A stretch of DNA of 64,000 bases from Rheinheimera salexigens (GTDB lineage: Bacteria > Pseudomonadota > Gammaproteobacteria > Enterobacterales > Alteromonadaceae), in contig NZ_MKEK01000001.1 of NCBI RefSeq assembly GCF_001752395.1, positions 981,044 to 1,045,043 on the forward strand. The letters are read 5' to 3'. Shown piece by piece: positions 1 to 64,000 of this stretch (positions are counted from its first letter, which is position 1; the number at the start of each line of letters is the position of its first letter). The translations under genes were made by a program, and so were the position numbers. The notes under the pieces are model-generated. The model was not told the DNA's origin and searched no databases. It saw only the letters and a program-made list of their open reading frames with translations.

Positions 1-1
1 T

Positions 2-652
2 AACTTACATCGTAACTGGGTACGGATTCCGCATGTTACTCAGTTCGACGAAGCTGATATTACTGGCTTAGAAGATTTCCGTAAGCAGCAAAACCAGTTG
101 GCAGAAAAGAAAAAGCTGGGGGTTAAATACACGCCATTAGTGTTTATTATGAAAGCGGTTGCTAAAGCGTTAGAAGAGTTTCCAACCTTTAGTAGCTCGT
201 TATCAGATGATGGTGCTAGCTTAATTCTGAAAAAATATATCCATATTGGTATCGCTGTTGATACGCCGAATGGTTTAGTAGTGCCAGTAGTTCGCGATGT
301 AAACAAAAAAGGTATTATTGAGTTATCACGCGAGTTGCAAGAAATTTCAGCTAAAGCCCGTGATGGTAAATTAACGTCTGGCGATATGCAGGGTGGCTGT
401 TTTACTATTTCAAGTCTTGGCGGTATTGGTGGTACGGCATTTACGCCTATTGTTAATGCGCCAGAAGTGGCTATTTTGGGTGTATCTAAATCTGATATCA
501 AACCAAAATGGAATGGTACTGAGTTTTTACCAGCATTAATGCTACCGTTAAGCTTATCTTACGATCACCGAGTGATCGATGGTGCTTTAGCCGCGCGGTT
601 TACCGCTACGCTAGCCGGTTACTTAGCTGATATTCGCCAGATAATTATGTAA
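2..652 (+). CDS. aceF: Dihydrolipoamide acetyltransferase (PDH E2), C-terminal part
   Basis: This is the 3' end of the E2 subunit of the pyruvate dehydrogenase complex; the start codon and lipoyl domains lie before the window. The frame is open from base 2 and encodes about 216 residues of the catalytic acetyltransferase core, which moves acetyl groups from lipoyl-lysine to CoA. The catalytic signature DHRVIDGA is near the C-terminus, and an [16 protein letters not shown] stretch typical of the start of the catalytic domain opens the window. The protein ends [11 protein letters not shown], as in E. coli AceF. lpdA follows on the same strand after 163 bases, so the usual aceE-aceF-lpdA operon is likely. 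Confidence 0.95.
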
Positions 653-688
653 GTGATTGTGTAAGAGATTATGTAAACAGTTAAAGCC

Positions 689-752
689 AGAGGTCCCATT
701 AAAAGTTACGGGACTTCTGCTGTTGGCAATGTTAAAATTTTGCCACTTTTTT
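689..752 (+). terminator. aceF-lpdA intercistronic hairpins (attenuator or processing site)
   Basis: Two stem-loops lie between aceF and lpdA. The first pairs AGAGGTCCC (689-697) with GGGACTTCT (710-718), with one G-U pair. The second pairs GGCAA (725-729) with TTGCC (740-744) and is followed by a six-T run at 747-752. The second is short and may be only a weak terminator. A role in differential expression of lpdA, which also serves other dehydrogenase complexes, is inference. Confidence 0.35.
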
Positions 753-815
753 CGCCTGATAGGTTTCAAGCAAACAACCTGTCAGTAACCCGACCCGATT
801 AAGAAAGGTAATACG

Positions 816-2228
816 ATGAGCAACGAAATTAAAACCCAAGTTGTGGTGCTAGGCGCAGGCCCTGGCGGTTACTCTGCTGCATTTCGTGCAGCAGACTTAG
901 GTCTGGAAGTCACCTTAGTAGAAGCACGTAGCACTTTAGGTGGTGTATGCTTAAACGTAGGTTGTATTCCTTCTAAGGCTTTATTACACGTTGCTAAAGT
1001 GATTGATGATGCCCGCGATATGGCATCTCATGGTGTAACTTTTGGTGCACCAGAAATCGATTTAGATAAAATTCGCAGCTGGAAAGACAAAGTGGTTTCA
1101 CAATTAACCACAGGTTTAGCTGGCATGTCGAAAATGCGTAAAGTTAAAGTAGTAACTGGTTACGGCAAATTCACCGGTGCTAACACCTTACAAGTTGGCG
1201 ATACTACAATTACCTTTGAACACGCTATTATTGCTGCCGGTTCAGAGCCAGTTTCTTTACCTTTTATTCCAAAAGATGATGATCGCGTAATCGACTCAAC
1301 TGGTGCCTTAGAGTTAAAAGACATTCCAGGCGAGATGCTAGTATTAGGCGGCGGTATTATCGGTTTAGAAATGGGTACTGTGTATCGTGCTTTAGGTTCT
1401 AAAGTATCAGTAGTAGAATTTGCTGATCAATTAGTACCAGCAGCTGATGCTGACTTAGTTAAAACCTATACTAAGTACAACAAAAAGAACTTCAACATTA
1501 TGCTATCAACTAAAGTTGTTGGCGTTGAAGCAAAAGAAGACGGTTTATACGTATCATTCGAAGGCAAAAATGCCCCAGCAGAAGCAGTACGTTATGACAA
1601 AATTTTAGTCGCAGTTGGTCGTAAGCCAAACGGTAACTTATTAGACGTCACTAAAGCCGGTGTTAACGTTGATGAGCGCGGCTTTATCAATGTTGATAAG
1701 CAATTAAAAACTAACGTTGACCATATCTATGCCATTGGTGATGTTATTGGTCAGCCAATGTTAGCGCATAAAGCGGTTCACGAAGGCCATGTTGCTGCTG
1801 AAGTTATTTCAGGTATGAAGCATTACTTCGACCCACGTTGCATTCCATCTGTAGCTTATACTGATCCAGAAATGGCTTGGACAGGCTTAACAGAAAAAGA
1901 AGCTAAAGAGCAAGGCATCAAAATTGAAACAGCCACCTTCCCGTGGGCTGCATCAGGCCGTGCTATTGCCTCTTCGCGCACTGAAGGCTTTACCAAATTA
2001 ATATTTGATAAAGAAACGCACCGTGTATTAGGTGGCGCTATTGTTGGTATCAACGCTGGCGAAATGTTAGGTGAAATTTGTTTAGCTGTGGAAATGGGCG
2101 CAGACGCTGAAGACATCGCGTTAACAGTACACGCGCACCCAACGTTAAACGAATCAATTGGTATGGCAGCAGAAATGTACGAAGGTACTATCACTGACTT
2201 ACCAAACCCAAAAGCGAAGAAAAAGTAA
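816..2228 (+). CDS. lpdA: Dihydrolipoamide dehydrogenase (E3)
   Basis: The E3 flavoprotein reoxidises dihydrolipoamide in the pyruvate, 2-oxoglutarate and glycine-cleavage complexes and passes electrons to NAD+. The 470 residues match the family length. An N-terminal FAD motif (VLGAGPGGYSAA) is followed by the redox disulfide CLNVGC (Cys45/Cys50), a second dinucleotide motif (LVLGGGIIGLEMG) and the C-terminal catalytic His-Glu pair in HAHPTLNE. The ATG is preceded by AAGAAAGGT. The gene follows aceF and ends at a strong terminator, so it closes the pyruvate dehydrogenase operon. Only the aceF-lpdA part of the operon is visible. Confidence 0.97.
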   Translation: MSNEIKTQVVVLGAGPGGYSAAFRAADLGLEVTLVEARSTLGGVCLNVGCIPSKALLHVAKVIDDARDMASHGVTFGAPEIDLDKIRSWKDKVVSQLTTGLAGMSKMRKVKVVTGYGKFTGANTLQVGDTTITFEHAIIAAGSEPVSLPFIPKDDDRVIDSTGALELKDIPGEMLVLGGGIIGLEMGTVYRALGSKVSVVEFADQLVPAADADLVKTYTKYNKKNFNIMLSTKVVGVEAKEDGLYVSFEGKNAPAEAVRYDKILVAVGRKPNGNLLDVTKAGVNVDERGFINVDKQLKTNVDHIYAIGDVIGQPMLAHKAVHEGHVAAEVISGMKHYFDPRCIPSVAYTDPEMAWTGLTEKEAKEQGIKIETATFPWAASGRAIASSRTEGFTKLIFDKETHRVLGGAIVGINAGEMLGEICLAVEMGADAEDIALTVHAHPTLNESIGMAAEMYEGTITDLPNPKAKKK

Positions 2229-2243
2229 TTTCTAGTTTTTAAC

Positions 2244-2269
2244 AAAAAGGCCGCATTAGCGGCCTTTTT
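2244..2269 (+). terminator. Rho-independent terminator of lpdA
   Basis: A perfect 11-bp stem (AAAAAGGCCGC / GCGGCCTTTTT) with a four-base loop ends in a T run 15 bases after the lpdA stop codon. Confidence 0.9.
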
Positions 2270-2279
2270 GCTTTAAGAT

Positions 2280-2340
2280 TTTCAAGGGGTCAGAGTACTT
2301 GAAACCAAAAATTACGTTCAAGTACTCAGACCCCTTGAAA
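2280..2340. repeat. Palindromic repeat element, copy A
   Basis: About 60 bases form one long hairpin. The outer arms read TTCAAGGGGTCAGAGT and its complement, with one mismatch in the right arm (CTCAGACC instead of CTCTGACC). The inner arms are ACTTGAA/TTCAAGT around an AT-rich loop. Nearly identical to copy B at 3558-3620. The two copies bracket the two unknown genes at 2376-3463. The outer AAGGGGTCAGAGT block recurs at about 8.8 and 27.5 kb. It resembles REP-like or miniature hairpin elements mobilised in trans; no transposase is present in the window. Confidence 0.8.
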
Positions 2341-2375
2341 GTGACGACACCTTTAGCTGTCATTATTTTTACTTA

Positions 2376-2858
2376 TTAAGCCATAAATCCATAGCTTAAA
2401 AGTATTATTGCTGCAGCAATTAGTGCCAACTTGATTTTACTGAATGCTTTACCTGCAAAAAACATTGGGTAATAAATAGCAGCGAAAGGTACTGCCATAT
2501 AAATCAATAAAATTAATGGCGAACTACTAAGTTCGTTATCTGGTTGTTGTGATAAGTTGTAATAGTAACCGTAAAGTGAAAGCAGTTGTAATAGACTGAA
2601 GAGAATATAGCCTTTTCTAATACTAAAGCGGCTAGCGGCTGAAGTAATAACGGCAAGTAAAGCTGGAATAAGCCCCCAAATACAGAGAAACCCTGCAACA
2701 TAATACCAGTCATCACTGGCTAGTGGGCTTTGAATGCTTTGGCTAATACCGCGAAGTAAAGCAACTATAGCTATAGCTACAATAAGTATTGCGGATGTAA
2801 ATAAGGCACGTGCAAGAGTTTCAGTTATTAACGATAAGCTGGATTTTGTACTGCGCAT
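2376..2858 (-). CDS. Unknown integral membrane protein
   Basis: About 160 residues with four likely membrane segments (ALFTSAILIVAIAIVALL; YVAGFLCIWGLIPALLAVI; PLILLIYMAVPFAAIYYP; IKLALIAAAIILLSYGF). No family is recognised and no catalytic motif is visible. The ATG at 2858 is used here; an in-frame TTG at 2867 is the alternative. Its start lies inside the 3' end of the upstream gene (2828-3463), so the two are translationally coupled and probably act together. The pair is bracketed by palindromic copies A and B. A role as partner or immunity protein for the upstream product is possible but is only a guess from the overlap. Confidence 0.6.
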   Translation of the reverse strand: MRSTKSSLSLITETLARALFTSAILIVAIAIVALLRGISQSIQSPLASDDWYYVAGFLCIWGLIPALLAVITSAASRFSIRKGYILFSLLQLLSLYGYYYNLSQQPDNELSSSPLILLIYMAVPFAAIYYPMFFAGKAFSKIKLALIAAAIILLSYGFMA

Positions 2859-3463
2859 GGTTGGCAAAGCCCTTTGAAATACATTTGATGAATACGGACA
2901 TCATGCGCAGCGTCTGCACCTTGAAAGTCAGTTATTTTACGTCGTGTTTTTACATCGGTTGGTAAATCTGCGGGTACTATATCTAAAATTGAATTGGTCC
3001 AGCTATTACTATTTTTACCAAACCATGGCGGAGGATAGGCAATGGGCTCATTTCTTTCATTTACAATATAATGGTCTATTGAAGAGAGAATGCTTTGAGC
3101 AAGTTGATGCTCTGTGAAACCATTGCGTGGTTTAATTCGTACACCCTCTGTTTGTTTATAACCAAATTGCTGTGAAAGCACAGACGGTTGGCCTGAGAAA
3201 AACTCCACAGCACAAGACAAGTCTGCTTTATTAAAAGGCACAAATGTTAACCGATTGAATTTATGTTTTTTTGAATTTACAGAAGCTATATTCTGTGCCC
3301 CTAGCACTAAGCCGAATTGACTACCAAGATTACGGCTACTTAGAGTTTGAGATGAGTGTCTTAGACGAAAGGTCTGCTGTTCATCGCCTGTTAAAATTAC
3401 GAAAAATTGATGCCTGCCAATCGGGACACCATTTAAATCACGTGCTAATAAGTAAGTTTCCAT
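2828..3463 (-). CDS. Unknown soluble protein with NSNSW motif
   Basis: About 211 residues, no signal peptide or membrane segment. The start at 3463 is chosen because GGAAG sits just upstream; an in-frame ATG at 3490 lacks a ribosome binding site. Visible features are an N-terminal GRHQFFVIL segment, a Gly-Lys-Asn-Ser-Asn-Ser-Trp motif near residue 165, and a C-terminal GADAAHDVRIHQMYF. A conserved-looking early His with a later NSNS resembles the layout of circularly permuted papain-like hydrolases, but this is inference and no family is claimed. The gene overlaps the downstream membrane-protein gene by about 30 bases and sits between palindromic copies A and B, so it belongs to the accessory segment. 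Confidence 0.6.
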   Translation of the reverse strand: METYLLARDLNGVPIGRHQFFVILTGDEQQTFRLRHSSQTLSSRNLGSQFGLVLGAQNIASVNSKKHKFNRLTFVPFNKADLSCAVEFFSGQPSVLSQQFGYKQTEGVRIKPRNGFTEHQLAQSILSSIDHYIVNERNEPIAYPPPWFGKNSNSWTNSILDIVPADLPTDVKTRRKITDFQGADAAHDVRIHQMYFKGLCQPCAVQNPAYR

Positions 3464-3557
3464 ATAACGCTTCCATGTTACATTATACATTTACGTTAAT
3501 TAAATGATAACTTGAAGTTATTTGCAAGTTTGTTTGTATGATATTTCTTTGGTTGGG

Positions 3558-3620
3558 TTTTCAAGGGGTCAGAGTACTTGAAACCAAAAATCACGTTCAA
3601 GTACTCTGACCCCTTGAAAA
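3558..3620. repeat. Palindromic repeat element, copy B
   Basis: A near-perfect hairpin with outer arms TTTTCAAGGGGTCAGAGT and complement, inner arms ACTTGAA/TTCAAGT and a loop of about 15 bases. It differs from copy A at only a few positions and lies on the other side of the two-gene unit at 2376-3463, just upstream of ccdA. Confidence 0.85.
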
Positions 3621-3664
3621 AGGGTAAACAGTTTTTGTACGTTTTGTGGCCACGAATTTTACGC

Positions 3665-3709
3665 TATACTTGATGACAACTTTGCCGATTTAGATAACAC
3701 TATAAGGAC
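3665..3709 (+). promoter_or_regulatory. Putative ccdAB promoter and ribosome binding site
   Basis: A TATACT -10-like hexamer lies at 3665-3670 and an AAGGAC ribosome binding site seven bases before the GTG start of ccdA. The -35 is unclear. A palindrome GTGGCCAC at 3646-3653 just upstream could be an autoregulatory site, since CcdA-CcdB complexes repress their own promoter, but this is inference. Confidence 0.35.
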
Positions 3710-3715
3710 AATACA

Positions 3716-3976
3716 GTGAGCCAAAGCAATAAAGTAGCTTGTGACACCATAATTGATGCAAGATTGTTAGCCGAAGCCGAATCAATGAATATAAGCCCGT
3801 CTTTATTGTTGGAGGATGCGTTACGCATAGCGGTTAGCGAAGCCAAGGCACAGTTATGGCGAGAGCAAAACAATGATGCTATCAATGCCTATAATCAAAA
3901 ATTGCTGAACAAGGCACATTTTCCGAGCAAATTGGCCAGATTTAATGTTATTGCAATTTTCTGTTGCAAAAGTTGA
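3716..3976 (+). CDS. ccdA: CcdA-like antitoxin
   Basis: The antitoxin of a type II toxin-antitoxin pair. In this family it binds CcdB, frees DNA gyrase and represses the operon. Family signs are an N-terminal ribbon-helix-helix-like part (DARLLAEAESMNISPSLLLE) and a C-terminal toxin-binding tail with WREQNNDAINAYNQ and FPSKLARF. Translation starts at GTG 3716 behind AAGGAC. CcdA proteins normally end at the Phe/Trp of that last motif; here ten extra residues (NVIAIFCCKS) follow. One extra T in the TTT run near 3943 would restore a stop directly at ARF and give a TAATG junction with ccdB, so the extension may be an indel artefact. Confidence 0.8.
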   Translation: MSQSNKVACDTIIDARLLAEAESMNISPSLLLEDALRIAVSEAKAQLWREQNNDAINAYNQKLLNKAHFPSKLARFNVIAIFCCKS

Positions 3977-4238
3977 GCAGCAACTAGTTGTAATATTAAC
4001 TAACACCTTATTTCATGACATTGATGTTTTGCTAATTGCATTAATTAAACCTATGTCTGAAACCCCTGTATTAGAGCACTTCCACATTACTGTCAGTATT
4101 GATTCAGAACCTTATTTTATCGATTTACTGGATATAGCATCTGTATCAAAAGGCCGTTTAAAATCGATAAATATTAGTTTTTTAAATTATCAGCAAAAGA
4201 TTAAATCAGGTTTGGATTTACTGATTGATGGATTTTAA
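3945..4238 (+). CDS. ccdB: CcdB-like gyrase-poison toxin
   Basis: A 97-residue protein with the CcdB pattern: MLLQFSVAK at the N-terminus (compare MQFKVY in F-plasmid CcdB), a central PVLEHFHITVSIDSEPYFID strand region, an ASVSKGRLKS segment and a C-terminal SGLDLLIDGF. CcdB traps the gyrase-DNA cleavage complex. The F-plasmid toxin ends Trp-Gly-Ile, which is needed for gyrase poisoning; here the end is Asp-Gly-Phe, so activity or target may differ. The gene overlaps ccdA and is translated from ATG 3945. Similarity to F-plasmid CcdB is low but the order, sizes and overlap support the call. Confidence 0.72.
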   Translation: MLLQFSVAKVEQQLVVILTNTLFHDIDVLLIALIKPMSETPVLEHFHITVSIDSEPYFIDLLDIASVSKGRLKSINISFLNYQQKIKSGLDLLIDGF

Positions 4239-4265
4239 CTGCGTTAAAAGTATTGGAGTCTAATT

Positions 4266-4651
4266 ATGGTTATACCGAGTTTCAGTACTATCCGTATTCC
4301 AATACTGATAACGATATTTAGCATTTCTTCATGTGTTCAAGCTGATATTAGTATAAGTACTGCTAACGGTAAATGTACCGTAACAACCGAAGGGCAAAGC
4401 TTAAAGTAGAGTATAAAGATCATGATTATCATAAATATGATGATAACAAGGTTTTTATAGTAGCAGGACAAACGACACCAATAGAGCAGTTAGCTAAATG
4501 GTCAGTGACTAAAGCAGATAAATGTTCACTACAATCACAGGTAGTAATTGTCACTAAAGCTAACGTAAGACTTTCAGCCGTTCGTGACGGAACATTAACC
4601 TGTCCAAATATCGGGTTTGACGAGAAAGTATACCGTGGTTTTATTGAGTAA
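4266..4651 (+). pseudogene. Frameshifted gene for a small exported Cys-containing protein
   Basis: Translation from ATG 4266 (behind TTGGAG) gives a signal peptide (IPILITIFSISSCVQA) and then ADISISTANGKCTVTTEGQSLK before a stop at about 4408. The continuation KVEYKDHDYHKYDDNK... ending at 4651 lies in the -1 frame. One additional A in the AAA run at 4403-4405 would join them into a protein of about 128 residues with mature cysteines in GKCTV, DKCSL and LTCPN. No family is recognised. It follows ccdB by 28 bases. Either a real pseudogene or a base-calling shortfall. Confidence 0.6.
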
Positions 4652-4693
4652 TTAAATATTTGGCTGAGAGATAAAAGTTAAGGCTTCTGATAC

Positions 4694-4724
4694 AAAAATG
4701 GCTTGTTGATAACAAGCCATTTTG
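4694..4724. terminator. Bidirectional terminator
   Basis: A perfect 13-bp stem (AAAATGGCTTGTT / AACAAGCCATTTT) with a three-base loop, with A and T runs on both sides. It lies between the converging frameshifted gene and the Rnk-like gene and can serve both strands. Confidence 0.85.
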
Positions 4725-4735
4725 TTTATAACTAT

Positions 4736-5179
4736 TTATGAAACAATCTGTTCAGCAAAAAATGTTGGTGACTCTATATTGCTGATAGATTGTGTTTTAG
4801 TAATTTCTGCGATTACAAACCGCATAGCGCTACCTAAAATTCTTACTTGTACTTCATCGCCTACGTCTTTACCTAATATGGCTTGACCTAGTGGTGATAA
4901 AACTGAAAGTTCACCTTGCTGCAAATTAGCGTCGGGGCTGGCAACTAAGGTTAACCAGCTTTTGCTTTGTTGTTGTTCTGATTCTAAATACACCGCACAG
5001 CCTAAGCTGACTTTTAACGGGGCTAAGCAATCTTGTTCACTAGTTTTGCGATCTTCTAATTGCTGCATCGTATTGTGCAGCATTAAAGGTGTTAACGGCA
5101 CTAAAGCTGACATCAATAAACATTGACGCGTTTTAGAGCTTAAGGATTTGAAAAAGGAAAATATTGGGTTAAATAACAT
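4736..5179 (-). CDS. Rnk/GreA-GreB C-terminal domain protein
   Basis: A 147-residue protein whose second half (LKVSLGCAVYLE ... LSVLSPLGQAILGKDVGDEVQV) matches the GreA/GreB C-terminal FKBP-like domain. It is closest in layout to Rnk, with the same LSV.(A/S)P.G.A.LG..VGD core. Proteins of this group bind RNA polymerase near the secondary channel. The first 45 residues (FNPIFSFFKSLSSKTRQCLL) are unusual and lack the GreA coiled coil, so RNA cleavage stimulation is not expected. A strong GGAGG precedes ATG 5179. It is monocistronic; the 3' end faces the bidirectional terminator. Confidence 0.7.
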   Translation of the reverse strand: MLFNPIFSFFKSLSSKTRQCLLMSALVPLTPLMLHNTMQQLEDRKTSEQDCLAPLKVSLGCAVYLESEQQQSKSWLTLVASPDANLQQGELSVLSPLGQAILGKDVGDEVQVRILGSAMRFVIAEITKTQSISNIESPTFFAEQIVS

Positions 5180-5615
5180 ATAGCCTCCAGAGCATGTGTT
5201 AATGGGACATGGTTAGATAACAGTGTGGCTAAATAGACCCGGGTTCGGTATTACGCGGCCGGTTTAATACTGTGAGACGCAAAAGGAAATAAAGAAAATT
5301 CTGTATTGGCCAAAGGCATCGTCTCGATTTATAACTACTGAGTCACTGTTGCTAATACTATAGCTAAACTAGCCATTAAAAGCAACAAATAGCCGACTTA
5401 ACTTGTAAATATGTCGTCTTCGGTCTGTTTTTAGCTTCAAGTGACTATATTTCATTGTTATACGGTGCTGAATGGTGCGAAAAGTGACCTTAGGCTGGTT
5501 TTTTGCTTAGTAATTATTATATTAGGCATTAAATAGACTGAACGTGACCTGAAGTAAATAGCAAACTATGGCATACTAACTGCCCATTTTTACTGGATAT
5601 TGTATATAGGTGCCT
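5180..5615. other. 430-base intergenic region without a recognised gene
   Basis: This gap separates two divergent genes (Rnk-like and glsA) and should hold both promoters. A widely spaced inverted repeat GAGACG (near 5274) / CGTCTC (near 5322) is visible. A TGG-CATACT extended -10-like sequence lies near 5569-5577, ahead of glsA, without a good -35. No open frame above about ten codons with a ribosome binding site and no clear sRNA terminator were found. Confidence 0.4.
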
Positions 5616-6542
5616 ATGAAACAACCGCAAGCCATTACAGCTATATTGCAGCAACTTCTTGAGCAATGCCAACCCTTATATAGCCAAGGGAAAGTGGCAG
5701 ATTATATTCCAGCGTTAGCTAAAGTAGCGCCAGATAATGCAGCTATTGCGGTGGCGACCATTGATGGTCAAATTCATACGGCGGGTGCTGCTGATAAAAA
5801 TTTTTCTTTACAAAGTGTTTCTAAAATATTCGGTTTAGTGATGGCAATGAATCGAATAGGCGACGATTTGTGGCAACGGGTAAATATGGAGCCTTCAGGT
5901 CAGCCTTTTAATTCTATTGTGCAAGTAGAGTGGGAAAAAGGAATACCGCGTAATCCGGTTATTAATGCTGGCGCTATTTTGGTTGCCGATGTGTTAGTGA
6001 GTCATTACTCGGCAAGTAAAAGTGCATTTTTAACTTTTATTCGACGCCTAGTGGGTGAAGAAAATATTTACGCTGATCAGCAAGTGTATTTATCTGAGCT
6101 AGAGCATGGTAATCGTAATGCGGCTTTAGCTTATTTGATGAAAAGCTTTGGTAATATTGAAGCTGAAGTGCCTGATGTGTTAGCGCATTATTTTCATCAG
6201 TGCGCCACGGCAATTAATTGTCGGCAGTTAGCCACGTCTTTATTGTTTTTAGCTAATCGTGGGGTGCAACCGCATAGCAACGAGCAAATATGTAGCCGGC
6301 GCGATGCGCACCGAGTCAATGCTATTTTATCCACTAGTGGTATGTATGATCAATCGGGTGAGTTTGCTTTTAAGGTTGGCCTGCCGGCTAAAAGTGGTGT
6401 TGGCGGCGCCATAGTGGCCATAGTGCCGCAGTTTGGTGTTATTACTGCCTGGAGCCCTGCACTTAATTCATTTGGTAACTCTGTTGTAGGTATGCAACTA
6501 ATTAGCTTATTTGCTGAAGAGTTAGGTTTGTCACTATTTTAA
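5616..6542 (+). CDS. glsA: Glutaminase
   Basis: Hydrolyses glutamine to glutamate and ammonia; a serine-dependent enzyme of the beta-lactamase-like fold. The 308 residues equal the length of E. coli YneH. The catalytic Ser-X-X-Lys is SVSK (Ser67-Lys70), followed by PSGQPFNS, IPRNPVINAGAI, LMKSFGN, STSGMYD and LPAKSGVGG, all diagnostic. ATG 5616 is chosen because AGG is five bases upstream; a GTG at 5610 is in frame but too close to the site. Upstream is a long intergenic region; downstream a hairpin ends it against a converging gene. Confidence 0.95.
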   Translation: MKQPQAITAILQQLLEQCQPLYSQGKVADYIPALAKVAPDNAAIAVATIDGQIHTAGAADKNFSLQSVSKIFGLVMAMNRIGDDLWQRVNMEPSGQPFNSIVQVEWEKGIPRNPVINAGAILVADVLVSHYSASKSAFLTFIRRLVGEENIYADQQVYLSELEHGNRNAALAYLMKSFGNIEAEVPDVLAHYFHQCATAINCRQLATSLLFLANRGVQPHSNEQICSRRDAHRVNAILSTSGMYDQSGEFAFKVGLPAKSGVGGAIVAIVPQFGVITAWSPALNSFGNSVVGMQLISLFAEELGLSLF

Positions 6543-6564
6543 CTAGCGTAAATAAACAGCACTA

Positions 6565-6594
6565 AACGGGCAACCTAAGATTAGATTGCCCGTT
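6565..6594. terminator. Stem-loop between converging genes
   Basis: A 9-bp stem AACGGGCAA / TTGCCCGTT with a 12-base loop lies between the stop codons of glsA and the malate-synthase-domain gene. No long T run follows on either strand, so termination is likely but inefficient or partly protein-dependent. Confidence 0.5.
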
Positions 6595-6599
6595 AGCAG

Positions 6600-7115
6600 T
6601 TACAGGCTATAGCTGCCACCATCTTTACAGGTAAATTGCTTGTTACTTTTATGACTACAACTAATTTGCCGACCGGTAATCATACTAAACCAAACACAGT
6701 GCGGCTCGTTACTTTGCAGCTGAATATCGTCGATACCCGCTTGATCCTGGCTGCCATTAATACCGGTTCTATTTAATACTAATTCGATATGGCGACCATT
6801 ATTATTAAAAACTAAAGAGTTGGGTTGTTCGCGATGGCCACTTAGGGCGACAAATTGTACCGGTTGTTGCAAGCCGCTAGTGCTGCCATCGGCAAAAAAC
6901 GCTAACAGTTGCTGGTAATACACTACATAACTTGAAACATCTTTGTGCGAGCCTTGTTGCAGCGGAAAGCTTTTATCTAAAAAGCCCTTTGAGTAATCCA
7001 TAACCTGTTTAATATGGCGCTGATTCAGCTGATTAATAACACTGATCTCAGTTGCCATAGTACTGATTGGTGGCAAAGTATTCGTGGTCGGTTGTTGCTG
7101 GGCCAGTGTGTTCAT
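6600..7115 (-). CDS. Free-standing malate synthase G insertion-domain protein
   Basis: 171 residues. Positions about 34-132 align with E. coli GlcB residues about 160-265: FLDKSFPLQQGSHKDV, PVQFVALSGH, NNNGRHIELVL and GSQDQAGIDDIQL match FLDESLPLENGS, PAQFVGYRG, KNNGLHIELQI and GKDDPAHINDV. In malate synthase G this is the alpha/beta domain inserted into the TIM barrel. The barrel and its catalytic Arg/Glu/Asp residues are absent, so it cannot be a malate synthase. The first 33 residues and the last 40, with three Cys (HCVWFSM, QISCSHKS, FTCKDGG), have no counterpart there. ATG 7115 follows GAGGACG. It is divergent from a RamB-type regulator. A regulatory or ligand-sensing role is inference. 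Confidence 0.7.
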   Translation of the reverse strand: MNTLAQQQPTTNTLPPISTMATEISVINQLNQRHIKQVMDYSKGFLDKSFPLQQGSHKDVSSYVVYYQQLLAFFADGSTSGLQQPVQFVALSGHREQPNSLVFNNNGRHIELVLNRTGINGSQDQAGIDDIQLQSNEPHCVWFSMITGRQISCSHKSNKQFTCKDGGSYSL

Positions 7116-7135
7116 AATATCGTCCTCGTTAATTA

Positions 7136-7149
7136 CCTAACATGTTAGG
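7136..7149. promoter_or_regulatory. Palindrome CCTAACATGTTAGG
   Basis: A perfect 14-base palindrome about 20 bases upstream of the malate-synthase-domain gene, overlapping the first of three 14-base tandem repeats. A candidate operator for the divergent regulator. Confidence 0.4.
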
Positions 7150-7184
7150 GGTAGCATATTAGGTGCTTTGTATTAGGTGCTGCA
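7143..7184. repeat. Three 14-bp tandem repeats in the divergent promoter region
   Basis: TGTTAGGGGTAGCA, TATTAGGTGCTTTG and TATTAGGTGCTGCA follow one another with an exact 14-base period. The period (about 1.3 helical turns) and position between two divergent genes suggest iterated protein-binding sites, but a short chance duplication is possible. Confidence 0.45.
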
Positions 7185-7281
7185 TAAATCGGTTAAAGTA
7201 AATCTTTAGCAGTAAATTGCTTTTAGTATTTGGGCAATTGCTATCGATTAGTATTTAGTCTAGGCTAATTATTAGAATAAT

Positions 7282-7317
7282 TTCACAATAAAAATTACAC
7301 AGTGTAAATTTTACAAA
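7282..7317 (+). promoter_or_regulatory. Putative leaderless promoter with embedded operator of the RamB-type regulator
   Basis: TTCACA (7282-7287) and TAAATT (7305-7310) are separated by 17 bases. The A of the start codon at 7318 is about eight bases after the -10, so the transcript would be leaderless; no ribosome binding site is visible. Two overlapping palindromes, TTACACAGTGTAA (7295-7307) and GTAAATTTTAC (7304-7314), cover the spacer and -10, suggesting autorepression. All of this is inference from sequence. Confidence 0.45.
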
Positions 7318-8820
7318 ATGAAAATACCTAATAGCTTAAGTAGAAAGTCACATTTTCTAGGCACCAAAATAAGAAACTTGCGAAAACGCAATAACTTAAC
7401 CATGGATGATCTATCGACCCGTTGTGTGCGAATTAACCCTGAGTTAGCGCCGTCGGTGTCTTATTTGTCGATGATAGAGCGCGGTAAGCGCGTGCCAAGC
7501 ATGGAAATGTTGGCAGTTATCGCTCAGGTTTTTCAAAAAGAAATTGACTGGTTTTTAGATGGTGAAGATATTGAGCAAGACTTAACGCCGACTAAAGGCA
7601 GTCGCGGTGGCATTAATGGTATGGCGCTAGAGCCAAGCTTTTTGTTTAGTAATGATATTTTGCAAATTGCTATTCCAGAAATGCTGTCGCAAACCGGTAC
7701 TAGTGGTAAACAATTTGCCCAATTACTTATTCGTGCTCATCAAGAACATCATCAAAATCACTTTCCAGAGTTAGAGCGAGCGGCGGAAGAAGTCGGTTTA
7801 AAGCGGATGCCGCTATCATTAGATGATCTTTTATTAATTGTGAAGCAATTAGGCCTAGTGATCCGCTGGTTTGAACAAGCGCCGCAAGAACTGTTAAATG
7901 AATTAGGCCATTCTGCTAAAAACGTTGCAACCTCTTATTTTACACCGCCGAAAACCTTGCATTTAAATCGGTTATTAAAACAAGTGCCGACGCGCTTAAA
8001 GTATGAATTAGCCGTGCATATCGGCCATGCTGTGTTACATAACAAAGATGGCGTAAAAAGTAGTATGTCGGTCGGTGGTGCGCACGACGATGAAATGTCA
8101 GAGTCTTCAACGCTCGCGCCACAGGATATTTTGCATGCCTGGCGGGATTTTGAATCCAGTTTTTTTGCCGGCGCTTTGTTATGCCCCAAGTTGCCGTTTC
8201 GGCAATTGTTAGAGCGCCAAGGCTATGAAATTAGTAGTCATCAATTAGCCGAAGTCTCTACTTCTGTTGCGATGCGCCGGATGACAGCTGTATCCCCTTA
8301 TCCGCATTGGCATTATTTTGATGCTTATACCCCAGGCAAATTAAAAGCGGTATATCGAGGCAATGGCATTCCTTTACCTTGGGGCAATATGCGCCAAGTA
8401 GAAGATCCTTGTCAGCATTGGGCTGTATTCCGGATGTTTGATATTGATAATGTCAGCAGCTCGGCTCAGTTATCGTTATTAGACGTTAATGGTAAGCCTC
8501 GGATTTATTGCTGCGAGTCGACCAAAGTTCAAGACTTAGCCGGTAATGCCCATGTGTTGTGCGCGGGGATCGATTTAAACCCAGCCCTAATGGCGCAAGG
8601 GGAAGATGCGAATACCATGGCTGAAGAGTTAAAACAGCTATCTATAAACACGACAGGCGGTGCTGTTGTACCGAAATCAATAAAAACCGCGTTAACTCGA
8701 GCGGCTAATATTTTAAACATTAATTGGGTAGCTCGCAGTATGCAAAAACCTGCGCAATTAATCTGCGCTAGAGGCAATAGCTGCCCGCGTAAACCGAGCT
8801 GCTATAAGTGCCAAGGCTAA
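7318..8820 (+). CDS. XRE-family short-chain fatty acyl regulator (RamB/ScfR type)
   Basis: A 500-residue regulator. Residues about 12-80 form an XRE helix-turn-helix (IRNLRKRNNLTMDDL ... SYLSMIERGKRVPS). A central IrrE/ImmA-like segment follows (around HIGHAVLHNKDG). The C-terminal DUF2083-type domain carries a cysteine cluster, ICARGNSCPRKPSCYKC. Relatives such as RamB and PrpR of actinobacteria control the glyoxylate and propionate pathways in response to acyl-CoA. That fits its divergent neighbour, which derives from malate synthase G, and acnB nearby. The zinc-protease HExxH is not intact (the motif reads HIGHA), as expected for a sensor. The stop codon lies inside palindromic copy C. Confidence 0.85.
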   Translation: MKIPNSLSRKSHFLGTKIRNLRKRNNLTMDDLSTRCVRINPELAPSVSYLSMIERGKRVPSMEMLAVIAQVFQKEIDWFLDGEDIEQDLTPTKGSRGGINGMALEPSFLFSNDILQIAIPEMLSQTGTSGKQFAQLLIRAHQEHHQNHFPELERAAEEVGLKRMPLSLDDLLLIVKQLGLVIRWFEQAPQELLNELGHSAKNVATSYFTPPKTLHLNRLLKQVPTRLKYELAVHIGHAVLHNKDGVKSSMSVGGAHDDEMSESSTLAPQDILHAWRDFESSFFAGALLCPKLPFRQLLERQGYEISSHQLAEVSTSVAMRRMTAVSPYPHWHYFDAYTPGKLKAVYRGNGIPLPWGNMRQVEDPCQHWAVFRMFDIDNVSSSAQLSLLDVNGKPRIYCCESTKVQDLAGNAHVLCAGIDLNPALMAQGEDANTMAEELKQLSINTTGGAVVPKSIKTALTRAANILNINWVARSMQKPAQLICARGNSCPRKPSCYKCQG

Positions 8821-8874
8821 TAAGGGGTCAGAGTAAATTAACGAAGTAGTTAATTTACTCTGACCCCTTATTAG
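8817..8874. repeat. Palindromic repeat element, copy C (25-bp perfect stem)
   Basis: The outer TAAGGGGTCAGAGT block is shared with copies A, B and D, but the inner arms are different (AAATTAA/TTAATTT) and still fully complementary. The stem is a perfect 25 bp with an eight-base loop. It begins at the last bases of the regulator gene and contains its stop codon, so it may also act as its terminator. Confidence 0.9.
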
Positions 8875-8884
8875 ATCCAAATTA

Positions 8885-8903
8885 AATCACTCTGACCCTT
8901 TTT
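8885..8903. repeat. Degenerate half of the palindromic element
   Basis: ATCACTCTGACCCTTTTT, about 15 bases after copy C, keeps the right-arm block (CTCTGACC) without a matching left arm. It looks like the relic of a second, decayed copy next to copy C. Confidence 0.5.
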
Positions 8904-9040
8904 AAAAGCCTTTTTTTTACGTTATAACTTGTTACAACTTAACTGCTAATAAACTGCATAAGCCGTTTGGAATCAAGGCTGGCACGCGTTAGTATGGGAT
9001 GATTTTGTGATATGACTTGTATTTAAACAGGATAACCAGA

Positions 9041-11131
9041 ATGAAAAAAATTACCTTGGTTGCAGCTTCGGTTGCTTTGGCGCTTGGCTTAACGGCATGC
9101 GGTAAGCAAGAAGCTACAACAACTACAGCAACTAAAGCAGCAACGGAACAACAGGCTTCTACGGTGGCCGCAGCGCCACTAGTATCGGGTGTTGAGCAAC
9201 AATATTTTGATCCAGCTGTTAAATTTAGCGAAGACTTTTTCTTTGCGGTGAATGGTAAATGGATGGCGGAAACAGAAATCCCTGCCGATAAATCTTCTTA
9301 TGGCTCGTTTAATATTTTGCGGGATAACTCACAACACGCGGTAAGAGACATTATTAACGATGTGTCTGCACGCACAGATTTAGTGGCTGGCTCGGATGAG
9401 CAGAAGTTAGGTGACTTTTATAAAAGTTATATGGACGCAGCCAAAGTTGAAAGCTTAGGGTTAACGCCATTACAGCCACAGTTAGATTTAGTTGCGGGTT
9501 TAAAGAATAAGGCTGAATTACCGGCTTTATTTGCTAAGTTACAACGTGACGGTATTTCCATTCCATTTGGCTGGTTTGTGAATAACGATGCCAAAAATTC
9601 TAGTCAGTATGCTGTGTACGTAAGCCAAAGCGGCTTAGGCTTACCGGATCGCGATTATTACTTTAAAGACGATACTGCTGGTAAACAGTTATTAACTGAC
9701 TATAAAGCGTATTTAGCTGATATGTTCACATTAGCTGGGCATAAAGATCCTGCGGCTGCCGCTGAGCGGGTATTTACATTAGAAAAAGCTTTAGCTGAAC
9801 ATCACTGGACTCGAGTTGAAAACCGCAACGCGGATAAAACTTATAACAAAATGACCTTTGGCGAACTAAACACCAAGATGGGTAAGTTTGATTGGGCCCA
9901 GTTTGCAAAAGACGTTAAGTTAACCGAGGTTGCAGATATTATTGTGCGTCAACCAAGTTATTTTTCAGGTTTTGCGAAAGTGGTGGCTAACAGTGATTTA
10001 GCAAGCTGGCAGGACTATTTAACCATTAAAACCCTTAGCGGTTATGCGAGTTCATTAAGCAGCAACTTTGCTGATCGCCAATTCGCATTTTATGGCACGG
10101 TATTAAACGGTACTGAGCAACAGCAACCACGCTGGAAACAAGCGGTAGATGCTTCTGACAGCATTTTAGGTGAGTTAACCGGTAAGTTGTATGTCGAGCG
10201 TCATTTTACCCCAGAAGCCAAAGCGCGGATGGAAAAGCTGGTTGATAATTTAATTAAAGCCTATGCCGTAGCGATTGATGATTTAGAATGGATGACACCT
10301 GATACCAAAACAGCGGCTCATGCTAAGTTAGATGCGTTTACGGCTAAAATTGGTTATCCAGATGAGTGGAAAGACTATTCTAAATTAGTCATTAAAGCCG
10401 ATGATTTAGTGGGCAACTTTGTGCGTGCTACCCATTTTGCTTATGACGAAATGTTGGCTAAATTAGGTAAGCCAATCGATAAAGGCGAGTGGCATATGAC
10501 ACCGCAAACCGTTAATGCTTACTTTAACCCGGTCAACAATGAAATTGTATTTCCAGCCGCTATTTTACAACCGCCATTTTTTAATATGGAAGCGGATGAT
10601 GCAGTTAACTATGGTGGTATTGGTGCGGTAATCGGCCACGAATTGGGCCATGGTTTTGATGACCAAGGCGCTAAGTACGATGGCGATGGCAACTTACGCA
10701 ACTGGTGGACTGAGGAAGATAAAACTCAATTCCAACAGCGCGGTGCTATGTTAAGCCAGCATTACAGTCAATATGAACCGCTGGAAGGCTATAAAGTTAA
10801 TGGCGATTTAACCTTAGGCGAAAATATTGGTGACTTAGGTGGCTTAACGGTCGCGCTAAAAGCCTATGAAATTTCATTAGAGGGTAAAGAAGCGCCAGTA
10901 ATGGATGGCTTTACCGGTGAACAACGGGTATTTATTAGCTGGGCTCAAGTATGGCGCGCTAAATACCGTGATGAAGCGTTAAAACAACGTTTAGCCACAG
11001 ATCCGCATTCACCACCGTATATCCGCGTTATTGGTTTATTGCCAAATATTCCGCAGTTTTATAACGCTTTTGATATTAAAGAAGGCGATGCGATGTATTT
11101 AGCCCCAGAAAAACGGGTTAAGATTTGGTAA
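9041..11131 (+). CDS. M13-family (neprilysin-like) zinc metallopeptidase, lipoprotein
   Basis: A 696-residue peptidase. A lipoprotein signal peptide ends in the lipobox LTAC and is followed by a Thr/Ala-rich linker, so the enzyme is probably anchored in the envelope, facing the periplasm. The zinc site HELGH (around residue 533) is followed by the third ligand in ENIGDLGGL. The family NAYFNPVNNEIVFPAA substrate-binding motif and the C-terminal Trp (RVKIW) are present, so the protein appears intact. PepO-type enzymes cut peptides of limited size. ATG 9041 is preceded by CAGGATAA; an in-frame TTG at 9017 is unlikely. It is monocistronic with its own terminator. Confidence 0.93.
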   Translation: MKKITLVAASVALALGLTACGKQEATTTTATKAATEQQASTVAAAPLVSGVEQQYFDPAVKFSEDFFFAVNGKWMAETEIPADKSSYGSFNILRDNSQHAVRDIINDVSARTDLVAGSDEQKLGDFYKSYMDAAKVESLGLTPLQPQLDLVAGLKNKAELPALFAKLQRDGISIPFGWFVNNDAKNSSQYAVYVSQSGLGLPDRDYYFKDDTAGKQLLTDYKAYLADMFTLAGHKDPAAAAERVFTLEKALAEHHWTRVENRNADKTYNKMTFGELNTKMGKFDWAQFAKDVKLTEVADIIVRQPSYFSGFAKVVANSDLASWQDYLTIKTLSGYASSLSSNFADRQFAFYGTVLNGTEQQQPRWKQAVDASDSILGELTGKLYVERHFTPEAKARMEKLVDNLIKAYAVAIDDLEWMTPDTKTAAHAKLDAFTAKIGYPDEWKDYSKLVIKADDLVGNFVRATHFAYDEMLAKLGKPIDKGEWHMTPQTVNAYFNPVNNEIVFPAAILQPPFFNMEADDAVNYGGIGAVIGHELGHGFDDQGAKYDGDGNLRNWWTEEDKTQFQQRGAMLSQHYSQYEPLEGYKVNGDLTLGENIGDLGGLTVALKAYEISLEGKEAPVMDGFTGEQRVFISWAQVWRAKYRDEALKQRLATDPHSPPYIRVIGLLPNIPQFYNAFDIKEGDAMYLAPEKRVKIW

Positions 11132-11153
11132 GTTAAATCTGGTACAATAGCCA

Positions 11154-11194
11154 GGCTGAACAGCTATTTTAAACTTAGCTGTTCAGCCTTTTTT
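11154..11194 (+). terminator. Rho-independent terminator of the M13 peptidase gene
   Basis: A perfect 13-bp stem (GGCTGAACAGCTA and its complement) with a loop of about ten bases is followed by six T, starting 22 bases after the stop codon. Confidence 0.9.
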
Positions 11195-11242
11195 ATATTT
11201 AATGCTTTATATTTTAATCGTCAGCAATCGGCTGACCGATAA

Positions 11243-11271
11243 TTGTCAATTAGAGGTCAGACCTCTATCAT
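11243..11271 (+). promoter_or_regulatory. acnB promoter with PdhR-like operator in its spacer
   Basis: TTGTCA (11243-11248) and TATCAT (11266-11271) are spaced by exactly 17 bases. The spacer is filled by the perfect palindrome TAGAGGTCAGACCTCTA (11251-11267), whose GGT-N3-ACC core matches the PdhR and GntR/FCD-type operator core. A repressor bound there would block RNA polymerase. The 5' leader to acnB would be about 165 bases. A second TATAAT at 11368-11373 without a clear -35 could be an additional start. Confidence 0.55.
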
Positions 11272-11443
11272 GATCAATATATAATATCGTACAATGCATT
11301 CAGCATACTTATACCCATTATAAGTCTGGGAGTTAGCGGGCTGATGTCAATTTGGCCTAAATTTTCTTATAATTCATCCCATTCCATGTAGTGAATCACG
11401 TTGCAGTGACAAGGCTGCAATAAACGACCAAGAGGATCATACT

Positions 11444-14041
11444 GTGCTACAACAATATCGCGAACATGTGGCCGAGCGCGCAGCGCAAGGTATTCCAGCA
11501 AAGCCGCTCAGTGCAGAGCAAGTAGCCGCTTTAGTAGAATTAATTAAAAACCCACCTCAAGGTGAAGAAGAAACGTTATTAGATTTATTAATAAATCGTG
11601 TGCCACCAGGTGTAGATGAAGCTGCTTATGTTAAAGCTGGCTTTTTAGCTGCCTTAGCCAAAGGTGAAATTAGCTGTACTTTAATTAGTGCAGAGCGTGC
11701 TACGGAACTGCTAGGCACTATGATGGGTGGCTATAACGTTCAGCCATTAATCAGCCTATTAGATGATAAAGCATTAGCGCCAGTGGCAGCCAAAGCGTTA
11801 TCGCACACTTTACTTATTTTTGATGCTTTTCATGATGTTACTGATAAAGCAGATGCCGGTAATGAATACGCTAAGCAAGTAGTACAAAGCTGGGCCGATG
11901 CCGAATGGTTTGAAGCTAAAGCACCATTAGCTGAAAAAATTACGGTAACGGTATTTAAAGTATCAGGCGAAACCAATACTGATGACTTATCGCCAGCGCC
12001 TGATGCATGGTCGCGTCCAGATATCCCACTGCATGCTTTAGCAATGCTAAAAAATGCCCGTGAAGGTATTACGCCAGATGCGCCAGGCACTTTAGGCCCA
12101 ATCAAGCAGATTGAAGAATTAAATAAAAAAGGCTACCCATTAGCTTATGTTGGTGATGTAGTGGGTACAGGCTCTTCACGTAAATCAGCTACCAACTCGG
12201 TATTATGGTTTATGGGTGACGATATCCCATACGTGCCAAATAAGCGCGGTGGTGGTTTCGTATTAGGCGGCAAAATTGCACCTATCTTCTTTAATACTAT
12301 GGAAGACTCTGGCGCCTTACCGATTGAAGTTGACGTTAATAACCTAGAAATGGGTGATGTGATTGATATTATGCCATTTGCTGGCAAAATTGTTCGTCAC
12401 GGTACTGATGAAGTATTAGCTGAATTTGAATTAGCTACCGATGTATTAATTGATGAAGTACGTGCCGGTGGCCGTATTCCATTAATCATTGGTCGTGGCT
12501 TAACAGATCGCGCCCTTGAATTTTTAGGTCAAGGTCCGTCGGAAAAATTCCGTCGTCCATTGCCAAAAGTAGATTCTGGTAAAGGTTATACATTAGCTCA
12601 GAAAATGGTTGGTAAAGCGTGTGGCGTAGCCGGTATTCGCCCAGGTACTTACTGTGAACCAAAAATGACCACAGTAGGATCGCAAGATACTACCGGCCCG
12701 ATGACGCGTGATGAATTAAAAGACTTAGCGTGTTTAGGCTTTACCGCCGATTTAACCATGCAGTCTTTCTGTCATACCGCCGCTTATCCAAAGCCAGTGG
12801 ATGTTGATACTCATCACTCATTACCTGACTTTATTATGAACCGTGGTGGCGTTTCATTACGTCCAGGCGATGGTATTATTCACAGCTGGTTAAACCGGAT
12901 GTTGTTACCTGATACCGTAGGTACCGGTGGTGATTCACATACGCGTTTCCCAATTGGTATTTCTTTCCCTGCCGGTTCTGGCTTAGTGGCGTTTGCTGCG
13001 GCAACCGGCGTTATGCCTTTAGATATGCCTGAGTCAGTATTAGTTCGCTTTAAAGGTGAAATGCAACCGGGTATTACGCTGCGCGATTTAGTGCATGCTA
13101 TTCCTTATGTTGCTATTCAGAAAGGCTTATTAACAGTTGCTAAGAAAGGTAAGAAAAACGAATTTTCTGGCCGTGTATTAGAAATTGAAGGCTTACCACA
13201 CTTAACGGTTGAGCAAGCATTTGAGCTGTCTGATGCATCTGCTGAGCGTTCTGCTGCGGGTTGTACTATTAAGCTGTCTGAAGAGTCGATTGCTGAATAC
13301 TTACAATCAAATATCGTGATGCTTAAGTGGATGATTTCTGAAGGTTACGGTGATGTGCGTACTATTGAGCGTCGTATTCAAGCGATGCAAGCATGGTTAG
13401 CTAACCCTGAACTGATGTCTGCTGACCCTGATGCTGAATATGCTGAAATTATCGAAATTGATTTAGCCGATATTAAAGAGCCAGTGTTATGTGCGCCAAA
13501 CGATCCTGATGATGCGCGTTTATTATCAGAAGTTGCTGGCGATAAAATTGACGAAGTGTTTATTGGTTCGTGCATGACCAACATTGGTCACTTCCGTGCC
13601 GCGGGTAAATTATTGGAGAACTTTAAAGGCCAATTACCAACGCGGTTATGGATAGCACCACCGACTAAGATGGACCAAGCGCAATTAACCGAAGAAGGCT
13701 ATTACAGTATCTTTGGTAAAGTAGGCGCACGTACTGAAATGCCAGGTTGTTCGTTATGTATGGGTAACCAAGCCCGCGTAGCGGAGAACTCAACGGTTGT
13801 TTCTACCTCAACGCGTAACTTCCCGAACCGTTTAGGTCAGGGTGCTAATGTTTATTTAGCCTCAGCTGAACTAGCAGCAGTGGCGTCAATTATTGGTAAA
13901 TTACCTACTGTTGCTGAGTATTTAGAATACGCAGCAAAAATTGATGCAACAGCGGCAGATACTTACCGTTACTTGAATTTCCATAAAATGCCTGAGTACA
14001 CTAAAAAGGCAGATAATGTGATTATTCAAAAAGCGGTTTAA
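11444..14041 (+). CDS. acnB: Aconitate hydratase B
   Basis: The main TCA-cycle aconitase (citrate to isocitrate), with an iron-sulfur cluster; apo-AcnB can also bind mRNA. The 865 residues align with E. coli AcnB throughout, from [17 protein letters not shown] to the end. The cluster cysteines are in GSCMTNIGH and GCSLCMGNQ. The HEAT-like N-terminal domain and swivel domain ([17 protein letters not shown]) are intact. Translation starts at GTG 11444 behind AGAGGATC. yacL follows as in E. coli, but lpdA, which precedes acnB in E. coli with one gene between, is 9 kb away here. Confidence 0.97.
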
Positions 14042-14073
14042 GCTAATCGACTTGGTTTAAAACACTAGTTTTC

Positions 14074-14100
14074 AAAGGCCTGCAATTGCAGGCCTTTTTT
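14074..14100 (+). terminator. Rho-independent terminator of acnB
   Basis: A self-complementary stem built on AAAGGCCTGCAA and its mirror, followed by six T, 33 bases after the acnB stop codon. Confidence 0.9.
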
Positions 14101-14196
14101 ATGTATTTCGCTTAGCAATATTCGCCAAGAGAAGGCATTGGCTGTCACCGTGACAAAGCGATATACTTTCACATCAATTGTTTTGAGACCAATATT

Positions 14197-14577
14197 TTGG
14201 AATACGATTTTACTTATCAGCGCGACACGCGGCAATTTGGCTTGGTATTAGCGCCTGAATACCAAATTTTAGCGACTTTTTTAGTTGAAGAGTTTGCTGC
14301 AAACGGCTCGGCGATAACCCAATTACTGCAACAACTAACAGCGTTAACCCCGCAAGACGAATGGCGCTACCAAGGCAAGGAGTTTGTGCTTGAAGTTGAG
14401 CAAGCCGAAGTGTTGTTACAACATAATAGCTTACTGCACAATGACGCCAGCGCATCCGAACAGCAATTGCTACTAGAAGAGCAATTGCAACTGGATGAAC
14501 ACGGTTTAAGTTGTCACTGTGGTTTAGAGGATTTTGTTAAACTACTGCAAGATTGGCATAGTTTTATTACTGAGTAA
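14197..14577 (+). CDS. yacL: YacL family protein (UPF0231)
   Basis: A 126-residue cytosolic protein of unknown function that follows acnB in many gammaproteobacteria. MEYDFTYQRDT at the N-terminus, a central WRYQGKEFVLEVE and the C-terminal LSCHCGLEDFVKLLQDW match the family (E. coli MDYEFLRD, HEYTLWMD, LSLCGVEDF). Translation appears to start at TTG 14197; no upstream ATG is in frame and the ribosome binding site is weak. The last 11 bases overlap the 3' end of the converging zapE gene. Confidence 0.85.
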   Translation: MEYDFTYQRDTRQFGLVLAPEYQILATFLVEEFAANGSAITQLLQQLTALTPQDEWRYQGKEFVLEVEQAEVLLQHNSLLHNDASASEQQLLLEEQLQLDEHGLSCHCGLEDFVKLLQDWHSFITE

Positions 14578-15658
14578 TTTGTTGCTCGATCTGCCAACGC
14601 TGCATTTCATACAGTCGAGATGTACTGCGTTCAAAAGCAAAGGCCAGTTGTTTGGCTTGGTATAGATCTGCAATATCAACCTCAGCACTAAGCAGTAATA
14701 AACAGCCTTTATCGTAACATTCATCAACTAAGGCAATAAACCGCCGCGCCTCATCGTCCATTTTACTAACAAAATATTCTTTATGCTCACGCTGATATTG
14801 ATCCTCAACGCCATGTACTATGGCTTTTTCAGCTAAATAACTAAACTGCGGTACTTGGTGCACTGCTATGGCTTTATATTGTGCCGCCAGCTGCATATAG
14901 TCTAATTGGCTACGCGGACCGTGGCATAACGCCATAAAGTCGAAGCCGATGACGTACTCATTGCGCCATAAACAATCAATGCTGCGTTGTTGCACGCTAA
15001 CTTGCTGGCACGCTTGAACTGGACCAAATAACTGCTGACTAAGTCGCTGTAATTGCGTTGCAGAGCCATGTTGTAAGTAATAGGGCTTAGGACTATTTTC
15101 GCTACGGCGATAGTCGATACCGTTATCTAAATTAATTAGCTGACAATAGTGTTCTAATAAGCTGATAGTGGGCAAAAAGCGTTGGCGTTGTAAGCCATTT
15201 ACATACAGTTGGCTAGGGGGCGCATTGGACGTCGTTACCAGCAGTACGCCGTGGCTAAATAAGGCCTGCCATAAAGTGCCTAACAACATAGCATCACCAA
15301 TATCATTAACAAAAAATTCGTCAAAACACAGCACTTTATATTGTTTGGCCCAATTTTTAGCAATCTGCTCTAGCGGATCAGCTTGGCCGGTTAAGCGATC
15401 TAACTCTTTATGTACTCGCGCCATAAAGTGATGAAAATGCAGCCGAATTTTTTGTTTGATTTTTAAATGCTGATAAAAACTATCCATTAACATGGTTTTG
15501 CCGCGGCCAACCGGACCGTAAATATAGATACCTTGGCGCGGGGTTTCGCCAGCGTTTAATTGCTGAGCTAATAATTGTAATTGCTGAATTAATTGATATT
15601 GCGCTTCATCGTAACGTAAAGCCGTGGTTTCGATTTGTTGCTGGTACTGGGCTAACAC
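14567..15658 (-). CDS. zapE: Cell division ATPase ZapE (AFG1 family)
   Basis: A 363-residue AAA+-like ATPase that associates with the FtsZ ring in E. coli. Walker A is GPVGRGKT (residues 48-55), Walker B LCFDEFFVNDI, with sensor-1-like TTSNAPP. The C-terminal FIALVDECYDKGCLLLLSAE block is typical of the family. The start is GTG 15658 with AGGAG about eleven bases upstream. Length is close to the E. coli protein. It lies just upstream of no other gene on this strand and converges with yacL. Confidence 0.92.
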   Translation of the reverse strand: MLAQYQQQIETTALRYDEAQYQLIQQLQLLAQQLNAGETPRQGIYIYGPVGRGKTMLMDSFYQHLKIKQKIRLHFHHFMARVHKELDRLTGQADPLEQIAKNWAKQYKVLCFDEFFVNDIGDAMLLGTLWQALFSHGVLLVTTSNAPPSQLYVNGLQRQRFLPTISLLEHYCQLINLDNGIDYRRSENSPKPYYLQHGSATQLQRLSQQLFGPVQACQQVSVQQRSIDCLWRNEYVIGFDFMALCHGPRSQLDYMQLAAQYKAIAVHQVPQFSYLAEKAIVHGVEDQYQREHKEYFVSKMDDEARRFIALVDECYDKGCLLLLSAEVDIADLYQAKQLAFAFERSTSRLYEMQRWQIEQQITQ

Positions 15659-15709
15659 TGCAGCTGCGACTCCTAAGCAATAAATTAAAAAGTTGGGCTA
15701 TTATAACAT

Positions 15710-17500
15710 TTATAGTTTAAGTTGCTGAGTTGCGTCGACAGGGAGTTGATGATGGCTAACAATGATTAATAGGCCCTGTTTTTGCCGAGCAATTAACGCC
15801 TGTAATACCTGCTGCATCGTTGTTGGATCTAAGCCTGCAAAGGGTTCATCTAACAATAGGATAGGCCGCTGAGTGAGTAGCAAGCGCGCTAAAGCTATAC
15901 GTCTTGCCTGACCACCTGAGACTTGAGCCCCATATTCGCCTAAAGCGGTATTAAGTTGGTCGGGTTGCGCCTTAACCCAGTCGGTTAAGCTAACTTCGGC
16001 TATGACTTGCCACAGTTGTTGCTCGGTTGCCTCTGGTGCCCCTAAGCGTAAATTTTGCGCTAGGCTAAGATCAAATATGTCTAATTGCTGCGGTAAATAG
16101 CCAATAACATTTTGTAGCTGCCAAGCGGTATAAGGCTGGTTATTTAATCGTATGTCACCACTACAACTAAGTTGATTGGCCAGCACTTGCAGTAAAGTAG
16201 ATTTGCCACAGCCAGAAGTACCACTAATGTGTAACACTCGCCGAGAGTTTGATTCCGTACTTAATTCCGTGCTTAACTCATTATCTAGCTCAGTATCTAA
16301 ATCACTAACTAGCATAAAGCTAACATTGTCAGGTCCAGTTAACGCACCACTTTGCCGGGCACTAAGCTGTTGCACGGATAACTGCCAAGGCCCTGTTGGC
16401 ACAGCTTTGGCGTTAGAATGAGTTTGTATATGATCAGGTGCATGGGTTTGAGCTTCAGCAGGCTGGGCCAGTTGATTAACCCGATCTCGCGCCGCTATGC
16501 TTAAACCTAAAGCGATAAAACTTTGGCATAACGGGGTTAAAGCTTCATTTAAAGCCCAAAGTGCTAACAAGGCGGCGAGTAATAACGGGACGGTTAATTG
16601 TGCCGCAGCCACTAATATTATGCCTTGCCATAATATCGCCAACATAGCCCCAGCCAGCAGCAATTGCTGGACTAGGTTAGCCAAGCTGGTCAGTTGTTGT
16701 TGTTTTAACTGTAATTGTAAGTAGCGTTGATCGGTGCTGCTAAAACGGTTTGCTGCTTCATCCCAACGTTGCCACAGCAATAGCGGTGTCATCATAGCTA
16801 AAGGCTCCAGCAATTGTTGCCGTCTTATGCCGGCTAAATTAGTATCTTGTTTTGCTAGCTTTATGCCCGCTAATAAGGTGAATAAGGGCACGACTAACCA
16901 AGCTAGTAACAGAGGGGCAAGCGCATAATAGGCTAAGCTGGGCGCCAGTAAATACCAAAATAAAATCACCAGTAGACTCAGTAAGCTGGCCCATATCCAA
17001 GGCGCGATAACTTTAAGCGGGAATAAATCTAATAAATCGATATCTGCGACTAAACGCTGCAGTACTTGTGCAGACCCTTGGGCTGAGCCTGGCGCTGAAC
17101 CTTGGGCTTGACTATTGGTTTGGCTATGGCGCTGAGTTTTTTGTGTCGCTAGCAAGCGAAAGCTATCCACCCGTAAATCTTTTAATAAACCCAGCGCAGC
17201 ATAATGTGAGGTTAAGCGCTCGGCATAGCGCCCAGCGGTGCGACTAATTGCACATAGCCGAATAATAGCGGCGGGTCTAAAATAATCAAAGCCGTAAGCG
17301 GTAGCACTGGCTAAGCCGGCTAATGCCGCGGCACTAATAAACCAACCTGACAACGCCAACAACGTTGCGCCGGCCAAAAGGGTAATAAAGCCTAATAAGA
17401 TAGCTAACGACCAATTACCAAGCCGACGATGCATAATATTGCGCAAGCTAATTAATTTTATATTTTTATTAAGGCTCTGAGTTGGCTTAGATTGCGCCAT
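15710..17500 (-). CDS. cydC: Heterodimeric ABC exporter subunit CydC
   Basis: With CydD it forms the inner-membrane ABC exporter required for assembly of cytochrome bd (thiol or heme export). An N-terminal six-helix membrane domain (IMHRRLGNWSLAILLGF...) is followed by an ATPase domain with Walker A GTSGCGKST, signature VSGGQARR and Walker B LLLDEPF. A Gln/Ser/Ala-rich repeat (SAPGSAQGSAQ) sits in a cytoplasmic loop near residue 130. At 596 residues it is slightly longer than E. coli CydC. It overlaps cydD by 14 bases and is the last gene of the cydABXDC operon. Confidence 0.93.
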   Translation of the reverse strand: MAQSKPTQSLNKNIKLISLRNIMHRRLGNWSLAILLGFITLLAGATLLALSGWFISAAALAGLASATAYGFDYFRPAAIIRLCAISRTAGRYAERLTSHYAALGLLKDLRVDSFRLLATQKTQRHSQTNSQAQGSAPGSAQGSAQVLQRLVADIDLLDLFPLKVIAPWIWASLLSLLVILFWYLLAPSLAYYALAPLLLAWLVVPLFTLLAGIKLAKQDTNLAGIRRQQLLEPLAMMTPLLLWQRWDEAANRFSSTDQRYLQLQLKQQQLTSLANLVQQLLLAGAMLAILWQGIILVAAAQLTVPLLLAALLALWALNEALTPLCQSFIALGLSIAARDRVNQLAQPAEAQTHAPDHIQTHSNAKAVPTGPWQLSVQQLSARQSGALTGPDNVSFMLVSDLDTELDNELSTELSTESNSRRVLHISGTSGCGKSTLLQVLANQLSCSGDIRLNNQPYTAWQLQNVIGYLPQQLDIFDLSLAQNLRLGAPEATEQQLWQVIAEVSLTDWVKAQPDQLNTALGEYGAQVSGGQARRIALARLLLTQRPILLLDEPFAGLDPTTMQQVLQALIARQKQGLLIIVSHHQLPVDATQQLKL

Positions 17501-19265
17501 CTGGCACCTGCTGTGATAAAGATTGTGCTGAGGAAGATGCTAGCTGGGGCAGTTGTATTATGCTATCGGCCCAGTCTAGGCCAGCGCTGTGATGACTGAC
17601 TAAGATTACCGTTTTGCCTTGGCTTAACTTGCCTAATAGCTGATGAATACGCAGGGCGGTATCGGGATCTAAATGGGCGCTTGGTTCATCTAATAACCAC
17701 AAGTTGGCATTACGCAAAAGCAATTGGCTAATGGCGAGACGCTGCAATTGCCCTCCAGATAAGCCTAATCCCCGTTCACCTAAAGGCGTGGCTAATTGCA
17801 GCGGTAGTTGCTGAATAAGCGGCCATAACTCCACTTGTTGTAATACCGCTATTAATTGCTGATCGCTAGCCTGAGCATTAGCTAAGCGTAAATTATCAGC
17901 AATGCTGCCGGCCATAATGGCGCTGGTTTGAGCTAAGTAACCTAGCTGTTGCTGCCAATGTGTTCGGCAAAGCTGGCTTAAATTTTGTTGGTTAATACTT
18001 ACTTCACCTTGATATTGAGTAAAGCCAAGTAAGGTTTCTAATAAGGTAGATTTACCACAACCGCTGGCGCCTTGGATCACGATGCGTTGGCCAGCAGCTA
18101 AGGATAAATGAGCCAAGTCTAAGCGGGGCCGATTATGCTCACCTAGGACACGTAAATTACTAATCGTAATCGTAGGCGCACTATTAAACTGCAGTAATTG
18201 CTTACCCGTATGCTCCCATACTTTTCGCTGCAATAAGGGTTGTAGTTCTGCTACTGCCGCTAAAGCCTGAGCTTTAGCATGATAATCTGTGCCTAGTTGG
18301 CGCAAAGGTGCATAAAACTCAGGCGCTAATAATAAAATAAATAGCGCACCTTGGTAGGGCACAGGGATCTCACCTTTGGCCCAAGGTAAAATACCTAATA
18401 AGCCCAAACCAAGATATACGGCTAATAAGGCAATGGCTAATGACGCAAAAAACTCTAATACTGCGGTGGATAAAAAGGCTAAGCGTAGGACTTTCATGCT
18501 GCTACTGCGATAACGCTCAGCAGCACTGGCAACGCTATTAGTGGCGCGAGTGGTTGCTTGTAAATGTTGGATAGTGGCCATACCGCGCATTAAATCTAAA
18601 AAGCGACTGCTCATACGACTTAGCACTTGTAATTGTTGTTGACTGGCGCTGGTTGCTGCATTACCCAACAACACCATAAATATCGGTACTAAAGGCGCAG
18701 TAACCAGTAATAAAACCGCCGCTAATTTGCTGTAATATAAAATAGCGAAAAACAATAAAATAGGGCTAATTAATACTAAATAGCGCTGCACATAATATCG
18801 ACTTATAAAGCCGTCTAAGGCATCTACGTGCTCTAAAACTTGGCTGGCTAAACTGCCATCTGCAGCATATTGATTTTTTGCGCTGCCACTACTGGCAATA
18901 GTGTTTAGCAGTTGGCTGCGTAATGCAGCGCGACAACGTTGACTGGCTATTAAGCTAAGTTGCTCGCGGCAAAACTGCAGTAAGGGTCTGGCCAATAAAC
19001 ACAGTAACAACAACGGTAAAATAGCCAGCAAAGCGTTGGTATCAAGCGTTTGTTGCCTAAAGCTAGCCGTTAACCATTGGCTAAACACTTTGGCTAATAA
19101 ATAGCATTGCAGGACAAAAAATACCGCATGTAAAATTGCCAGAAATAATGCGCTGTGTAATAACCAACTTTGCGGTGCCAGTAGGGCATTTAGCTGTTGG
19201 CTGGCACCGACAGTTGTTTTCTCACTGGGCTTATCGCTAGGCTCAGTCAGTTTGATCTTCTTCAC
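17487..19265 (-). CDS. cydD: Heterodimeric ABC exporter subunit CydD
   Basis: Partner of CydC. The ATPase part has Walker A GASGCGKST, signature LSGGQLQR and Walker B LWLLDEPSAHLD; the membrane domain has the family PLVPIFMVLLG and LRLAFLSTAVLEFFASL segments. The start is uncertain. GTG 19265 is preferred because it places the first membrane helix (LLHSALFLAILHAVFF) about 35 residues in, as in relatives. An in-frame TTG at 19310 would add 15 residues (MALLTLCGWSL) that merely translate cydX in another frame. Neither has a clear ribosome binding site, so translation is probably coupled to cydX, which it overlaps. Confidence 0.88.
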   Translation of the reverse strand: MKKIKLTEPSDKPSEKTTVGASQQLNALLAPQSWLLHSALFLAILHAVFFVLQCYLLAKVFSQWLTASFRQQTLDTNALLAILPLLLLCLLARPLLQFCREQLSLIASQRCRAALRSQLLNTIASSGSAKNQYAADGSLASQVLEHVDALDGFISRYYVQRYLVLISPILLFFAILYYSKLAAVLLLVTAPLVPIFMVLLGNAATSASQQQLQVLSRMSSRFLDLMRGMATIQHLQATTRATNSVASAAERYRSSSMKVLRLAFLSTAVLEFFASLAIALLAVYLGLGLLGILPWAKGEIPVPYQGALFILLLAPEFYAPLRQLGTDYHAKAQALAAVAELQPLLQRKVWEHTGKQLLQFNSAPTITISNLRVLGEHNRPRLDLAHLSLAAGQRIVIQGASGCGKSTLLETLLGFTQYQGEVSINQQNLSQLCRTHWQQQLGYLAQTSAIMAGSIADNLRLANAQASDQQLIAVLQQVELWPLIQQLPLQLATPLGERGLGLSGGQLQRLAISQLLLRNANLWLLDEPSAHLDPDTALRIHQLLGKLSQGKTVILVSHHSAGLDWADSIIQLPQLASSSAQSLSQQVPDGAI

Positions 19266-19356
19266 CCTCGTAGCCGTTAAACTCCAGCCACATAGCGTTA
19301 ATAATGCCAAATGAGCAAGCTAATAACACCCCTAGGATCCAGGTAAAATACCACAT
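19243..19356 (-). CDS. cydX: Cytochrome bd small subunit CydX
   Basis: A 37-residue single-span membrane peptide that binds CydA and stabilises the heme site of the bd oxidase. It begins MWYFTWILGVLLACSFGIIN and continues AMWLEFNGYEG before an acidic tail. The MWYFxWILG start and the Glu in MWLE are the family hallmarks. ATG 19356 lies 15 bases after the cydB stop, behind AGGATAA. Its 3' end overlaps the start of cydD. It is short enough to be missed by automatic gene calling. Confidence 0.93.
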   Translation of the reverse strand: MWYFTWILGVLLACSFGIINAMWLEFNGYEGEEDQTD

Positions 19357-19371
19357 AAATTATCCTATTAA

Positions 19372-20508
19372 TTAATATAGAGAGTGGGAGTTGTCGCGTA
19401 CATGCTGCTCATTTAACCGGCCACGCATAACAAAGTAGCTCCAAGCGGTATACGACAGTACGATAGGCACAAACACGCAAGCAACAACAAACATAATTTG
19501 TAATGAGGTTTGACTGGCCGTAGCATCCCACATGGTTAAGCTATGTGCTGGCATGCTACTAGAGGGCATAATAAACGGAAACATACTAACACCCGCGGTT
19601 GCTATCACCATTGTTAGCGCTACGGCTGAGCTAAGGAATGCCAGTAAATGCCGTTTAGTGGCACTGGATAAAGCACATACCATAAAGCTTAATACGCCTA
19701 AAATCGGAATTAAGCTTAACCAAGGCCATTTAGCATAATTGTTAAACCAGGCAGCAGCACTAATCACTACAGTTTTTTCGGTAGTACGATTGATGCCATT
19801 AGTATCAATAATACTGGTCACGCTATAACCGTCTATACCGTAATATAACCACAGCCCTGCTAACACGAATAACACAGCACAACTTGCGGATAACAGAGTT
19901 GAGATTCTTTCACTGCGGGCTTTTATGTCGTCTTCGGTTTTAAGCTGTAAGTAAGTGGCACCATGATTAACCAACATTAAAAAACTAAACAGCCCGACAA
20001 ATAACGCAAACGGGTTTAGTAGGTCGAAAAAACCACCGGTATAATGTAAGCGTAAAATATCATCAAAATAAAATGGCACGCCTTGTAATAAATTACCAAA
20101 AGCGACACCAAATAACACTGCCGGTACGGCAGAGCCGATGGTTAATGCCCAATCGCATTTATTTCGCCAAGCGTCATTATCAATTTTTGCTCTATATTCA
20201 AAGCCAATTGGCCGGAGAAACAAGGCAAATAAAGTTAGCATCATCACGAAATAAAAGCTGCTAAATGCGGCTGCATACACCGTTGGCCAAGCGGCAAAAA
20301 GAGCACCAATAGCGGTAACTAACCAGACTTGGTTACCATCCCAATGCGGGGCTATGCTGTTGATCATTACGCGCCGTTGGTCGTCATTTTTACCAATCAG
20401 TTTTAGCAGTACAGCTACACCCAGATCAAAGCCATCAGTAATAACGAAACCTATTAATAGTACACCTATTAGTAGCCACCAAATAAATCGTAATACTTCA
20501 TAGTCCAT
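19372..20508 (-). CDS. cydB: Cytochrome bd ubiquinol oxidase subunit II
   Basis: The second large subunit of the high-affinity quinol oxidase: integral inner-membrane protein of 378 residues, with the family start (YEVLRFIWWLLIGVLLIGF) and the NQVWLVTAIGALFAAWP and FRPIGFEYR segments. It has about eight membrane helices. It starts two bases after the cydA stop and is followed by cydX, so translation is coupled along the operon. Confidence 0.96.
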   Translation of the reverse strand: MDYEVLRFIWWLLIGVLLIGFVITDGFDLGVAVLLKLIGKNDDQRRVMINSIAPHWDGNQVWLVTAIGALFAAWPTVYAAAFSSFYFVMMLTLFALFLRPIGFEYRAKIDNDAWRNKCDWALTIGSAVPAVLFGVAFGNLLQGVPFYFDDILRLHYTGGFFDLLNPFALFVGLFSFLMLVNHGATYLQLKTEDDIKARSERISTLLSASCAVLFVLAGLWLYYGIDGYSVTSIIDTNGINRTTEKTVVISAAAWFNNYAKWPWLSLIPILGVLSFMVCALSSATKRHLLAFLSSAVALTMVIATAGVSMFPFIMPSSSMPAHSLTMWDATASQTSLQIMFVVACVFVPIVLSYTAWSYFVMRGRLNEQHVRDNSHSLY

Positions 20509-20510
20509 GA

Positions 20511-22079
20511 TTAATCCCCTTTAAGCTCAGTCGCTGCATGCTCTAAATCGTACTTGCCGGTATGTAATGCTGCGGGGCCAATCCGAGCATATTTAATCAT
20601 CAACCATATTTCGATAATAATAAAAATGGTATACAGCACCATGATGGAGCCCAGACTAATTAACAGATCATTAACCGTGAGTTGGGATACCGCCATATGG
20701 GTAGGCAATATTTCACCAATTGCCCATGGTTGGCGGCCGTATTCTGCCACTAGCCAACCTGCTTCACTGGCAATCCAGGGTAAAGGTAGACTGAAAATAG
20801 CAAACTTAAGTAGCCATTTGGGTTTATTCACCGTGCGTTTTGCGCTGTGCCAGAATGCCAAAATAAATAGTAATAGCATTAACATACCGCACGCAACCAT
20901 CACCCTGAAGCTCCAAAATAGTGGCCATACTTGTGGCACAGAGCCTTCAACGGCTGCAGCAATTTGCTCTGGGGTGGCATTGGCAACATCATCAGTAAAT
21001 GCGGTTAATAGCATGCCGTAGCCTAAGTCGTCTCTAAGCTCGTTAAAGCGATTAACAGTGACGGCTGACTTATCACCCTGCCGATATTGCTGCATCAGCA
21101 CATAGGCTTCTTGACCGCGAATAATGCGCTCTAAATGCTCACGCTTTAACTTATCTAAGCCTTTTACTTCTTCGGTTAACGAACGCGTGGCGATAAGGCC
21201 TAATACGGCGGGAATTTTAATGGCGTAATCAGTGGTTTGGGTTTCGGCATTAGGCAAGCCAAACAGGGTGAAAGGAGCCGGTGCAGGGTGGGTATTCCAT
21301 TCGGCTTCTATCGACGCTAATTTTACTTTTTGTACCGCCCCAACTTCATAACCTGACTCATCACCTAGTACAATAACGGATAATACGCTGGCTAAGCCAA
21401 ATGCTGCAGCAATAGCAAAGCTGCGCCGAGCAAACGCGATATTGCGACCTTTTAATAAATACCAACTAGAGATGGCTAGGACGAAGATAGCCCCAGTGAC
21501 ATAGCCCGCTGACACGGTATGGACAAATTTAACTTGCGCTACCGGATTAAAAACAACTTCACTAAAGCTACTAAGCTCCATACGCATGGTATCAATATTA
21601 AATTGAGCACCTACCGGGTTTTGCATCCAACCATTAGCTATTAAGATCCATAATGCAGAGAGATTGGTCCCCAAGGCCATAAGCCAAGTAACAATTAAAT
21701 GCTTCTCTTTACTTAACCTATCCCAACTAAAGAAAAATAAACCAACTAAGGTTGACTCTAAAAAGAACGCCATTAAGGCTTCAATGGCTAAAGGGGCGCC
21801 AAAGATATCACCGACATAATGAGAATAATAAGACCAATTGGTGCCAAATTGAAACTCCATGGCTAAACCGGTAGTAATGCCTAAAGCAAAGTTAATACCA
21901 AACAATTTACCCCAAAACTTGGTCATATCACGATATATAGTTTTGCCAGTCATGACATAAACTGACTCCATTATCGCCAAGATAAAGGTCAAACCAATGG
22001 TTAAAGGAACGAATAAGAAGTGGATCATTACCGTAAAGGCGAATTGAAATCGTGATAGGTCGACTATGTCCATCTGCAT
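20511..22079 (-). CDS. cydA: Cytochrome bd ubiquinol oxidase subunit I
   Basis: Carries hemes b558, b595 and d and the quinol site of the bd oxidase. The 522 residues align with E. coli CydA, including the long Q-loop form (EERI-like region and GLDKLKREHLERI). Heme ligands are visible as His in MIHFLFVP and as the Met in the AFW/GML region; GRQPWAIGE is the diagnostic quinol-loop motif. ATG 22079 (or the Met two codons later) is preceded by CTGGAGT. It is the first gene of cydABXDC. Oxygen control is expected, but no clear FNR or ArcA site was seen. Confidence 0.97.
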   Translation of the reverse strand: MQMDIVDLSRFQFAFTVMIHFLFVPLTIGLTFILAIMESVYVMTGKTIYRDMTKFWGKLFGINFALGITTGLAMEFQFGTNWSYYSHYVGDIFGAPLAIEALMAFFLESTLVGLFFFSWDRLSKEKHLIVTWLMALGTNLSALWILIANGWMQNPVGAQFNIDTMRMELSSFSEVVFNPVAQVKFVHTVSAGYVTGAIFVLAISSWYLLKGRNIAFARRSFAIAAAFGLASVLSVIVLGDESGYEVGAVQKVKLASIEAEWNTHPAPAPFTLFGLPNAETQTTDYAIKIPAVLGLIATRSLTEEVKGLDKLKREHLERIIRGQEAYVLMQQYRQGDKSAVTVNRFNELRDDLGYGMLLTAFTDDVANATPEQIAAAVEGSVPQVWPLFWSFRVMVACGMLMLLLFILAFWHSAKRTVNKPKWLLKFAIFSLPLPWIASEAGWLVAEYGRQPWAIGEILPTHMAVSQLTVNDLLISLGSIMVLYTIFIIIEIWLMIKYARIGPAALHTGKYDLEHAATELKGD

Positions 22080-22153
22080 ACTCCAGGTGCGCAGTTAAAA
22101 GTAGGTCATAACACACTGGATGTATGACATTACTAATATACTCCGATGATATT

Positions 22154-22170
22154 GCTATGCAAAGCATAGC
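22154..22170. promoter_or_regulatory. Palindrome upstream of cydA
   Basis: GCTATGC-AAA-GCATAGC, perfect seven-base arms, lies about 75 bases before the cydA start and between murR and cydA. No T run follows on the minus strand, so it is more likely a protein-binding site than a terminator of murR. Confidence 0.4.
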
Positions 22171-22207
22171 GTAAAATGAGTAACCGCCTAGAGTTGGTAG
22201 ATTAAAA

Positions 22208-23065
22208 CTAACGTTTACGGGCTAAAAAGCTATCGACACTTTGATTAGACGCCGCCAACATTTTACGACCTGCAGCATAGCTTTGCGTTAATAAAATAAA
22301 CAAAATGTCGATGACTAACTCTTGTGCATTGCGCGCCAGTATTGACGATAAGCGTGCAGAGCCTTCATCAGCGACGGTATATAAATTATGTTGAGCTAAC
22401 CGCGCTATAGTATTATTGCCAAACGAAGTAATACTGATAATTTGTACGTTATTTTGCTTAGCTTGTTCAGTAATTTTTACACTATCAAAAGTTTCGCCCG
22501 ATTCGCTTATAATAATAAGCACATCATTGGCCGCATAATTAGCAATATTGGCTAATTGAATATGGGTATCAGATTCTGCTAACGCCGCCATACCGAGTTT
22601 TTGTAATTTATACGAAAAATCTTTAGCTACTAAGGCCGAGCCGCCTTTGCCACACAGTAAAATTCGCTTAGCTGATTTTAATACCTGAGCCGCCTGCTCA
22701 AATTGCTTTTGATTATTTATGGCTTGAGTTTTTTGCAGCACATTAATTTTACTGGCTAATAGTTTTTTACTCATGGCAGTAAAATTATCATCTAATGATA
22801 TTTCGCCATGTAGCTTGGGCATGTCAGCATGCTCTTGTCGATATAAGCTATCGGTAAGGGCAAATTTAAAATCAGGATAACCTTTATAGCCGAGTTTTTG
22901 AGTAAAACGCACCACACTAGCTTGGCTAATACCCACTTGCTGGGCCAGTTTTTGTGATGGCATATCACGAATTTGATCGGGATTAGCCAAAATATATTCG
23001 GCTAACTGCTGTTCGGCTCGGGGAAACTTTTCCCGTAACGCCTGAATTTTATCAAGTACTGACAT
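22208..23065 (-). CDS. murR: MurR/RpiR-family transcriptional regulator
   Basis: A 285-residue regulator with an N-terminal RpiR helix-turn-helix (KLAQQVGISQASVVRFTQKLG, about residues 39-60) and a C-terminal SIS sugar-phosphate-binding domain (CGKGGSALVAKDFSYKLQKLG; IIISESGETFDSV). It resembles E. coli MurR ([20 protein letters not shown]) more than HexR. With anmK and a TonB receptor adjacent, control by MurNAc-6-phosphate or a related cell-wall sugar is a reasonable inference. No murQ etherase is in the window. It is on the same strand as, and downstream of, the TonB receptor, with a terminator between. Confidence 0.8.
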   Translation of the reverse strand: MSVLDKIQALREKFPRAEQQLAEYILANPDQIRDMPSQKLAQQVGISQASVVRFTQKLGYKGYPDFKFALTDSLYRQEHADMPKLHGEISLDDNFTAMSKKLLASKINVLQKTQAINNQKQFEQAAQVLKSAKRILLCGKGGSALVAKDFSYKLQKLGMAALAESDTHIQLANIANYAANDVLIIISESGETFDSVKITEQAKQNNVQIISITSFGNNTIARLAQHNLYTVADEGSARLSSILARNAQELVIDILFILLTQSYAAGRKMLAASNQSVDSFLARKR

Positions 23066-23228
23066 TGGTTATTCCTTTATGACCAAAACTTATTGCCTTG
23101 TCGCTACCGTGACAGTGTATAAGATATTCAGCAAATTACGCAGTAAAATCCTGCGCTTATATATAAGCTTATATCAAAGTTTAAATCAGGTTATGCATAA
23201 GTTATGTAAATCGTAGCAATAATCTAAA

Positions 23229-23261
23229 TAAAAAAGCCCGCGAATATTACTCAGCGGGCTT
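23229..23261 (-). terminator. Rho-independent terminator of the TonB receptor gene
   Basis: On the minus strand AAGCCCGC and GCGGGCTT form an 8-bp stem with a 12-base loop followed by a T run, just after the receptor stop codon. Confidence 0.85.
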
Positions 23262-23278
23262 AGTTTAGTTCATCAAGT

Positions 23279-26059
23279 TTACAGCATAGGCCGATAACGT
23301 AATGAGATACCCATAGTGCGGCCAATCACATCATAATCACTGACGGCATTAAAATGGTTAGCACCTGCAGTAGGGGTAGGTGGCTGCTTATCAAACAGGT
23401 TATTAAAACCTGCCGTCACCGTTACGGCTTCGCTAAACTGCCATGATGCCGCTAAATCAATATAGTTTTGTGCGCTAATGCTAACACTAGGATCTGCTGC
23501 ATATACTACGTCACCTATACGACGCCAGCCCAGTTGTACCGCTACGTCCTCTAAGCTCCAGTCAATGGTCATACGGTGCTTATAGTCAGCTTGCAATACG
23601 CTAGCAAAGTCACCCGAACAGGCATTACCGTATGTGCCCTTACAGTCGACTTCTGGCAAGGTGACGTTATTTTGCCGACGTTGCTTTGTAACAAAGTTGG
23701 CTTGATAAGCAAGATGTAACTTACCACCAATAGCGTCAGGAGCATCTAAACGATAGTTTACCGCAACATCAATACCGGCTTGTTTAATGGCCGCTAAGTT
23801 AAAGTCGTTAACAATAGCGGTTTTAATAAAGCCAGTATCAGCATCGCGCACTACTGCATCACACAGCGGATTGCCTGCTACGGGGTTATCGATATAACAG
23901 TTTTGTAATGCTGCGGCCGGTTGGATTTGGCTTACGGCATCGGTGATTTCAATATTGTAATAATCTACACTAACATCAAAACCGCTGAAATATTGTGGCG
24001 TATAAACGATACCAACAGTAGTAGATTCGGCTTGCTCAGGCTTAATGTTCGGGTTACCACCAAAAGTGTAACTTGCGCTGCTAGCATCGAAACTGCTGCC
24101 GACAGCAGGCGCGCCATAACGAGCACATTGTGCTGCGTCACCGGTGCCTAATAAGCATGGATCACCATCAAATCGACCAGCAAAGCGTGGTATAAATTGG
24201 TCGCTGGTTTGATCAAATAACGCTAACGATAAGCCGGTAATAGGGCTGGCAAACTCACCTAAGTTAGGTGCCCGAAACGCGGTTTGATAACTAGTACGAA
24301 TTCGCACGTTTTCATCAATCGCCCAATTTACGCCAATTTTATAAGTATCTTTGGCGCTAGTGTTTGAGTAATCGGAAATACGATAAGCGGCTTCAATATC
24401 TAATTGGTCAGCAAAAGCGGTATCAAAAAATACCGGAATTAGTACTTCGCCGTACCATTCTTTACTATCAAAGCTAGCAGACATATCAAATACGCTTACG
24501 CCAGCAAAGCTTGTGCCAGTACGAAATGCATCACCAGCCGTTTGCTTGCCGGTTTCTTTGCGTACTTCATAACCAACAGCATAGCTAACCGCACCGGCTG
24601 GAAGTTCAAATAATGCTGCTGAATCACCAGAAATAGTGGCGGCAGCAACGCTTTGCGTGCGTTCCCGATTAGAATATAACAACGGGTTACTAAAGCTGGT
24701 TAAATCTAAGTTGGGATCAAAAATATTGACGCTATTGGCAATGGCATTAAAGCGATTGGCGCCACTGGCATTAGTTTTGTAAGCATTGTTATAAATAGTT
24801 GAAGTTTCATCGGTACGACCGTACTGGGCATAGACATCAAACTGCACGCTATCGGTTATATCACCCCGTAAACCGACCTGAAACTGGGTAGTATCACGCA
24901 CTGCTTCGGTATTTTGTAAGCCTAAACCTAAATTACGCTCAACATTCACTAACGCATTGCCATCGGCGTCAAAACTTAAACTATTACGCACACTGTCGGG
25001 AATAAAGGCATTATCTTGGCGCAAGGTAACTTGTTGGTTTACCGTAACCGGTAACTGACCACTAGCACCGGCACCTGTTACTTTGACTTGTGAATGTAAT
25101 GCACGGCCATAAATTTCGGTGGTGTCGGCTAGATCAACATCAAAAAATAAACCGGCACTTAAGCGTGACATGGGCTGAATTAAAAACCGTTCAGCATTGA
25201 TATTAGTGGTATTACGGGTCGCGGTTACATTACCGTTATCGTCGATACCAAAGCTATTGCCACTGGCAACATCAGTATAAAAACCACCTTGGTTAATCAT
25301 ACTGCCACTATTTTGCATGGCAAAGTCGCGCTCGCCGGCTAATAGTGCTTTGCGTTCTGAATAACCAATATAACCGGTTAAATGACCACGGCCACTGGCA
25401 ATGTCACCACCAAAAATGGCTTCAGTATTATATTTTTCACCGCCATCTTGCGGAGTTTCATAACTGGCTGATAGCTCAATACCGTCAAATTTATCGTCCA
25501 TAATAAAGTTAACGACACCCGCTACCGCATCGGCACCATACACAGCAGCTGCACCACCGGTTAATACATCAACCCGTTTAATTAAGCCTGCAGGAATGCT
25601 ATTAACATCTACTGAGTTACGATAGCTAAAGGGTGTGGCACGAGTGCCATTAATTAACACTAAGGTACGGTTTTGGCCTAAGCTTCTTAAATCGATAGTC
25701 GACGAACCTAAAGAGTCACCTACTGTTGCGCCAGTGCTATTCGCACCTGCTGCTGCTTGGGGTAATTTCGAAGTAATGTCTTCGACGTTAACCACACGAT
25801 CTAAATGCAATTGAACTTCATCTACTGAAGCCACTGGGCTAGATGACACCAATTCAGTACGAGCAATGCGCGAACCGGTGATACTAATTACTTCAACTTT
25901 TTTAGCATCTTCATTGTTGATGTTGGTAGTGTCGGCTTGTTGCGCGAAAGCTAATTGGCTAATTAAACCTAGTTGAACGGCTAGGGCGACTTTAGAGCTG
26001 CGACGTAAAAATCGTGTCGCCGATGTATTTTTCGATGTGCTGAGCGATGGCTGTGACAT
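23279..26059 (-). CDS. TonB-dependent outer-membrane receptor
   Basis: A 926-residue outer-membrane beta-barrel transporter. A signal peptide (VALAVQLGLISQLAFAQ) is followed by a plug domain beginning VEVISITGSRI and containing VDVLTGGAAAVYGADAVAGVVNFI. The barrel follows, with NPNIKPEQAESTTVGIVY and the C-terminal ISLRYRPML. The plug style (GSRI, PxA, NRTLVLINGTR) is common among Alteromonadales receptors for carbohydrates or peptides rather than siderophores. The substrate is unknown; neighbours murR and anmK point to cell-wall or amino-sugar fragments, which is inference. It is divergent from anmK across a 218-base promoter region. Confidence 0.9.
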   Translation of the reverse strand: MSQPSLSTSKNTSATRFLRRSSKVALAVQLGLISQLAFAQQADTTNINNEDAKKVEVISITGSRIARTELVSSSPVASVDEVQLHLDRVVNVEDITSKLPQAAAGANSTGATVGDSLGSSTIDLRSLGQNRTLVLINGTRATPFSYRNSVDVNSIPAGLIKRVDVLTGGAAAVYGADAVAGVVNFIMDDKFDGIELSASYETPQDGGEKYNTEAIFGGDIASGRGHLTGYIGYSERKALLAGERDFAMQNSGSMINQGGFYTDVASGNSFGIDDNGNVTATRNTTNINAERFLIQPMSRLSAGLFFDVDLADTTEIYGRALHSQVKVTGAGASGQLPVTVNQQVTLRQDNAFIPDSVRNSLSFDADGNALVNVERNLGLGLQNTEAVRDTTQFQVGLRGDITDSVQFDVYAQYGRTDETSTIYNNAYKTNASGANRFNAIANSVNIFDPNLDLTSFSNPLLYSNRERTQSVAAATISGDSAALFELPAGAVSYAVGYEVRKETGKQTAGDAFRTGTSFAGVSVFDMSASFDSKEWYGEVLIPVFFDTAFADQLDIEAAYRISDYSNTSAKDTYKIGVNWAIDENVRIRTSYQTAFRAPNLGEFASPITGLSLALFDQTSDQFIPRFAGRFDGDPCLLGTGDAAQCARYGAPAVGSSFDASSASYTFGGNPNIKPEQAESTTVGIVYTPQYFSGFDVSVDYYNIEITDAVSQIQPAAALQNCYIDNPVAGNPLCDAVVRDADTGFIKTAIVNDFNLAAIKQAGIDVAVNYRLDAPDAIGGKLHLAYQANFVTKQRRQNNVTLPEVDCKGTYGNACSGDFASVLQADYKHRMTIDWSLEDVAVQLGWRRIGDVVYAADPSVSISAQNYIDLAASWQFSEAVTVTAGFNNLFDKQPPTPTAGANHFNAVSDYDVIGRTMGISLRYRPML

Positions 26060-26134
26060 AAATTACTCCCTGCTGAGTAAGTTGTGATGGCGAAAATTGC
26101 TGGTTCGCCGCAGTAGAACGAATTTTTTATACAT

Positions 26135-26155
26135 TTTAACTGCAGTAAAGTTAAA
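26135..26155. promoter_or_regulatory. Inverted repeat TTTAACT-N7-AGTTAAA
   Basis: Seven-base arms in the promoter region of the TonB receptor, about 80 bases from its start. A candidate regulator site or promoter-proximal hairpin. Confidence 0.3.
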
Positions 26156-26212
26156 TATATACTCAATATAACGTTAGAGTGCAATTTTATTTAGTTTAAA
26201 TGTAGATTTAAT

Positions 26213-26227
26213 TGAATAATTTATTCA
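26213..26227. promoter_or_regulatory. Candidate MurR/RpiR operator before anmK
   Basis: TGAATAATTTATTCA is a perfect 15-base palindrome 50 bases upstream of anmK. The AT-rich TGnA...TnCA layout is like operators of RpiR-family regulators (for example HexR TGTAATTAAATTACA). The neighbouring murR product is the natural candidate, but this is inference. Confidence 0.45.
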
Positions 26228-26277
26228 TCATAAGCTGATAAACAACTGTATCTAACCACTTTTGCAAGGGCTACATC

Positions 26278-27480
26278 ATGCATTCTCATATACAAAAACT
26301 GGCTGATATTGCTGCTAAACCTAGTCGGATGATTATTGGTTTAATGAGCGGCACCTCATTAGATGGTTTAGATGTGGCCTTATGTCGATTAAGCGGCGAA
26401 GGTTTGGCAACCAAGGTTGAACTCATTAACTTTTGCACAGTGGATTATGATCAAGACTATAAACAACGCGTTAAAGCGGTATTTTCTAAACGCCAAGTCG
26501 ACTTGCAAATGGTCACGTTATTGCACCCATGGATTGGGCTTGAACATGGCCGGATGATTAATGAGTGCTTACAACAGTGGCAATTAACCGCAAATGACGT
26601 TGATGTGGTGGCTAGCCATGGCCAAACGATTTATCACTGTCCGCAGCGCCAACATCAGCTAGCAGAATTTGGTAATGCGACGTTACAAATAGGTGATGCT
26701 GATCATTTAGCGGTGAAAACCGGCATTATCACCATCAGTGACTTTCGGCAAAAGCATATTGCCGCGGGCGGCGAGGGGGCACCTTTAGCGGTGTATGGCG
26801 ATTATTTATTGTTTAGCAGCCCAGCAGAAAATCGGATTTTGCTTAATATTGGCGGTATTGCCAATTTAACCTATTTACCTAGCAGCCAAGATGCCAATGC
26901 CGTTTTTAGCTCGGATATAGGCCCGGGCAATACGATGATGGATGCGTATATTCAAGCTTACTTTCCAGGTCAATATTATGATCGCAGTGCAGCGCTGGCT
27001 AATGCTGGTGAAATAAACAGCGCTTTATTAGCAGCTTTAAAACAAGATAGATTTTTTGCGCTGGGCTTTCCAAAAACTACCGGTCCAGAAGTATTTAACT
27101 TAGCCTATTTAGAGCAAGCGCAGCAGCAAAGCAGTACCGAAAACTTAAATCGTGCTGATGTGATGGCGACACTAAATCGCTTCTCTGCCGATATGATTGT
27201 GCACGCGATAACGAGCATGACTGCAGAGTTGGATCAGTTTGTTATTTATGCCAGTGGTGGAGGTATTCATAATCCATTATTAATGCAACATATCAGCCGA
27301 GCGTTACCTGACATCAGCATTGCTAGTACAGCTGAATTGGACATAAACCCAGATGCCAAAGAAGCGGTATTATTTGCGGTGTTAGCTAATGAGTGTTTAG
27401 TCGGCGGCAAACAAAAATTTAGTAATACTAGAGAAGGCATCCCTAGCGTAACGATGGGGAAAATCAGTTTTTCAGACTGA
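26278..27480 (+). CDS. anmK: Anhydro-N-acetylmuramic acid kinase
   Basis: Phosphorylates and opens 1,6-anhydro-MurNAc released during peptidoglycan turnover, giving MurNAc-6-phosphate. The N-terminal GLMSGTSLDGLDVALCRL is the family ATP-binding signature; VASHGQTIYHCP, GNATLQIGDAD, SDFRQKHIAAGGEGAPL and NIGGIANLTYL follow. At 400 residues it is somewhat longer than E. coli AnmK, mainly at the N-terminus. It begins at ATG 26278 and is divergent from the TonB receptor and murR. A palindromic element (copy D) follows its stop codon. Confidence 0.95.
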   Translation: MHSHIQKLADIAAKPSRMIIGLMSGTSLDGLDVALCRLSGEGLATKVELINFCTVDYDQDYKQRVKAVFSKRQVDLQMVTLLHPWIGLEHGRMINECLQQWQLTANDVDVVASHGQTIYHCPQRQHQLAEFGNATLQIGDADHLAVKTGIITISDFRQKHIAAGGEGAPLAVYGDYLLFSSPAENRILLNIGGIANLTYLPSSQDANAVFSSDIGPGNTMMDAYIQAYFPGQYYDRSAALANAGEINSALLAALKQDRFFALGFPKTTGPEVFNLAYLEQAQQQSSTENLNRADVMATLNRFSADMIVHAITSMTAELDQFVIYASGGGIHNPLLMQHISRALPDISIASTAELDINPDAKEAVLFAVLANECLVGGKQKFSNTREGIPSVTMGKISFSD

Positions 27481-27512
27481 CCTTTCCCCTTGCCAATATT
27501 CATAGCCAAATG

Positions 27513-27571
27513 TTCAAGGGGTCAGAGTCGTTGAAACTCAAAAATAGTTTCAAGTACTCTGACCCCTTGAA
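27513..27571. repeat. Palindromic repeat element, copy D
   Basis: Outer arms TTCAAGGGGTCAGAGT and complement as in copies A-B; the inner arms (CGTTGAAA / TTTCAAGT) carry two mismatches. It fills the space between the converging anmK and amidohydrolase genes and may also terminate both. Confidence 0.85.
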
Positions 27572-27577
27572 AAAAGC

Positions 27578-28864
27578 TTATAGCTTGGCGTAGTCTACTA
27601 CCCAATTCACATACAATTCAGTACCGGTTTTTAACGCTTTTTCATCAGCGAAGAAAAACGGAGAGTGATTGCTTGGTGCTGCAGCGGCATCTTGACCTTC
27701 AGGTGTTACGCCTAAAAACACGAACAGCCCTGGTACTTCTAGGGCGAAGAATGAAAAGTCTTCAGCGCCGGTAACCAGTTCACTAACATGAACTTTGTCT
27801 TGACCAGCTACACGCTCTATTGTTGGTAGCATTTTGCTAGTGAGTGCGGGATCATTAATGGTGACTGGGTAACCTTCATTAATATGGACATGGGCTTCAG
27901 CGCCGGTGGCTTTAGCCGTCATTTCAGCTGTAGTCTTCAGATCCTTGAAAATTTGTGCCCGATTATCCATATCAAAGTTACGAATAGTACCTTCTAAATA
28001 GACTTGGTCTGGAATAATATTATTGCGTACACCACCTTCAACAATACCAAAGCTTAATACCGCTGGCGCTTTGGTTATATCGATTTGGCGACTGATAATC
28101 GTTTGACTGTTACTGATAATTTGCGCAGCAGCGACGATAGGATCAACACCACCCCAAGGCCGTGAGCCGTGGGTTTGTCTACCTTTAACTGTTATTTCAA
28201 ATTGATCTGAGGAGGCCATTAATGGACCTTCGCGATAACCGATATGACCGACAGTACCCGCAGACCAAACATGAATACCAAATACCGCTTCTGGCTGGTG
28301 TTGTTTAAATAGACCCTGTTTTAACATCAGTTCAGCGCCACCTTCCTCATCATCTGGCGCGCCTTCTTCTGCTGGCTGAAAAATAAAGACCACGGTGCCG
28401 GCTAATTGCTGTTTCATGGCGACTAACTGCTCTGCAGCGCCCATTAGCATAGCGACATGCATATCATGACCACAAGCATGCATAACGCCAACTTCTTTGC
28501 CACGATATTCAGATAAGACTGTGGATTTAAACGGCACATCGGTTTGTTCCACTACCGGTAAGGCGTCCATATCGGCCCGTAAGGCGATAGTGGGGCCGGG
28601 TTTGCTGCCTTTTAATACGCCGATGACGCCGGTATGAGCAACACCCGTTTGTACCTCTAAGCCTAGCGCTTTTAAATGCTTGGCAATCACTTTAGCGGTA
28701 CGAAATTCACGATTACTTAATTCTGGATGCTGGTGTAAATCGCGGCGCCACTCAATCACTTTTTGTTCAAGGTTTGTGGAAATAGCCACAGTTTGCTGGG
28801 CTTGAACGCTAGTAAATAAACCAACACCAGCAATAATGGCTAGACTAACAGAGGATAATTTCAT
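27578..28864 (-). CDS. Exported M20D-family amidohydrolase
   Basis: A 428-residue metal-dependent amidohydrolase of the aminoacylase/hippurate hydrolase type. A signal peptide (VSLAIIAGVGLFTSVQAQ) sends it to the periplasm. Metal-binding and catalytic motifs are GVMHACGHDMHVAML, FQPAEEGAPDDEEGG, the dimerisation-domain QTHGSRPWGGVD and the C-terminal TGAEDFSFFA. Members hydrolyse N-acyl amino acids or related amides; the exact substrate cannot be told. It converges with anmK, separated by palindromic copy D, and may be functionally independent of it. Confidence 0.9.
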   Translation of the reverse strand: MKLSSVSLAIIAGVGLFTSVQAQQTVAISTNLEQKVIEWRRDLHQHPELSNREFRTAKVIAKHLKALGLEVQTGVAHTGVIGVLKGSKPGPTIALRADMDALPVVEQTDVPFKSTVLSEYRGKEVGVMHACGHDMHVAMLMGAAEQLVAMKQQLAGTVVFIFQPAEEGAPDDEEGGAELMLKQGLFKQHQPEAVFGIHVWSAGTVGHIGYREGPLMASSDQFEITVKGRQTHGSRPWGGVDPIVAAAQIISNSQTIISRQIDITKAPAVLSFGIVEGGVRNNIIPDQVYLEGTIRNFDMDNRAQIFKDLKTTAEMTAKATGAEAHVHINEGYPVTINDPALTSKMLPTIERVAGQDKVHVSELVTGAEDFSFFALEVPGLFVFLGVTPEGQDAAAAPSNHSPFFFADEKALKTGTELYVNWVVDYAKL

Positions 28865-28993
28865 GCATAACTCCTGAACATAATGGCAAAAGTGGGACGG
28901 AATAACGTATCTGAGTATGCATGGCTATATGCTAGCTGACAATGTTTGATTAGCAGTTAGGGTATAAGACTTTTGGCTATGTTGGCTACAGAG

Positions 28994-29938
28994 TTATGCA
29001 GCTTGCTGTAGGGCTATTTGTAATTGAGTTAGGATCTCATTACTTTTTCGCAGGGTGCGAAGTTGCTGGAATAATAACTCTGCTTCAGGGTATTGGCGTT
29101 TTAAATACGTAAACCATTGTTTAATCCGGTTAGCGTAATATTTACCTTTATCCCCGCTGACTTCATATTCTGAATATTGCATCAGTAAGGTTAATACCTG
29201 CGGCCACGGCATAGCATGGCTATTTTGCCGAATACTCTGGGCTAAATTTGGCATAGCTAAAACACCCCGGCCGAGCATTATATCCTGACAGTTAGCTTGC
29301 TGCTGACATAATAAGGCTGAATCACGATCCCAAATTTCTCCATTGGCAATCAATGGAATATTAACCTGTTGCTTAATTTTGGCTATCCAAGGCCAGTAAG
29401 CGGGTGGGCGATAGCCGTCGGCTTTGGTTCGGGCATGCACGGTTAATACCGAAGCACCCGCTGCGGCGATAGCGTGAGCGTTTTCTAAGGTTAAACTAGT
29501 ATCATCGTAGCCTAAGCGTATTTTAGCACTGACAGTATGTTGGCTAGGAACAGCTTCGCGCACCGCTTTCACTATTTGGTATAACTGCTCAGGTTGTTTT
29601 AGTAATACTGCGCCGCCTCGGCTTTTATTGACTGTTTTAGCCGGGCAGCCAAAATTTAAATCGACACCATGAGAGCCTAAGCTTACGGCGCGAAAAGCAT
29701 TTTCGGCTAACCAGTTAGGCTCTTGGCCAAGTAATTGAATGCGTACTGGTGTACCGGCGGCGGTGTAACCTTGTTGGGCGAGCTCTGGACAAATGCGTTG
29801 AAATACTCGCGCTGGTAGTAATTGATCGACAATGCGAATAAATTCAGTGACACATAAATCGAAGCCACCTATCTGCGTTAGCATGTCACGCATCAAGTGA
29901 TCAACGACACCTTCCATCGGCGCTAATATGATTTGCAT
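28994..29938 (-). CDS. dusC: tRNA-dihydrouridine(16) synthase
   Basis: A flavoenzyme of 314 residues reducing uridine 16 of tRNA. The TIM barrel starts ILAPMEGVVDHLMRDM. The catalytic cysteine is in DLNFGCPAKTVNKSRGGA, followed by SAKIRLGYDD, LTVHARTKADGY and IANGEIWD. The N-terminal APMEGV and the overall length fit the DusC rather than the DusA or DusB subgroup. It starts nine bases after the upstream small acidic gene and is probably co-transcribed with it. Confidence 0.93.
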   Translation of the reverse strand: MQIILAPMEGVVDHLMRDMLTQIGGFDLCVTEFIRIVDQLLPARVFQRICPELAQQGYTAAGTPVRIQLLGQEPNWLAENAFRAVSLGSHGVDLNFGCPAKTVNKSRGGAVLLKQPEQLYQIVKAVREAVPSQHTVSAKIRLGYDDTSLTLENAHAIAAAGASVLTVHARTKADGYRPPAYWPWIAKIKQQVNIPLIANGEIWDRDSALLCQQQANCQDIMLGRGVLAMPNLAQSIRQNSHAMPWPQVLTLLMQYSEYEVSGDKGKYYANRIKQWFTYLKRQYPEAELLFQQLRTLRKSNEILTQLQIALQQAA

Positions 29939-29947
29939 AGTGTGGAA

Positions 29948-30412
29948 TTATGAATCTAAATAAGGCCGGCCTAACATCATCTGTTGGGCTAATTGCTGTT
30001 CTGACTGAGCTTCGCTTAATTGCAGATCATTAAATTGGACATCAAATTGTAATAAGTCGGCGTCTTCTAGATTTTGTGCCACCAGTTTATCGGGTACTTG
30101 ATTAACCTGACGGTAAGCATTAATGGCGACTTGGGCGGCTTGTTCCATTAACAATAAAAATTGACCTAATGGAAAGTGCTGGAAAATTTCTTGATCTAAA
30201 TGCGCCCAGCCCAGCAAGTCACCACTGATACTACCATCAGCGTGATCAGTAAATAGCATGGAAACAGCGGCATTTTCAGGATTTTGACCTGGCTGAAACC
30301 TGTCGGCATCTTCCCGATTAAACACTAAGACATAACCAAAGCTTGGGCAGCCTTCAGCGTCCATTTCATCGAATGACGCATCGTACATCAGAAATAATTC
30401 ATTTTCTGCCAT
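29948..30412 (-). CDS. Unknown small acidic protein
   Basis: About 154 residues, acidic, without signal peptide or membrane segment. ATG 30412 is chosen because AGGAG lies eight bases upstream; a longer frame to 30484 has no ribosome binding site. It begins MAENELFLMYDASFDEMD and ends MMLGRPYLDS. No family is recognised. Two predicted parts are a beta-rich N-terminus (GYVLVFNREDADRFQPG) and a helical C-terminal half rich in Gln/Leu. It precedes dusC by nine bases, so it is likely co-expressed with it. Confidence 0.6.
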   Translation of the reverse strand: MAENELFLMYDASFDEMDAEGCPSFGYVLVFNREDADRFQPGQNPENAAVSMLFTDHADGSISGDLLGWAHLDQEIFQHFPLGQFLLLMEQAAQVAINAYRQVNQVPDKLVAQNLEDADLLQFDVQFNDLQLSEAQSEQQLAQQMMLGRPYLDS

Positions 30413-30522
30413 TACGCAACTCCTGCTGAAAAAACGGTCGCTAATTCTACCTGATAATTGAGCAAGGCTAAAGCTTAGTGGCAACTATATCTGTAATCCG
30501 CTGAGTCTATATCTACAATCAG

Positions 30523-32421
30523 TTAGGTTATGCTGCTGTCGTAGGGCATTTCTAATAATAATGCCAAGGCTAGGAGTAAGGCTTGCTCTTGCATTGCCAG
30601 TTGATTATCGGCATTCACTGCAGTATGAATGGCTTGCCATAACTGCTGTTTATCGTTGGGGGTTAAGGCTAATAATTGCGGTAACGCTTTGCTGAGTAAT
30701 GACCAATCAATGTCTGGTTTAACGGTATCTTCAGCAAGCTCTAACGCCAGTAGCGCTTGTTGCCAAGCATCTTGTTGTTGCGCTACATCATCGCCAGCAA
30801 CATTACTAATTAAGGCCAACAGCATTAAAATAGAAGGTTGCAATTCTTTGATACTTTGGCGTGAAAATTGGCGAACTATTTGTTTATTATCAAACTCAAC
30901 CGCGACAGTATGTTGAATAAATTGATAAGTTAACCAGCTACTTAGGCTAGGTTGCACCATTTGTTGCTGTAATGATTTAAGTAATTGGTTTAATTGCGTA
31001 AATTCGTTAATGCTTAAGGTTTTTAATGCTGGGATAACGCGTTGTAATAATTGTACTTGCTGTAACAAATTAAGTTTTTCGACTTGATCGCACAGTTGAT
31101 CAACTTGCTGTAATAATTCAGCTGAGCCAATTTGTTTAATTAAGCCAAGCTGTGCTGTACGGATAGCGTGGTCTGGTTGCAACAGTAAACAACAAACTAA
31201 AGCACTGGCTGGCTGGCTTTGCCGGCTGCTATGGACCAGTAACAACGGCAGGGCTGCGATAAACTTATCCCGCGGGCTTTTAGCTTGCTCAGGTGTGTTA
31301 TCGGCATTTAGCTCGTTAGCCGTATTAAGCTGAGCATTTGCTTCAGCTATTTGCTGGTCTTTAGCTCTAGGGGTAGGAAACTTACCATTCCAATGCGGTT
31401 CTAACCGTTGAATACGCTTTGCTAGTGGCGGGTGAGTGGCAAAGATGCTCATCCAGCTACTAATGGCCTCACCAAAAAATAAATGGCTGTTTTCATCGGC
31501 ATTTTTACTGCGAATAATACTTTTACTGCTATGACTGCCAATAACTTTTAATGCTCCGGCTATACCTCTGGGGTTACGGCTAAACTGCACGGCTGAGGCA
31601 TCGGCTAAATATTCGCGTTGCCGGCTAACGGCGGCTTTAATTAAATTACCTAAAAAAGAACCTAAATAACCAATAACGATAAAGCCCAATGCTAACGCAA
31701 GAATACCGCCGCCATTGTTTTTATTATTTCGCGAACGACCCACGCTACGAGTGCTGCCGGTGCGCATTAAAAAATAGCCAACATGGCCAATAAATAAAAT
31801 GCCATTTAAAATGGCTATCAAGCGAATATTCATCCGCATATCGCCGTTTAAAATATGGCTAAACTCGTGGGCGACTACGCCTTGAAGTTCATCTCGATTT
31901 AACTGCTCTAACGCACCTTGAGTAATCCCTACCACTGCGTCGGCAGGGCTATAACCCGCAGCAAATGCATTGATGCCAGCTTCCGGCAATAAATATACTG
32001 GTGGTACGGGTAGGTTAGCGGCCAGTGCCATTTCTTCTACCACATTGAGTAACCGACGTTGTAACGGATCGCTACTGTCAGGTGTTAACCGCACACCACC
32101 TAATGATTCAGCTACCGCGCGACCGCCATGGCGTAATTTATGCCACTTTAATAAGATGGCTATTGAGACGGCGCCTATTACTACTGTGCTTATCCAGCCA
32201 ATTGTGACCCAAGGCAAGTTTTGATTGTAGTTGCTGCTCTGAGCGGTGTTATAACTACTGCTTTGGCCAGTAACAAAAGTCGCATCTATAAAGCCTAAGC
32301 TATATAACGCGACAACATTGGTTAACGTAATAAGTAGCAATACGGCAAGGCTAAATAACACCACTAATAAGCGGGTATTACGGCGAGCTAAATCTTGTTG
32401 GGCAAAAAAATTACTACTCAT
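30523..32421 (-). CDS. M48-family membrane metalloprotease with long C-terminal extension
   Basis: A 632-residue inner-membrane zinc protease of the HtpX/Ste24-like family. Two membrane spans (LLVVLFSLAVLLLITLTNVV; LPWVTIGWISTVVIGAVSIA) precede the zinc site VAHEFSHILNGD and a further hydrophobic span (GGGILALALGFIVIGYLG). The third ligand region is EYLADASAVQFSRNP and the protease part ends at FATHPPLAKRIQRLEPHW, about residue 350. The remaining 280 residues are Leu/Gln-rich helical and have no recognised family; HtpX itself is about 290 residues. lemA lies eight bases upstream, a pairing common in many bacteria. Confidence 0.88.
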   Translation of the reverse strand: MSSNFFAQQDLARRNTRLLVVLFSLAVLLLITLTNVVALYSLGFIDATFVTGQSSSYNTAQSSNYNQNLPWVTIGWISTVVIGAVSIAILLKWHKLRHGGRAVAESLGGVRLTPDSSDPLQRRLLNVVEEMALAANLPVPPVYLLPEAGINAFAAGYSPADAVVGITQGALEQLNRDELQGVVAHEFSHILNGDMRMNIRLIAILNGILFIGHVGYFLMRTGSTRSVGRSRNNKNNGGGILALALGFIVIGYLGSFLGNLIKAAVSRQREYLADASAVQFSRNPRGIAGALKVIGSHSSKSIIRSKNADENSHLFFGEAISSWMSIFATHPPLAKRIQRLEPHWNGKFPTPRAKDQQIAEANAQLNTANELNADNTPEQAKSPRDKFIAALPLLLVHSSRQSQPASALVCCLLLQPDHAIRTAQLGLIKQIGSAELLQQVDQLCDQVEKLNLLQQVQLLQRVIPALKTLSINEFTQLNQLLKSLQQQMVQPSLSSWLTYQFIQHTVAVEFDNKQIVRQFSRQSIKELQPSILMLLALISNVAGDDVAQQQDAWQQALLALELAEDTVKPDIDWSLLSKALPQLLALTPNDKQQLWQAIHTAVNADNQLAMQEQALLLALALLLEMPYDSSIT

Positions 32422-32429
32422 AATTTTAG

Positions 32430-33020
32430 TTAGAAGCTCACTTTGGGTGCAGCTTGAATTTGAGCGGTATCAGCAAACTCAAGTAACTTAGCATCGCTAG
32501 CATGGCCAAAGCTGGGAGCAAGAACCACAGCAGGGAAACTTTGTTTGTAACTATTGTACTCTGTTACGCCATCGTTAAAGGCTTGGCGGGCAAAGGCAAC
32601 ACGGTTTTCAGTACTGGTTAGCTCTTCAGAAAGCTGCATCATGTTTTGATTAGCTTTTAAATCAGGATAGGCTTCCATTACCACATTTAACCGACCCATA
32701 GCTTGCTGTAAGGCACCTTCAGCACCCGCTAGTTCAGTCATAGCTCCGGCGTCACCAGGATTGTTGGCTGCCACTTTAAGACCTGCCATAGCGGCATTTC
32801 TAGCTTGAATGACGGCTTCAAGCGTGTCACGTTCATGCGACATATATGCTTTAGCGGTTTCAACTAAGTTGGGGATTAAGTCATAGCGGCGTTTAAGTTG
32901 AACTTCAATTTGAGCAAAAGCATTTTGAAAGCGGTTTTTTAATTTTACTAAGTTATTAAAAATACTAATAACCCAGAACACAATTGCCAGCAACAGACCC
33001 AGAATAATTAAACTTGTCAT
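32430..33020 (-). CDS. lemA: LemA family protein
   Basis: A 196-residue membrane-anchored protein: one N-terminal span (LIILGLLLAIVFWVISIFNN) followed by a helical LemA domain with LKNRFQNAFAQIEVQLKRR, YDLIPNLVETAKAYM and AIVFARQAFNDGVTEYNSY-like motifs. Function is not established; it often accompanies an M48 protease, as here (gap eight bases). The two are probably one operon starting from the region divergent to glpE. Confidence 0.92.
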   Translation of the reverse strand: MTSLIILGLLLAIVFWVISIFNNLVKLKNRFQNAFAQIEVQLKRRYDLIPNLVETAKAYMSHERDTLEAVIQARNAAMAGLKVAANNPGDAGAMTELAGAEGALQQAMGRLNVVMEAYPDLKANQNMMQLSEELTSTENRVAFARQAFNDGVTEYNSYKQSFPAVVLAPSFGHASDAKLLEFADTAQIQAAPKVSF

Positions 33021-33216
33021 TGTTAAACCTGTTATCTATTTATAATAAGTATATTGTTAACGAAAGTTTAAACTTATGTCTAGTCATTATTGTGTAACAG
33101 GCCGTAAATTACGCTAATTTTGCTGTAAAGCGAAACTCGACAGGCTAATTATTTTTTTGCTAGGTTAATTTAGTTGGCTTTAGGTTAATATAGCCAGTGT
33201 AAATAGAGGAGAAAGC

Positions 33217-33564
33217 ATGAGCGAGTTTAAACATATTTCAGTGCAACAAACTGCCGAATTAATCGAAAAAGATAATGTGGTTATCGCGGATATCCGTGAT
33301 GAACAAAGCTTTGCCGCCGGTCATATTACTAATTCAAAGCATTTAACCAATGGCACTTTACATAGTTTTTTACAGCAATTTGAATTTGACCAACCGGTAG
33401 TTGTGGTTTGTTATCATGGCAATTCAAGTCAAGGCGCAGCCCAGTATTTAGTTAACCAAGGCTTCGAGCAGGTATATAGCTTAGACGGTGGCTTTGAAAG
33501 CTGGCGCAAGCAACAACCTTTCAGTACTGATACTGCAACAAACAGCACAGCTAAAAATGACTGA
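33217..33564 (+). CDS. glpE: Thiosulfate sulfurtransferase GlpE
   Basis: A single-domain rhodanese of 115 residues. The active-site loop is CYHGNSS, preceded by QPVVVV and followed by GFEQVYSLDGGFESWR. It moves sulfane sulfur from thiosulfate to thiol acceptors in the cytosol. A strong ribosome binding site (AGAGGAGA) precedes ATG 33217. Its stop overlaps the glpG start by eight bases (ATGACTGA), so the two are translationally coupled as in E. coli. Confidence 0.93.
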   Translation: MSEFKHISVQQTAELIEKDNVVIADIRDEQSFAAGHITNSKHLTNGTLHSFLQQFEFDQPVVVVCYHGNSSQGAAQYLVNQGFEQVYSLDGGFESWRKQQPFSTDTATNSTAKND

Positions 33565-34387
33565 GTCTTATTTAGAAGTCTTTGCGGTTTTAAACTCGGC
33601 AAAAGCGGCACAGTTATTTGCTGATTATTGCCAAGCTCAAGGCATAGCCGTGCATCTTGAGATTAAATCGACCGATGTTGCGGAATTATATTGTGCAGCC
33701 GATCAATTAGCCCAAGCAGAAGCCGAATTAGCCCAGTTTATGCAACAGCCACAACATAAGCGTTATCAGCAAGCCGCTTGGCAATTGAGCAAACCTAGTG
33801 CTAGCCAGACGACTGTATTGCCGAGCATTAATTGGCAACGTAGCTTGCTGTTAGCGCCATTAACAACAGCGATGTTAGTGCTATGTTTACTGGTGTACGC
33901 ATGGATGTATTTTGACTGGCCCAGTGCAGCAAAGTGGTTGCAGTTATCTGAACCTGCCCAGTTATGGCGCTGGTTTACGCCGATGTTATTACACTTCTCA
34001 CTTACCCATTTAGTGTTTAATTTAGCTTGGTGGTGGTTGCTTGGTCGGCAATTTGAGCGGGTGTTAGGCTTTGCTCTATTGGCTAATTTTACCTTGTCGG
34101 TGGCGTTGATATCTAATGCAGCACAATACTTTATGACTGGGCCTAATTTTGGCGGTTTATCAGGCGTAGTGTATGGTTTATTTGGTTATTGTTGGTTAGC
34201 AGGACTGATTAATCCGCGCCAGCGCATGTTTATCAGTTCAGGTATGGCTGGCTTTTTAGTGTTATGGCTAGTATTAGGCTTTTTTGATTTGCTTTGGGTC
34301 AACATGGCCAATTGGGCGCATTTAGCTGGTTTAGTTAGCGGTATGGCATGGGCTTTAATTTTACGTAAACATCCGGGTCGCCATTAA
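33557..34387 (+). CDS. glpG: Rhomboid intramembrane serine protease
   Basis: 276 residues. A cytosolic N-terminal domain (SYLEVFAVLNSAKAAQLFADYC) is joined to six membrane helices. The catalytic serine is in GGLSGVVYGLFGY, the catalytic histidine in NWAHLAGLVSGM, and the early HLVFNLAWWWLLG helix is also typical. The start ATG 33557 overlaps the glpE stop; longer in-frame starts inside glpE are ignored. E. coli GlpG cleaves orphan membrane proteins; the substrate here is unknown. Confidence 0.94.
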   Translation: MTESYLEVFAVLNSAKAAQLFADYCQAQGIAVHLEIKSTDVAELYCAADQLAQAEAELAQFMQQPQHKRYQQAAWQLSKPSASQTTVLPSINWQRSLLLAPLTTAMLVLCLLVYAWMYFDWPSAAKWLQLSEPAQLWRWFTPMLLHFSLTHLVFNLAWWWLLGRQFERVLGFALLANFTLSVALISNAAQYFMTGPNFGGLSGVVYGLFGYCWLAGLINPRQRMFISSGMAGFLVLWLVLGFFDLLWVNMANWAHLAGLVSGMAWALILRKHPGRH

Positions 34388-34443
34388 CCGCCAACAGTAA
34401 GCCTTGTGATAAGTAACCTTTGTCATGAGTCACGGCATGGGTA

Positions 34444-34848
34444 TTACTGATACAGATATTTAGTAAATAAAATATCTCGGATCATGGTATTACCCGTTTC
34501 GTCTTGCATTTTTTGCTGCAGCTTTTGCAAAATATTTAGGCGAATTTCTTCACGACCGAGTAACGATTTTACTTTTTCTTCTGGCTGTTGGCTAATTGTA
34601 CCAATTATAGTGTCTAGGATTAAAGGTTCGTGATGCTCTATGGTGGAGAGGTGGATTTTATTATCTAGCATCAGTTCGACGACGACCCGAATATATCCCA
34701 TGGTGCGGCGATCAGCTGCAATATAATTAGTCACGATATCGGGATCAAAACCGTAATACACGACTTCCGGTTTAGTGACATCGGCAGCTGCTGAAAAAAC
34801 CGAAAAACTGCCAACTAATAATAGATAAGCTAAGAAATATTTACGCAT
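34444..34848 (-). CDS. FliL-like exported protein
   Basis: About 134 residues. A signal peptide or membrane anchor (MRKYFLAYLLLVGSFSVFSAAA) leads into a FliL-like domain (GYIRVVVELMLDN ... LILDTIIGTISQQPEEKVKS ... IRLNILQKLQQKM). No flagellar genes are nearby. A FliL-like gene next to ubiC-ubiA is also seen in Vibrio and Shewanella, so this is the non-flagellar paralogue. The start at 34848 is chosen because the signal peptide begins there; an in-frame ATG at 34896 would add 16 polar residues. Divergent from ubiC. Confidence 0.8.
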   Translation of the reverse strand: MRKYFLAYLLLVGSFSVFSAAADVTKPEVVYYGFDPDIVTNYIAADRRTMGYIRVVVELMLDNKIHLSTIEHHEPLILDTIIGTISQQPEEKVKSLLGREEIRLNILQKLQQKMQDETGNTMIRDILFTKYLYQ

Positions 34849-35067
34849 AAGGCTCACTTTAGGGGATGTAGGTTTACTAATACTTGCTAGTACCATAACG
34901 ATTATTGGCTATTTTACCAGCTTAGTGCTTAATTGCTAACTGCTAATACTGATTATTAATTGGGCCATGGTTTAGGTAGGTCAAATGTTTAACCGTTATC
35001 AATGCTGAAAAGCTAGCATTAAGTTGTTATTATGCCGCTAGCATTTACTTTAAGACGATGATTATTT

Positions 35068-35622
35068 GTGACAACGCCTGTTATTTCCTTGCAAGCTGAT
35101 TGGTCAGTTGCAGACCAAATGATATTGCCGCCGAGCATTGCGCCTTGGCTACTCGAAGTAGCGTCATTGACGGCTCGATTAAAGCGACACTGCCAGCAAT
35201 TTCACCTGCAGGTTGTGCATGAAAGTATGCAACCGCTACCGTCTTTTTTACAACCGCTATTCCCTGCAAGCGCCCCAGCATTATTGCGCGAAGTTATTTT
35301 ATACTGCGATGATAAACCCTGTGTTTATGCGCAAAGCTGGTTGCCCAAAACAACCTTAGATATCTTGCAGCCATTAGCCAATATGGGCCAGCGGCCATTA
35401 GGTGATTATATATTTCGCCAAGCAAACTTAGTTCGGGGTGAGATTGAAGCCTGTAAAGTAGATATTAGTCTGCCACAAGTTGCTGCAGGTCAATTGCAAC
35501 AGTGCTGGGCCAGACGGTCAATATTTCAGTTGCAACAACAGCCTTTTTTAGTGGCAGAAGTGTTTTTACCCGCAATACAGCAATTATCGGCAACAGCAAA
35601 TCATGTAACGAGAGCGCAATAA
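35068..35622 (+). CDS. ubiC: Chorismate pyruvate-lyase
   Basis: First committed step of ubiquinone synthesis: chorismate to 4-hydroxybenzoate plus pyruvate. 184 residues. The family features are the WLLEVASLTARLKRHC start, REVILYCDDKPCVYAQSWLP and LGDYIFRQANLVRGEIE; the Arg of REV and the final Glu are active-site positions. Translation starts at GTG 35068. The stop codon shares bases with the ubiA start (TAATG). Confidence 0.92.
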   Translation: MTTPVISLQADWSVADQMILPPSIAPWLLEVASLTARLKRHCQQFHLQVVHESMQPLPSFLQPLFPASAPALLREVILYCDDKPCVYAQSWLPKTTLDILQPLANMGQRPLGDYIFRQANLVRGEIEACKVDISLPQVAAGQLQQCWARRSIFQLQQQPFLVAEVFLPAIQQLSATANHVTRAQ

Positions 35623-36509
35623 TGCAGTGGCAATTAACCCGCAAACATTGGCCTGATTATCTGCAATTAATGCGCTTAGAAAAGCCAATCGGCACTTATT
35701 TGTTGTTATGGCCTACTTGGTGGGCTTTATGGATTGCGGCCGAAGGTGTACCACCAATAGGTTTGTTAGTGGTGTTTACGTTAGGTGTAATCTTAATGCG
35801 CGCCGCAGGGTGTGTAATTAATGATTTTGCCGATAGAAAAGTGGACGGCGCGGTAGCTAGAACCAAACACCGGCCCTTAGCGACGAAGCGTGTGACTGCA
35901 ACCGAAGCCATTCAACTATTTTTGCTGCTGATATTAGCCAGTGCGGCTTTATTATTATTTTTAAATTGGCAAACGGTATTACTGTCGGTAGTGGCATTAG
36001 GCTTGGCCGTGGCTTATCCTTTTATGAAGCGTTACACCCATTTACCGCAAGTGGTATTAGGTGCCGCTTTTAGCTGGGGTATGCCAATGGCGTTTATGGC
36101 AATTCAGTTACAACTACCGTTAATAGTCTGGTTATTGTATGCGGCAAATTTACTTTGGACCGTGGCTTACGACACGTATTACGCTATGGTTGATAAACCG
36201 GATGACTTAAAAACGGGTATAAAATCGACGGCAATTTTATTTGGTCGACAGGTACTGTTAATTATCGGTTTGCTGCAAGCTGCTAGTATAATCTTACTAT
36301 TGGTCGTAGGTTATTTAGCCCAGTTACATTGGTTGTACTATGTTAGCTTACTGGCTGCTACGGCGTGTTTTGTGTATCAGCAAAATTTGGCTCGAAAAAG
36401 CCTTGCCAATAAAAGCTTAGCCGGTTGTTTTAGTGCCTTTTTGCATAATCATTATGTTGGCATGTTAATCTTTATCGGTATTGCATTAAGCTATTGGTTA
36501 CAAGGATAA
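35622..36509 (+). CDS. ubiA: 4-hydroxybenzoate octaprenyltransferase
   Basis: A 295-residue integral membrane prenyltransferase that attaches the isoprenoid tail to 4-hydroxybenzoate. The two Asp-rich Mg-diphosphate motifs are NDFADRKVDGAVARTKHRP and YDTYYAMVDKPDDLKTG. About eight membrane helices. It starts at ATG 35622 within the ubiC stop codon, so ubiC-ubiA are coupled. The gene for the DUF192 protein follows after three bases. Confidence 0.96.
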   Translation: MQWQLTRKHWPDYLQLMRLEKPIGTYLLLWPTWWALWIAAEGVPPIGLLVVFTLGVILMRAAGCVINDFADRKVDGAVARTKHRPLATKRVTATEAIQLFLLLILASAALLLFLNWQTVLLSVVALGLAVAYPFMKRYTHLPQVVLGAAFSWGMPMAFMAIQLQLPLIVWLLYAANLLWTVAYDTYYAMVDKPDDLKTGIKSTAILFGRQVLLIIGLLQAASIILLLVVGYLAQLHWLYYVSLLAATACFVYQQNLARKSLANKSLAGCFSAFLHNHYVGMLIFIGIALSYWLQG

Positions 36510-36512
36510 AAT

Positions 36513-36983
36513 ATGTATAAACCTACCTTATTTAAGCAATTAGGATTTAAGCAATTAGGTTGTAGTGTATTATTGCTTCTGGCTACCGCGGCATGTGCTA
36601 ATCCGCCAACAGAGCAACAGGCCAGAGCCTTGTTTTCGTTACAGACCCTGAATATTGGCGGCATTACTACCGTGGTACAAGTGGCTGATACGGCAGAAAA
36701 ACGCGCCCAAGGCTTAATGTTTCAGCAAACGGCTAAGCCGGGCATGTTATTACTTTATCAACAACCTGCTGCTATTAGCTTATGGATGCGTAATACCACT
36801 ATGCCATTAGATGTGGCTTTTATTGGCCCAGATTGGACTATTATGCATATTGAGCCATTACAGCCATTAGACGAAACCACTGTTGCTGCTAATAGTGAAG
36901 TTATTGCTGCGTTGGAAATGCCGCAAGGTTGGTTTGCGGCTAAGCAAATTCAACCTGGCGCCACTGTTAAGTTAATTGAGTAA
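36513..36983 (+). CDS. DUF192 family exported protein
   Basis: 156 residues. An N-terminal signal (VLLLLATAACANPP, possibly a lipobox TAAC) is followed by a DUF192 domain: VVQVADTAEKRAQGLMFQ, GMLLLYQQPAAISLWMRNTTMPLDVAFIG and IEPLQPLDE. The function of the family is unknown. The N-terminus contains a perfect tandem duplication of TTTAAGCAATTAGG(A/T), giving FKQLG twice. The gene follows ubiA by three bases and probably shares its transcript. Confidence 0.85.
   Translation: MYKPTLFKQLGFKQLGCSVLLLLATAACANPPTEQQARALFSLQTLNIGGITTVVQVADTAEKRAQGLMFQQTAKPGMLLLYQQPAAISLWMRNTTMPLDVAFIGPDWTIMHIEPLQPLDETTVAANSEVIAALEMPQGWFAAKQIQPGATVKLIE
36527..36556 (+). repeat. 15-bp tandem duplication in the DUF192 signal region
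   Basis: Two adjacent copies of TTTAAGCAATTAGG(A/T) encode Phe-Lys-Gln-Leu-Gly twice just before the hydrophobic core of the signal peptide. In frame and probably tolerated. Confidence 0.7.
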
Positions 36984-36998
36984 GCTACTAGATTAAAT

Positions 36999-37044
36999 TG
37001 CTCGATAAAGCGCTTAGTTTTTCAATGTATCGCTTTATCGAGCA
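36999..37044. terminator. Long stem-loop between DUF192 gene and cusA
   Basis: A perfect 14-bp stem (TGCTCGATAAAGCG and complement) with an 18-base loop sits between two converging genes. There is no T run on the plus strand and only a weak one on the minus strand, so it may act through RNA stability or as a protein site as well. Confidence 0.5.
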
Positions 37045-37077
37045 TGACGTTGTGTCACTATTCAGCTTTTCCGGGCT

Positions 37078-40000
37078 CTAGTTTGTCTTATATTCTCTAC
37101 GGTGGAGTAAAAAATACAGTACTGGTAGCAGTAACATAGAGATTAATGGCGCCGCTATCATGCCGCCTAACATAGGCGCAGCAATGCGCTGCATCACTTC
37201 ATTACCCGCACCCGAGCCCAACATAATGGGCAACAAGCTGACAATAATCGTTAATACAGTCATCGCTTTAGGCCGTACTCTTTGTACTGCGCCTTGCATA
37301 ATGGCTTGCCATAATTGCTGCTCGTTAGTCGGTTTAAGCTCTGTTATAGCCCGCTTTAAATACAGCAACATAACAACAGCAAACTCAGCAGCAACACCAC
37401 TTAGCGCAATTAAGCCTACCGCTACAGCAACCGATAATTGATAGTCTAATAAGTACAATAACCATAAGCTGCCGCTTAAAGCGAAAGGTAAACTGAATAA
37501 TACTAATATGACATCACTTAGATTACGAAAGGTCAGGTACAACAACATCATAATAATCAGCAAGGTTAATGGTACTAGTTGTTGCAAGCGTTGTTGTACT
37601 CGCTGCATATATTCGTATTGACCACCAATACTGACGCTGATTTGGGCCGGAAAAGTACTGTTGTCGATAAGCTGCTCTAACTGCGCTAAATACTCACCGA
37701 TAGTGGTTTCTTTAGTTAAATCGATATAGATCCAATTGGTTAAGCGGGCATTTTCGGCGGTAATCATCACCGGACCATTAATTAATTCAACCTTAGCCAC
37801 TTGCTCTAATAATACATAAGCACCATCTTTACTTTGTAACGGCAACTTACGTATTTGTTCTGGGTCGCTGCGCTGGCTTCTGGGGAAGCGCAAACTAATA
37901 TCATAACTTTCGCGGCCTTGAATACTGGTCGCTATAGGTGCGCCACCAATGGCAAAGCGGACATAGTCTTGCAGTTCAGTTAAGGTAATACCATAACGTC
38001 CCAGCTGGCTTATATTCGGTTCTATATTTAAATATAAGCCACGTTGTGCTCGCTCGGCATACACGGAGCGACTACCGCTTAAGCCTTTTATTTTATGCTC
38101 TAATTGGGTCGCGACATCTTGAATGCTGGTTAAGTCTGGCCCTGTTACTCTAACGCCAATTGGCGTGCGAATGCCGGTCGATAACATATCGATACGAGTT
38201 TTAATCGGCGGTAACCAAGCGTTGGTTAGACCGGGTACCTGCACAGCAGCGTCGAGCTGGGCAATAATATCATCTATGGTTATGCCTTCTCGCCACTCTG
38301 ATTGCGGCTTTAAGCGAATACTGGTTTCAAACATGGTTAATGGGGCAGGGTCGGTCGCGGTATTGGCACGGCCACTTTTACCTAGCACCACAGCGACCTC
38401 GGGTACGGTTTTAATTAAGCGATCGGTTTGTTGTAGTAATTTTGCCGCTGTTGCTGGGCTAAGGCCGGGCAGAGTGGTGGGCATATACAGTAAATCACCT
38501 TCGGCAAAGCTAGGCATAAATTCACTGGATAAGTTTTGCCACGGCACTAAGCTGCTGCCAAAAGCAATAATAGACACTAACACTAATGTTTTGGGGAAAC
38601 GTAAACATAACTTCAACACTGGGCGGTATAAGGCAATAAGCCCGCGATTAATTGGATTTTGTTGCTCGGTGGGTATTTTGCCGCGTAATAAATACAGCAT
38701 CAGTACAGGGATCAGCGTAATAGCTAAGATAGCCGCTGCCGCCATAGAGAAAGTTTTGGTAAACGCTAAAGGTGCAAATAAACGGCCTTCTTGAGCTTCT
38801 AAAAAGAACACGGGCATAAAGCTTACGGTGATAACCAGTAACGAGAAAAACAAGGCTGGGCCAACATCAGTACAGGCCGAGGTAATAACTTGCCGATACA
38901 CGTTAGGGGGTAGGGCAGTATTAGCTGCTTGTTTTGCTTTAGCATGCTCTAGCTCTTTATGGGCATGCTCTACCATAACAATAGCTGCATCCACCAAGGC
39001 GCCGATAGCGATAGCAATGCCGCCTAAGCTCATCACGTTAGCATTTATATTGAGCAGGTTCATTAACAATACACTGCTTAATAGCGCTAAGGGTAAGCTA
39101 ATCACTGCGACTAAGGCTGAGCGAAAGTGCAATAAAAACACCACACAAATAATGGCAACCACAGCCATTTCTTCTAGCAGTTTCTCACTAAGATTACTTA
39201 CAGTAGCCTTAATCAGTTCAGAGCGGTCATAAACGGTAACGACCTCAACCCCACTAGGTAAGCCAGTTTTTAATTGTTGTAACTTTTGTTTTACGGCATC
39301 TATTGTTTGCAGGGCATTTTCGCCATGTCGCATAACAATAATGCCTGCGACGACTTCCCCTTCACCATTTAATTCTGCAATACCGCGCCGAGCTGCAGGC
39401 ACTTCTTGCACCGTACCAATATCAGCTAAGGTTAGCGCGTAATCAGCATGATTACGCTTACCTACTGGTATTTGCGCTAAATCGTTACTTGATTGAATAT
39501 AGCCATTGCTTTGCACTAACAACTCGGTTTCTGCAACTTCAATAATGCCGCCGCCGACTTGCTGGTTATGGTTTTTAATGGCATTAATTACATCAGCAAG
39601 GGTGAGTTGATAAGCCCGCATTAAACGAGGCTGTAATTCTAATTGGTAGGTTTTATCCATCCCGCCAATACTGGCTACTTCAGATACGCCATCGACACTT
39701 TGTAGCTCAGGGCTTAAATAAAATTTTTGTAAGCTGGTCAGTTGCTCTAAGGAATGTTGGCCGCTGCGATCCACTAACGCATATTGAAATACCCAGCCAA
39801 CTCCGCTGGCATCGGGGCCTAATGTCGCAGTGGCACCTTGAGGTAGCGTAACTGTTTGTAAGTATTCTAATACCCGAGAGCGCGCCCAATACGGATCGGT
39901 GCCATCGGCAAAAATAACATACAGATAACTGTCGCCGGCCATAGAGAAACTGCGCACGGCTTTGGCTTTAGGCACAGCTAATAACGCTGTTGATAGCGGG

Positions 40001-40200
40001 TAGCTAACTTGTTGCTCTATTAACTCGGGTGTTTGCCCAGGATAACTGGTTTTGATAATAACTTGGACATCAGATAAATCCGGCAAGGCATCCAGTTTTA
40101 TTTGTTGGCCTGCCTGCCAGCCAAATAGCACTAAGGCCAAACTACAGAGTAAAATTAAGATTGGATTATTTAGCGACCAGCGAATAATAAACTTAATCAT
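37078..40200 (-). CDS. cusA: Cu(I)/Ag(I) RND efflux pump CusA
   Basis: A 1040-residue heavy-metal RND transporter of the inner membrane that exports Cu(I) and Ag(I) with CusB and an outer-membrane channel. The methionine relay of CusA is conserved in YMPTTLPG, PLTMFETS and RIDMLSTGI. The proton-relay Asp lies in ALVDAAIVMVEH. Duplicated six-helix halves and DALPDLSDVQVII at the N-terminus fit the family. The start overlaps the end of cusB by eight bases. No CusC-type outer-membrane channel gene is in the window. Confidence 0.94.
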   Translation of the reverse strand: MIKFIIRWSLNNPILILLCSLALVLFGWQAGQQIKLDALPDLSDVQVIIKTSYPGQTPELIEQQVSYPLSTALLAVPKAKAVRSFSMAGDSYLYVIFADGTDPYWARSRVLEYLQTVTLPQGATATLGPDASGVGWVFQYALVDRSGQHSLEQLTSLQKFYLSPELQSVDGVSEVASIGGMDKTYQLELQPRLMRAYQLTLADVINAIKNHNQQVGGGIIEVAETELLVQSNGYIQSSNDLAQIPVGKRNHADYALTLADIGTVQEVPAARRGIAELNGEGEVVAGIIVMRHGENALQTIDAVKQKLQQLKTGLPSGVEVVTVYDRSELIKATVSNLSEKLLEEMAVVAIICVVFLLHFRSALVAVISLPLALLSSVLLMNLLNINANVMSLGGIAIAIGALVDAAIVMVEHAHKELEHAKAKQAANTALPPNVYRQVITSACTDVGPALFFSLLVITVSFMPVFFLEAQEGRLFAPLAFTKTFSMAAAAILAITLIPVLMLYLLRGKIPTEQQNPINRGLIALYRPVLKLCLRFPKTLVLVSIIAFGSSLVPWQNLSSEFMPSFAEGDLLYMPTTLPGLSPATAAKLLQQTDRLIKTVPEVAVVLGKSGRANTATDPAPLTMFETSIRLKPQSEWREGITIDDIIAQLDAAVQVPGLTNAWLPPIKTRIDMLSTGIRTPIGVRVTGPDLTSIQDVATQLEHKIKGLSGSRSVYAERAQRGLYLNIEPNISQLGRYGITLTELQDYVRFAIGGAPIATSIQGRESYDISLRFPRSQRSDPEQIRKLPLQSKDGAYVLLEQVAKVELINGPVMITAENARLTNWIYIDLTKETTIGEYLAQLEQLIDNSTFPAQISVSIGGQYEYMQRVQQRLQQLVPLTLLIIMMLLYLTFRNLSDVILVLFSLPFALSGSLWLLYLLDYQLSVAVAVGLIALSGVAAEFAVVMLLYLKRAITELKPTNEQQLWQAIMQGAVQRVRPKAMTVLTIIVSLLPIMLGSGAGNEVMQRIAAPMLGGMIAAPLISMLLLPVLYFLLHRREYKTN

Positions 40201-41437
40201 GCTGATGTTGCTCCGTTGTGGCCGGTGTAGAAACTGGTAGCTGGCTTAAACTGGCTTCGGCATCTAATAAAAACTGACCAGAAGTAACCACCGTTTCACC
40301 AGCCGCTAAACCGCTACGTATTTCCACGAACTGTTGTGCACTGTGGCCGACTTCGACTGGGCGAATGCTAAATTGCTGCTCGGATTGAACAATAACGCGG
40401 CTGCCAGTTGCTGATAGCATCACGGCTTGCTTTGGAACCGTTAACACATCGCGTAAGGCACCACCATATAGCCGCACGGGCAAAACCATATTCGGTTGCA
40501 GTTGTAATTGTTTATTATCTATTGGCAGCCGCACCTGGCTGGTGCGACTTATGGCATTTATTTCAGGGTATATAAACGCTACCGAGGTTTCGATACCGCT
40601 ACGCTGCTGGGAAGGGATATCAAACTCGGCTGCCATACCTAAGCGAAGCCAATTTTGTTGGCTTTCAGCTACGTCGGCAACTAACCATACTTGTTGGATA
40701 TTAGTGATTTCCATTAAAGTATCACTAGGATTAATAAACATACCATCACGTACATTTAATTTGGTTACTACCCCATCTTGGTGAGCATAAACGGTTATTT
40801 GATATAAACTTTTTCGGGTTTGCTTTAGCTCGGTAATTTGTTGCTCGGTTAAGCCTAATAAGCGTAACCGGGTTTCTGCGCGTTGTAATAAGCTGGTGCC
40901 ACTACTATTGCCGCGCTCAATAACCGACAAAGCCTGTAAGAAATCGTCTTGAGCGACTAATAAGTCGGGGGCGTAATAACTAAATAGCTTATCACCCGCT
41001 TTAACGCGTTGGCCTAAACTGCGCACATATAATTGTTCAATCCAGCCTTCAGCGCGGATATGACTATGGTGAATAGCATCTTCAGCGTATTGCACTTGGC
41101 CAAAGGTCTCAATAAAGCGCCATAAGGTACGTTTTGTAGCTGGTTCAGTGCGAATACCCAGTGCTTGCTGCATTTGGCCTGAAACATTTACACTTGGGCC
41201 ACTGCTAGCGCCGTTATTGTTAGCAATGGCTTTTTCCACTAGATTCATGCCGCAAATGGGGCAGGTTCCCGCTTCATGCTGCTGGATATGCGGATGCATG
41301 GGACAGGCAAATATAGTGGCCGCCGGTTGTTGTAAGGTGGCAGGGTTGAGAACCGACGGCTTAACGCCAGTTTGCTGGGCAGATACATGAAATGAAGCTG
41401 CTACTAAAAGAGCAGTAAGTATGATGCTGATACGCAT
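40193..41437 (-). CDS. cusB: Efflux periplasmic adaptor CusB
   Basis: A 414-residue membrane-fusion protein. After a signal peptide (ILTALLVAASFHVSAQ) comes a small heavy-metal-binding domain with CPMHPHI and GTCPICGMNL, then the hairpin, lipoyl (IRAEGWIEQLYV ... GDKLFSYYAPDLL) and beta-barrel domains. The C-terminus ends in a His-rich EQHQHD that may bind metal. The fused CPMHPH domain is typical of CusB-like adaptors outside the enterics. It lies 62 bases downstream of the Cys/His-rich exported protein gene and overlaps cusA. Confidence 0.93.
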   Translation of the reverse strand: MRISIILTALLVAASFHVSAQQTGVKPSVLNPATLQQPAATIFACPMHPHIQQHEAGTCPICGMNLVEKAIANNNGASSGPSVNVSGQMQQALGIRTEPATKRTLWRFIETFGQVQYAEDAIHHSHIRAEGWIEQLYVRSLGQRVKAGDKLFSYYAPDLLVAQDDFLQALSVIERGNSSGTSLLQRAETRLRLLGLTEQQITELKQTRKSLYQITVYAHQDGVVTKLNVRDGMFINPSDTLMEITNIQQVWLVADVAESQQNWLRLGMAAEFDIPSQQRSGIETSVAFIYPEINAISRTSQVRLPIDNKQLQLQPNMVLPVRLYGGALRDVLTVPKQAVMLSATGSRVIVQSEQQFSIRPVEVGHSAQQFVEIRSGLAAGETVVTSGQFLLDAEASLSQLPVSTPATTEQHQHD

Positions 41438-41499
41438 ATAAATGATCCTGATTAATACTGAAAACGGCTAGCAGAACTAGCAAAATGGTTTAGAGTAAA

Positions 41500-41970
41500 T
41501 CAGGCAATTATCGGCGGTGGTGGGTCTTTAAAAAATAACCAATTAGGTAAGGCAACGATATATTCGTTACTGACAGTTGCTGCCGGAATATAATTAAATA
41601 AATTAGTGTTCAGTAACGCACTAGCGACCATACAATGGCTTGCACAACAGCCTTTATCGCAAGGCATTTCCTCACAAGCAGTATCGGCAAGGCAGCAATC
41701 ATGCGTTTCGCTAACAGGTAAACTACTGGTTGATTGCAAAGCGTGTTGCATAGTTGAATGCTCAGCTTGCTGTATAACTTGCTGCATAGTATGGCAAGCT
41801 GTATTCGCCTCAGAGTGCAAACTGTAATGCAACTGAGTTAACTCAGGAGGTAGCTGCTTCTGTTGCTCTGTATGCATGCTAGGTGATGCACTATTAGCAT
41901 AAGCCACCGATCCAGATAAACTGGATAGTGCCAAACAGATTATGACTATATAGCTAAGTAATGTACGCAT
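41500..41970 (-). CDS. Exported Cys/His/Met-rich protein of the cus operon
   Basis: 156 residues with a signal peptide (YIVIICLALSSLSGSVAYA). The mature part is rich in potential copper ligands: MHTEQQ, HYSLHSEANTACHTM, HSTMQH, and a cluster HDCCLADTACEEMPCDKGCCASHCM with eight Cys. It ends NWLFFKDPPPPIIA. No named family is recognised; small proteins of this kind often head RND metal-efflux operons. It is first in the unit with cusB-cusA. A periplasmic metal-binding or sensing role is inference. No ribosome binding site is visible; a palindrome abuts the start codon. Confidence 0.7.
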   Translation of the reverse strand: MRTLLSYIVIICLALSSLSGSVAYANSASPSMHTEQQKQLPPELTQLHYSLHSEANTACHTMQQVIQQAEHSTMQHALQSTSSLPVSETHDCCLADTACEEMPCDKGCCASHCMVASALLNTNLFNYIPAATVSNEYIVALPNWLFFKDPPPPIIA

Positions 41971-41990
41971 CAGCGCTATAATAAGCGCTG
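41971..41990. promoter_or_regulatory. Palindrome directly before the cus operon start codon
   Basis: CAGCGCT-ATAATA-AGCGCTG: perfect seven-base arms around a six-base centre. On the minus strand the centre reads TATTAT, a good -10, and the A of the ATG lies eight bases after it. This would give a leaderless transcript with an operator over the -10. No convincing -35 is seen. Confidence 0.4.
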
Positions 41991-42046
41991 CGGGTTACTT
42001 TGGGAAGAAAATAATGCCAAGTTAAGTTTTTGTTTAGCTAAATCAA

Positions 42047-42700
42047 TTAACTTGCCGGATCAAGCACACCATTAACATTGGCATTGTTACGAAACCAACC
42101 AGCGATGCTAAAACGGGGATCTTGTGCGGGTAGTACTTCATGCGGAAAACGCTCACTTTCAAATAATAGTAAACTGCCCGCCGTTGGAATAATGGTTTTA
42201 ATCAGCTGATCATGCTCATCATATAAAGCTAACTGGCCACCTTTTGCTACGGTATTAAGATAACTAACGGTAGTTAATACTCGATTAGTGCGACCTTTAA
42301 AGGCATCTAAATGCTTTTTATAAAAATCGCCGTGTTGATAACGAGCAAAGTGGCATTCAAAATCAAACAAGCCTAAAAAGCATTGCCGATTAAGGGTTTG
42401 TTGTAATTCTGTCATTAACTGTAGATATGCTTGTTGTGCAGCACTTTCGCCGTCAAACCACTGGGTAGCATCACGTCGAATGTGTTGATTCATTTGATGG
42501 CCATTACTACGGCCTATTCCTGCAGGTGTAAGCTGAGCTTTGTGCTGGGCTTCATGTAATAAAGCGCTATTTAAACTTGGACTGAGAAAATTGGCCAGCA
42601 ATACCCAGCCATACTGATAAAAGTGTTCTATCAATAAACTAAACGGTTGCGCATCAGGCGCCAGTGTTGTTTTAGCAGCAGAATTGACATCAGTAACCAT
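42047..42700 (-). CDS. 2-oxoglutarate/Fe(II)-dependent oxygenase
   Basis: About 217 residues of the prolyl-4-hydroxylase-like superfamily. The iron ligands are His and Asp in KKHLDAFKG and the distal His in FPHEVLPA; the 2-oxoglutarate-binding Arg is in RFSIAGWFR. Other signs are CHFARYQHGDFY and RVLTTVSYLN. The substrate is unknown; family members hydroxylate proteins or small molecules. ATG 42700 is chosen because GGAGGT lies ten bases upstream (an ATG at 42718 overlaps that site). It precedes the cus operon on the same strand but with a 76-base gap. Confidence 0.85.
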   Translation of the reverse strand: MVTDVNSAAKTTLAPDAQPFSLLIEHFYQYGWVLLANFLSPSLNSALLHEAQHKAQLTPAGIGRSNGHQMNQHIRRDATQWFDGESAAQQAYLQLMTELQQTLNRQCFLGLFDFECHFARYQHGDFYKKHLDAFKGRTNRVLTTVSYLNTVAKGGQLALYDEHDQLIKTIIPTAGSLLLFESERFPHEVLPAQDPRFSIAGWFRNNANVNGVLDPAS

Positions 42701-42913
42701 AGTGGCAATAACCTCCATTAACAGCCCGTTGTTGTACAGTGACTGAGTGTAAATGTCTAATTAAAGCCATTTATCTTAAAGATGAGTAAGCTGACTTAAA
42801 TGAAAACATCTGCTAATACTTAATTTTTAAAAGTTGAGCTAAAGTAAATTCGGCTGCGTATTAGCGTTATCTAAATTTTATAATGGTAAGCTCATTCATT
42901 AAAAGGAATGCAA

Positions 42914-43486
42914 ATGAATAAGGTACTGATACTTTGTTGCACCTTAACTTTAGCTGCTTGTAGCCAGTCGGTGACTGATTATAGTCGAGAACAGCCGGTG
43001 TTAAAGCTAGATAAATTTTTTCAGGGTGAATTAACAGCCTGGGGCGTAATGCATGATTGGAAAGGGAAACAAACCCAACGTTTTACTGCTCAGTTATGTG
43101 GTAGTTGGCAAGGCAACTTCGGTGACTTATATGAGGTGTTTCAATTTAGTGATGGTCGCACCGATACTCGGCATTGGCATTTAACTCAAGATAATGATGG
43201 AAGTGTTACGGGTACCGCGGGCGATGTTGTCGGTGTGGCTAAAGGCCAATTGGCTGGTAATAGTCTATTTTGGCAATATACGCTGCGGGTGCCTTACAAG
43301 GGCGATACCTTAGATGTTGACGTTAAAGATTGGATGTATTTAATCGATAGCGAAAATGTGATTAATCGCAGTAAATTAAAAAAATTTGGTATTAAAGTGG
43401 GAGAACTCACTTTGGCTATTCAGCAACAAGATATCACTGCAGACTGTAGCGCCATAAAACAGCAGATAGCGGCACAGTCTGAGTAG
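42914..43486 (+). CDS. DUF3833 family lipoprotein
   Basis: 190 residues with a lipoprotein signal (MNKVLILCCTLTLAACS, lipobox LAAC). The mature domain (LKLDKFFQGELTAWGVMHDW, VFQFSDGRTDTRHWHL, VKDWMYLIDSENVINRSKLKKFGIKVGELTL) matches the lipocalin-like DUF3833 group found in Proteobacteria, function unknown. ATG 42914 is preferred over 42908 because AAGGA then sits seven bases upstream. Confidence 0.85.
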   Translation: MNKVLILCCTLTLAACSQSVTDYSREQPVLKLDKFFQGELTAWGVMHDWKGKQTQRFTAQLCGSWQGNFGDLYEVFQFSDGRTDTRHWHLTQDNDGSVTGTAGDVVGVAKGQLAGNSLFWQYTLRVPYKGDTLDVDVKDWMYLIDSENVINRSKLKKFGIKVGELTLAIQQQDITADCSAIKQQIAAQSE

Positions 43487-43519
43487 CGTTAGCAATGTAT
43501 TCTAGCTAAGAGATCTAAC

Positions 43520-44110
43520 TTACTGCACCGATTGTGGGTAAGTTGGATATTGCTGCATAATTAAGTTAACAACTTTATTCACCGCTTGTTTAGGGTGATG
43601 TAGGTCAGATTTTTTTAATGTACCTTCAGCAACGCCTTCCCAAATTAGTTGCTTTTTATTTGCATCTACAATATCGATATTTACCGTACCTACTTTATAA
43701 TTTACCGTATCCACGTCTGTGGTATATCGCGGAAAACCAGCGTAAATGCCGCGACGGTAATTATAGTAGCCATAGCTAAAGCTAGCGCTTGGCGTTGAGC
43801 GTACCTCAGTACGATTTTCGATATTTGAATTAAAATTTACTAATAAATCTGGGTTGCTTGCACTAAATTGATAACCAGCACGATTCATTTCGTTGCTAAT
43901 CGCAGATTTAAAGTTTTGGGTAACAATAGTGGTGTATCCCGCTTTGTCGGTAGCAAGCTGCTCAACAAAACCAAAGGTTTTATACCCACTAAAATTAGTA
44001 TTGCTAACAGAGTCTGAGCGAACTTGCGGACCTGATGAACACGCAGCAAGTGACAACAGTATTGCCACACTAAACAGAGCAGTAATACGTTTACGATTTA
44101 TGTTTAGCAT
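43520..44110 (-). CDS. DUF4136 family lipoprotein
   Basis: About 196 residues with a lipoprotein signal (ALFSVAILLSLAACSSG). The domain shows the DUF4136 pattern: SNTNFSGYKTFGFV, a NPDLLVNFNSNIENR strand, a Tyr/Gly-rich SFSYGYYNYRRG and the C-terminal LIWEGVAEGTLKKS. Function unknown; probably an outer-membrane-anchored periplasmic protein. ATG 44110 follows GAAGGAC. It converges with the DUF3833 gene. Confidence 0.85.
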   Translation of the reverse strand: MLNINRKRITALFSVAILLSLAACSSGPQVRSDSVSNTNFSGYKTFGFVEQLATDKAGYTTIVTQNFKSAISNEMNRAGYQFSASNPDLLVNFNSNIENRTEVRSTPSASFSYGYYNYRRGIYAGFPRYTTDVDTVNYKVGTVNIDIVDANKKQLIWEGVAEGTLKKSDLHHPKQAVNKVVNLIMQQYPTYPQSVQ

Positions 44111-44125
44111 AATAATGTCCTTCAA

Positions 44126-44472
44126 TGGTTAATCTAAGTCACGCCGGTCAAATAAAGCATCTGGCACCTAATATACTACGTGATGCATGATGAACTGGAC
44201 CTTAAACAAGAAAAATTGTTTATTCAATGCTAGAGTATAATTGTTTAATTTAGCCAGATGCAAGCTAAGTTATTGTTTTAAATTGTATTAATATATATGC
44301 TAATGAAATGTATTATTAGCGTTAGCTATCAGAGATAAGTCATATTACACTAAAGCACAGCACGATGATGCCAGAGTAATAGATAAGACGTCGCTAATTG
44401 TAGCCAGTTTAATGGTAAAGCAGCTATTAACAATAACGATGTATTGTTATAGCCTAATTAAAACGAGAGCTG
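44126..44472. other. 347-base intergenic region without a recognised gene
   Basis: AT-rich gap between two divergent genes. It contains a distant inverted repeat GCATCTGGC (44157-44165) / GCCAGATGC (44253-44261) and a short hairpin GCTAAT/ATTAGC near 44300. No credible open frame, tRNA or sRNA terminator was found. It should hold promoters for the DUF4136 and coiled-coil genes. Confidence 0.4.
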
Positions 44473-45960
44473 ATGATGACTGCAGTGAAACAAAATAATA
44501 ATAATAAAAATTCGCAACGTATTGGTGAGCTATCCCAAGCTGCGCAGCAAAGTCTGCAAGCAAGTATTGATGATTTCTCTAGCCAGCTGCTAGAGATACA
44601 ACAACAATCCATACAGCAGTTTGCAACTGACGTATTAGCAGAAACTGAAAATCAGTGGCAAAAGCGCTTAAATGAACAAGAGCAGGCTTATCAGAAGCTG
44701 TTTAAAGAATGGCAACAAACTAAGCAGCTATTACAACAAGTACAGCAAGCTGGGCCAAAAACAACGGATAATGATGTAGCTACTACAGAATTACAGCAAG
44801 CTAAACAGCAATTAACAAGCCGGTTAAATGAAGTGGAATCGGAATTAACGGCTACTATGCGCCAGCTGGTTTCTGAACAAGAGCAATATCAAGATTTACA
44901 GCAACAGCAGCAACAACAGCAAGAGCAGCAGATACAACAACAACAAAAACTAGAACAGAAAATTGCTGAGCTGCAACAAAGTCAGGCTGAAAGTCATGAT
45001 AATCAGTCTGCTCAGCAAGCAGAGCAATTACATAATTTGCAACAGCAACTTAGTGACGTACAAACTGAGTCAGACCAAGCAAAAGTCGTGGCGCATGATT
45101 TAAAGCTCGCCTTACAGCAAGCTAAAACAGAGTTGAAATTACAGCAAACACAGCAACAAAATCAACTCACAGCGCAACAAGAGTTACAGGCTCGGTTTGA
45201 TCAAGATAGCGCCCAGTTAGAACAACAGTTACAGCAACAGCTTGATAAGCAGGCAGAGCAGTTACATCAGCAACATGATGAAAGAATTGATCAGTTGATT
45301 CATAAACATAATGAGCAACTCCATCAGTTGAAGCATCAGCACGTAATTGAACTAGAATCAAGCCAGCAGCAACTTCAACAGCAGCAAAAACAGCTAGCGC
45401 AGCTAGAAGCTGAACTGTCTGAAGCTAAACAATTTATCGCCGATCAAGGACAAGCTCAGCAAGATAAGTTGCAAACTATTGCTAAGCTACAACAGCAGTT
45501 GCAAGATCGGAGTAAAACCGTCGAATTGCAGCAGCAGAAAGTTCAGCAGCAACATGAGTCACTGCAAAGCTTAACCGATGATAATACTGAACTTAAGCAA
45601 CAATTAGATCAGGCTTTAGCCCTGCAGCAACAAGCAACAGAGGCCTCAACAAATTTAGGCTCTGAGTTAACCCAATTGCAAGCGCGCTATGTTGATATTG
45701 TAGAACAACAGCAAAGCCAACAATCGCGGCAGCAAAAGTTAGAAGCCCAGCTAGAGCATGCGCAGAATAGACAATATGCTGCAGAGCAAAAGCAACAGTC
45801 TGAGGCGGATGGTAGCAGAGAAATGATCCGTAACTTGCGGATGGAGCTACAACAACAGCAAGAACAGCAACAAATAGTGGTACATGATATGGAAGAGCGG
45901 ATAATGGAATTTAAGCTGAAATTTGAATATGCGCAAAAACAACTACAAGTTACGAGTTAA
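44473..45960 (+). CDS. Glutamine-rich long coiled-coil protein
   Basis: 495 residues, almost entirely predicted coiled coil, with extreme Gln content and runs such as LQQQQQQQQEQQIQQQQKLE. No signal peptide, membrane segment or known domain. The N-terminus starts MMTAVKQNNNNKNSQRIGEL and has an amphipathic Gln-rich start before the heptads. It precedes yjaG by about 30 bases on the same strand. A cytosolic structural or scaffold role is only a guess. The repeats of CAA/CAG codons make length variation between strains likely. Confidence 0.7.
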   Translation: MMTAVKQNNNNKNSQRIGELSQAAQQSLQASIDDFSSQLLEIQQQSIQQFATDVLAETENQWQKRLNEQEQAYQKLFKEWQQTKQLLQQVQQAGPKTTDNDVATTELQQAKQQLTSRLNEVESELTATMRQLVSEQEQYQDLQQQQQQQQEQQIQQQQKLEQKIAELQQSQAESHDNQSAQQAEQLHNLQQQLSDVQTESDQAKVVAHDLKLALQQAKTELKLQQTQQQNQLTAQQELQARFDQDSAQLEQQLQQQLDKQAEQLHQQHDERIDQLIHKHNEQLHQLKHQHVIELESSQQQLQQQQKQLAQLEAELSEAKQFIADQGQAQQDKLQTIAKLQQQLQDRSKTVELQQQKVQQQHESLQSLTDDNTELKQQLDQALALQQQATEASTNLGSELTQLQARYVDIVEQQQSQQSRQQKLEAQLEHAQNRQYAAEQKQQSEADGSREMIRNLRMELQQQQEQQQIVVHDMEERIMEFKLKFEYAQKQLQVTS

Positions 45961-45990
45961 TACTCGTCACTTGCTTTTCTCAGGATGAAA

Positions 45991-46605
45991 ATGAAACCCA
46001 AAGCCAATAATTTTCAAGCTATGCGTGAGCTAAGCTATTTTCAGCAAGCCGCTGTTGCGGCTACTTTACTGGAGCGTATGCTACCTAATTATCAGCTGTT
46101 TGCTGAAGTAACCAAAACTGGTGATGCCGTTTTACCTCGGCATATTTTAACTTTAATCTGGGAATGGTTAACGGTTAAAAAAGCCAAGATTAACTTTGAA
46201 AAGTTAGCTGGTGATTTGGAGTTAATTACGCCTGAAACGAATAACTTTGATATCTTTGGCGTTTACCCTGCAGTGGATACGTTAACGGCCTTAGACATTA
46301 TGCTTAACGGTATTGGCTTGCAAGATGGTACCGAATTTATAGATGTCGCTAAAATATCTCAAGCTACAGTGGCGCGTTTAATAGAGTATGAAACAGCTGA
46401 TCTAGATATTATTAGCGAAGCCGAACTAAAAAAAGTGGTACGTGAGCATCCACTGATGCAATATGAAATGGAGTGCTTAGCCGAGTTAATTGCGTTAGTT
46501 CAACCGATGCAGCGCTTTGACCGTGAACAACGTCAGATTTTACAAGCTTGGGTTAAGGAGCAAGGTTTAACCAATCTAGGCATGGAGTTAGCTGAGCCTA
46601 ATTAA
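45991..46605 (+). CDS. yjaG: YjaG family protein (DUF416)
   Basis: 204 residues, cytosolic, helical; function unknown. MRELSYFQQAAVAATLLERMLPNYQLF, ILTLIWEWLTVKKAKINFEKL, NFDIFGVYPAVDTLTALD and the C-terminal LREL-like WVKEQGLTNLGMEL align with E. coli YjaG. ATG 45991 has AGG six bases upstream; an ATG at 45985 overlaps that site. The last four bases overlap the converging rsmD stop. Confidence 0.88.
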   Translation: MKPKANNFQAMRELSYFQQAAVAATLLERMLPNYQLFAEVTKTGDAVLPRHILTLIWEWLTVKKAKINFEKLAGDLELITPETNNFDIFGVYPAVDTLTALDIMLNGIGLQDGTEFIDVAKISQATVARLIEYETADLDIISEAELKKVVREHPLMQYEMECLAELIALVQPMQRFDREQRQILQAWVKEQGLTNLGMELAEPN

Positions 46606-47237
46606 TTATTCTGCCGCTGGTATAAACGATATGCCAGCTGTCCTGCTTGTTGTTGTTTGATTAACAGCCAATTTTTAGGAATTAAATTAACGTTTAATTC
46701 CTTCTCAACCTCTAAATAAATAAAGGCATTAGCCGTTAGCCAGCCATTATTCTCTAATGCTTGGCAGCAAGCCATGGCTAAGTCTTTATGAAATGGTGGG
46801 TCAATAAATACCACGTCATAGTGTTTATTAGCAGCTTGGGCTAAGACACTTAAACAATCCTGATTAATTACTTCAGCATTTGCACAATTTAAGCGCTGTA
46901 AATTTTGTTTTAAGTGAGCCGCTAACTTAGCATCGCGTTCAATTAAACGGGCAAATTGAGCATGTCGCGATAAAGCTTCAATGGCTAAACTACCACTGCC
47001 GGCAAAGCAATCTAATACCAGTGCGCCATCAATATGCTGCATTAACCAGTTAAATAACGTTTCTTTAACTCGATCCGGTGTGGGTCTTAATCCTTCAGCA
47101 TTAAAAACCGGCAGTTTACGTCCACGCCATTGACCACTGATCACTCTAACATCACCTGGAGCTTTGCTTATTGCGCCTTGTTGCTTCGTTGGCGAGCTAG
47201 TATTTTTTAATTGTCGCTTAGCTTTTACTTGTTTCAT
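46602..47237 (-). CDS. rsmD: 16S rRNA m2G966 methyltransferase
   Basis: A 211-residue SAM-dependent methyltransferase acting on G966 of 16S rRNA. Motifs are ISGQWRGRKLPV, RPTPDRVKETLFNWL, the SAM motif VLDCFAGSGSLAIEALSR and the catalytic VFIDPPF. A basic N-terminal tail of about 30 residues (KQVKAKRQLKNTSSPTKQQG) is extra. Divergent from ftsY, as in E. coli. Confidence 0.94.
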   Translation of the reverse strand: MKQVKAKRQLKNTSSPTKQQGAISKAPGDVRVISGQWRGRKLPVFNAEGLRPTPDRVKETLFNWLMQHIDGALVLDCFAGSGSLAIEALSRHAQFARLIERDAKLAAHLKQNLQRLNCANAEVINQDCLSVLAQAANKHYDVVFIDPPFHKDLAMACCQALENNGWLTANAFIYLEVEKELNVNLIPKNWLLIKQQQAGQLAYRLYQRQNN

Positions 47238-47247
47238 CGATTCCGTT

Positions 47248-47277
47248 TTGCCTTTATCGCAAAGGTGTTAGTATAGT
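47248..47277 (+). promoter_or_regulatory. Putative sigma-70 promoter of ftsYEX
   Basis: TTGCCT (47248-47253) and TATAGT (47272-47277) with an 18-base spacer, about 40 bases upstream of ftsY and divergent to rsmD. Confidence 0.45.
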
Positions 47278-47319
47278 GGGTAAGTTTACCTTAGTTTTTA
47301 ACTGTATACACTTGAGCTT

Positions 47320-48807
47320 ATGAGCAAAAAAAATAAACTATTTTCCTGGCTTGGCCTTGGCAAAAACAAATCAACTGACTCCGGTGCAACTGAAACAGTA
47401 GCGCCAGAAGATAATACCCAACCTGAACAACAGCATAAAAATACTGTTGAAGCTGACGCTATTGATAAAGTAGCTGATGATATTGTTGCTGATGTAAAAT
47501 CTGAGCAGATAGTGTCTGCAGCTGAAATTGATAAGGTTGTCACTGTTGATTCAGATCCTGAACAATTTAATCAACAGAATATACCAGCGGTTCAGCCTGA
47601 ACAGCGATTGTCAGAAGTTGCAGAGGCAAAAACTGTTGTTGATAATGCAGACCCTGAGCAATTCAATCAGCAGAACTTAGCCGCAGCTCAAGCTGAAACG
47701 TTTGAGCCAGTTAGTCCCCAGCTAGTGCCAGCGGTTGATGATAGCGCTGAAATAAGCCCAGATGCTTCACCACAAATGTCGACAGTGCCGCCAGTCCCGA
47801 CTGAGACAGCTGAACATCAGCAGGAAGCAGCAAGCGAAGCGTCAGCAGAAACAGTTGACACTGTCCAACCGGCTGCGGTTAAAAAAGTCGGTTTCTTTGC
47901 CCGTTTAAAACAAGGGTTAGCAAAAACCAGTCAAAATTTAGGCGCAGGTTTAGCCGGTTTATTTACTGGTCGTAAAATTGATGAAGAGTTATACGAAGAG
48001 CTAGAAACCCAGTTACTTATGGCGGATTTAGGCGTAGAAACAACCCAAAAGCTTATTAAGCAATTAGAGCAACATGCCGATCGTAAATCGTTAAAAGATG
48101 CCACGTTATTATTTGATAAGTTGCAGCAAGATATGGCGGTATTACTGCAAGAGGTAGAGCAGCCATTAGTACCAAAATGTGCTACCGGTCCTTTTGTTAT
48201 TTTAATGATAGGCGTTAATGGTGTTGGTAAAACGACCACTATCGGTAAAATGGCTCAGCAGTATAAACGACAAGGCAAAAGTGTGATGCTGGCTGCAGGT
48301 GATACCTTTCGTGCCGCAGCAGTTGAACAGTTACAAGTATGGGGCCAGCGTAACGATATCCCGGTTATTGCCCAACATACCGGTGCCGACAGCGCATCGG
48401 TTATATTTGATGCCTACCAAGCTGCTAAAGCACGAAAAGTGGATGTGTTAATTGCTGATACAGCAGGTCGATTACAAAATAAAACTCATCTTATGGAAGA
48501 GCTAAAGAAAATTGTCCGAGTACTACAAAAAATTGAGCCAAATGCGCCACATGAAGTGATGCTAACGTTAGATGCCGGGACCGGTCAAAATGCCCTTAGC
48601 CAAGCCAAAGTATTTAATGAAGCAGTGCCATTATCGGGTATTAGTTTAACCAAACTGGACGGCACAGCTAAAGGTGGGGTTATTTTTGCTATTGCAGATA
48701 AATTTAATATACCGATACGCTATATAGGTGTTGGTGAAGGACTTGATGATCTGCGCGAATTTAATAGTAAAGATTTTATCCAAGCCTTATTTAACCGAGA
48801 TCTATAA
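47320..48807 (+). CDS. ftsY: Signal recognition particle receptor FtsY
   Basis: The SRP receptor GTPase targeting ribosomes to the membrane; 495 residues. An acidic N-terminal A domain of about 180 residues is followed by the N domain (FFARLKQGLAKTSQNLGAGL) and the G domain. GTPase motifs are GVNGVGKTTTIGK, DTFRAAAVEQL, DTAGRLQNK and TKLDGTAKGG. The A domain contains an internal repeat (DPEQFNQQN... twice, about 30 residues apart). ftsE begins one base after the stop, so ftsYEX is an operon. Confidence 0.96.
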   Translation: MSKKNKLFSWLGLGKNKSTDSGATETVAPEDNTQPEQQHKNTVEADAIDKVADDIVADVKSEQIVSAAEIDKVVTVDSDPEQFNQQNIPAVQPEQRLSEVAEAKTVVDNADPEQFNQQNLAAAQAETFEPVSPQLVPAVDDSAEISPDASPQMSTVPPVPTETAEHQQEAASEASAETVDTVQPAAVKKVGFFARLKQGLAKTSQNLGAGLAGLFTGRKIDEELYEELETQLLMADLGVETTQKLIKQLEQHADRKSLKDATLLFDKLQQDMAVLLQEVEQPLVPKCATGPFVILMIGVNGVGKTTTIGKMAQQYKRQGKSVMLAAGDTFRAAAVEQLQVWGQRNDIPVIAQHTGADSASVIFDAYQAAKARKVDVLIADTAGRLQNKTHLMEELKKIVRVLQKIEPNAPHEVMLTLDAGTGQNALSQAKVFNEAVPLSGISLTKLDGTAKGGVIFAIADKFNIPIRYIGVGEGLDDLREFNSKDFIQALFNRDL

Positions 48808-48808
48808 T

Positions 48809-49495
48809 ATGTTGCAGTTTGATCAGGTGAGTAAAAGTTATCAAGGCGGCTTTGTCGCTTTGGATCGCGTAAGCTTTAAATTAGAGCGAGGCGAAATGGC
48901 CTTTTTAACTGGCCATTCTGGTGCCGGTAAAAGTACCTTATTAAAACTCATTAGCTTGATTGAACGGCCAACAGTAGGGCGAGTGTTAATTAATGATGTT
49001 GATTTAAGTCGTATTCGTCGGGCGCACATACCGTTTGTGCGCCGTGATATTGGCATTATTTTTCAAAATCACCGTTTATTAATGAATCATACTGTATTTG
49101 ATAATGTTGCTTTGCCTTTAGTCATTGAAGGTTTTAGTGGTAAAGATATGGTTAAACGGGTGCATGCGGCGTTAGATAAAGTGGGCTTGTTAGATAAAGT
49201 ACGCTGTTTGCCACAGACATTATCGGGCGGGGAACAGCAGCGTGTCGGTATTGCCCGCGCTGTGGTAAATAAACCACCATTATTATTAGCGGATGAGCCA
49301 ACAGGTAACCTTGACCCAGAGTTATCTAAAGAAATTTTACGCGTATTTGAAGCCTTTAATCAGGTGGGGGTGTCTGTGCTAGTGGCAACCCATGATTTAG
49401 GCTTAGTCGCTAGAAAAAAATACCGCACCTTAACCTTAAAGCACGGCAAGATGATTAACGACGGTTTATTACATACTGAGGATGCGCCTATATGA
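48809..49495 (+). CDS. ftsE: Cell division ATP-binding protein FtsE
   Basis: A 228-residue ABC ATPase working with FtsX at the septum to activate the EnvC-amidase system. Walker [10 protein letters not shown], signature [14 protein letters not shown] and Walker [13 protein letters not shown] are intact. ATG 48809 is one base after the ftsY stop; longer frames upstream run inside ftsY. The end overlaps ftsX by four bases (ATGA). Confidence 0.96.
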
Positions 49496-50475
49496 GTATG
49501 TTGTTTTCTGGTCGCGTAAGCAGTGGTGCTTCGGCTCGAAAGGTGGGCTTAGCGCGACGCTTTATTATGTTTTGGATTGATCATTTTCGCCAAGCATTAT
49601 TTAGCTTAGGTGAGTTATGGCGTACGCCCTCGGCATCATTATTAACCATAGCGGTGCTAGGCGTGAGTTTAACCTTACCCACGACATTACATTTACTAGT
49701 TAAAAACGTGCAACAGATTAGTGATGGTTTTACTGATGCGGCCGAGATCAGCTTGTTTATTAAAGAAGACAGCTCAGACAAACAAATAGCCAGTTTAGTC
49801 CACATTTTGCAAGCCGATAAAGATATCGCCAGAGTGACGTGGATTACTAAGCAACAGGCCATAAAAGAGTTTTCACAAGTGTCTGGTTTTGGCAGCGCGT
49901 TATCGTTATTAACTGACAATCCACTGCCTGATGTACTGTTAATATTACCGAAAAATACCGCAGCTGAACAAGCTAGACAACTATTAAGCCGGCTGCAAAA
50001 TGAGCGGTTGGTTGAGTCAGGTAAATTAGATATTGATTGGCTCACGCGACTTGATGCTATTGTTACTTTATTACGCCAAGCCGTGTTAGTGATTGCGTTA
50101 TTATTATTAAGTGCAGTATTACTGATTATTGGCAATACCATCCGCTTATCGATTATGAATAAAAAAGACGAAATAGAAGTAATGAAACTGGTTGGTGCTA
50201 CCGATGCATTTATTCAGCGTCCCTTTTTATACAGTGGCGTTTGGTATGGCGTATTTGGTGGTTTGTTAGCTTTCTTAATTGTTGAAGCCATGTTGTGGTG
50301 GTTGCAAAGTGCGATTGGCAGTATTACCTCTCTATACCAAAGTCAGTTTCAATTGATGTCGTTAGGCTTAGCTGAGTTTGTTGGTTTAATGCTAATTGCT
50401 ATCACGCTAGGTCTTGCCGGTTCTTATTTATCGGTGCGTCGTCATATTAGCGGCATTGAACCAACAGGCCCTTAA
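49492..50475 (+). CDS. ftsX: Cell division membrane protein FtsX
   Basis: A 327-residue permease-like partner of FtsE with four membrane helices and a periplasmic loop that binds EnvC (encoded at 52.5 kb). The first helix is SLLTIAVLGVSLTLPTTLHLL. The C-terminal half has IIGNTIRLSIMNKKDEIEVMKLVGATDAFI, the FtsX domain signature. The start overlaps ftsE. Confidence 0.95.
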   Translation: MSMLFSGRVSSGASARKVGLARRFIMFWIDHFRQALFSLGELWRTPSASLLTIAVLGVSLTLPTTLHLLVKNVQQISDGFTDAAEISLFIKEDSSDKQIASLVHILQADKDIARVTWITKQQAIKEFSQVSGFGSALSLLTDNPLPDVLLILPKNTAAEQARQLLSRLQNERLVESGKLDIDWLTRLDAIVTLLRQAVLVIALLLLSAVLLIIGNTIRLSIMNKKDEIEVMKLVGATDAFIQRPFLYSGVWYGVFGGLLAFLIVEAMLWWLQSAIGSITSLYQSQFQLMSLGLAEFVGLMLIAITLGLAGSYLSVRRHISGIEPTGP

Positions 50476-50540
50476 TAACGTATAAATCTTATAAATAACT
50501 TTTTTATAGCTATCTAATATTAAAACAACTGCAACTAAAA

Positions 50541-50570
50541 TTAGCACTCTATGTCAAAGAGTGCTAATAT
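50541..50570. promoter_or_regulatory. CIRCE element (HrcA operator) over the rpoH promoter
   Basis: TTAGCACTC (50541-50549), nine bases, GAGTGCTAA (50559-50567): a perfect match to the CIRCE consensus. A sigma-70-like pair TTAGCA (50541-50546) and TAATAT (50565-50570), 18 bases apart, is superimposed on it, so HrcA binding would cover the promoter. The rpoH ATG follows 33 bases later. Confidence 0.9.
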
Positions 50571-50602
50571 CGGTTTAGTCAGATTGAAAAAAGGATACTT
50601 TA

Positions 50603-51454
50603 ATGAACGATACAGCAAAAATGATCCCATTTCCGGTAGCCGCAAGCAGTAGCTTTGAGGCCTATACCCATGCTGTGAGTTCAATTGCGATGCTAACGGT
50701 AGATGAAGAGCGTGAACTGGCTCAGCGTTTATTCGATACTGGTGATTTAGCCGCTGCACGTAAATTAATTATCTCTCATTTACGCTTCGTAGTGCATATA
50801 GCGCGCAGTTACTCAGGTTATGGTTTACCGGTTAATGATTTAATCCAAGAAGGTAATATTGGCCTGATGAAGGCAGTAAAACGTTTTGATCCCGCGGTAG
50901 GTGTTAGGCTGGTTTCTTTTGCCGTGCATTGGATCAAAGCAGAAATTCATGAGTATGTGCTTAAAAATTGGCGCATAGTTAAAGTGGCAACCACCAAAGC
51001 ACAACGTAAATTATTTTTTAACTTACGCCGCTCTAAAAAGCATTTGGGTTGGTTTAGCCAAGACGAAGTAAAAAATGTAGCAGAATCTCTGGGTGTAGCA
51101 GAACATGAAGTGCGCGAGATGGAATCGCGACTAAGTAACTATGATATGCCATTTGACGCCCCAGATGATGATGACGATGCAGCTTTTACTGCTCCGGTAT
51201 ATTTTTTACAAGATAAAAGTTCAGATATCGCGCTACAGGTTGAAGAAGAACAAACGGATACTGCTGCGGTCGATAAATTACAAGCAGCGATGCGCACATT
51301 AGATGAGCGTAGCCAAGATATTGTTCGGGCTCGTTGGTTAGATAATAACAAGCTCACGCTACAAGAATTGGCCAATCGTTACTCGGTGTCAGCTGAGCGG
51401 GTGCGTCAGCTTGAAAAAAATGCGATGAAAAAGCTGCAAGCCGCAATGTGCTAG
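50603..51454 (+). CDS. rpoH: Heat-shock sigma factor RpoH (sigma-32)
   Basis: 283 residues directing transcription of chaperone and protease genes. Region 2 is [19 protein letters not shown] and [19 protein letters not shown]; the RpoH box is [19 protein letters not shown]; region 4 is [26 protein letters not shown] 50603 is preceded by AAAAGGATA. It follows ftsX by 127 bases with its own promoter region, which contains a CIRCE element. A terminator follows. Confidence 0.96.
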
Positions 51455-51506
51455 TAGCGGCGTGCAACGATTAAATTTTTAGTTTAATCGCAATAAATTT
51501 AATCGT

Positions 51507-51538
51507 AAAAAAATGCAGCTAATATAGCTGCATTTTTT
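51507..51538 (+). terminator. Rho-independent terminator of rpoH
   Basis: A-run, GCAGCT stem with AGCTGC partner and a six-T run: stem AAAAAATGCAGCT / AGCTGCATTTTTT with a five-base loop, about 55 bases after the stop codon. Confidence 0.88.
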
Positions 51539-51638
51539 ATTGGCTGTGGAAAATGTCGGCAAGGTAATTATTGAGCGGTGCAGTTGTTACTATGTCTATT
51601 ACACTACTAGTGAGTGTTTTTTAGGCGCGACTTAGTTA

Positions 51639-52415
51639 TTACTGCGGTGCCGATATAGCTGGAGCAGTAAATCCGGCGGCTACGACACTGTGCTCTTGAG
51701 GCAGTAATTGTGAAATGCCGACTAACTGAATACCCTGTTGCTTTAATAGCGGTAAATTTTTACGTAAAAACTTATAGGTTTCTGGGTAAGGATGGGCGAT
51801 AGCAATAGCATGCTGGCGAGTTTTGGCGATACGCAGTAATTGGCTAAATTGCTTTGCAATCGCAGCCTCTGTTTGTTCATTATCCAAGAATACATGCCGG
51901 CTTAAACTGGTGACACCATATTCTGCTGCATATTTATTAGCGGTGCTTTTAGCGGTGGTAACGCTATCTACAAAAAACAAATGCCGTTGTTGTAAATACT
52001 CCATGGTCCAGGCCATATGTTGCTCTAATTCAGTGTACAAGCTGCCCATATGGTTATTGATACCAATCGCATAGGGTATATCGGCTAAGGCGGCTTGTAA
52101 GCTATGCTGCACTTGTTGCTTAGTCATATCTTTAGACAGAGTGCCAGCTTCTTCAGAAGCGTTGTGGTAGCTAGCTTGCATTGGCATATGCAGCATGACA
52201 TCTTTTTGTTTTGAAAAAGCATAACGGGCTGAACTTTGGCCATAAGGGGTATAAGGTAAAACGGCAAAGGTTAACGCATAAGGTAAGTCGATTAGTTTAA
52301 AATCAGATTTATGGTAGCCAATATCATCAATAATAATAGCAATGGTAGGTTTAGTATCTGCTGCTTGCAAACTAAAGCTTAGCAGCAGCGCTGATATATA
52401 TAAAAAGCATCGCAC
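51639..52415 (-). CDS. yibQ: Divergent polysaccharide deacetylase (YibQ type)
   Basis: 258 residues with a signal peptide (CFLYISALLLSFSLQAAD). The domain begins PTIAIIIDDIGYHKSDF and includes FAVLPYTPYGQ, DVMLHMPMQA, GINNHMGSLYTE and AIAHPYPET, the pattern of the divergent polysaccharide deacetylase family, whose enzymatic activity is not proven. Located downstream of envC and gpmI on the same strand, as in E. coli (gpmM-envC-yibQ). Confidence 0.9.
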   Translation of the reverse strand: MRCFLYISALLLSFSLQAADTKPTIAIIIDDIGYHKSDFKLIDLPYALTFAVLPYTPYGQSSARYAFSKQKDVMLHMPMQASYHNASEEAGTLSKDMTKQQVQHSLQAALADIPYAIGINNHMGSLYTELEQHMAWTMEYLQQRHLFFVDSVTTAKSTANKYAAEYGVTSLSRHVFLDNEQTEAAIAKQFSQLLRIAKTRQHAIAIAHPYPETYKFLRKNLPLLKQQGIQLVGISQLLPQEHSVVAAGFTAPAISAPQ

Positions 52416-52500
52416 GTTATTATTATTCTCGTTTATCGCTATAAGCTAAGCAGTTTGGCTAAAGTATAAATTGAAGTACCACTGAATACAGCTTTTTTTG

Positions 52501-53640
52501 TTATTTTTGCTTATTAAGCCAATTAATTGGATTGACCGCTTCACCTTTATTGCGAATTTCAAAATATAATCCGGCTGATGCTTGGCCACCACTCATACCG
52601 GCAGCAGCAATGGTTTCGCCTGCGGTAATGCGACTACCAGGTTGTTTTAATAAGGATTGGTTATGGCCATATAAACTCATAAAACCGGCACCATGATCCA
52701 GCACAATAACCCAGCCATAGCCTTTTAACCAGTCGGCGTAAATGACTTGGCCATCGGCAACCGCTTTAATTGCGGCACCTTCCACAGTTTGAATGATAAT
52801 GCCTCGAGATGACATACCACCTTGCCGGCTTTGGCCAAACTGTTGCGATACGTTACCTTTAATAGGCCAACTCAACTGGCCTTTTTGTTTAGTTAAACCA
52901 TTTAATTCTTTAGCTTGTTGGGCTAATCGGGCTAATTTTTCCAAGGTGTCTTGTAAGCTGGCTTCATTTTGCTTTAAGTAATCTAACTGTTTGCCTTGTT
53001 TTTGTAATGTGGTTTGTAATCGTGCGACTGCTTGTTGTTGAGTTTGTTTAGCGCTATTTAAGAGTTGCTGTTGTTGCAGCAACTTACTTAAGCTAGCAGT
53101 GAGTTGTTGTTGTTTTTCAACTAATTCTGCTTCTATTTGTTGTAATTGGGCTAAAGTCGCATTAATGCTGGCGAGTTGTTTTAGCCGGGCCTGATTAAAA
53201 TATTGATAATAAGTAAGCACGCGTTCTAATTTGGCGGCATCTTGTTGATTAAGTAGCATTTGGCTGTAATCATGCTGACCTAATTGGTGAGCACTTTTTA
53301 CCTGTGCTGCCAGTAATTCAGTTTGTTGGGTTAATTGCTGTTGATATTGTTGTTGTTCGGTATGCAATTGTTGTTGACGCTGAACAATAGCATCACGTTG
53401 CTGCTCGGTTTTATTAAGCTCGATTGACGCTTGGGCTAGATCACGATCAGATTGTTGCAGCTTTTTCTCTGCTTGATCTAATTGCTTTTTTTGCTGTTTA
53501 ACTTCGCGTTCAGTTAACTGAATTTGCTGCTGTAACTCGGCAAGTTCTTGTTGCTGTTGTTGTGCAGTGCTGCTGAAACAGCAAAATAACAGCAACCATA
53601 AGGGTTGCTGTAGCCAGGTTTTAAAGCCTAATTTACGCAT
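52501..53640 (-). CDS. envC: Murein hydrolase activator EnvC
   Basis: 379 residues: signal peptide, a long Gln-rich coiled coil (residues about 30-250) and a C-terminal LytM/M23 domain. The domain lacks the zinc ligands: the usual HxGxD position reads SSRGII and the HLHFE position reads GLYFEIR. This fits EnvC, which activates AmiA/AmiB amidases rather than cutting murein itself. FtsX, its membrane partner, is encoded 3 kb away. It starts at the base next to the gpmI stop codon. Confidence 0.93.
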   Translation of the reverse strand: MRKLGFKTWLQQPLWLLLFCCFSSTAQQQQQELAELQQQIQLTEREVKQQKKQLDQAEKKLQQSDRDLAQASIELNKTEQQRDAIVQRQQQLHTEQQQYQQQLTQQTELLAAQVKSAHQLGQHDYSQMLLNQQDAAKLERVLTYYQYFNQARLKQLASINATLAQLQQIEAELVEKQQQLTASLSKLLQQQQLLNSAKQTQQQAVARLQTTLQKQGKQLDYLKQNEASLQDTLEKLARLAQQAKELNGLTKQKGQLSWPIKGNVSQQFGQSRQGGMSSRGIIIQTVEGAAIKAVADGQVIYADWLKGYGWVIVLDHGAGFMSLYGHNQSLLKQPGSRITAGETIAAAGMSGGQASAGLYFEIRNKGEAVNPINWLNKQK

Positions 53641-55184
53641 CTAGTCTACTTGCATTAATATTTTGCCGGTCATTTCTGGCGCTATAGGTAATTGCATTAA
53701 ATGTAACATCGTTGGCGCGATATCACTTAACACACCGCCATGAACTACGGTAGCTGGTCTGCCGACATAAATAAGCGGTACTGGGCCATTGGTATGAGCA
53801 GTATGGGCTTGGCCAGATTCAACATCGCTCATCAGTTCAGCATTACCATGGTCAGCTGTGATTAGGCATTCACCCCCCACTTGCTGTAAGGCTGCTACAA
53901 CACGGCCAATACAATGGTCTACCGCTTCAACAGCTTTAATAGCTGCAGAGAGCACACCGGTATGACCCACCATATCACCATTGGGATAGTTACAAATAAT
54001 GGTATCAAAATCGCCACTATGAATAGCCTCTACCAGTTTGTCGGTTAGTTCAGTTGAGCTCATTTCTGGTTGTAAATCATAAGTTGCAACGTCAGGAGAT
54101 TGAATGAGAATTCGTTGCTCGCCGTCAAATAAGGTCTCACGACCGCCACTAAAAAAGAACGTGACATGGGCATATTTTTCTGTTTCTGAGATACGTAATT
54201 GGGTTTTATGCTGTTTTGCTAGCCATTCACCTAACACATTATCTAAGGCCACCGGAGGATAGGCACAAGGTGCATCTATATTTTTAGCGTACTCAGTTAA
54301 CATAACAAAGCGGCTTAACTTTGGCTGATGTTGCCGATTAAAATCAGTAAATTCGCTATCAACAAAGGCTCGGCTAATCTGGCGAGCGCGGTCGGCACGG
54401 AAGTTCATAAAGATTAAAACATCACCATCTTGAAGTGTAATGGCTTCGCCGTTGCTACTTTCAATCCGAGTTGCTTGCACAAACTCATCATTTTCATCAC
54501 GTAGGTAGGCTTGGGCTAAACCGTCGAGAGCGGTAGTCGCAGTATAATCTGCTTGGCCTGCGGTAATTAAATTATAAGCTTTTTCTACTCGATCCCAGCG
54601 GTTATCTCGGTCCATAGCGTAGTAACGGCCAATAATAGAGGCTATTTGGCCACAGCCGTTCTCGCTAAAGTAATGTTGTATTTTAGCTAAACAAGCTTCA
54701 GCACTACGCGGTGGGGTGTCACGACCATCAAGAAAAGCATGGACATAGATTTTAGTCGCACCTTGCTGTTGGGCTAATTGGATCATGGCTAAAATATGGT
54801 CTTCATGGCTATGCACGCCACCCGCTGATAATAGCCCCATAATATGCACTGATTTATCAGCAGAAACTGCAGCTTGTACCGCTGAGCAGAGTTGTGGGTT
54901 AGCAAAAAAATCACCATCAGTTATGGCTTTAGTAATACGAGTGAAATCTTGATATACCACGCGACCTGAGCCTAAATTGACATGGCCAACTTCTGAATTA
55001 CCCATTTGGCCGTCAGGTAAGCCGACATCTAAACCTGAACCTGAAATTAAGCTATGCGGATAATCTTGCCATAATTTATCCATTATTGGCGTATTAGCTT
55101 GCGCTATCGCATTGTTAGTGGTGTCTTCACGGTAGCCCCAGCCATCAAGAATCAAAAGTACTAAAGGTTTTTTTTGCTGGCCAT
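53641..55184 (-). CDS. gpmI: 2,3-bisphosphoglycerate-independent phosphoglycerate mutase, start disrupted
   Basis: Glycolytic enzyme with two metal ions. Body intact: [16 protein letters not shown] (catalytic Ser), [57 protein letters not shown] and TADHGNAE. The natural start is ATG 55184 behind GGAG, encoding MASKK..., but a run of eight A (T8 at 55168-55175 on the plus strand) leaves this start out of frame. With nine A the protein would read [17 protein letters not shown], 514 residues, like other family members. As sequenced, only a TTG at 55155 gives the frame, losing the first beta strand just before the metal-binding Asp. Base-calling shortfall, or transcript slippage. Confidence 0.88.
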
Positions 55185-55349
55185 GAAAACTCCACTTTGA
55201 ATATTAGCGATAATTATTTAACTAATATCTTACCGAATTCTGCATAATTCGCTAGTGCTGTTCTTCTTTGCCGTGGCTAAATTGCTGCTTTATTATTACA
55301 AACTGGGTATACTCGGCACTGTTTATTATCAGTAAAAGCAGAATAGGTT

Positions 55350-55784
55350 ATGCAGCAGTATATAGAATTTTTTAGTAGTCACCCTATGTTAAGTCTAGCC
55401 TGGCTGGTTATAGCCGGATTATTAATCTTCAGCTGGGTTAAACAGCGTATAAGCTCAGTGGCACAAGTCACACCTACTGAGTTAACCTTACAAGTTAATC
55501 GTCATGATGCAGTAGTGGTTGATATTCGTGCCGAAGCTGATTATGCAAAGGGCCACATCACGGCAGCTAAACATTTAACCGCAGCAGATATTGCAGCTGA
55601 AAAGTTAGCAGGCCTTGAAAACAAAAAAGATGCGCCCATTATTGTAGTATGTCAGGCTGGTGCCAGCTCACAAAAAGTAGCAGCTAATTTGGCTAAGCAA
55701 GGCTTTACCAAGGTGTCGGTACTACAAGGTGGTATGGGCAGTTGGACGAGTGCAAATTTACCCATAGTTAAAGCGAAGAAATAA
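55350..55784 (+). CDS. yibN: Membrane-anchored rhodanese-like protein YibN
   Basis: 144 residues. One N-terminal membrane span (LSLAWLVIAGLLIFSWV) anchors a single rhodanese domain (VVDIRAEADYAKGHI) with the active-site loop CQAGASS. Family members are thiol sulfurtransferases or inactive relatives. It heads yibN-grxC-secB-gpsA and is divergent from gpmI, as in E. coli. Confidence 0.9.
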   Translation: MQQYIEFFSSHPMLSLAWLVIAGLLIFSWVKQRISSVAQVTPTELTLQVNRHDAVVVDIRAEADYAKGHITAAKHLTAADIAAEKLAGLENKKDAPIIVVCQAGASSQKVAANLAKQGFTKVSVLQGGMGSWTSANLPIVKAKK

Positions 55785-55786
55785 AT

Positions 55787-56044
55787 ATGTCAAAAGTAGT
55801 TATCTATACTAAAGCGTATTGCCCTTATTGCATGCAAGCAGCAATGTTATTACAGAGTAAAGGGGTAGCTTATACAGAAATACGCATTGATCAGCAGCCG
55901 GAAAAACGACCAGAAATGATTGAGAAAGCTAATGGCCGTACTACCGTGCCGCAGATTTTTATCAATGATGTACATGTTGGTGGCTGTGATGATTTAATGG
56001 CCTTAGATGCTGCTGGTGACCTGACACCCTTATTAACTAACTAA
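55787..56044 (+). CDS. grxC: Glutaredoxin 3
   Basis: An 85-residue glutathione-dependent disulfide reductase. The redox motif CPYC is at residues 12-15 (KAYCPYCMQA), with the cis-Pro TVPQIFI and the glutathione-binding GGCDDLMALD. It starts two bases after yibN. Confidence 0.95.
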   Translation: MSKVVIYTKAYCPYCMQAAMLLQSKGVAYTEIRIDQQPEKRPEMIEKANGRTTVPQIFINDVHVGGCDDLMALDAAGDLTPLLTN

Positions 56045-56074
56045 TTATAAAACTAAAATATAGTAGGAATTATT

Positions 56075-56566
56075 ATGGCTGATCAACAAGTAAATGGTGC
56101 AAACGAACAACAAGCTCAAGGCTTACAGTTTGCAATACAGCGTATTTTTGTTAAAGATATTTCATTTGAAGCGCCAAACGCACCAGCGATCTTTCGTAAA
56201 GAATGGAAGCCTGAAGTAAAGTTAGATTTAGATACGCGCAGTGAAAAACTAGAAGAGAATACCTACCAAGTTATTTTGTCATTAACGGTTACGACAACGG
56301 TTGAAGGCGAAACAGCATTTTTATGTGAAGTACAACAAGCCGGTATTTTTTCAATTGGTGAAGTTGAAGATGCACAATTAGCACATATGCTAGCCTCTTA
56401 TTGCCCGAACATGCTTTTCCCTTATGCACGTGAAGCTGTATCTAACTTAGTTAACCGTGGTACTTTCCCACAGTTAAACTTAGCACCAGTTAACTTTGAT
56501 GCCTTATATGCTCAGTACTTACAGAAACGTCAGGCTGAAGCAGAAGGCATTACAGCAGACGCTTAA
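56075..56566 (+). CDS. secB: Protein-export chaperone SecB
   Basis: 163 residues; holds preproteins unfolded and delivers them to Sec[45 protein letters not shown] and [23 protein letters not shown] are diagnostic. Its length is typical. It is 30 bases after grxC, and gpsA starts four bases after its stop. Confidence 0.96.
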
Positions 56567-56570
56567 CTAT

Positions 56571-57578
56571 ATGAAAGCATCTGCGATAGCAGTACTTGGC
56601 GCGGGCTCTTATGGCACCGCGCTAGCTATTTGCTTAGCCAGAAACGGTAACACTATTAGCTTGTGGGGACGCAATGCTGCAGATATGCAGCAAATGGCAG
56701 AACAACGTTGTAATCAGCGCTATTTACCTGATATTGCACTGCCAGCGTCTTTACAACTGAGTGCTAATTTAGCCGAGACTGTCGCAAGTAGCCAAAATAT
56801 TTTAGTGGTCGTCCCTAGCCATGCCTTTGCCGATACATTAACTCAGTTAAAACCTTTTTTGCAGCCTAACGCTCGCGTTGCTTGGGCCACAAAAGGCTTA
56901 GAGCCCGAAACAGGACGTTTACTGCAAGATGTTGCCCGTGATATTTTGGGTGATGAGGTGGCGTTAGCGGTATTTTCTGGACCAACCTTTGCAAAAGAAA
57001 TGGCAGCAGGTATGCCTACTGCAATCACTTTATCTTCTACTGATACTAAATTTATTGAAGAGTTATCGACACTGCTACATTGCGCTAAAAGCTTTCGGGT
57101 TTATACCAATCCAGATTTTATTGGCGTGCAATTAGGTGGCGCGGTAAAGAATGTGATTGCGATTGGTGCTGGTATGGCTGATGGTATTGGCTTTGGCGCA
57201 AATGCCCGTACGGCGCTAATAACTCGTGGTTTGACTGAAATGAGTCGTCTGGGTTGTGCTATGGGCGCGCAAAAAGATACTTTTATGGGTATGGCGGGAT
57301 TAGGTGATTTAGTCCTGACCTGTACTGATAATCAATCCAGAAACCGTCGTTTTGGTTTATTATTAGGCCAAGGTATAGCAGTAGAGCAAGCTATGACCAC
57401 CATAGGTCAAGTTGTTGAAGGCTATCGTAATGCTAAAGAAGTATTTAATTTAGCCCAACGTTATCAAGTTGAAATGCCAATAACAGAGCAAATTTACCAG
57501 GTTTTATATCAAGGAAAAGATGCCAAACTTGCTGCTCTGGATTTATTAGGTCGAGAAAAACGGGATGAGTTATCTTAA
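56571..57578 (+). CDS. gpsA: Glycerol-3-phosphate dehydrogenase [NAD(P)+]
   Basis: 335 residues; reduces dihydroxyacetone phosphate to sn-glycerol 3-phosphate for phospholipid synthesis. The dinucleotide motif is [43 protein letters not shown] and catalytic-domain [11 protein letters not shown] follow. ATG 56571 lies four bases after secB; longer frames start inside secB and are ignored. cysE, which follows gpsA in E. coli, is absent here. Confidence 0.95.
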
Positions 57579-57607
57579 CTGTTTTAACTATCTCAATTAA
57601 CTTAACT

Positions 57608-59518
57608 TTAGCTCACTTGTTTACGTATCAGATTATCTTCAGTTGCCAGTAACGCAGGGATCTCGTTTGCTGGCAAAGCTTTACTAAATAAATAGCCTTG
57701 TAAAATATCGCAGCCCATGACATGCAACAAATAAGCTTGCATCTCATTCTCGATACCGATAGCAATCACTTCCAGTTCTAAATAAGACGCTAGGCGAATA
57801 ATACTTGCGGTAATATTACGTTGCTGATCGTTATGTTCCATATTAACGATGTAATTTCTTGCTATTTTTACGCTGTGCAGCGGATATTGGCGTAAAACCT
57901 TCAGCGACGATAAGCCTTCACCAAAGTTATCTAAGGTTAAATGGAAGCCTAATGCTACCAATTGTTGCAATGTTTCTGTTGTAGCAGTATTGGCTAGTAA
58001 GAAAATATCTTCATCTAACTCTAAGTCAAAATGCTCAGCAGAAATTTGAAAATGAGCCAATTGTTGTTCTAACTTAACCACAAAGTCAGTTTGCTGGAAG
58101 CTTAAACTAGCAATGTTTATGGCTATTCGACCCCGATTTAGCTTGTGCTGTTGCCAGTTAATATATTGCTGACAGCATTTGGCAAAAACCATATGATCTA
58201 ATTTAACGATTAAGCCTGTTTCATCTGCCATATTGATAAATGCAGCCGGCAAGAGTAGGCCGCGTTTAGGGCAATGCCAACGGATTAACGCTTCGTAACC
58301 CACGACTTTATTATTAGAAATACTTAGCTTAGGCTGAAAATAGACTTCAATTTGTTGTTTAGCTATAGCGTTAGTTAATTCGCTTTCTAAGCCAAAATAA
58401 TCTACAGAATCTTGCTGGAATAAGCTATTAGCAAACTGAAAACGACTCACGCTGAGTTGGCTGGCGCTAACTAATGCAGCTGCGGCACTGGTTAATAACG
58501 CAGCTGCAGAGTCGCCATCATTAGGATAGATAGCGATACCGATATAAGTTTGATCGATAATGCTTAAGACGCTATTAGGATCTATAACACCCAATATATT
58601 ATGCGCTAAGCGGTTTAGGTAAATATCAATATTAATAGAGCACAGATGCCCTGGGATCAGTAAGGCTAAACTTTCATCATTATACCGGGCTAGTATCGCA
58701 CCTTTAGGCAATAGGGCACTAATATGCTCTGCTAGTAATATTAATCGCTTGGTTAAACCCGCTTGATAATTAGGCTCTGAAAAACCCAATATACAATTAG
58801 TTTTAATAACCATAACAGCCAGTTTTGGGTGCTGCTCATTGCAACTTAACATAGCGTAAGTTAAATATTCTTTAAAAATAGTGGCTGTTAGCAAATGGGT
58901 GTCAGGATCTCTAATATGTTGTTGCAAAAGTAATTGCTGCTGCTGATTATCATTAGATGTATCTTGACCAATTAACAAATATTTAATCGGCTTAGTGTCG
59001 CCTAAGCGAGTAATAGCAACCGATAAACTTCGGCGTTTTTCTTTAGCACCACAACCTAACCATACTTCTCCCTGCCAATGTGGTTGCTCAATTAATCGCT
59101 GTTGAATGAGCTTAGCCATAGCGTGTAATGACAACTGGTCGGCATACAGTGCTAACTGTAAATCATTGGTTGGGGTAGTCGATTGTTGGCTTAATGCTAA
59201 CAAGTGGGAGTTAATAAATAGCGGCTGCATATTATGATCTAACACTGCGATTAGCTGGGTTGAATGATGTAAAAAACTAGAAAGCTGATTATGCTGCAGC
59301 TTAAGTTTACTAAAGCGCTGTTTCAGTTTGCGATAAGAAATAACTAGCACAATACTCAATAGCGTTAATGCTAATGTTAGTGCTAATAGTATCAGCAAGT
59401 TAGGACTGTACAGTATTGGATTACTGTAAAGTGTTGGGCTAAATGTACTAGTATCATCAGCGGCTACCACATTACCAACTGAGCAACATAGCCATACCAA
59501 CCCATACCTATAAAGCAT
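57608..59518 (-). CDS. Membrane protein with PAS-like, degenerate GGDEF and EAL domains
   Basis: About 636 residues. A signal/anchor and a membrane helix (LLILLALTLALTLLSIVLVI) precede a PAS-like segment (LIAVLDHNMQPLFINSHLL), a GGDEF-type domain and an EAL domain. The GGDEF signature reads ARYNDESL, so no cyclase activity is expected. In the EAL domain EALIRW, the INIA Asn and LELDED are kept. The DDFG metal site is DNFG and the AEGVE loop is AIGIE, so phosphodiesterase activity is doubtful. Doubly degenerate proteins such as CsrD act by binding partners. The start at 59518 is preferred; an ATG at 59545 is in frame. Confidence 0.82.
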   Translation of the reverse strand: MLYRYGLVWLCCSVGNVVAADDTSTFSPTLYSNPILYSPNLLILLALTLALTLLSIVLVISYRKLKQRFSKLKLQHNQLSSFLHHSTQLIAVLDHNMQPLFINSHLLALSQQSTTPTNDLQLALYADQLSLHAMAKLIQQRLIEQPHWQGEVWLGCGAKEKRRSLSVAITRLGDTKPIKYLLIGQDTSNDNQQQQLLLQQHIRDPDTHLLTATIFKEYLTYAMLSCNEQHPKLAVMVIKTNCILGFSEPNYQAGLTKRLILLAEHISALLPKGAILARYNDESLALLIPGHLCSINIDIYLNRLAHNILGVIDPNSVLSIIDQTYIGIAIYPNDGDSAAALLTSAAAALVSASQLSVSRFQFANSLFQQDSVDYFGLESELTNAIAKQQIEVYFQPKLSISNNKVVGYEALIRWHCPKRGLLLPAAFINMADETGLIVKLDHMVFAKCCQQYINWQQHKLNRGRIAINIASLSFQQTDFVVKLEQQLAHFQISAEHFDLELDEDIFLLANTATTETLQQLVALGFHLTLDNFGEGLSSLKVLRQYPLHSVKIARNYIVNMEHNDQQRNITASIIRLASYLELEVIAIGIENEMQAYLLHVMGCDILQGYLFSKALPANEIPALLATEDNLIRKQVS

Positions 59519-59602
59519 GATGTCAACATCCTTGTGATCAATCAAAGCAGTAATGAGTATAGGTGTTGCTTTAACATTATGACAATTTAATGCTTATATA
59601 GG

Positions 59603-60070
59603 TTAGATTTTAGCGCCACTATAATCCAGTTGACGCCAAGCTTCATAAACAAAGACTGCGACGGCATTAGATAAATTCATTGAGCGGCTATCGGCTATCA
59701 TGGGAATTTTTAACCAATGGTCCTGAGGTAGTTGTTGTAATACATTCATGGGCAGACCGCGAGTTTCAGGACCAAATATTAAGGCATCGTCAGCTTGATA
59801 TTGCGCATCGCTATGTCGAGTGTAACCTTTAGTGGTGCAAGCAAATAAACGCTTAGGTTGCACTTGTTGCATAAATTGCTCAAAGTTAGCGTGGCGTTGT
59901 ACCTCGGCAAATTCATGATAATCTAAGCCAGCGCGTTTAATCCGTTTATCATCCCAAGCGAAGCCCAGCGGCTCTATGAGGTGTAGCTTAAAACCACTGT
60001 TAGCGCAGAGTCGAATAATATTACCAGTATTCGGTGGGATTTCAGGTTCAAATAACACAATATGTAGCAT
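59603..60070 (-). CDS. trmL: tRNA (cytidine/uridine-2'-O-)-methyltransferase TrmL
   Basis: 155 residues of the SPOUT class, methylating the wobble ribose at position 34 of certain leucine tRNAs. [26 protein letters not shown] at the N-terminus, [11 protein letters not shown] and [26 protein letters not shown] are diagnostic of the knot fold and SAM site. Confidence 0.95.
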
Positions 60071-60082
60071 CTAAGGCTCCGG

Positions 60083-61105
60083 CTAATCTAGCGGTAAATG
60101 TTGTAAAAATTGATTAATGGCAGCAAACGCTTGATCCCGTATTTGATCGTTCTCCATAAATATCTCATGCCGTGCTGCTGCAATAACAACCTTATTACGA
60201 TATAAGCCGCTAGGTAGAGCTTGATACCAATTATTTTGCGCTTTATTCGCCACCACTTTATCGCTGGCAGCTTGTAATAAAAGTACGGGTGTTTGCCAAC
60301 TAGGTGCTTGCTGATGAATGTCTTGCATGGCGTAGATAGCCTGTTGTAACCAACGTGTGGTCACTCCGCCTAGTTGGCTATCAGTTTGTTGCTGAAAACG
60401 CTGCTGTAGCCAGTGATAGCGCGGCTGGCTACTGGTTAGTAGGTTATTATTAAAAGGCTTTTCACAGTAATCACTTTGGCCAGGGGCATACCAAGGCGTT
60501 TTGCTTAGGTATTGATTGAATTTCTGTAAGGCCAACACGGCATTTTGGGCGATACTATTCGGTATGAAACTGGTATAAATACCAAACATAGGCGCTGCAA
60601 AAATCGCTGCCGAAAAAGGCGATTTAGGTTGTTGTTGTAGATAGCCCGCTAAAATAGCACAACCCATAGAGTGGCCAAGCGCTAGATGATAACGATGCTG
60701 GCACGGTTGAACAATTTGTTGCATAAATTGGCTAAAATCTTGCTGATATAGCCCAAAGTTAACAACATCGCCTTTAAAGCGATTAGCTAAACCGCGTTGC
60801 GACAAACCTTGACCACGGTGATCGAGAATAAACACACTATAGCCCGCTTGTACTAACTCGTAGCTTAACTCGGCATATTTTAAGGCCATTTCCATTCTGC
60901 CGGCACTTATCACTACGGCACAGATAGCATTTTCAGTGTGGTGATATTGATAAAATAAGCGGGTACCATCCTGACTAATTAACTCGCCACTTTGCATGTT
61001 TTGCCAAAAGGGCTGCACCTGTTGTAGCCATTGCTGTGATAATTGTTCAGCCAGACTTAGTGGCTTAATTGCTGGCAAAGCAGGGAAAGATGTCTGTTGT
61101 TTCAA
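60083..61105 (-). CDS. pldB: Lysophospholipase L2-like alpha/beta hydrolase
   Basis: 340 residues. The nucleophile elbow is LGHSMGC, preceded by SVFILDHRGQGLSQR; the C-terminal catalytic His is in AARHEIFMEND and an Asp in LLQAASDKVV. The layout matches PldB of E. coli, which hydrolyses lysophospholipids and belongs to the monoglyceride-lipase-like group. It lies between trmL and cpxA on the same strand. Confidence 0.88.
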   Translation of the reverse strand: MKQQTSFPALPAIKPLSLAEQLSQQWLQQVQPFWQNMQSGELISQDGTRLFYQYHHTENAICAVVISAGRMEMALKYAELSYELVQAGYSVFILDHRGQGLSQRGLANRFKGDVVNFGLYQQDFSQFMQQIVQPCQHRYHLALGHSMGCAILAGYLQQQPKSPFSAAIFAAPMFGIYTSFIPNSIAQNAVLALQKFNQYLSKTPWYAPGQSDYCEKPFNNNLLTSSQPRYHWLQQRFQQQTDSQLGGVTTRWLQQAIYAMQDIHQQAPSWQTPVLLLQAASDKVVANKAQNNWYQALPSGLYRNKVVIAAARHEIFMENDQIRDQAFAAINQFLQHLPLD

Positions 61106-61134
61106 ACCTATGGCTCATTTTCTGTTGAAGAACG

Positions 61135-62490
61135 CTAGTTTACGGGGATCTGTATCGTGATACAAAGTCCTGTTTCAGATATTTTACTGGCCAAAACAGT
61201 ACCGCCATGCTGGCGGATAATTTTAGCGACAATGGCTAAGCCTAAACCAGTACCGCCAGTGTTACTGGTACGGCTATCTGATACACGATAGAAAGGCTCA
61301 AATATCGCCGTCAGTAAATGGGCTTCGATGCCTGGGCCTTGGTCGGTTATTTGCAATTGAATATCATTACCTAACCGTTTTAACTGACAACTTACCGTGC
61401 TGGCGGTTGGGCTATATTTAATAGCATTACGCAGCACATTTTCAATGGCACGGCCTAACATTTGGCTATCAGCTTCGACTTCAATATTAGGCTCAGCTTG
61501 TAGTAGCACTTGTTGCTGTTTAGCATCGGATTCAACTTGGTTAACTGCAATGATTTCTGCAATTAATTCAGTTAAATCAAAAGTATGCTTTTGTAACTGA
61601 TATTGGCCAGCATCTAATTTACTGTAGGTCAGTAATTCATCTAGCATGGCATCTAAGCGATCTAGCTCTTGTTTTATTCTGGGCATTTGCTGTAAATCTT
61701 GCTGGCGTTCGGTTAAACCTAATGCCAGCTGAGCTCTGGCTAAAGGTGAGCGCAACTCATGAGAAATATCCCGCAATAAGCGCTGCTGATTAGTTAATAA
61801 AGCACTAATACGTTCGGCCATAGTATTAAAACTATGCCCAAGCTGGCCTAATTCGTCTTTACGCTTAATTAAGTGCTTAACGCGTACATCCAACTGACCG
61901 TTAGCAAATTCTAAGTTGCGTTGTAATAACTCACGCAACGGCCGCGAAATGGAAATAGCTAAAATAAAGCTGGCGACGGCAGAGATAAATAGCGTAAATA
62001 TTAAAACAATATGCTGTGGCGCATCATTGATATGCCACCAAGGCCGAGCTCGGCGTTGCCGTTTTTGATATAAAGCCAGTGACTCATCACCAAGTTGTAA
62101 TAAAAAAGGCCCCGCGACGGTTATATTACGGTGCTTTAGCCAACCTGGACGTGCAAGCTGAGATAATTCTGTTAACCAGTTTTGATCAAAGTCAGCGGGT
62201 AATGCTGAGTCACTGCTAATGTGATTTGTAGTGGTATTAACCACTAGCCAGCGATCAGGCTGTTGCTGTTGTAACTGACGAATTAAGGCTTTGCTATCGC
62301 TTAATTGCTGATAGCGGTCTACCTGATGCTGTAATTGACTTGCAATATTATGGGGTAAGCGACGGATCTCAGTTGGCTCAGTTAAGCTGCGTGATAGCAT
62401 CACGGCACTAATTACGGCACTAAGTAATACTAACCAGAACCAAATAAAAATTCGTCCAGCAAGATAATGAAAAGGATTTAGTGATTTCAA
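61135..62490 (-). CDS. cpxA: Envelope-stress sensor histidine kinase CpxA
   Basis: 451 residues. Two membrane helices (IFIWFWLVLLSAVISAVML; IVLIFTLFISAVASFILAI) flank a periplasmic sensor. HAMP follows, then the H-box DISHELRSPLARAQL, N-box AIENVLRNAIKYSP, and G boxes DQGPGIEAHL and GGTGLGLAI. The start is TTG 62490 (LKSLNPFHYLAGRIF). It lies downstream of cpxR and opposite cpxP, as in the Cpx system of E. coli. Confidence 0.93.
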   Translation of the reverse strand: MKSLNPFHYLAGRIFIWFWLVLLSAVISAVMLSRSLTEPTEIRRLPHNIASQLQHQVDRYQQLSDSKALIRQLQQQQPDRWLVVNTTTNHISSDSALPADFDQNWLTELSQLARPGWLKHRNITVAGPFLLQLGDESLALYQKRQRRARPWWHINDAPQHIVLIFTLFISAVASFILAISISRPLRELLQRNLEFANGQLDVRVKHLIKRKDELGQLGHSFNTMAERISALLTNQQRLLRDISHELRSPLARAQLALGLTERQQDLQQMPRIKQELDRLDAMLDELLTYSKLDAGQYQLQKHTFDLTELIAEIIAVNQVESDAKQQQVLLQAEPNIEVEADSQMLGRAIENVLRNAIKYSPTASTVSCQLKRLGNDIQLQITDQGPGIEAHLLTAIFEPFYRVSDSRTSNTGGTGLGLAIVAKIIRQHGGTVLASKISETGLCITIQIPVN

Positions 62491-62525
62491 TTTAACATTC
62501 TCATTATAATGACCATAAAATAGTA

Positions 62526-63212
62526 TTACTCAGCTGGCAGCAATAAATAGCCGGCACCGCGCAACGTTTTAATTTTTCATCCGGGCAATATTGACTAATT
62601 TTTACGAATATTACTGATATGCATATCTAAACTGCGATCATACATTTGTAATCGCTTACCTAATACTTTTTTACTTAACTCATCTTTGCTATGCACTACG
62701 CCAGGTTGCTGCATCAGAATTTCCAGTAACTGAAATTCAGTTACGGTTAAATTCAATACTTGGTCATTACATTGTACTTGACGATTTTGCGGATTAAGTA
62801 TTAAGCCATTAACATTAAGAATGGTAGTAAGGTTGGTGGGCGCTTGCATTAAGTCGGCGCGGCGTAAAATAGCCTTAATGCGTGCCACTAATTCACGCGG
62901 GTTAAAGGGTTTGGCTAAGTAATCGTCTGCGCCTAGCTCTAAACCAACAATACGGTCGACATCATCACCACGGGCAGTAAGCATTAAAACTGGGCAGTAG
63001 TTGTCATTACGCAGTGCTTTTAATACGCTTAAACCATCCATGCCTGGTAGCATAATATCTAATAATATTAACTGGTATTGGCCTGTTCTGGCTTCAGCTA
63101 AACCATTAGGCCCAGTATGCTCGGCATGAAAGCTTAAACCGTCAAGTGCCAGATATTCTGCCACCAGCTGGCAAAGCTCAATATCATCATCGATCATTAA
63201 TATGGCTGACAT
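62526..63212 (-). CDS. cpxR: Response regulator CpxR with disrupted C-terminus
   Basis: Receiver domain intact: acidic pocket MIDDD, phospho-Asp in LLDIMLPG, Thr in MLTARGDD, Lys in LAKPFNP; a winged-helix domain follows (LTVTEFQLLEILMQQPG, DRSLDMHISNIRK). The open frame stops at 62595 after 205 residues. The missing end is still there: KIKTLRGAGYLLLPAE reads in the same frame to a stop at 62526, but two stops (TAG, TGA) interrupt. The short stretch between reads best in another frame (SQYCPDEK), flanked by the A5 runs at 62599-62603 and 62573-62577. So compensating homopolymer indels, real or technical. The truncated form lacks the DNA-binding wing. Confidence 0.85.
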
Positions 63213-63263
63213 AGCACCTCCTTTTGCTTGAGTGTACGCAATCTAGGTTGTAAGCAGTTTATC

Positions 63264-63279
63264 TTTACAGGATCTTTAC
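63264..63279. promoter_or_regulatory. Putative CpxR box between cpxR and cpxP
   Basis: Two TTTAC units (63264-63268 and 63275-63279), spaced by six bases, read GTAAA-N6-GTAAA on the minus strand, close to the CpxR consensus GTAAA-N5-GTAAA. It lies in the divergent cpxRA/cpxP promoter region, where autoregulation is expected. Confidence 0.6.
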
Positions 63280-63312
63280 CTGTTGTTTGCGTTGCTTTGC
63301 ATTGGATGTTTT

Positions 63313-63342
63313 ATGCTGTAACTGTCAAATCGGTTACAGCAT
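63313..63342. promoter_or_regulatory. Inverted repeat in the cpxP leader
   Basis: ATGCTGTAAC and GTTACAGCAT, perfect ten-base arms with a ten-base centre, end 36 bases before the cpxP start. They could form a leader hairpin in the mRNA or be an operator. Confidence 0.45.
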
Positions 63343-63378
63343 GAATCAAATAAATTACCAAGCAACGGAGTAATCAAA

Positions 63379-63897
63379 ATGAAAGCGAACATAAAATTAT
63401 CTACTTTAATTGCAGTAATACTGACAGTAAGCAGTTTAAGTGTGGCTAGTGTCGCCGTAGCACAGGTTGATACTAGCGCCAAGTCGAATATACAGTATAA
63501 ACAACATTCTAGAATACATTCACCGCAACATAGATTTATGCGTATGTTTAAATCGGTTGATCTAACGGATGAGCAACAGCAGCAAATGCAGTTATTAATC
63601 CAGCAACATAAAGCAGATCGTAATAGCCAAAGCGCGAGCAAACAGCAATATAGTGACACTAAAGCGGCAATAAGCCAATTAATGCAAGCTGATCACTTTG
63701 ATCAAGCGCAAGCAGAACAACTGCTTCAGCAACGTCAAGTACAGCAACAACAGCGACAGCTACAACGTTTGAAATTGCAATATGACCTGTTGCAGGTTTT
63801 AACGCCAGAGCAACGGCAGCAGTTAGCTAAGGCTAAAAAACAAGCTCAACATAAGCGAGTAAAACATAAACAAACGAGAAATACTCATAACGCTTGA
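63379..63897 (+). CDS. cpxP: CpxP/Spy-family periplasmic protein
   Basis: 172 residues. A signal peptide (LSTLIAVILTVSSLSVASVAVAQ) is followed by a helical domain with two LTxxQ motifs (VDLTDEQQQQ and VLTPEQRQQL), the hallmark of the family. CpxP inhibits CpxA and acts as a periplasmic chaperone. The second half is very Gln-rich and the C-terminus is basic (HKRVKHKQTRN). ATG 63379 is preceded by ACGGAG. It is divergent from cpxRA. Confidence 0.88.
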   Translation: MKANIKLSTLIAVILTVSSLSVASVAVAQVDTSAKSNIQYKQHSRIHSPQHRFMRMFKSVDLTDEQQQQMQLLIQQHKADRNSQSASKQQYSDTKAAISQLMQADHFDQAQAEQLLQQRQVQQQQRQLQRLKLQYDLLQVLTPEQRQQLAKAKKQAQHKRVKHKQTRNTHNA

Positions 63898-64000
63898 GCA
63901 AATAGATAATTAGCAAAAGCTGACTAAGGCATGATTAGCAGATGATTGTAAATTGTTGGTGTACATTATTAATTGTACAGGCCATTAAATATCAGCATCT

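Follow-up and report, generated by a model that had tools for sequence, protein, structure and literature searches.

We found a perfect CIRCE palindrome upstream of rpoH, the sigma-32 gene, of Rheinheimera salexigens, and our data suggest that it is a working HrcA operator. In the reading that we favor, with a probability of about 0.86, HrcA represses the rpoH promoters with the help of GroEL, and a sigma-32 loop closes on HrcA. Within this reading, binding to the operator is predicted, and we infer repression and GroEL dependence in this organism by analogy with HrcA of other bacteria. Since hrcA is present in the genome and the palindrome is conserved where hrcA is kept, control of sigma-32 transcription by HrcA is well supported by sequence comparison. 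The same comparison supports the proposal, made in a preliminary description of this DNA, that HrcA represses the sigma-32 gene.

The window, by which we mean the whole 64 kb stretch of DNA analyzed here, was scanned for TTAGCACTC-N9-GAGTGCTAA and contains a single match. This match, TTAGCACTC-TATGTCAAA-GAGTGCTAA, lies at 50541-50567, has 0 mismatches, and was annotated without strand as a predicted HrcA operator on the basis of the pattern scan and conservation. Shuffled versions of the window contained a mean of 0.02 CIRCE matches at up to 3 mismatches, and no perfect CIRCE other than 50541-50567 occurs in the 3.44 Mb genome; on the basis of the shuffle rate and this uniqueness, a chance origin was rejected. 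The following gene (50603..51454, + strand, 283 aa) is rpoH according to the equivalog model TIGR02392 (405.4 bits, cut-off 323.1), with 83% identity to rpoH of Rheinheimera pleomorphica. The exact CIRCE before rpoH that had been reported from the letters is thus borne out. The distance from CIRCE to the rpoH ATG is 35 bp; the promoter described earlier as lying 33 bases before rpoH is placed correctly if one counts from the end of its -10 element, and the figure does not apply to CIRCE itself. A likely ribosome-binding site for rpoH, AAGGA (50591..50595, + strand), was recognized by eye. The upstream gene (49492..50475, + strand, 327 aa), which we take to be ftsX-like from its position behind an ftsE-like ATPase, ends 65 bp before CIRCE. 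The genome has one further site at up to 3 mismatches, with exactly 3 (G000:C1:1830973). Approximately one three-mismatch site per genome is expected when the rate of 0.02 per window is scaled up, and a control with the reversed pattern gave none. The 3 kb locus of this site contains no rpoH, groES, groEL, hrcA, grpE or nadK, and with its 3 mismatches and none of the tested genes nearby it was rejected as a second HrcA target.

A profile search of the genome, as had been suggested in the preliminary description, found one gene above the PF01628 cut-off (121.5 bits versus 22.2), and TIGR00331 confirmed it as HrcA (226.4 bits, cut-off 197.2). The N-terminal part of the protein, in which SSATVRN and SPHTSAGRIPT occur, can be aligned with the solved HrcA structure 1STZ (E 5e-19); mild counter-evidence comes from PF03444 (HrcA DNA-binding), which scored 15.6 bits, below its cut-off of 21. 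The gene sits between nadK, which is divergent, and grpE. Matches to nadK, hrcA and grpE were found in all 30 family loci examined, at least one genome being present twice and Pseudoalteromonas being among them. In Escherichia coli K-12, grpE and nadK are direct neighbors with no hrcA between them, and the E. coli control genome gave no PF01628 match, in agreement with the earlier statement that E. coli is without HrcA.

We asked how CIRCE and hrcA are distributed among relatives. In a set of 80 rpoH loci from named relatives, CIRCE was sought within 350 bp upstream and was found in perfect form at nine: Rheinheimera, Alishewanella, Catenovulum, five Pseudoalteromonas and one gammaproteobacterial MAG. 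The best matches at the remaining 71 have at least 6 mismatches, which is the chance level. For 39 of the 80 loci, the genome was searched for hrcA, and the nine positive genomes are exactly the nine with CIRCE, while none of the 30 genomes lacking hrcA has it. None of the nine has a perfect CIRCE other than that at rpoH, and Catenovulum carries an additional tandem copy at rpoH with 1 mismatch. Among the sites of these nine genomes with 2 to 3 mismatches, six with loci (L118, L120-L124) have none of the tested genes there; most of the others are copies of a single repeated sequence. In four genomes (G005, G007, G010 and G019), one CIRCE-like sequence with 3 mismatches occurs in many copies, on many contigs and often near contig ends, and is probably part of a repeated element.

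The association extends to the whole family. Among 335 family genomes, hrcA was found above the cut-off in 77, CIRCE (up to 1 mismatch) in 79 and rpoH in 333; a 78th hrcA match, in G078, is below the cut-off. CIRCE precedes rpoH in 77 of the 77 family genomes with hrcA versus 1 of the 258 without, and the palindrome, whose conservation in relatives the preliminary description had marked for checking, is therefore retained wherever family genomes keep hrcA. The one exception (G149) is a draft genome, 95% complete, which has CIRCE at rpoH and no hrcA match. Fisher's test gives 6e-76 for the link between hrcA and CIRCE in the family, a value that ignores kinship, so counts by genus are the more honest measure: the pair occurs in 9 of 52 genera, and the genus g50 is split, with both hrcA and CIRCE in four of eight genomes and neither in the other four. 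In 78 of the 79 CIRCE genomes the site is upstream of rpoH, mostly 33-38 bp and overall 29-107 bp before the ATG chosen by our script. The remaining genome (G162) has no hrcA match, and its CIRCE-like palindrome is not at rpoH. This palindrome (L149:1501-1527) follows the stop codon of a minus-strand ORF at a distance of 9 bp; it was rejected as an HrcA operator and is probably a terminator-like hairpin. A perfect palindrome in a genome without hrcA means that the CIRCE consensus alone is no proof.

Our data suggest that rpoH is the only gene under HrcA control in this genome. Besides the rpoH site, no CIRCE within 2 mismatches was found at groESL, at hrcA or elsewhere in the genome; the best matches have 7 mismatches at the groES/groESL locus and 6 around hrcA. 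Hence none of the sites that might have been expected upstream of groESL, dnaK or hrcA-grpE is there, and of the CIRCE elements sought in the follow-up of the preliminary description only that at rpoH was found, so that rpoH seems to be HrcA's only target. The same apparently holds for the family, whose predicted HrcA regulon is rpoH alone within 1 mismatch: each family genome with CIRCE has one site at this threshold, except three g50 genomes with two each, both at rpoH, and nine family genomes scanned at 2 mismatches contained rpoH sites only. Tandem CIRCE copies before rpoH, mostly with one copy degenerate, were seen in g50 (Catenovulum-like), g35 and g49 (L150-L153, L155 and L202).

The chaperone genes of the window's genome carry a different signal. 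Upstream of hrcA, a sigma-32-like motif, CTTGTTT-N13-CCCCATAT, begins 57 bp from the ATG (0.0025 of shuffles); upstream of groES, another, CTTGGGT-N14-CCCCATAT, begins 113 bp from the ATG (0.005 of shuffles). The motif scores are self-made and based on the consensus. Across the family, 22 of 30 loci have such a motif before hrcA at 0.05 or better, and eight fall short. Sigma-32 thus probably drives HrcA, GrpE and GroESL. Since sigma-32-type promoter motifs are found at groESL and hrcA-grpE and no other CIRCE is, a closed loop is predicted. HrcA bound to CIRCE would block RNA polymerase at the overlapping rpoH promoters and would thereby set the level of sigma-32 at transcription. Unfolded proteins would occupy GroEL, HrcA would become inactive, and rpoH would be derepressed; sigma-32 would then raise GroESL, GrpE and HrcA, which would close the loop and restore repression. 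This would amount to a negative feedback in which GroEL may be the sensor.

Promoter-like elements are interlocked with the palindrome itself. In the window, the CIRCE 5' arm makes a -35-like hexamer, TTAGCA (50541..50546, + strand, 4 of 6 to consensus), which is read from the letters and absent from the mechanical scan, and an extended -10-like element, TGC-TAATAT (50562..50570, + strand), is marked by conservation. The first three bases of TAATAT are the end of CIRCE, and the AT at 50569-50570 lies outside it and is conserved (A in 65 and T in 68 of 75 distinct family sequences). These sigma-70-like hexamers, TTAGCA-18-TAATAT, are weak, with 8 of 12 positions matching the consensus, and a mechanical sigma-70 scan of 50400-50700 listed no promoter (shuffles 1.1). 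The letters of the promoter named in the preliminary description are therefore present and the scan does not list it; it is conservation that supports it.

The sigma-E -35 element is GAACTT, and the sigma-E promoter consensus is GGAACTT-N15/16-(G)TCnnA. A sigma-E-like promoter, GCAACTA-N15-GTCAAA, overlaps the CIRCE 5' arm and spacer (50531..50558, + strand); its -35 is weak, and its score of 12.1 out of 13.8, approximately 0.005 of 200 shuffles, depends on a self-made motif and weights. The same register is shared at 0.01 or better by 23 of 79 family sequences; the others are without it, above all those of Pseudoalteromonas type, of which 1 of 19 has a sigma-E motif at 0.01, and that one is clear of CIRCE. 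In the Pseudoalteromonas type, a sigma-70-type promoter was seen by eye just upstream, with CIRCE near +1. Since this layout differs, the promoter architecture is not uniform within the family. Exact GAACTT occurs upstream of 14 of 75 family rpoH sites (shuffles 1.3) and is rarer than in other families. Among the named loci, sigma-E-like elements at 0.01 or better precede rpoH at 40 of the 71 without CIRCE and at 2 of the 9 with it (42 of 80 overall); enterobacterial P3-like sequences were recovered among these matches and serve as a positive control. Rows with the sigma-E-type motif at rpoH without CIRCE (within L017-L096) include Salinimonas, Marisediminitalea, Idiomarina and Enterobacterales. 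No sigma-32 motif at the window's rpoH was better than shuffles (0.45). From these letters we infer that overlapping sigma-70- and sigma-E-like promoters may be used at rpoH.

We next considered CIRCE across the class. CIRCE at up to 1 mismatch was found in 269 of 369 genomes of the class, often at two or three sites. Sites were placed in 77 genomes, representing 49 families, of the 268 outside the window's own family; this is not a random sample, and the presence of HrcA in it is presumed. Forty-five of the 77 had at least 90% completeness and a single site (45 of 46, G668 being left out) and were rescanned at up to 2 mismatches; the other 32 were the first-listed ones, with sites within 1 mismatch. 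The placed genomes contain 142 sites, of which 68 are before groES, 57 before rpoH and 14 before hrcA, with 3 unplaceable. rpoH is a target in 57 of the 77 genomes, 48 of which have groES as well, and the commonest target set is groES and rpoH alone (40 genomes), with groES alone in 15 and rpoH alone in 7. The arrangement is not peculiar to the window's lineage. Within this sample of the class, a CIRCE at rpoH appears to be a common arrangement, and the window's family stands out by having rpoH as its predicted sole remaining target.

Outside the family, the two kinds of sites differ in their layout. In 53 of the 68 groES sites, CIRCE directly follows the end of the best sigma-70-like promoter and so lies near +1. 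In 41 of the 57 rpoH sites, versus 1 of the 68 groES sites, the 3' arm continues into a -10-like TAAnAT, and 29 of the 57 rpoH sites have their best sigma-70-like -10 in the TAAnAT register. Exact GAACTT occurs within 60 bp upstream at 31 of 57 rpoH sites versus 1 of 68 groES sites (shuffles 0.6 and 1.2). In 24 of the 57 its first base is 15 or 16 bases upstream of CIRCE, which puts the TC of the 5' arm at the distance of a sigma-E -10 element, and position 12, in the spacer, is A in 42 of 57 rpoH sites versus 11 of 68 groES sites. With one genome per family the differences persist, both for GAACTT (19 of 37 rpoH versus 1 of 44 groES sites) and for TAAnAT (27 of 37 versus 1 of 44).

A palindrome can also act in RNA, and we considered whether this one forms a hairpin in the rpoH leader (a thermometer, a stability element or an attenuator) or a minus-strand terminator. 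The stem is a perfect 9 bp, message stability has been connected with CIRCE hairpins in mRNA in other bacteria, and on the minus strand the palindrome with its flank (50540-50568) scores as a terminator with a T-run. In the family, the arms are kept as letters rather than as pairs. The 75 distinct sequences give 675 arm pair cells, of which 673 match the consensus and two carry one-sided changes that still pair, with no double change; 16 of the 18 arm columns are invariant, and two have one exception each. The spacers, in 47 different forms among the 75 sequences, are more variable, except that their outermost letters are almost fixed (T in 70 and A in 74 of 75). In other families, the 57 rpoH sites have 472 of 513 cells at consensus, 23 one-sided changes that pair, 16 broken pairs and two double changes, one paired and one unpaired; the 68 groES sites have 580 of 612 at consensus, 11 one-sided paired, 15 broken and six double changes, all paired. 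The paired double changes speak for an RNA structure, but since a symmetric protein site also permits them, this count is undecisive outside the family. Further against a role in RNA, CIRCE presence tracks hrcA and not rpoH, an Rfam search of 50300-51000 gave no match, and transcripts from the overlapping promoters would begin at or behind the palindrome. We therefore regard a function in RNA as very improbable. Slightly more improbable still is that the site is a relic, with HrcA irrelevant to rpoH and the conservation due to recent ancestry or promoter constraint only. The arms double as promoter-like hexamers, which alone could hold some of the letters, but hexamers leave 18 arm columns around a more variable spacer unexplained. 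Furthermore, the palindrome is missing at rpoH in 257 of the 258 family genomes without hrcA, and CIRCE at rpoH occurs in at least 37 other families.

An alternative that concerns the signal and not the site is direct temperature sensing by HrcA bound at rpoH, as reported for Campylobacter jejuni, so that GroEL titration would not be the main signal. The available part of PMC8533110 describes C. jejuni HrcA as an intrinsic thermosensor whose binding is enhanced by GroE, and C. jejuni resembles the present case in its HrcA repressor and in that GroE-enhanced binding; its targets, unlike here, are chaperone operons, with HspR as a co-repressor. According to the same available text, GroE action on HrcA is also known for Bacillus (B. 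subtilis) and Chlamydia (C. trachomatis), which counts against direct sensing and is not decisive (PMC8533110). The PF01628 scores of Pseudoalteromonas-type HrcA are 31-50 bits versus 117-193 in other genera, leaving out one gene that is split between two contigs. In L105 and L219-L223, the HrcA C-terminal domain is strongly diverged, with the DNA-reading stretch and the CIRCE arms kept. Pseudoalteromonas-type HrcA thus possibly has a changed sensor domain, and since it is much diverged, sensing need not be the same there, a point in favor of direct sensing. We consider direct sensing unlikely as the main signal, yet a good deal less so than the two readings above, and it is compatible with HrcA repression of rpoH in everything except the sensor.

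HrcA/CIRCE control of groESL and hrcA-grpE-dnaKJ is classical in Bacillus and many bacteria. The present case shares with it the operator consensus, the repressor family and presumably GroEL-helped repression. It differs in that the classical targets are chaperone operons, whereas the target in the window is the sigma-32 gene, and in that groESL and hrcA-grpE of the window's genome bear sigma-32-type motifs instead. Escherichia coli rpoH has a sigma-E promoter, P3, and a similar GGAACTT-N15-GTCTGA is found upstream of rpoH in several enterobacterial loci; unlike the genome studied here, E. coli has no hrcA, and the enterobacterial rpoH loci are without CIRCE. In Geobacter sulfurreducens, a perfect CIRCE was predicted by computation at -51 of rpoH (PMC545781, available in part). 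That prediction concerns one species in which, unlike here, groESL and the hrcA operon carry CIRCE too, and neither overlap with a promoter nor loss together with hrcA is mentioned in the available part (PMC545781). The same available text gives groESL as the only constant member of the HrcA/CIRCE regulon in delta-proteobacteria (PMC545781), whereas groESL is not a target in the window's genome, with 7 mismatches at best. No mention of CIRCE at rpoH was found in the available parts of PMC10490939, PMC3989490, PMC3135505, PMC5904260 and PMC8533110, or in PMC5343134. In the partial coverage of the literature available here, we found no report of it other than PMC545781, and an earlier listing is quite possible (Permina and Gelfand 2003, RegPrecise). 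HrcA/CIRCE and the Geobacter rpoH prediction are therefore known, and a single-target regulon with interlocked promoters was not found described within this partial coverage.

In E. coli, control of the sigma-32 response acts mostly on translation and on the stability of the protein. We hypothesize, at roughly even odds, that in CIRCE-bearing and presumably HrcA-bearing Gammaproteobacteria rpoH is a standard HrcA target whose operator is interlocked with a sigma-E promoter (the TC of the 5' arm serving as its -10) and with a sigma-70 promoter (the 3' arm serving as its -10). GroEL, via HrcA, would gate the whole sigma-32 regulon, and envelope stress, acting through sigma-E, would raise sigma-32 only once HrcA is released. 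In the window's family, the HrcA regulon would have shrunk to this one gene, and the E. coli arrangement would be a derived one, in which hrcA and CIRCE have been lost and the sigma-E promoter survives. If this is true, the two best-known heat-shock systems would be stacked in series and would not be alternatives, GroEL might act as the sensor, and E. coli would be an exception that has lost the upper layer. Furthermore, this would explain why hrcA persists where no chaperone operon has CIRCE.
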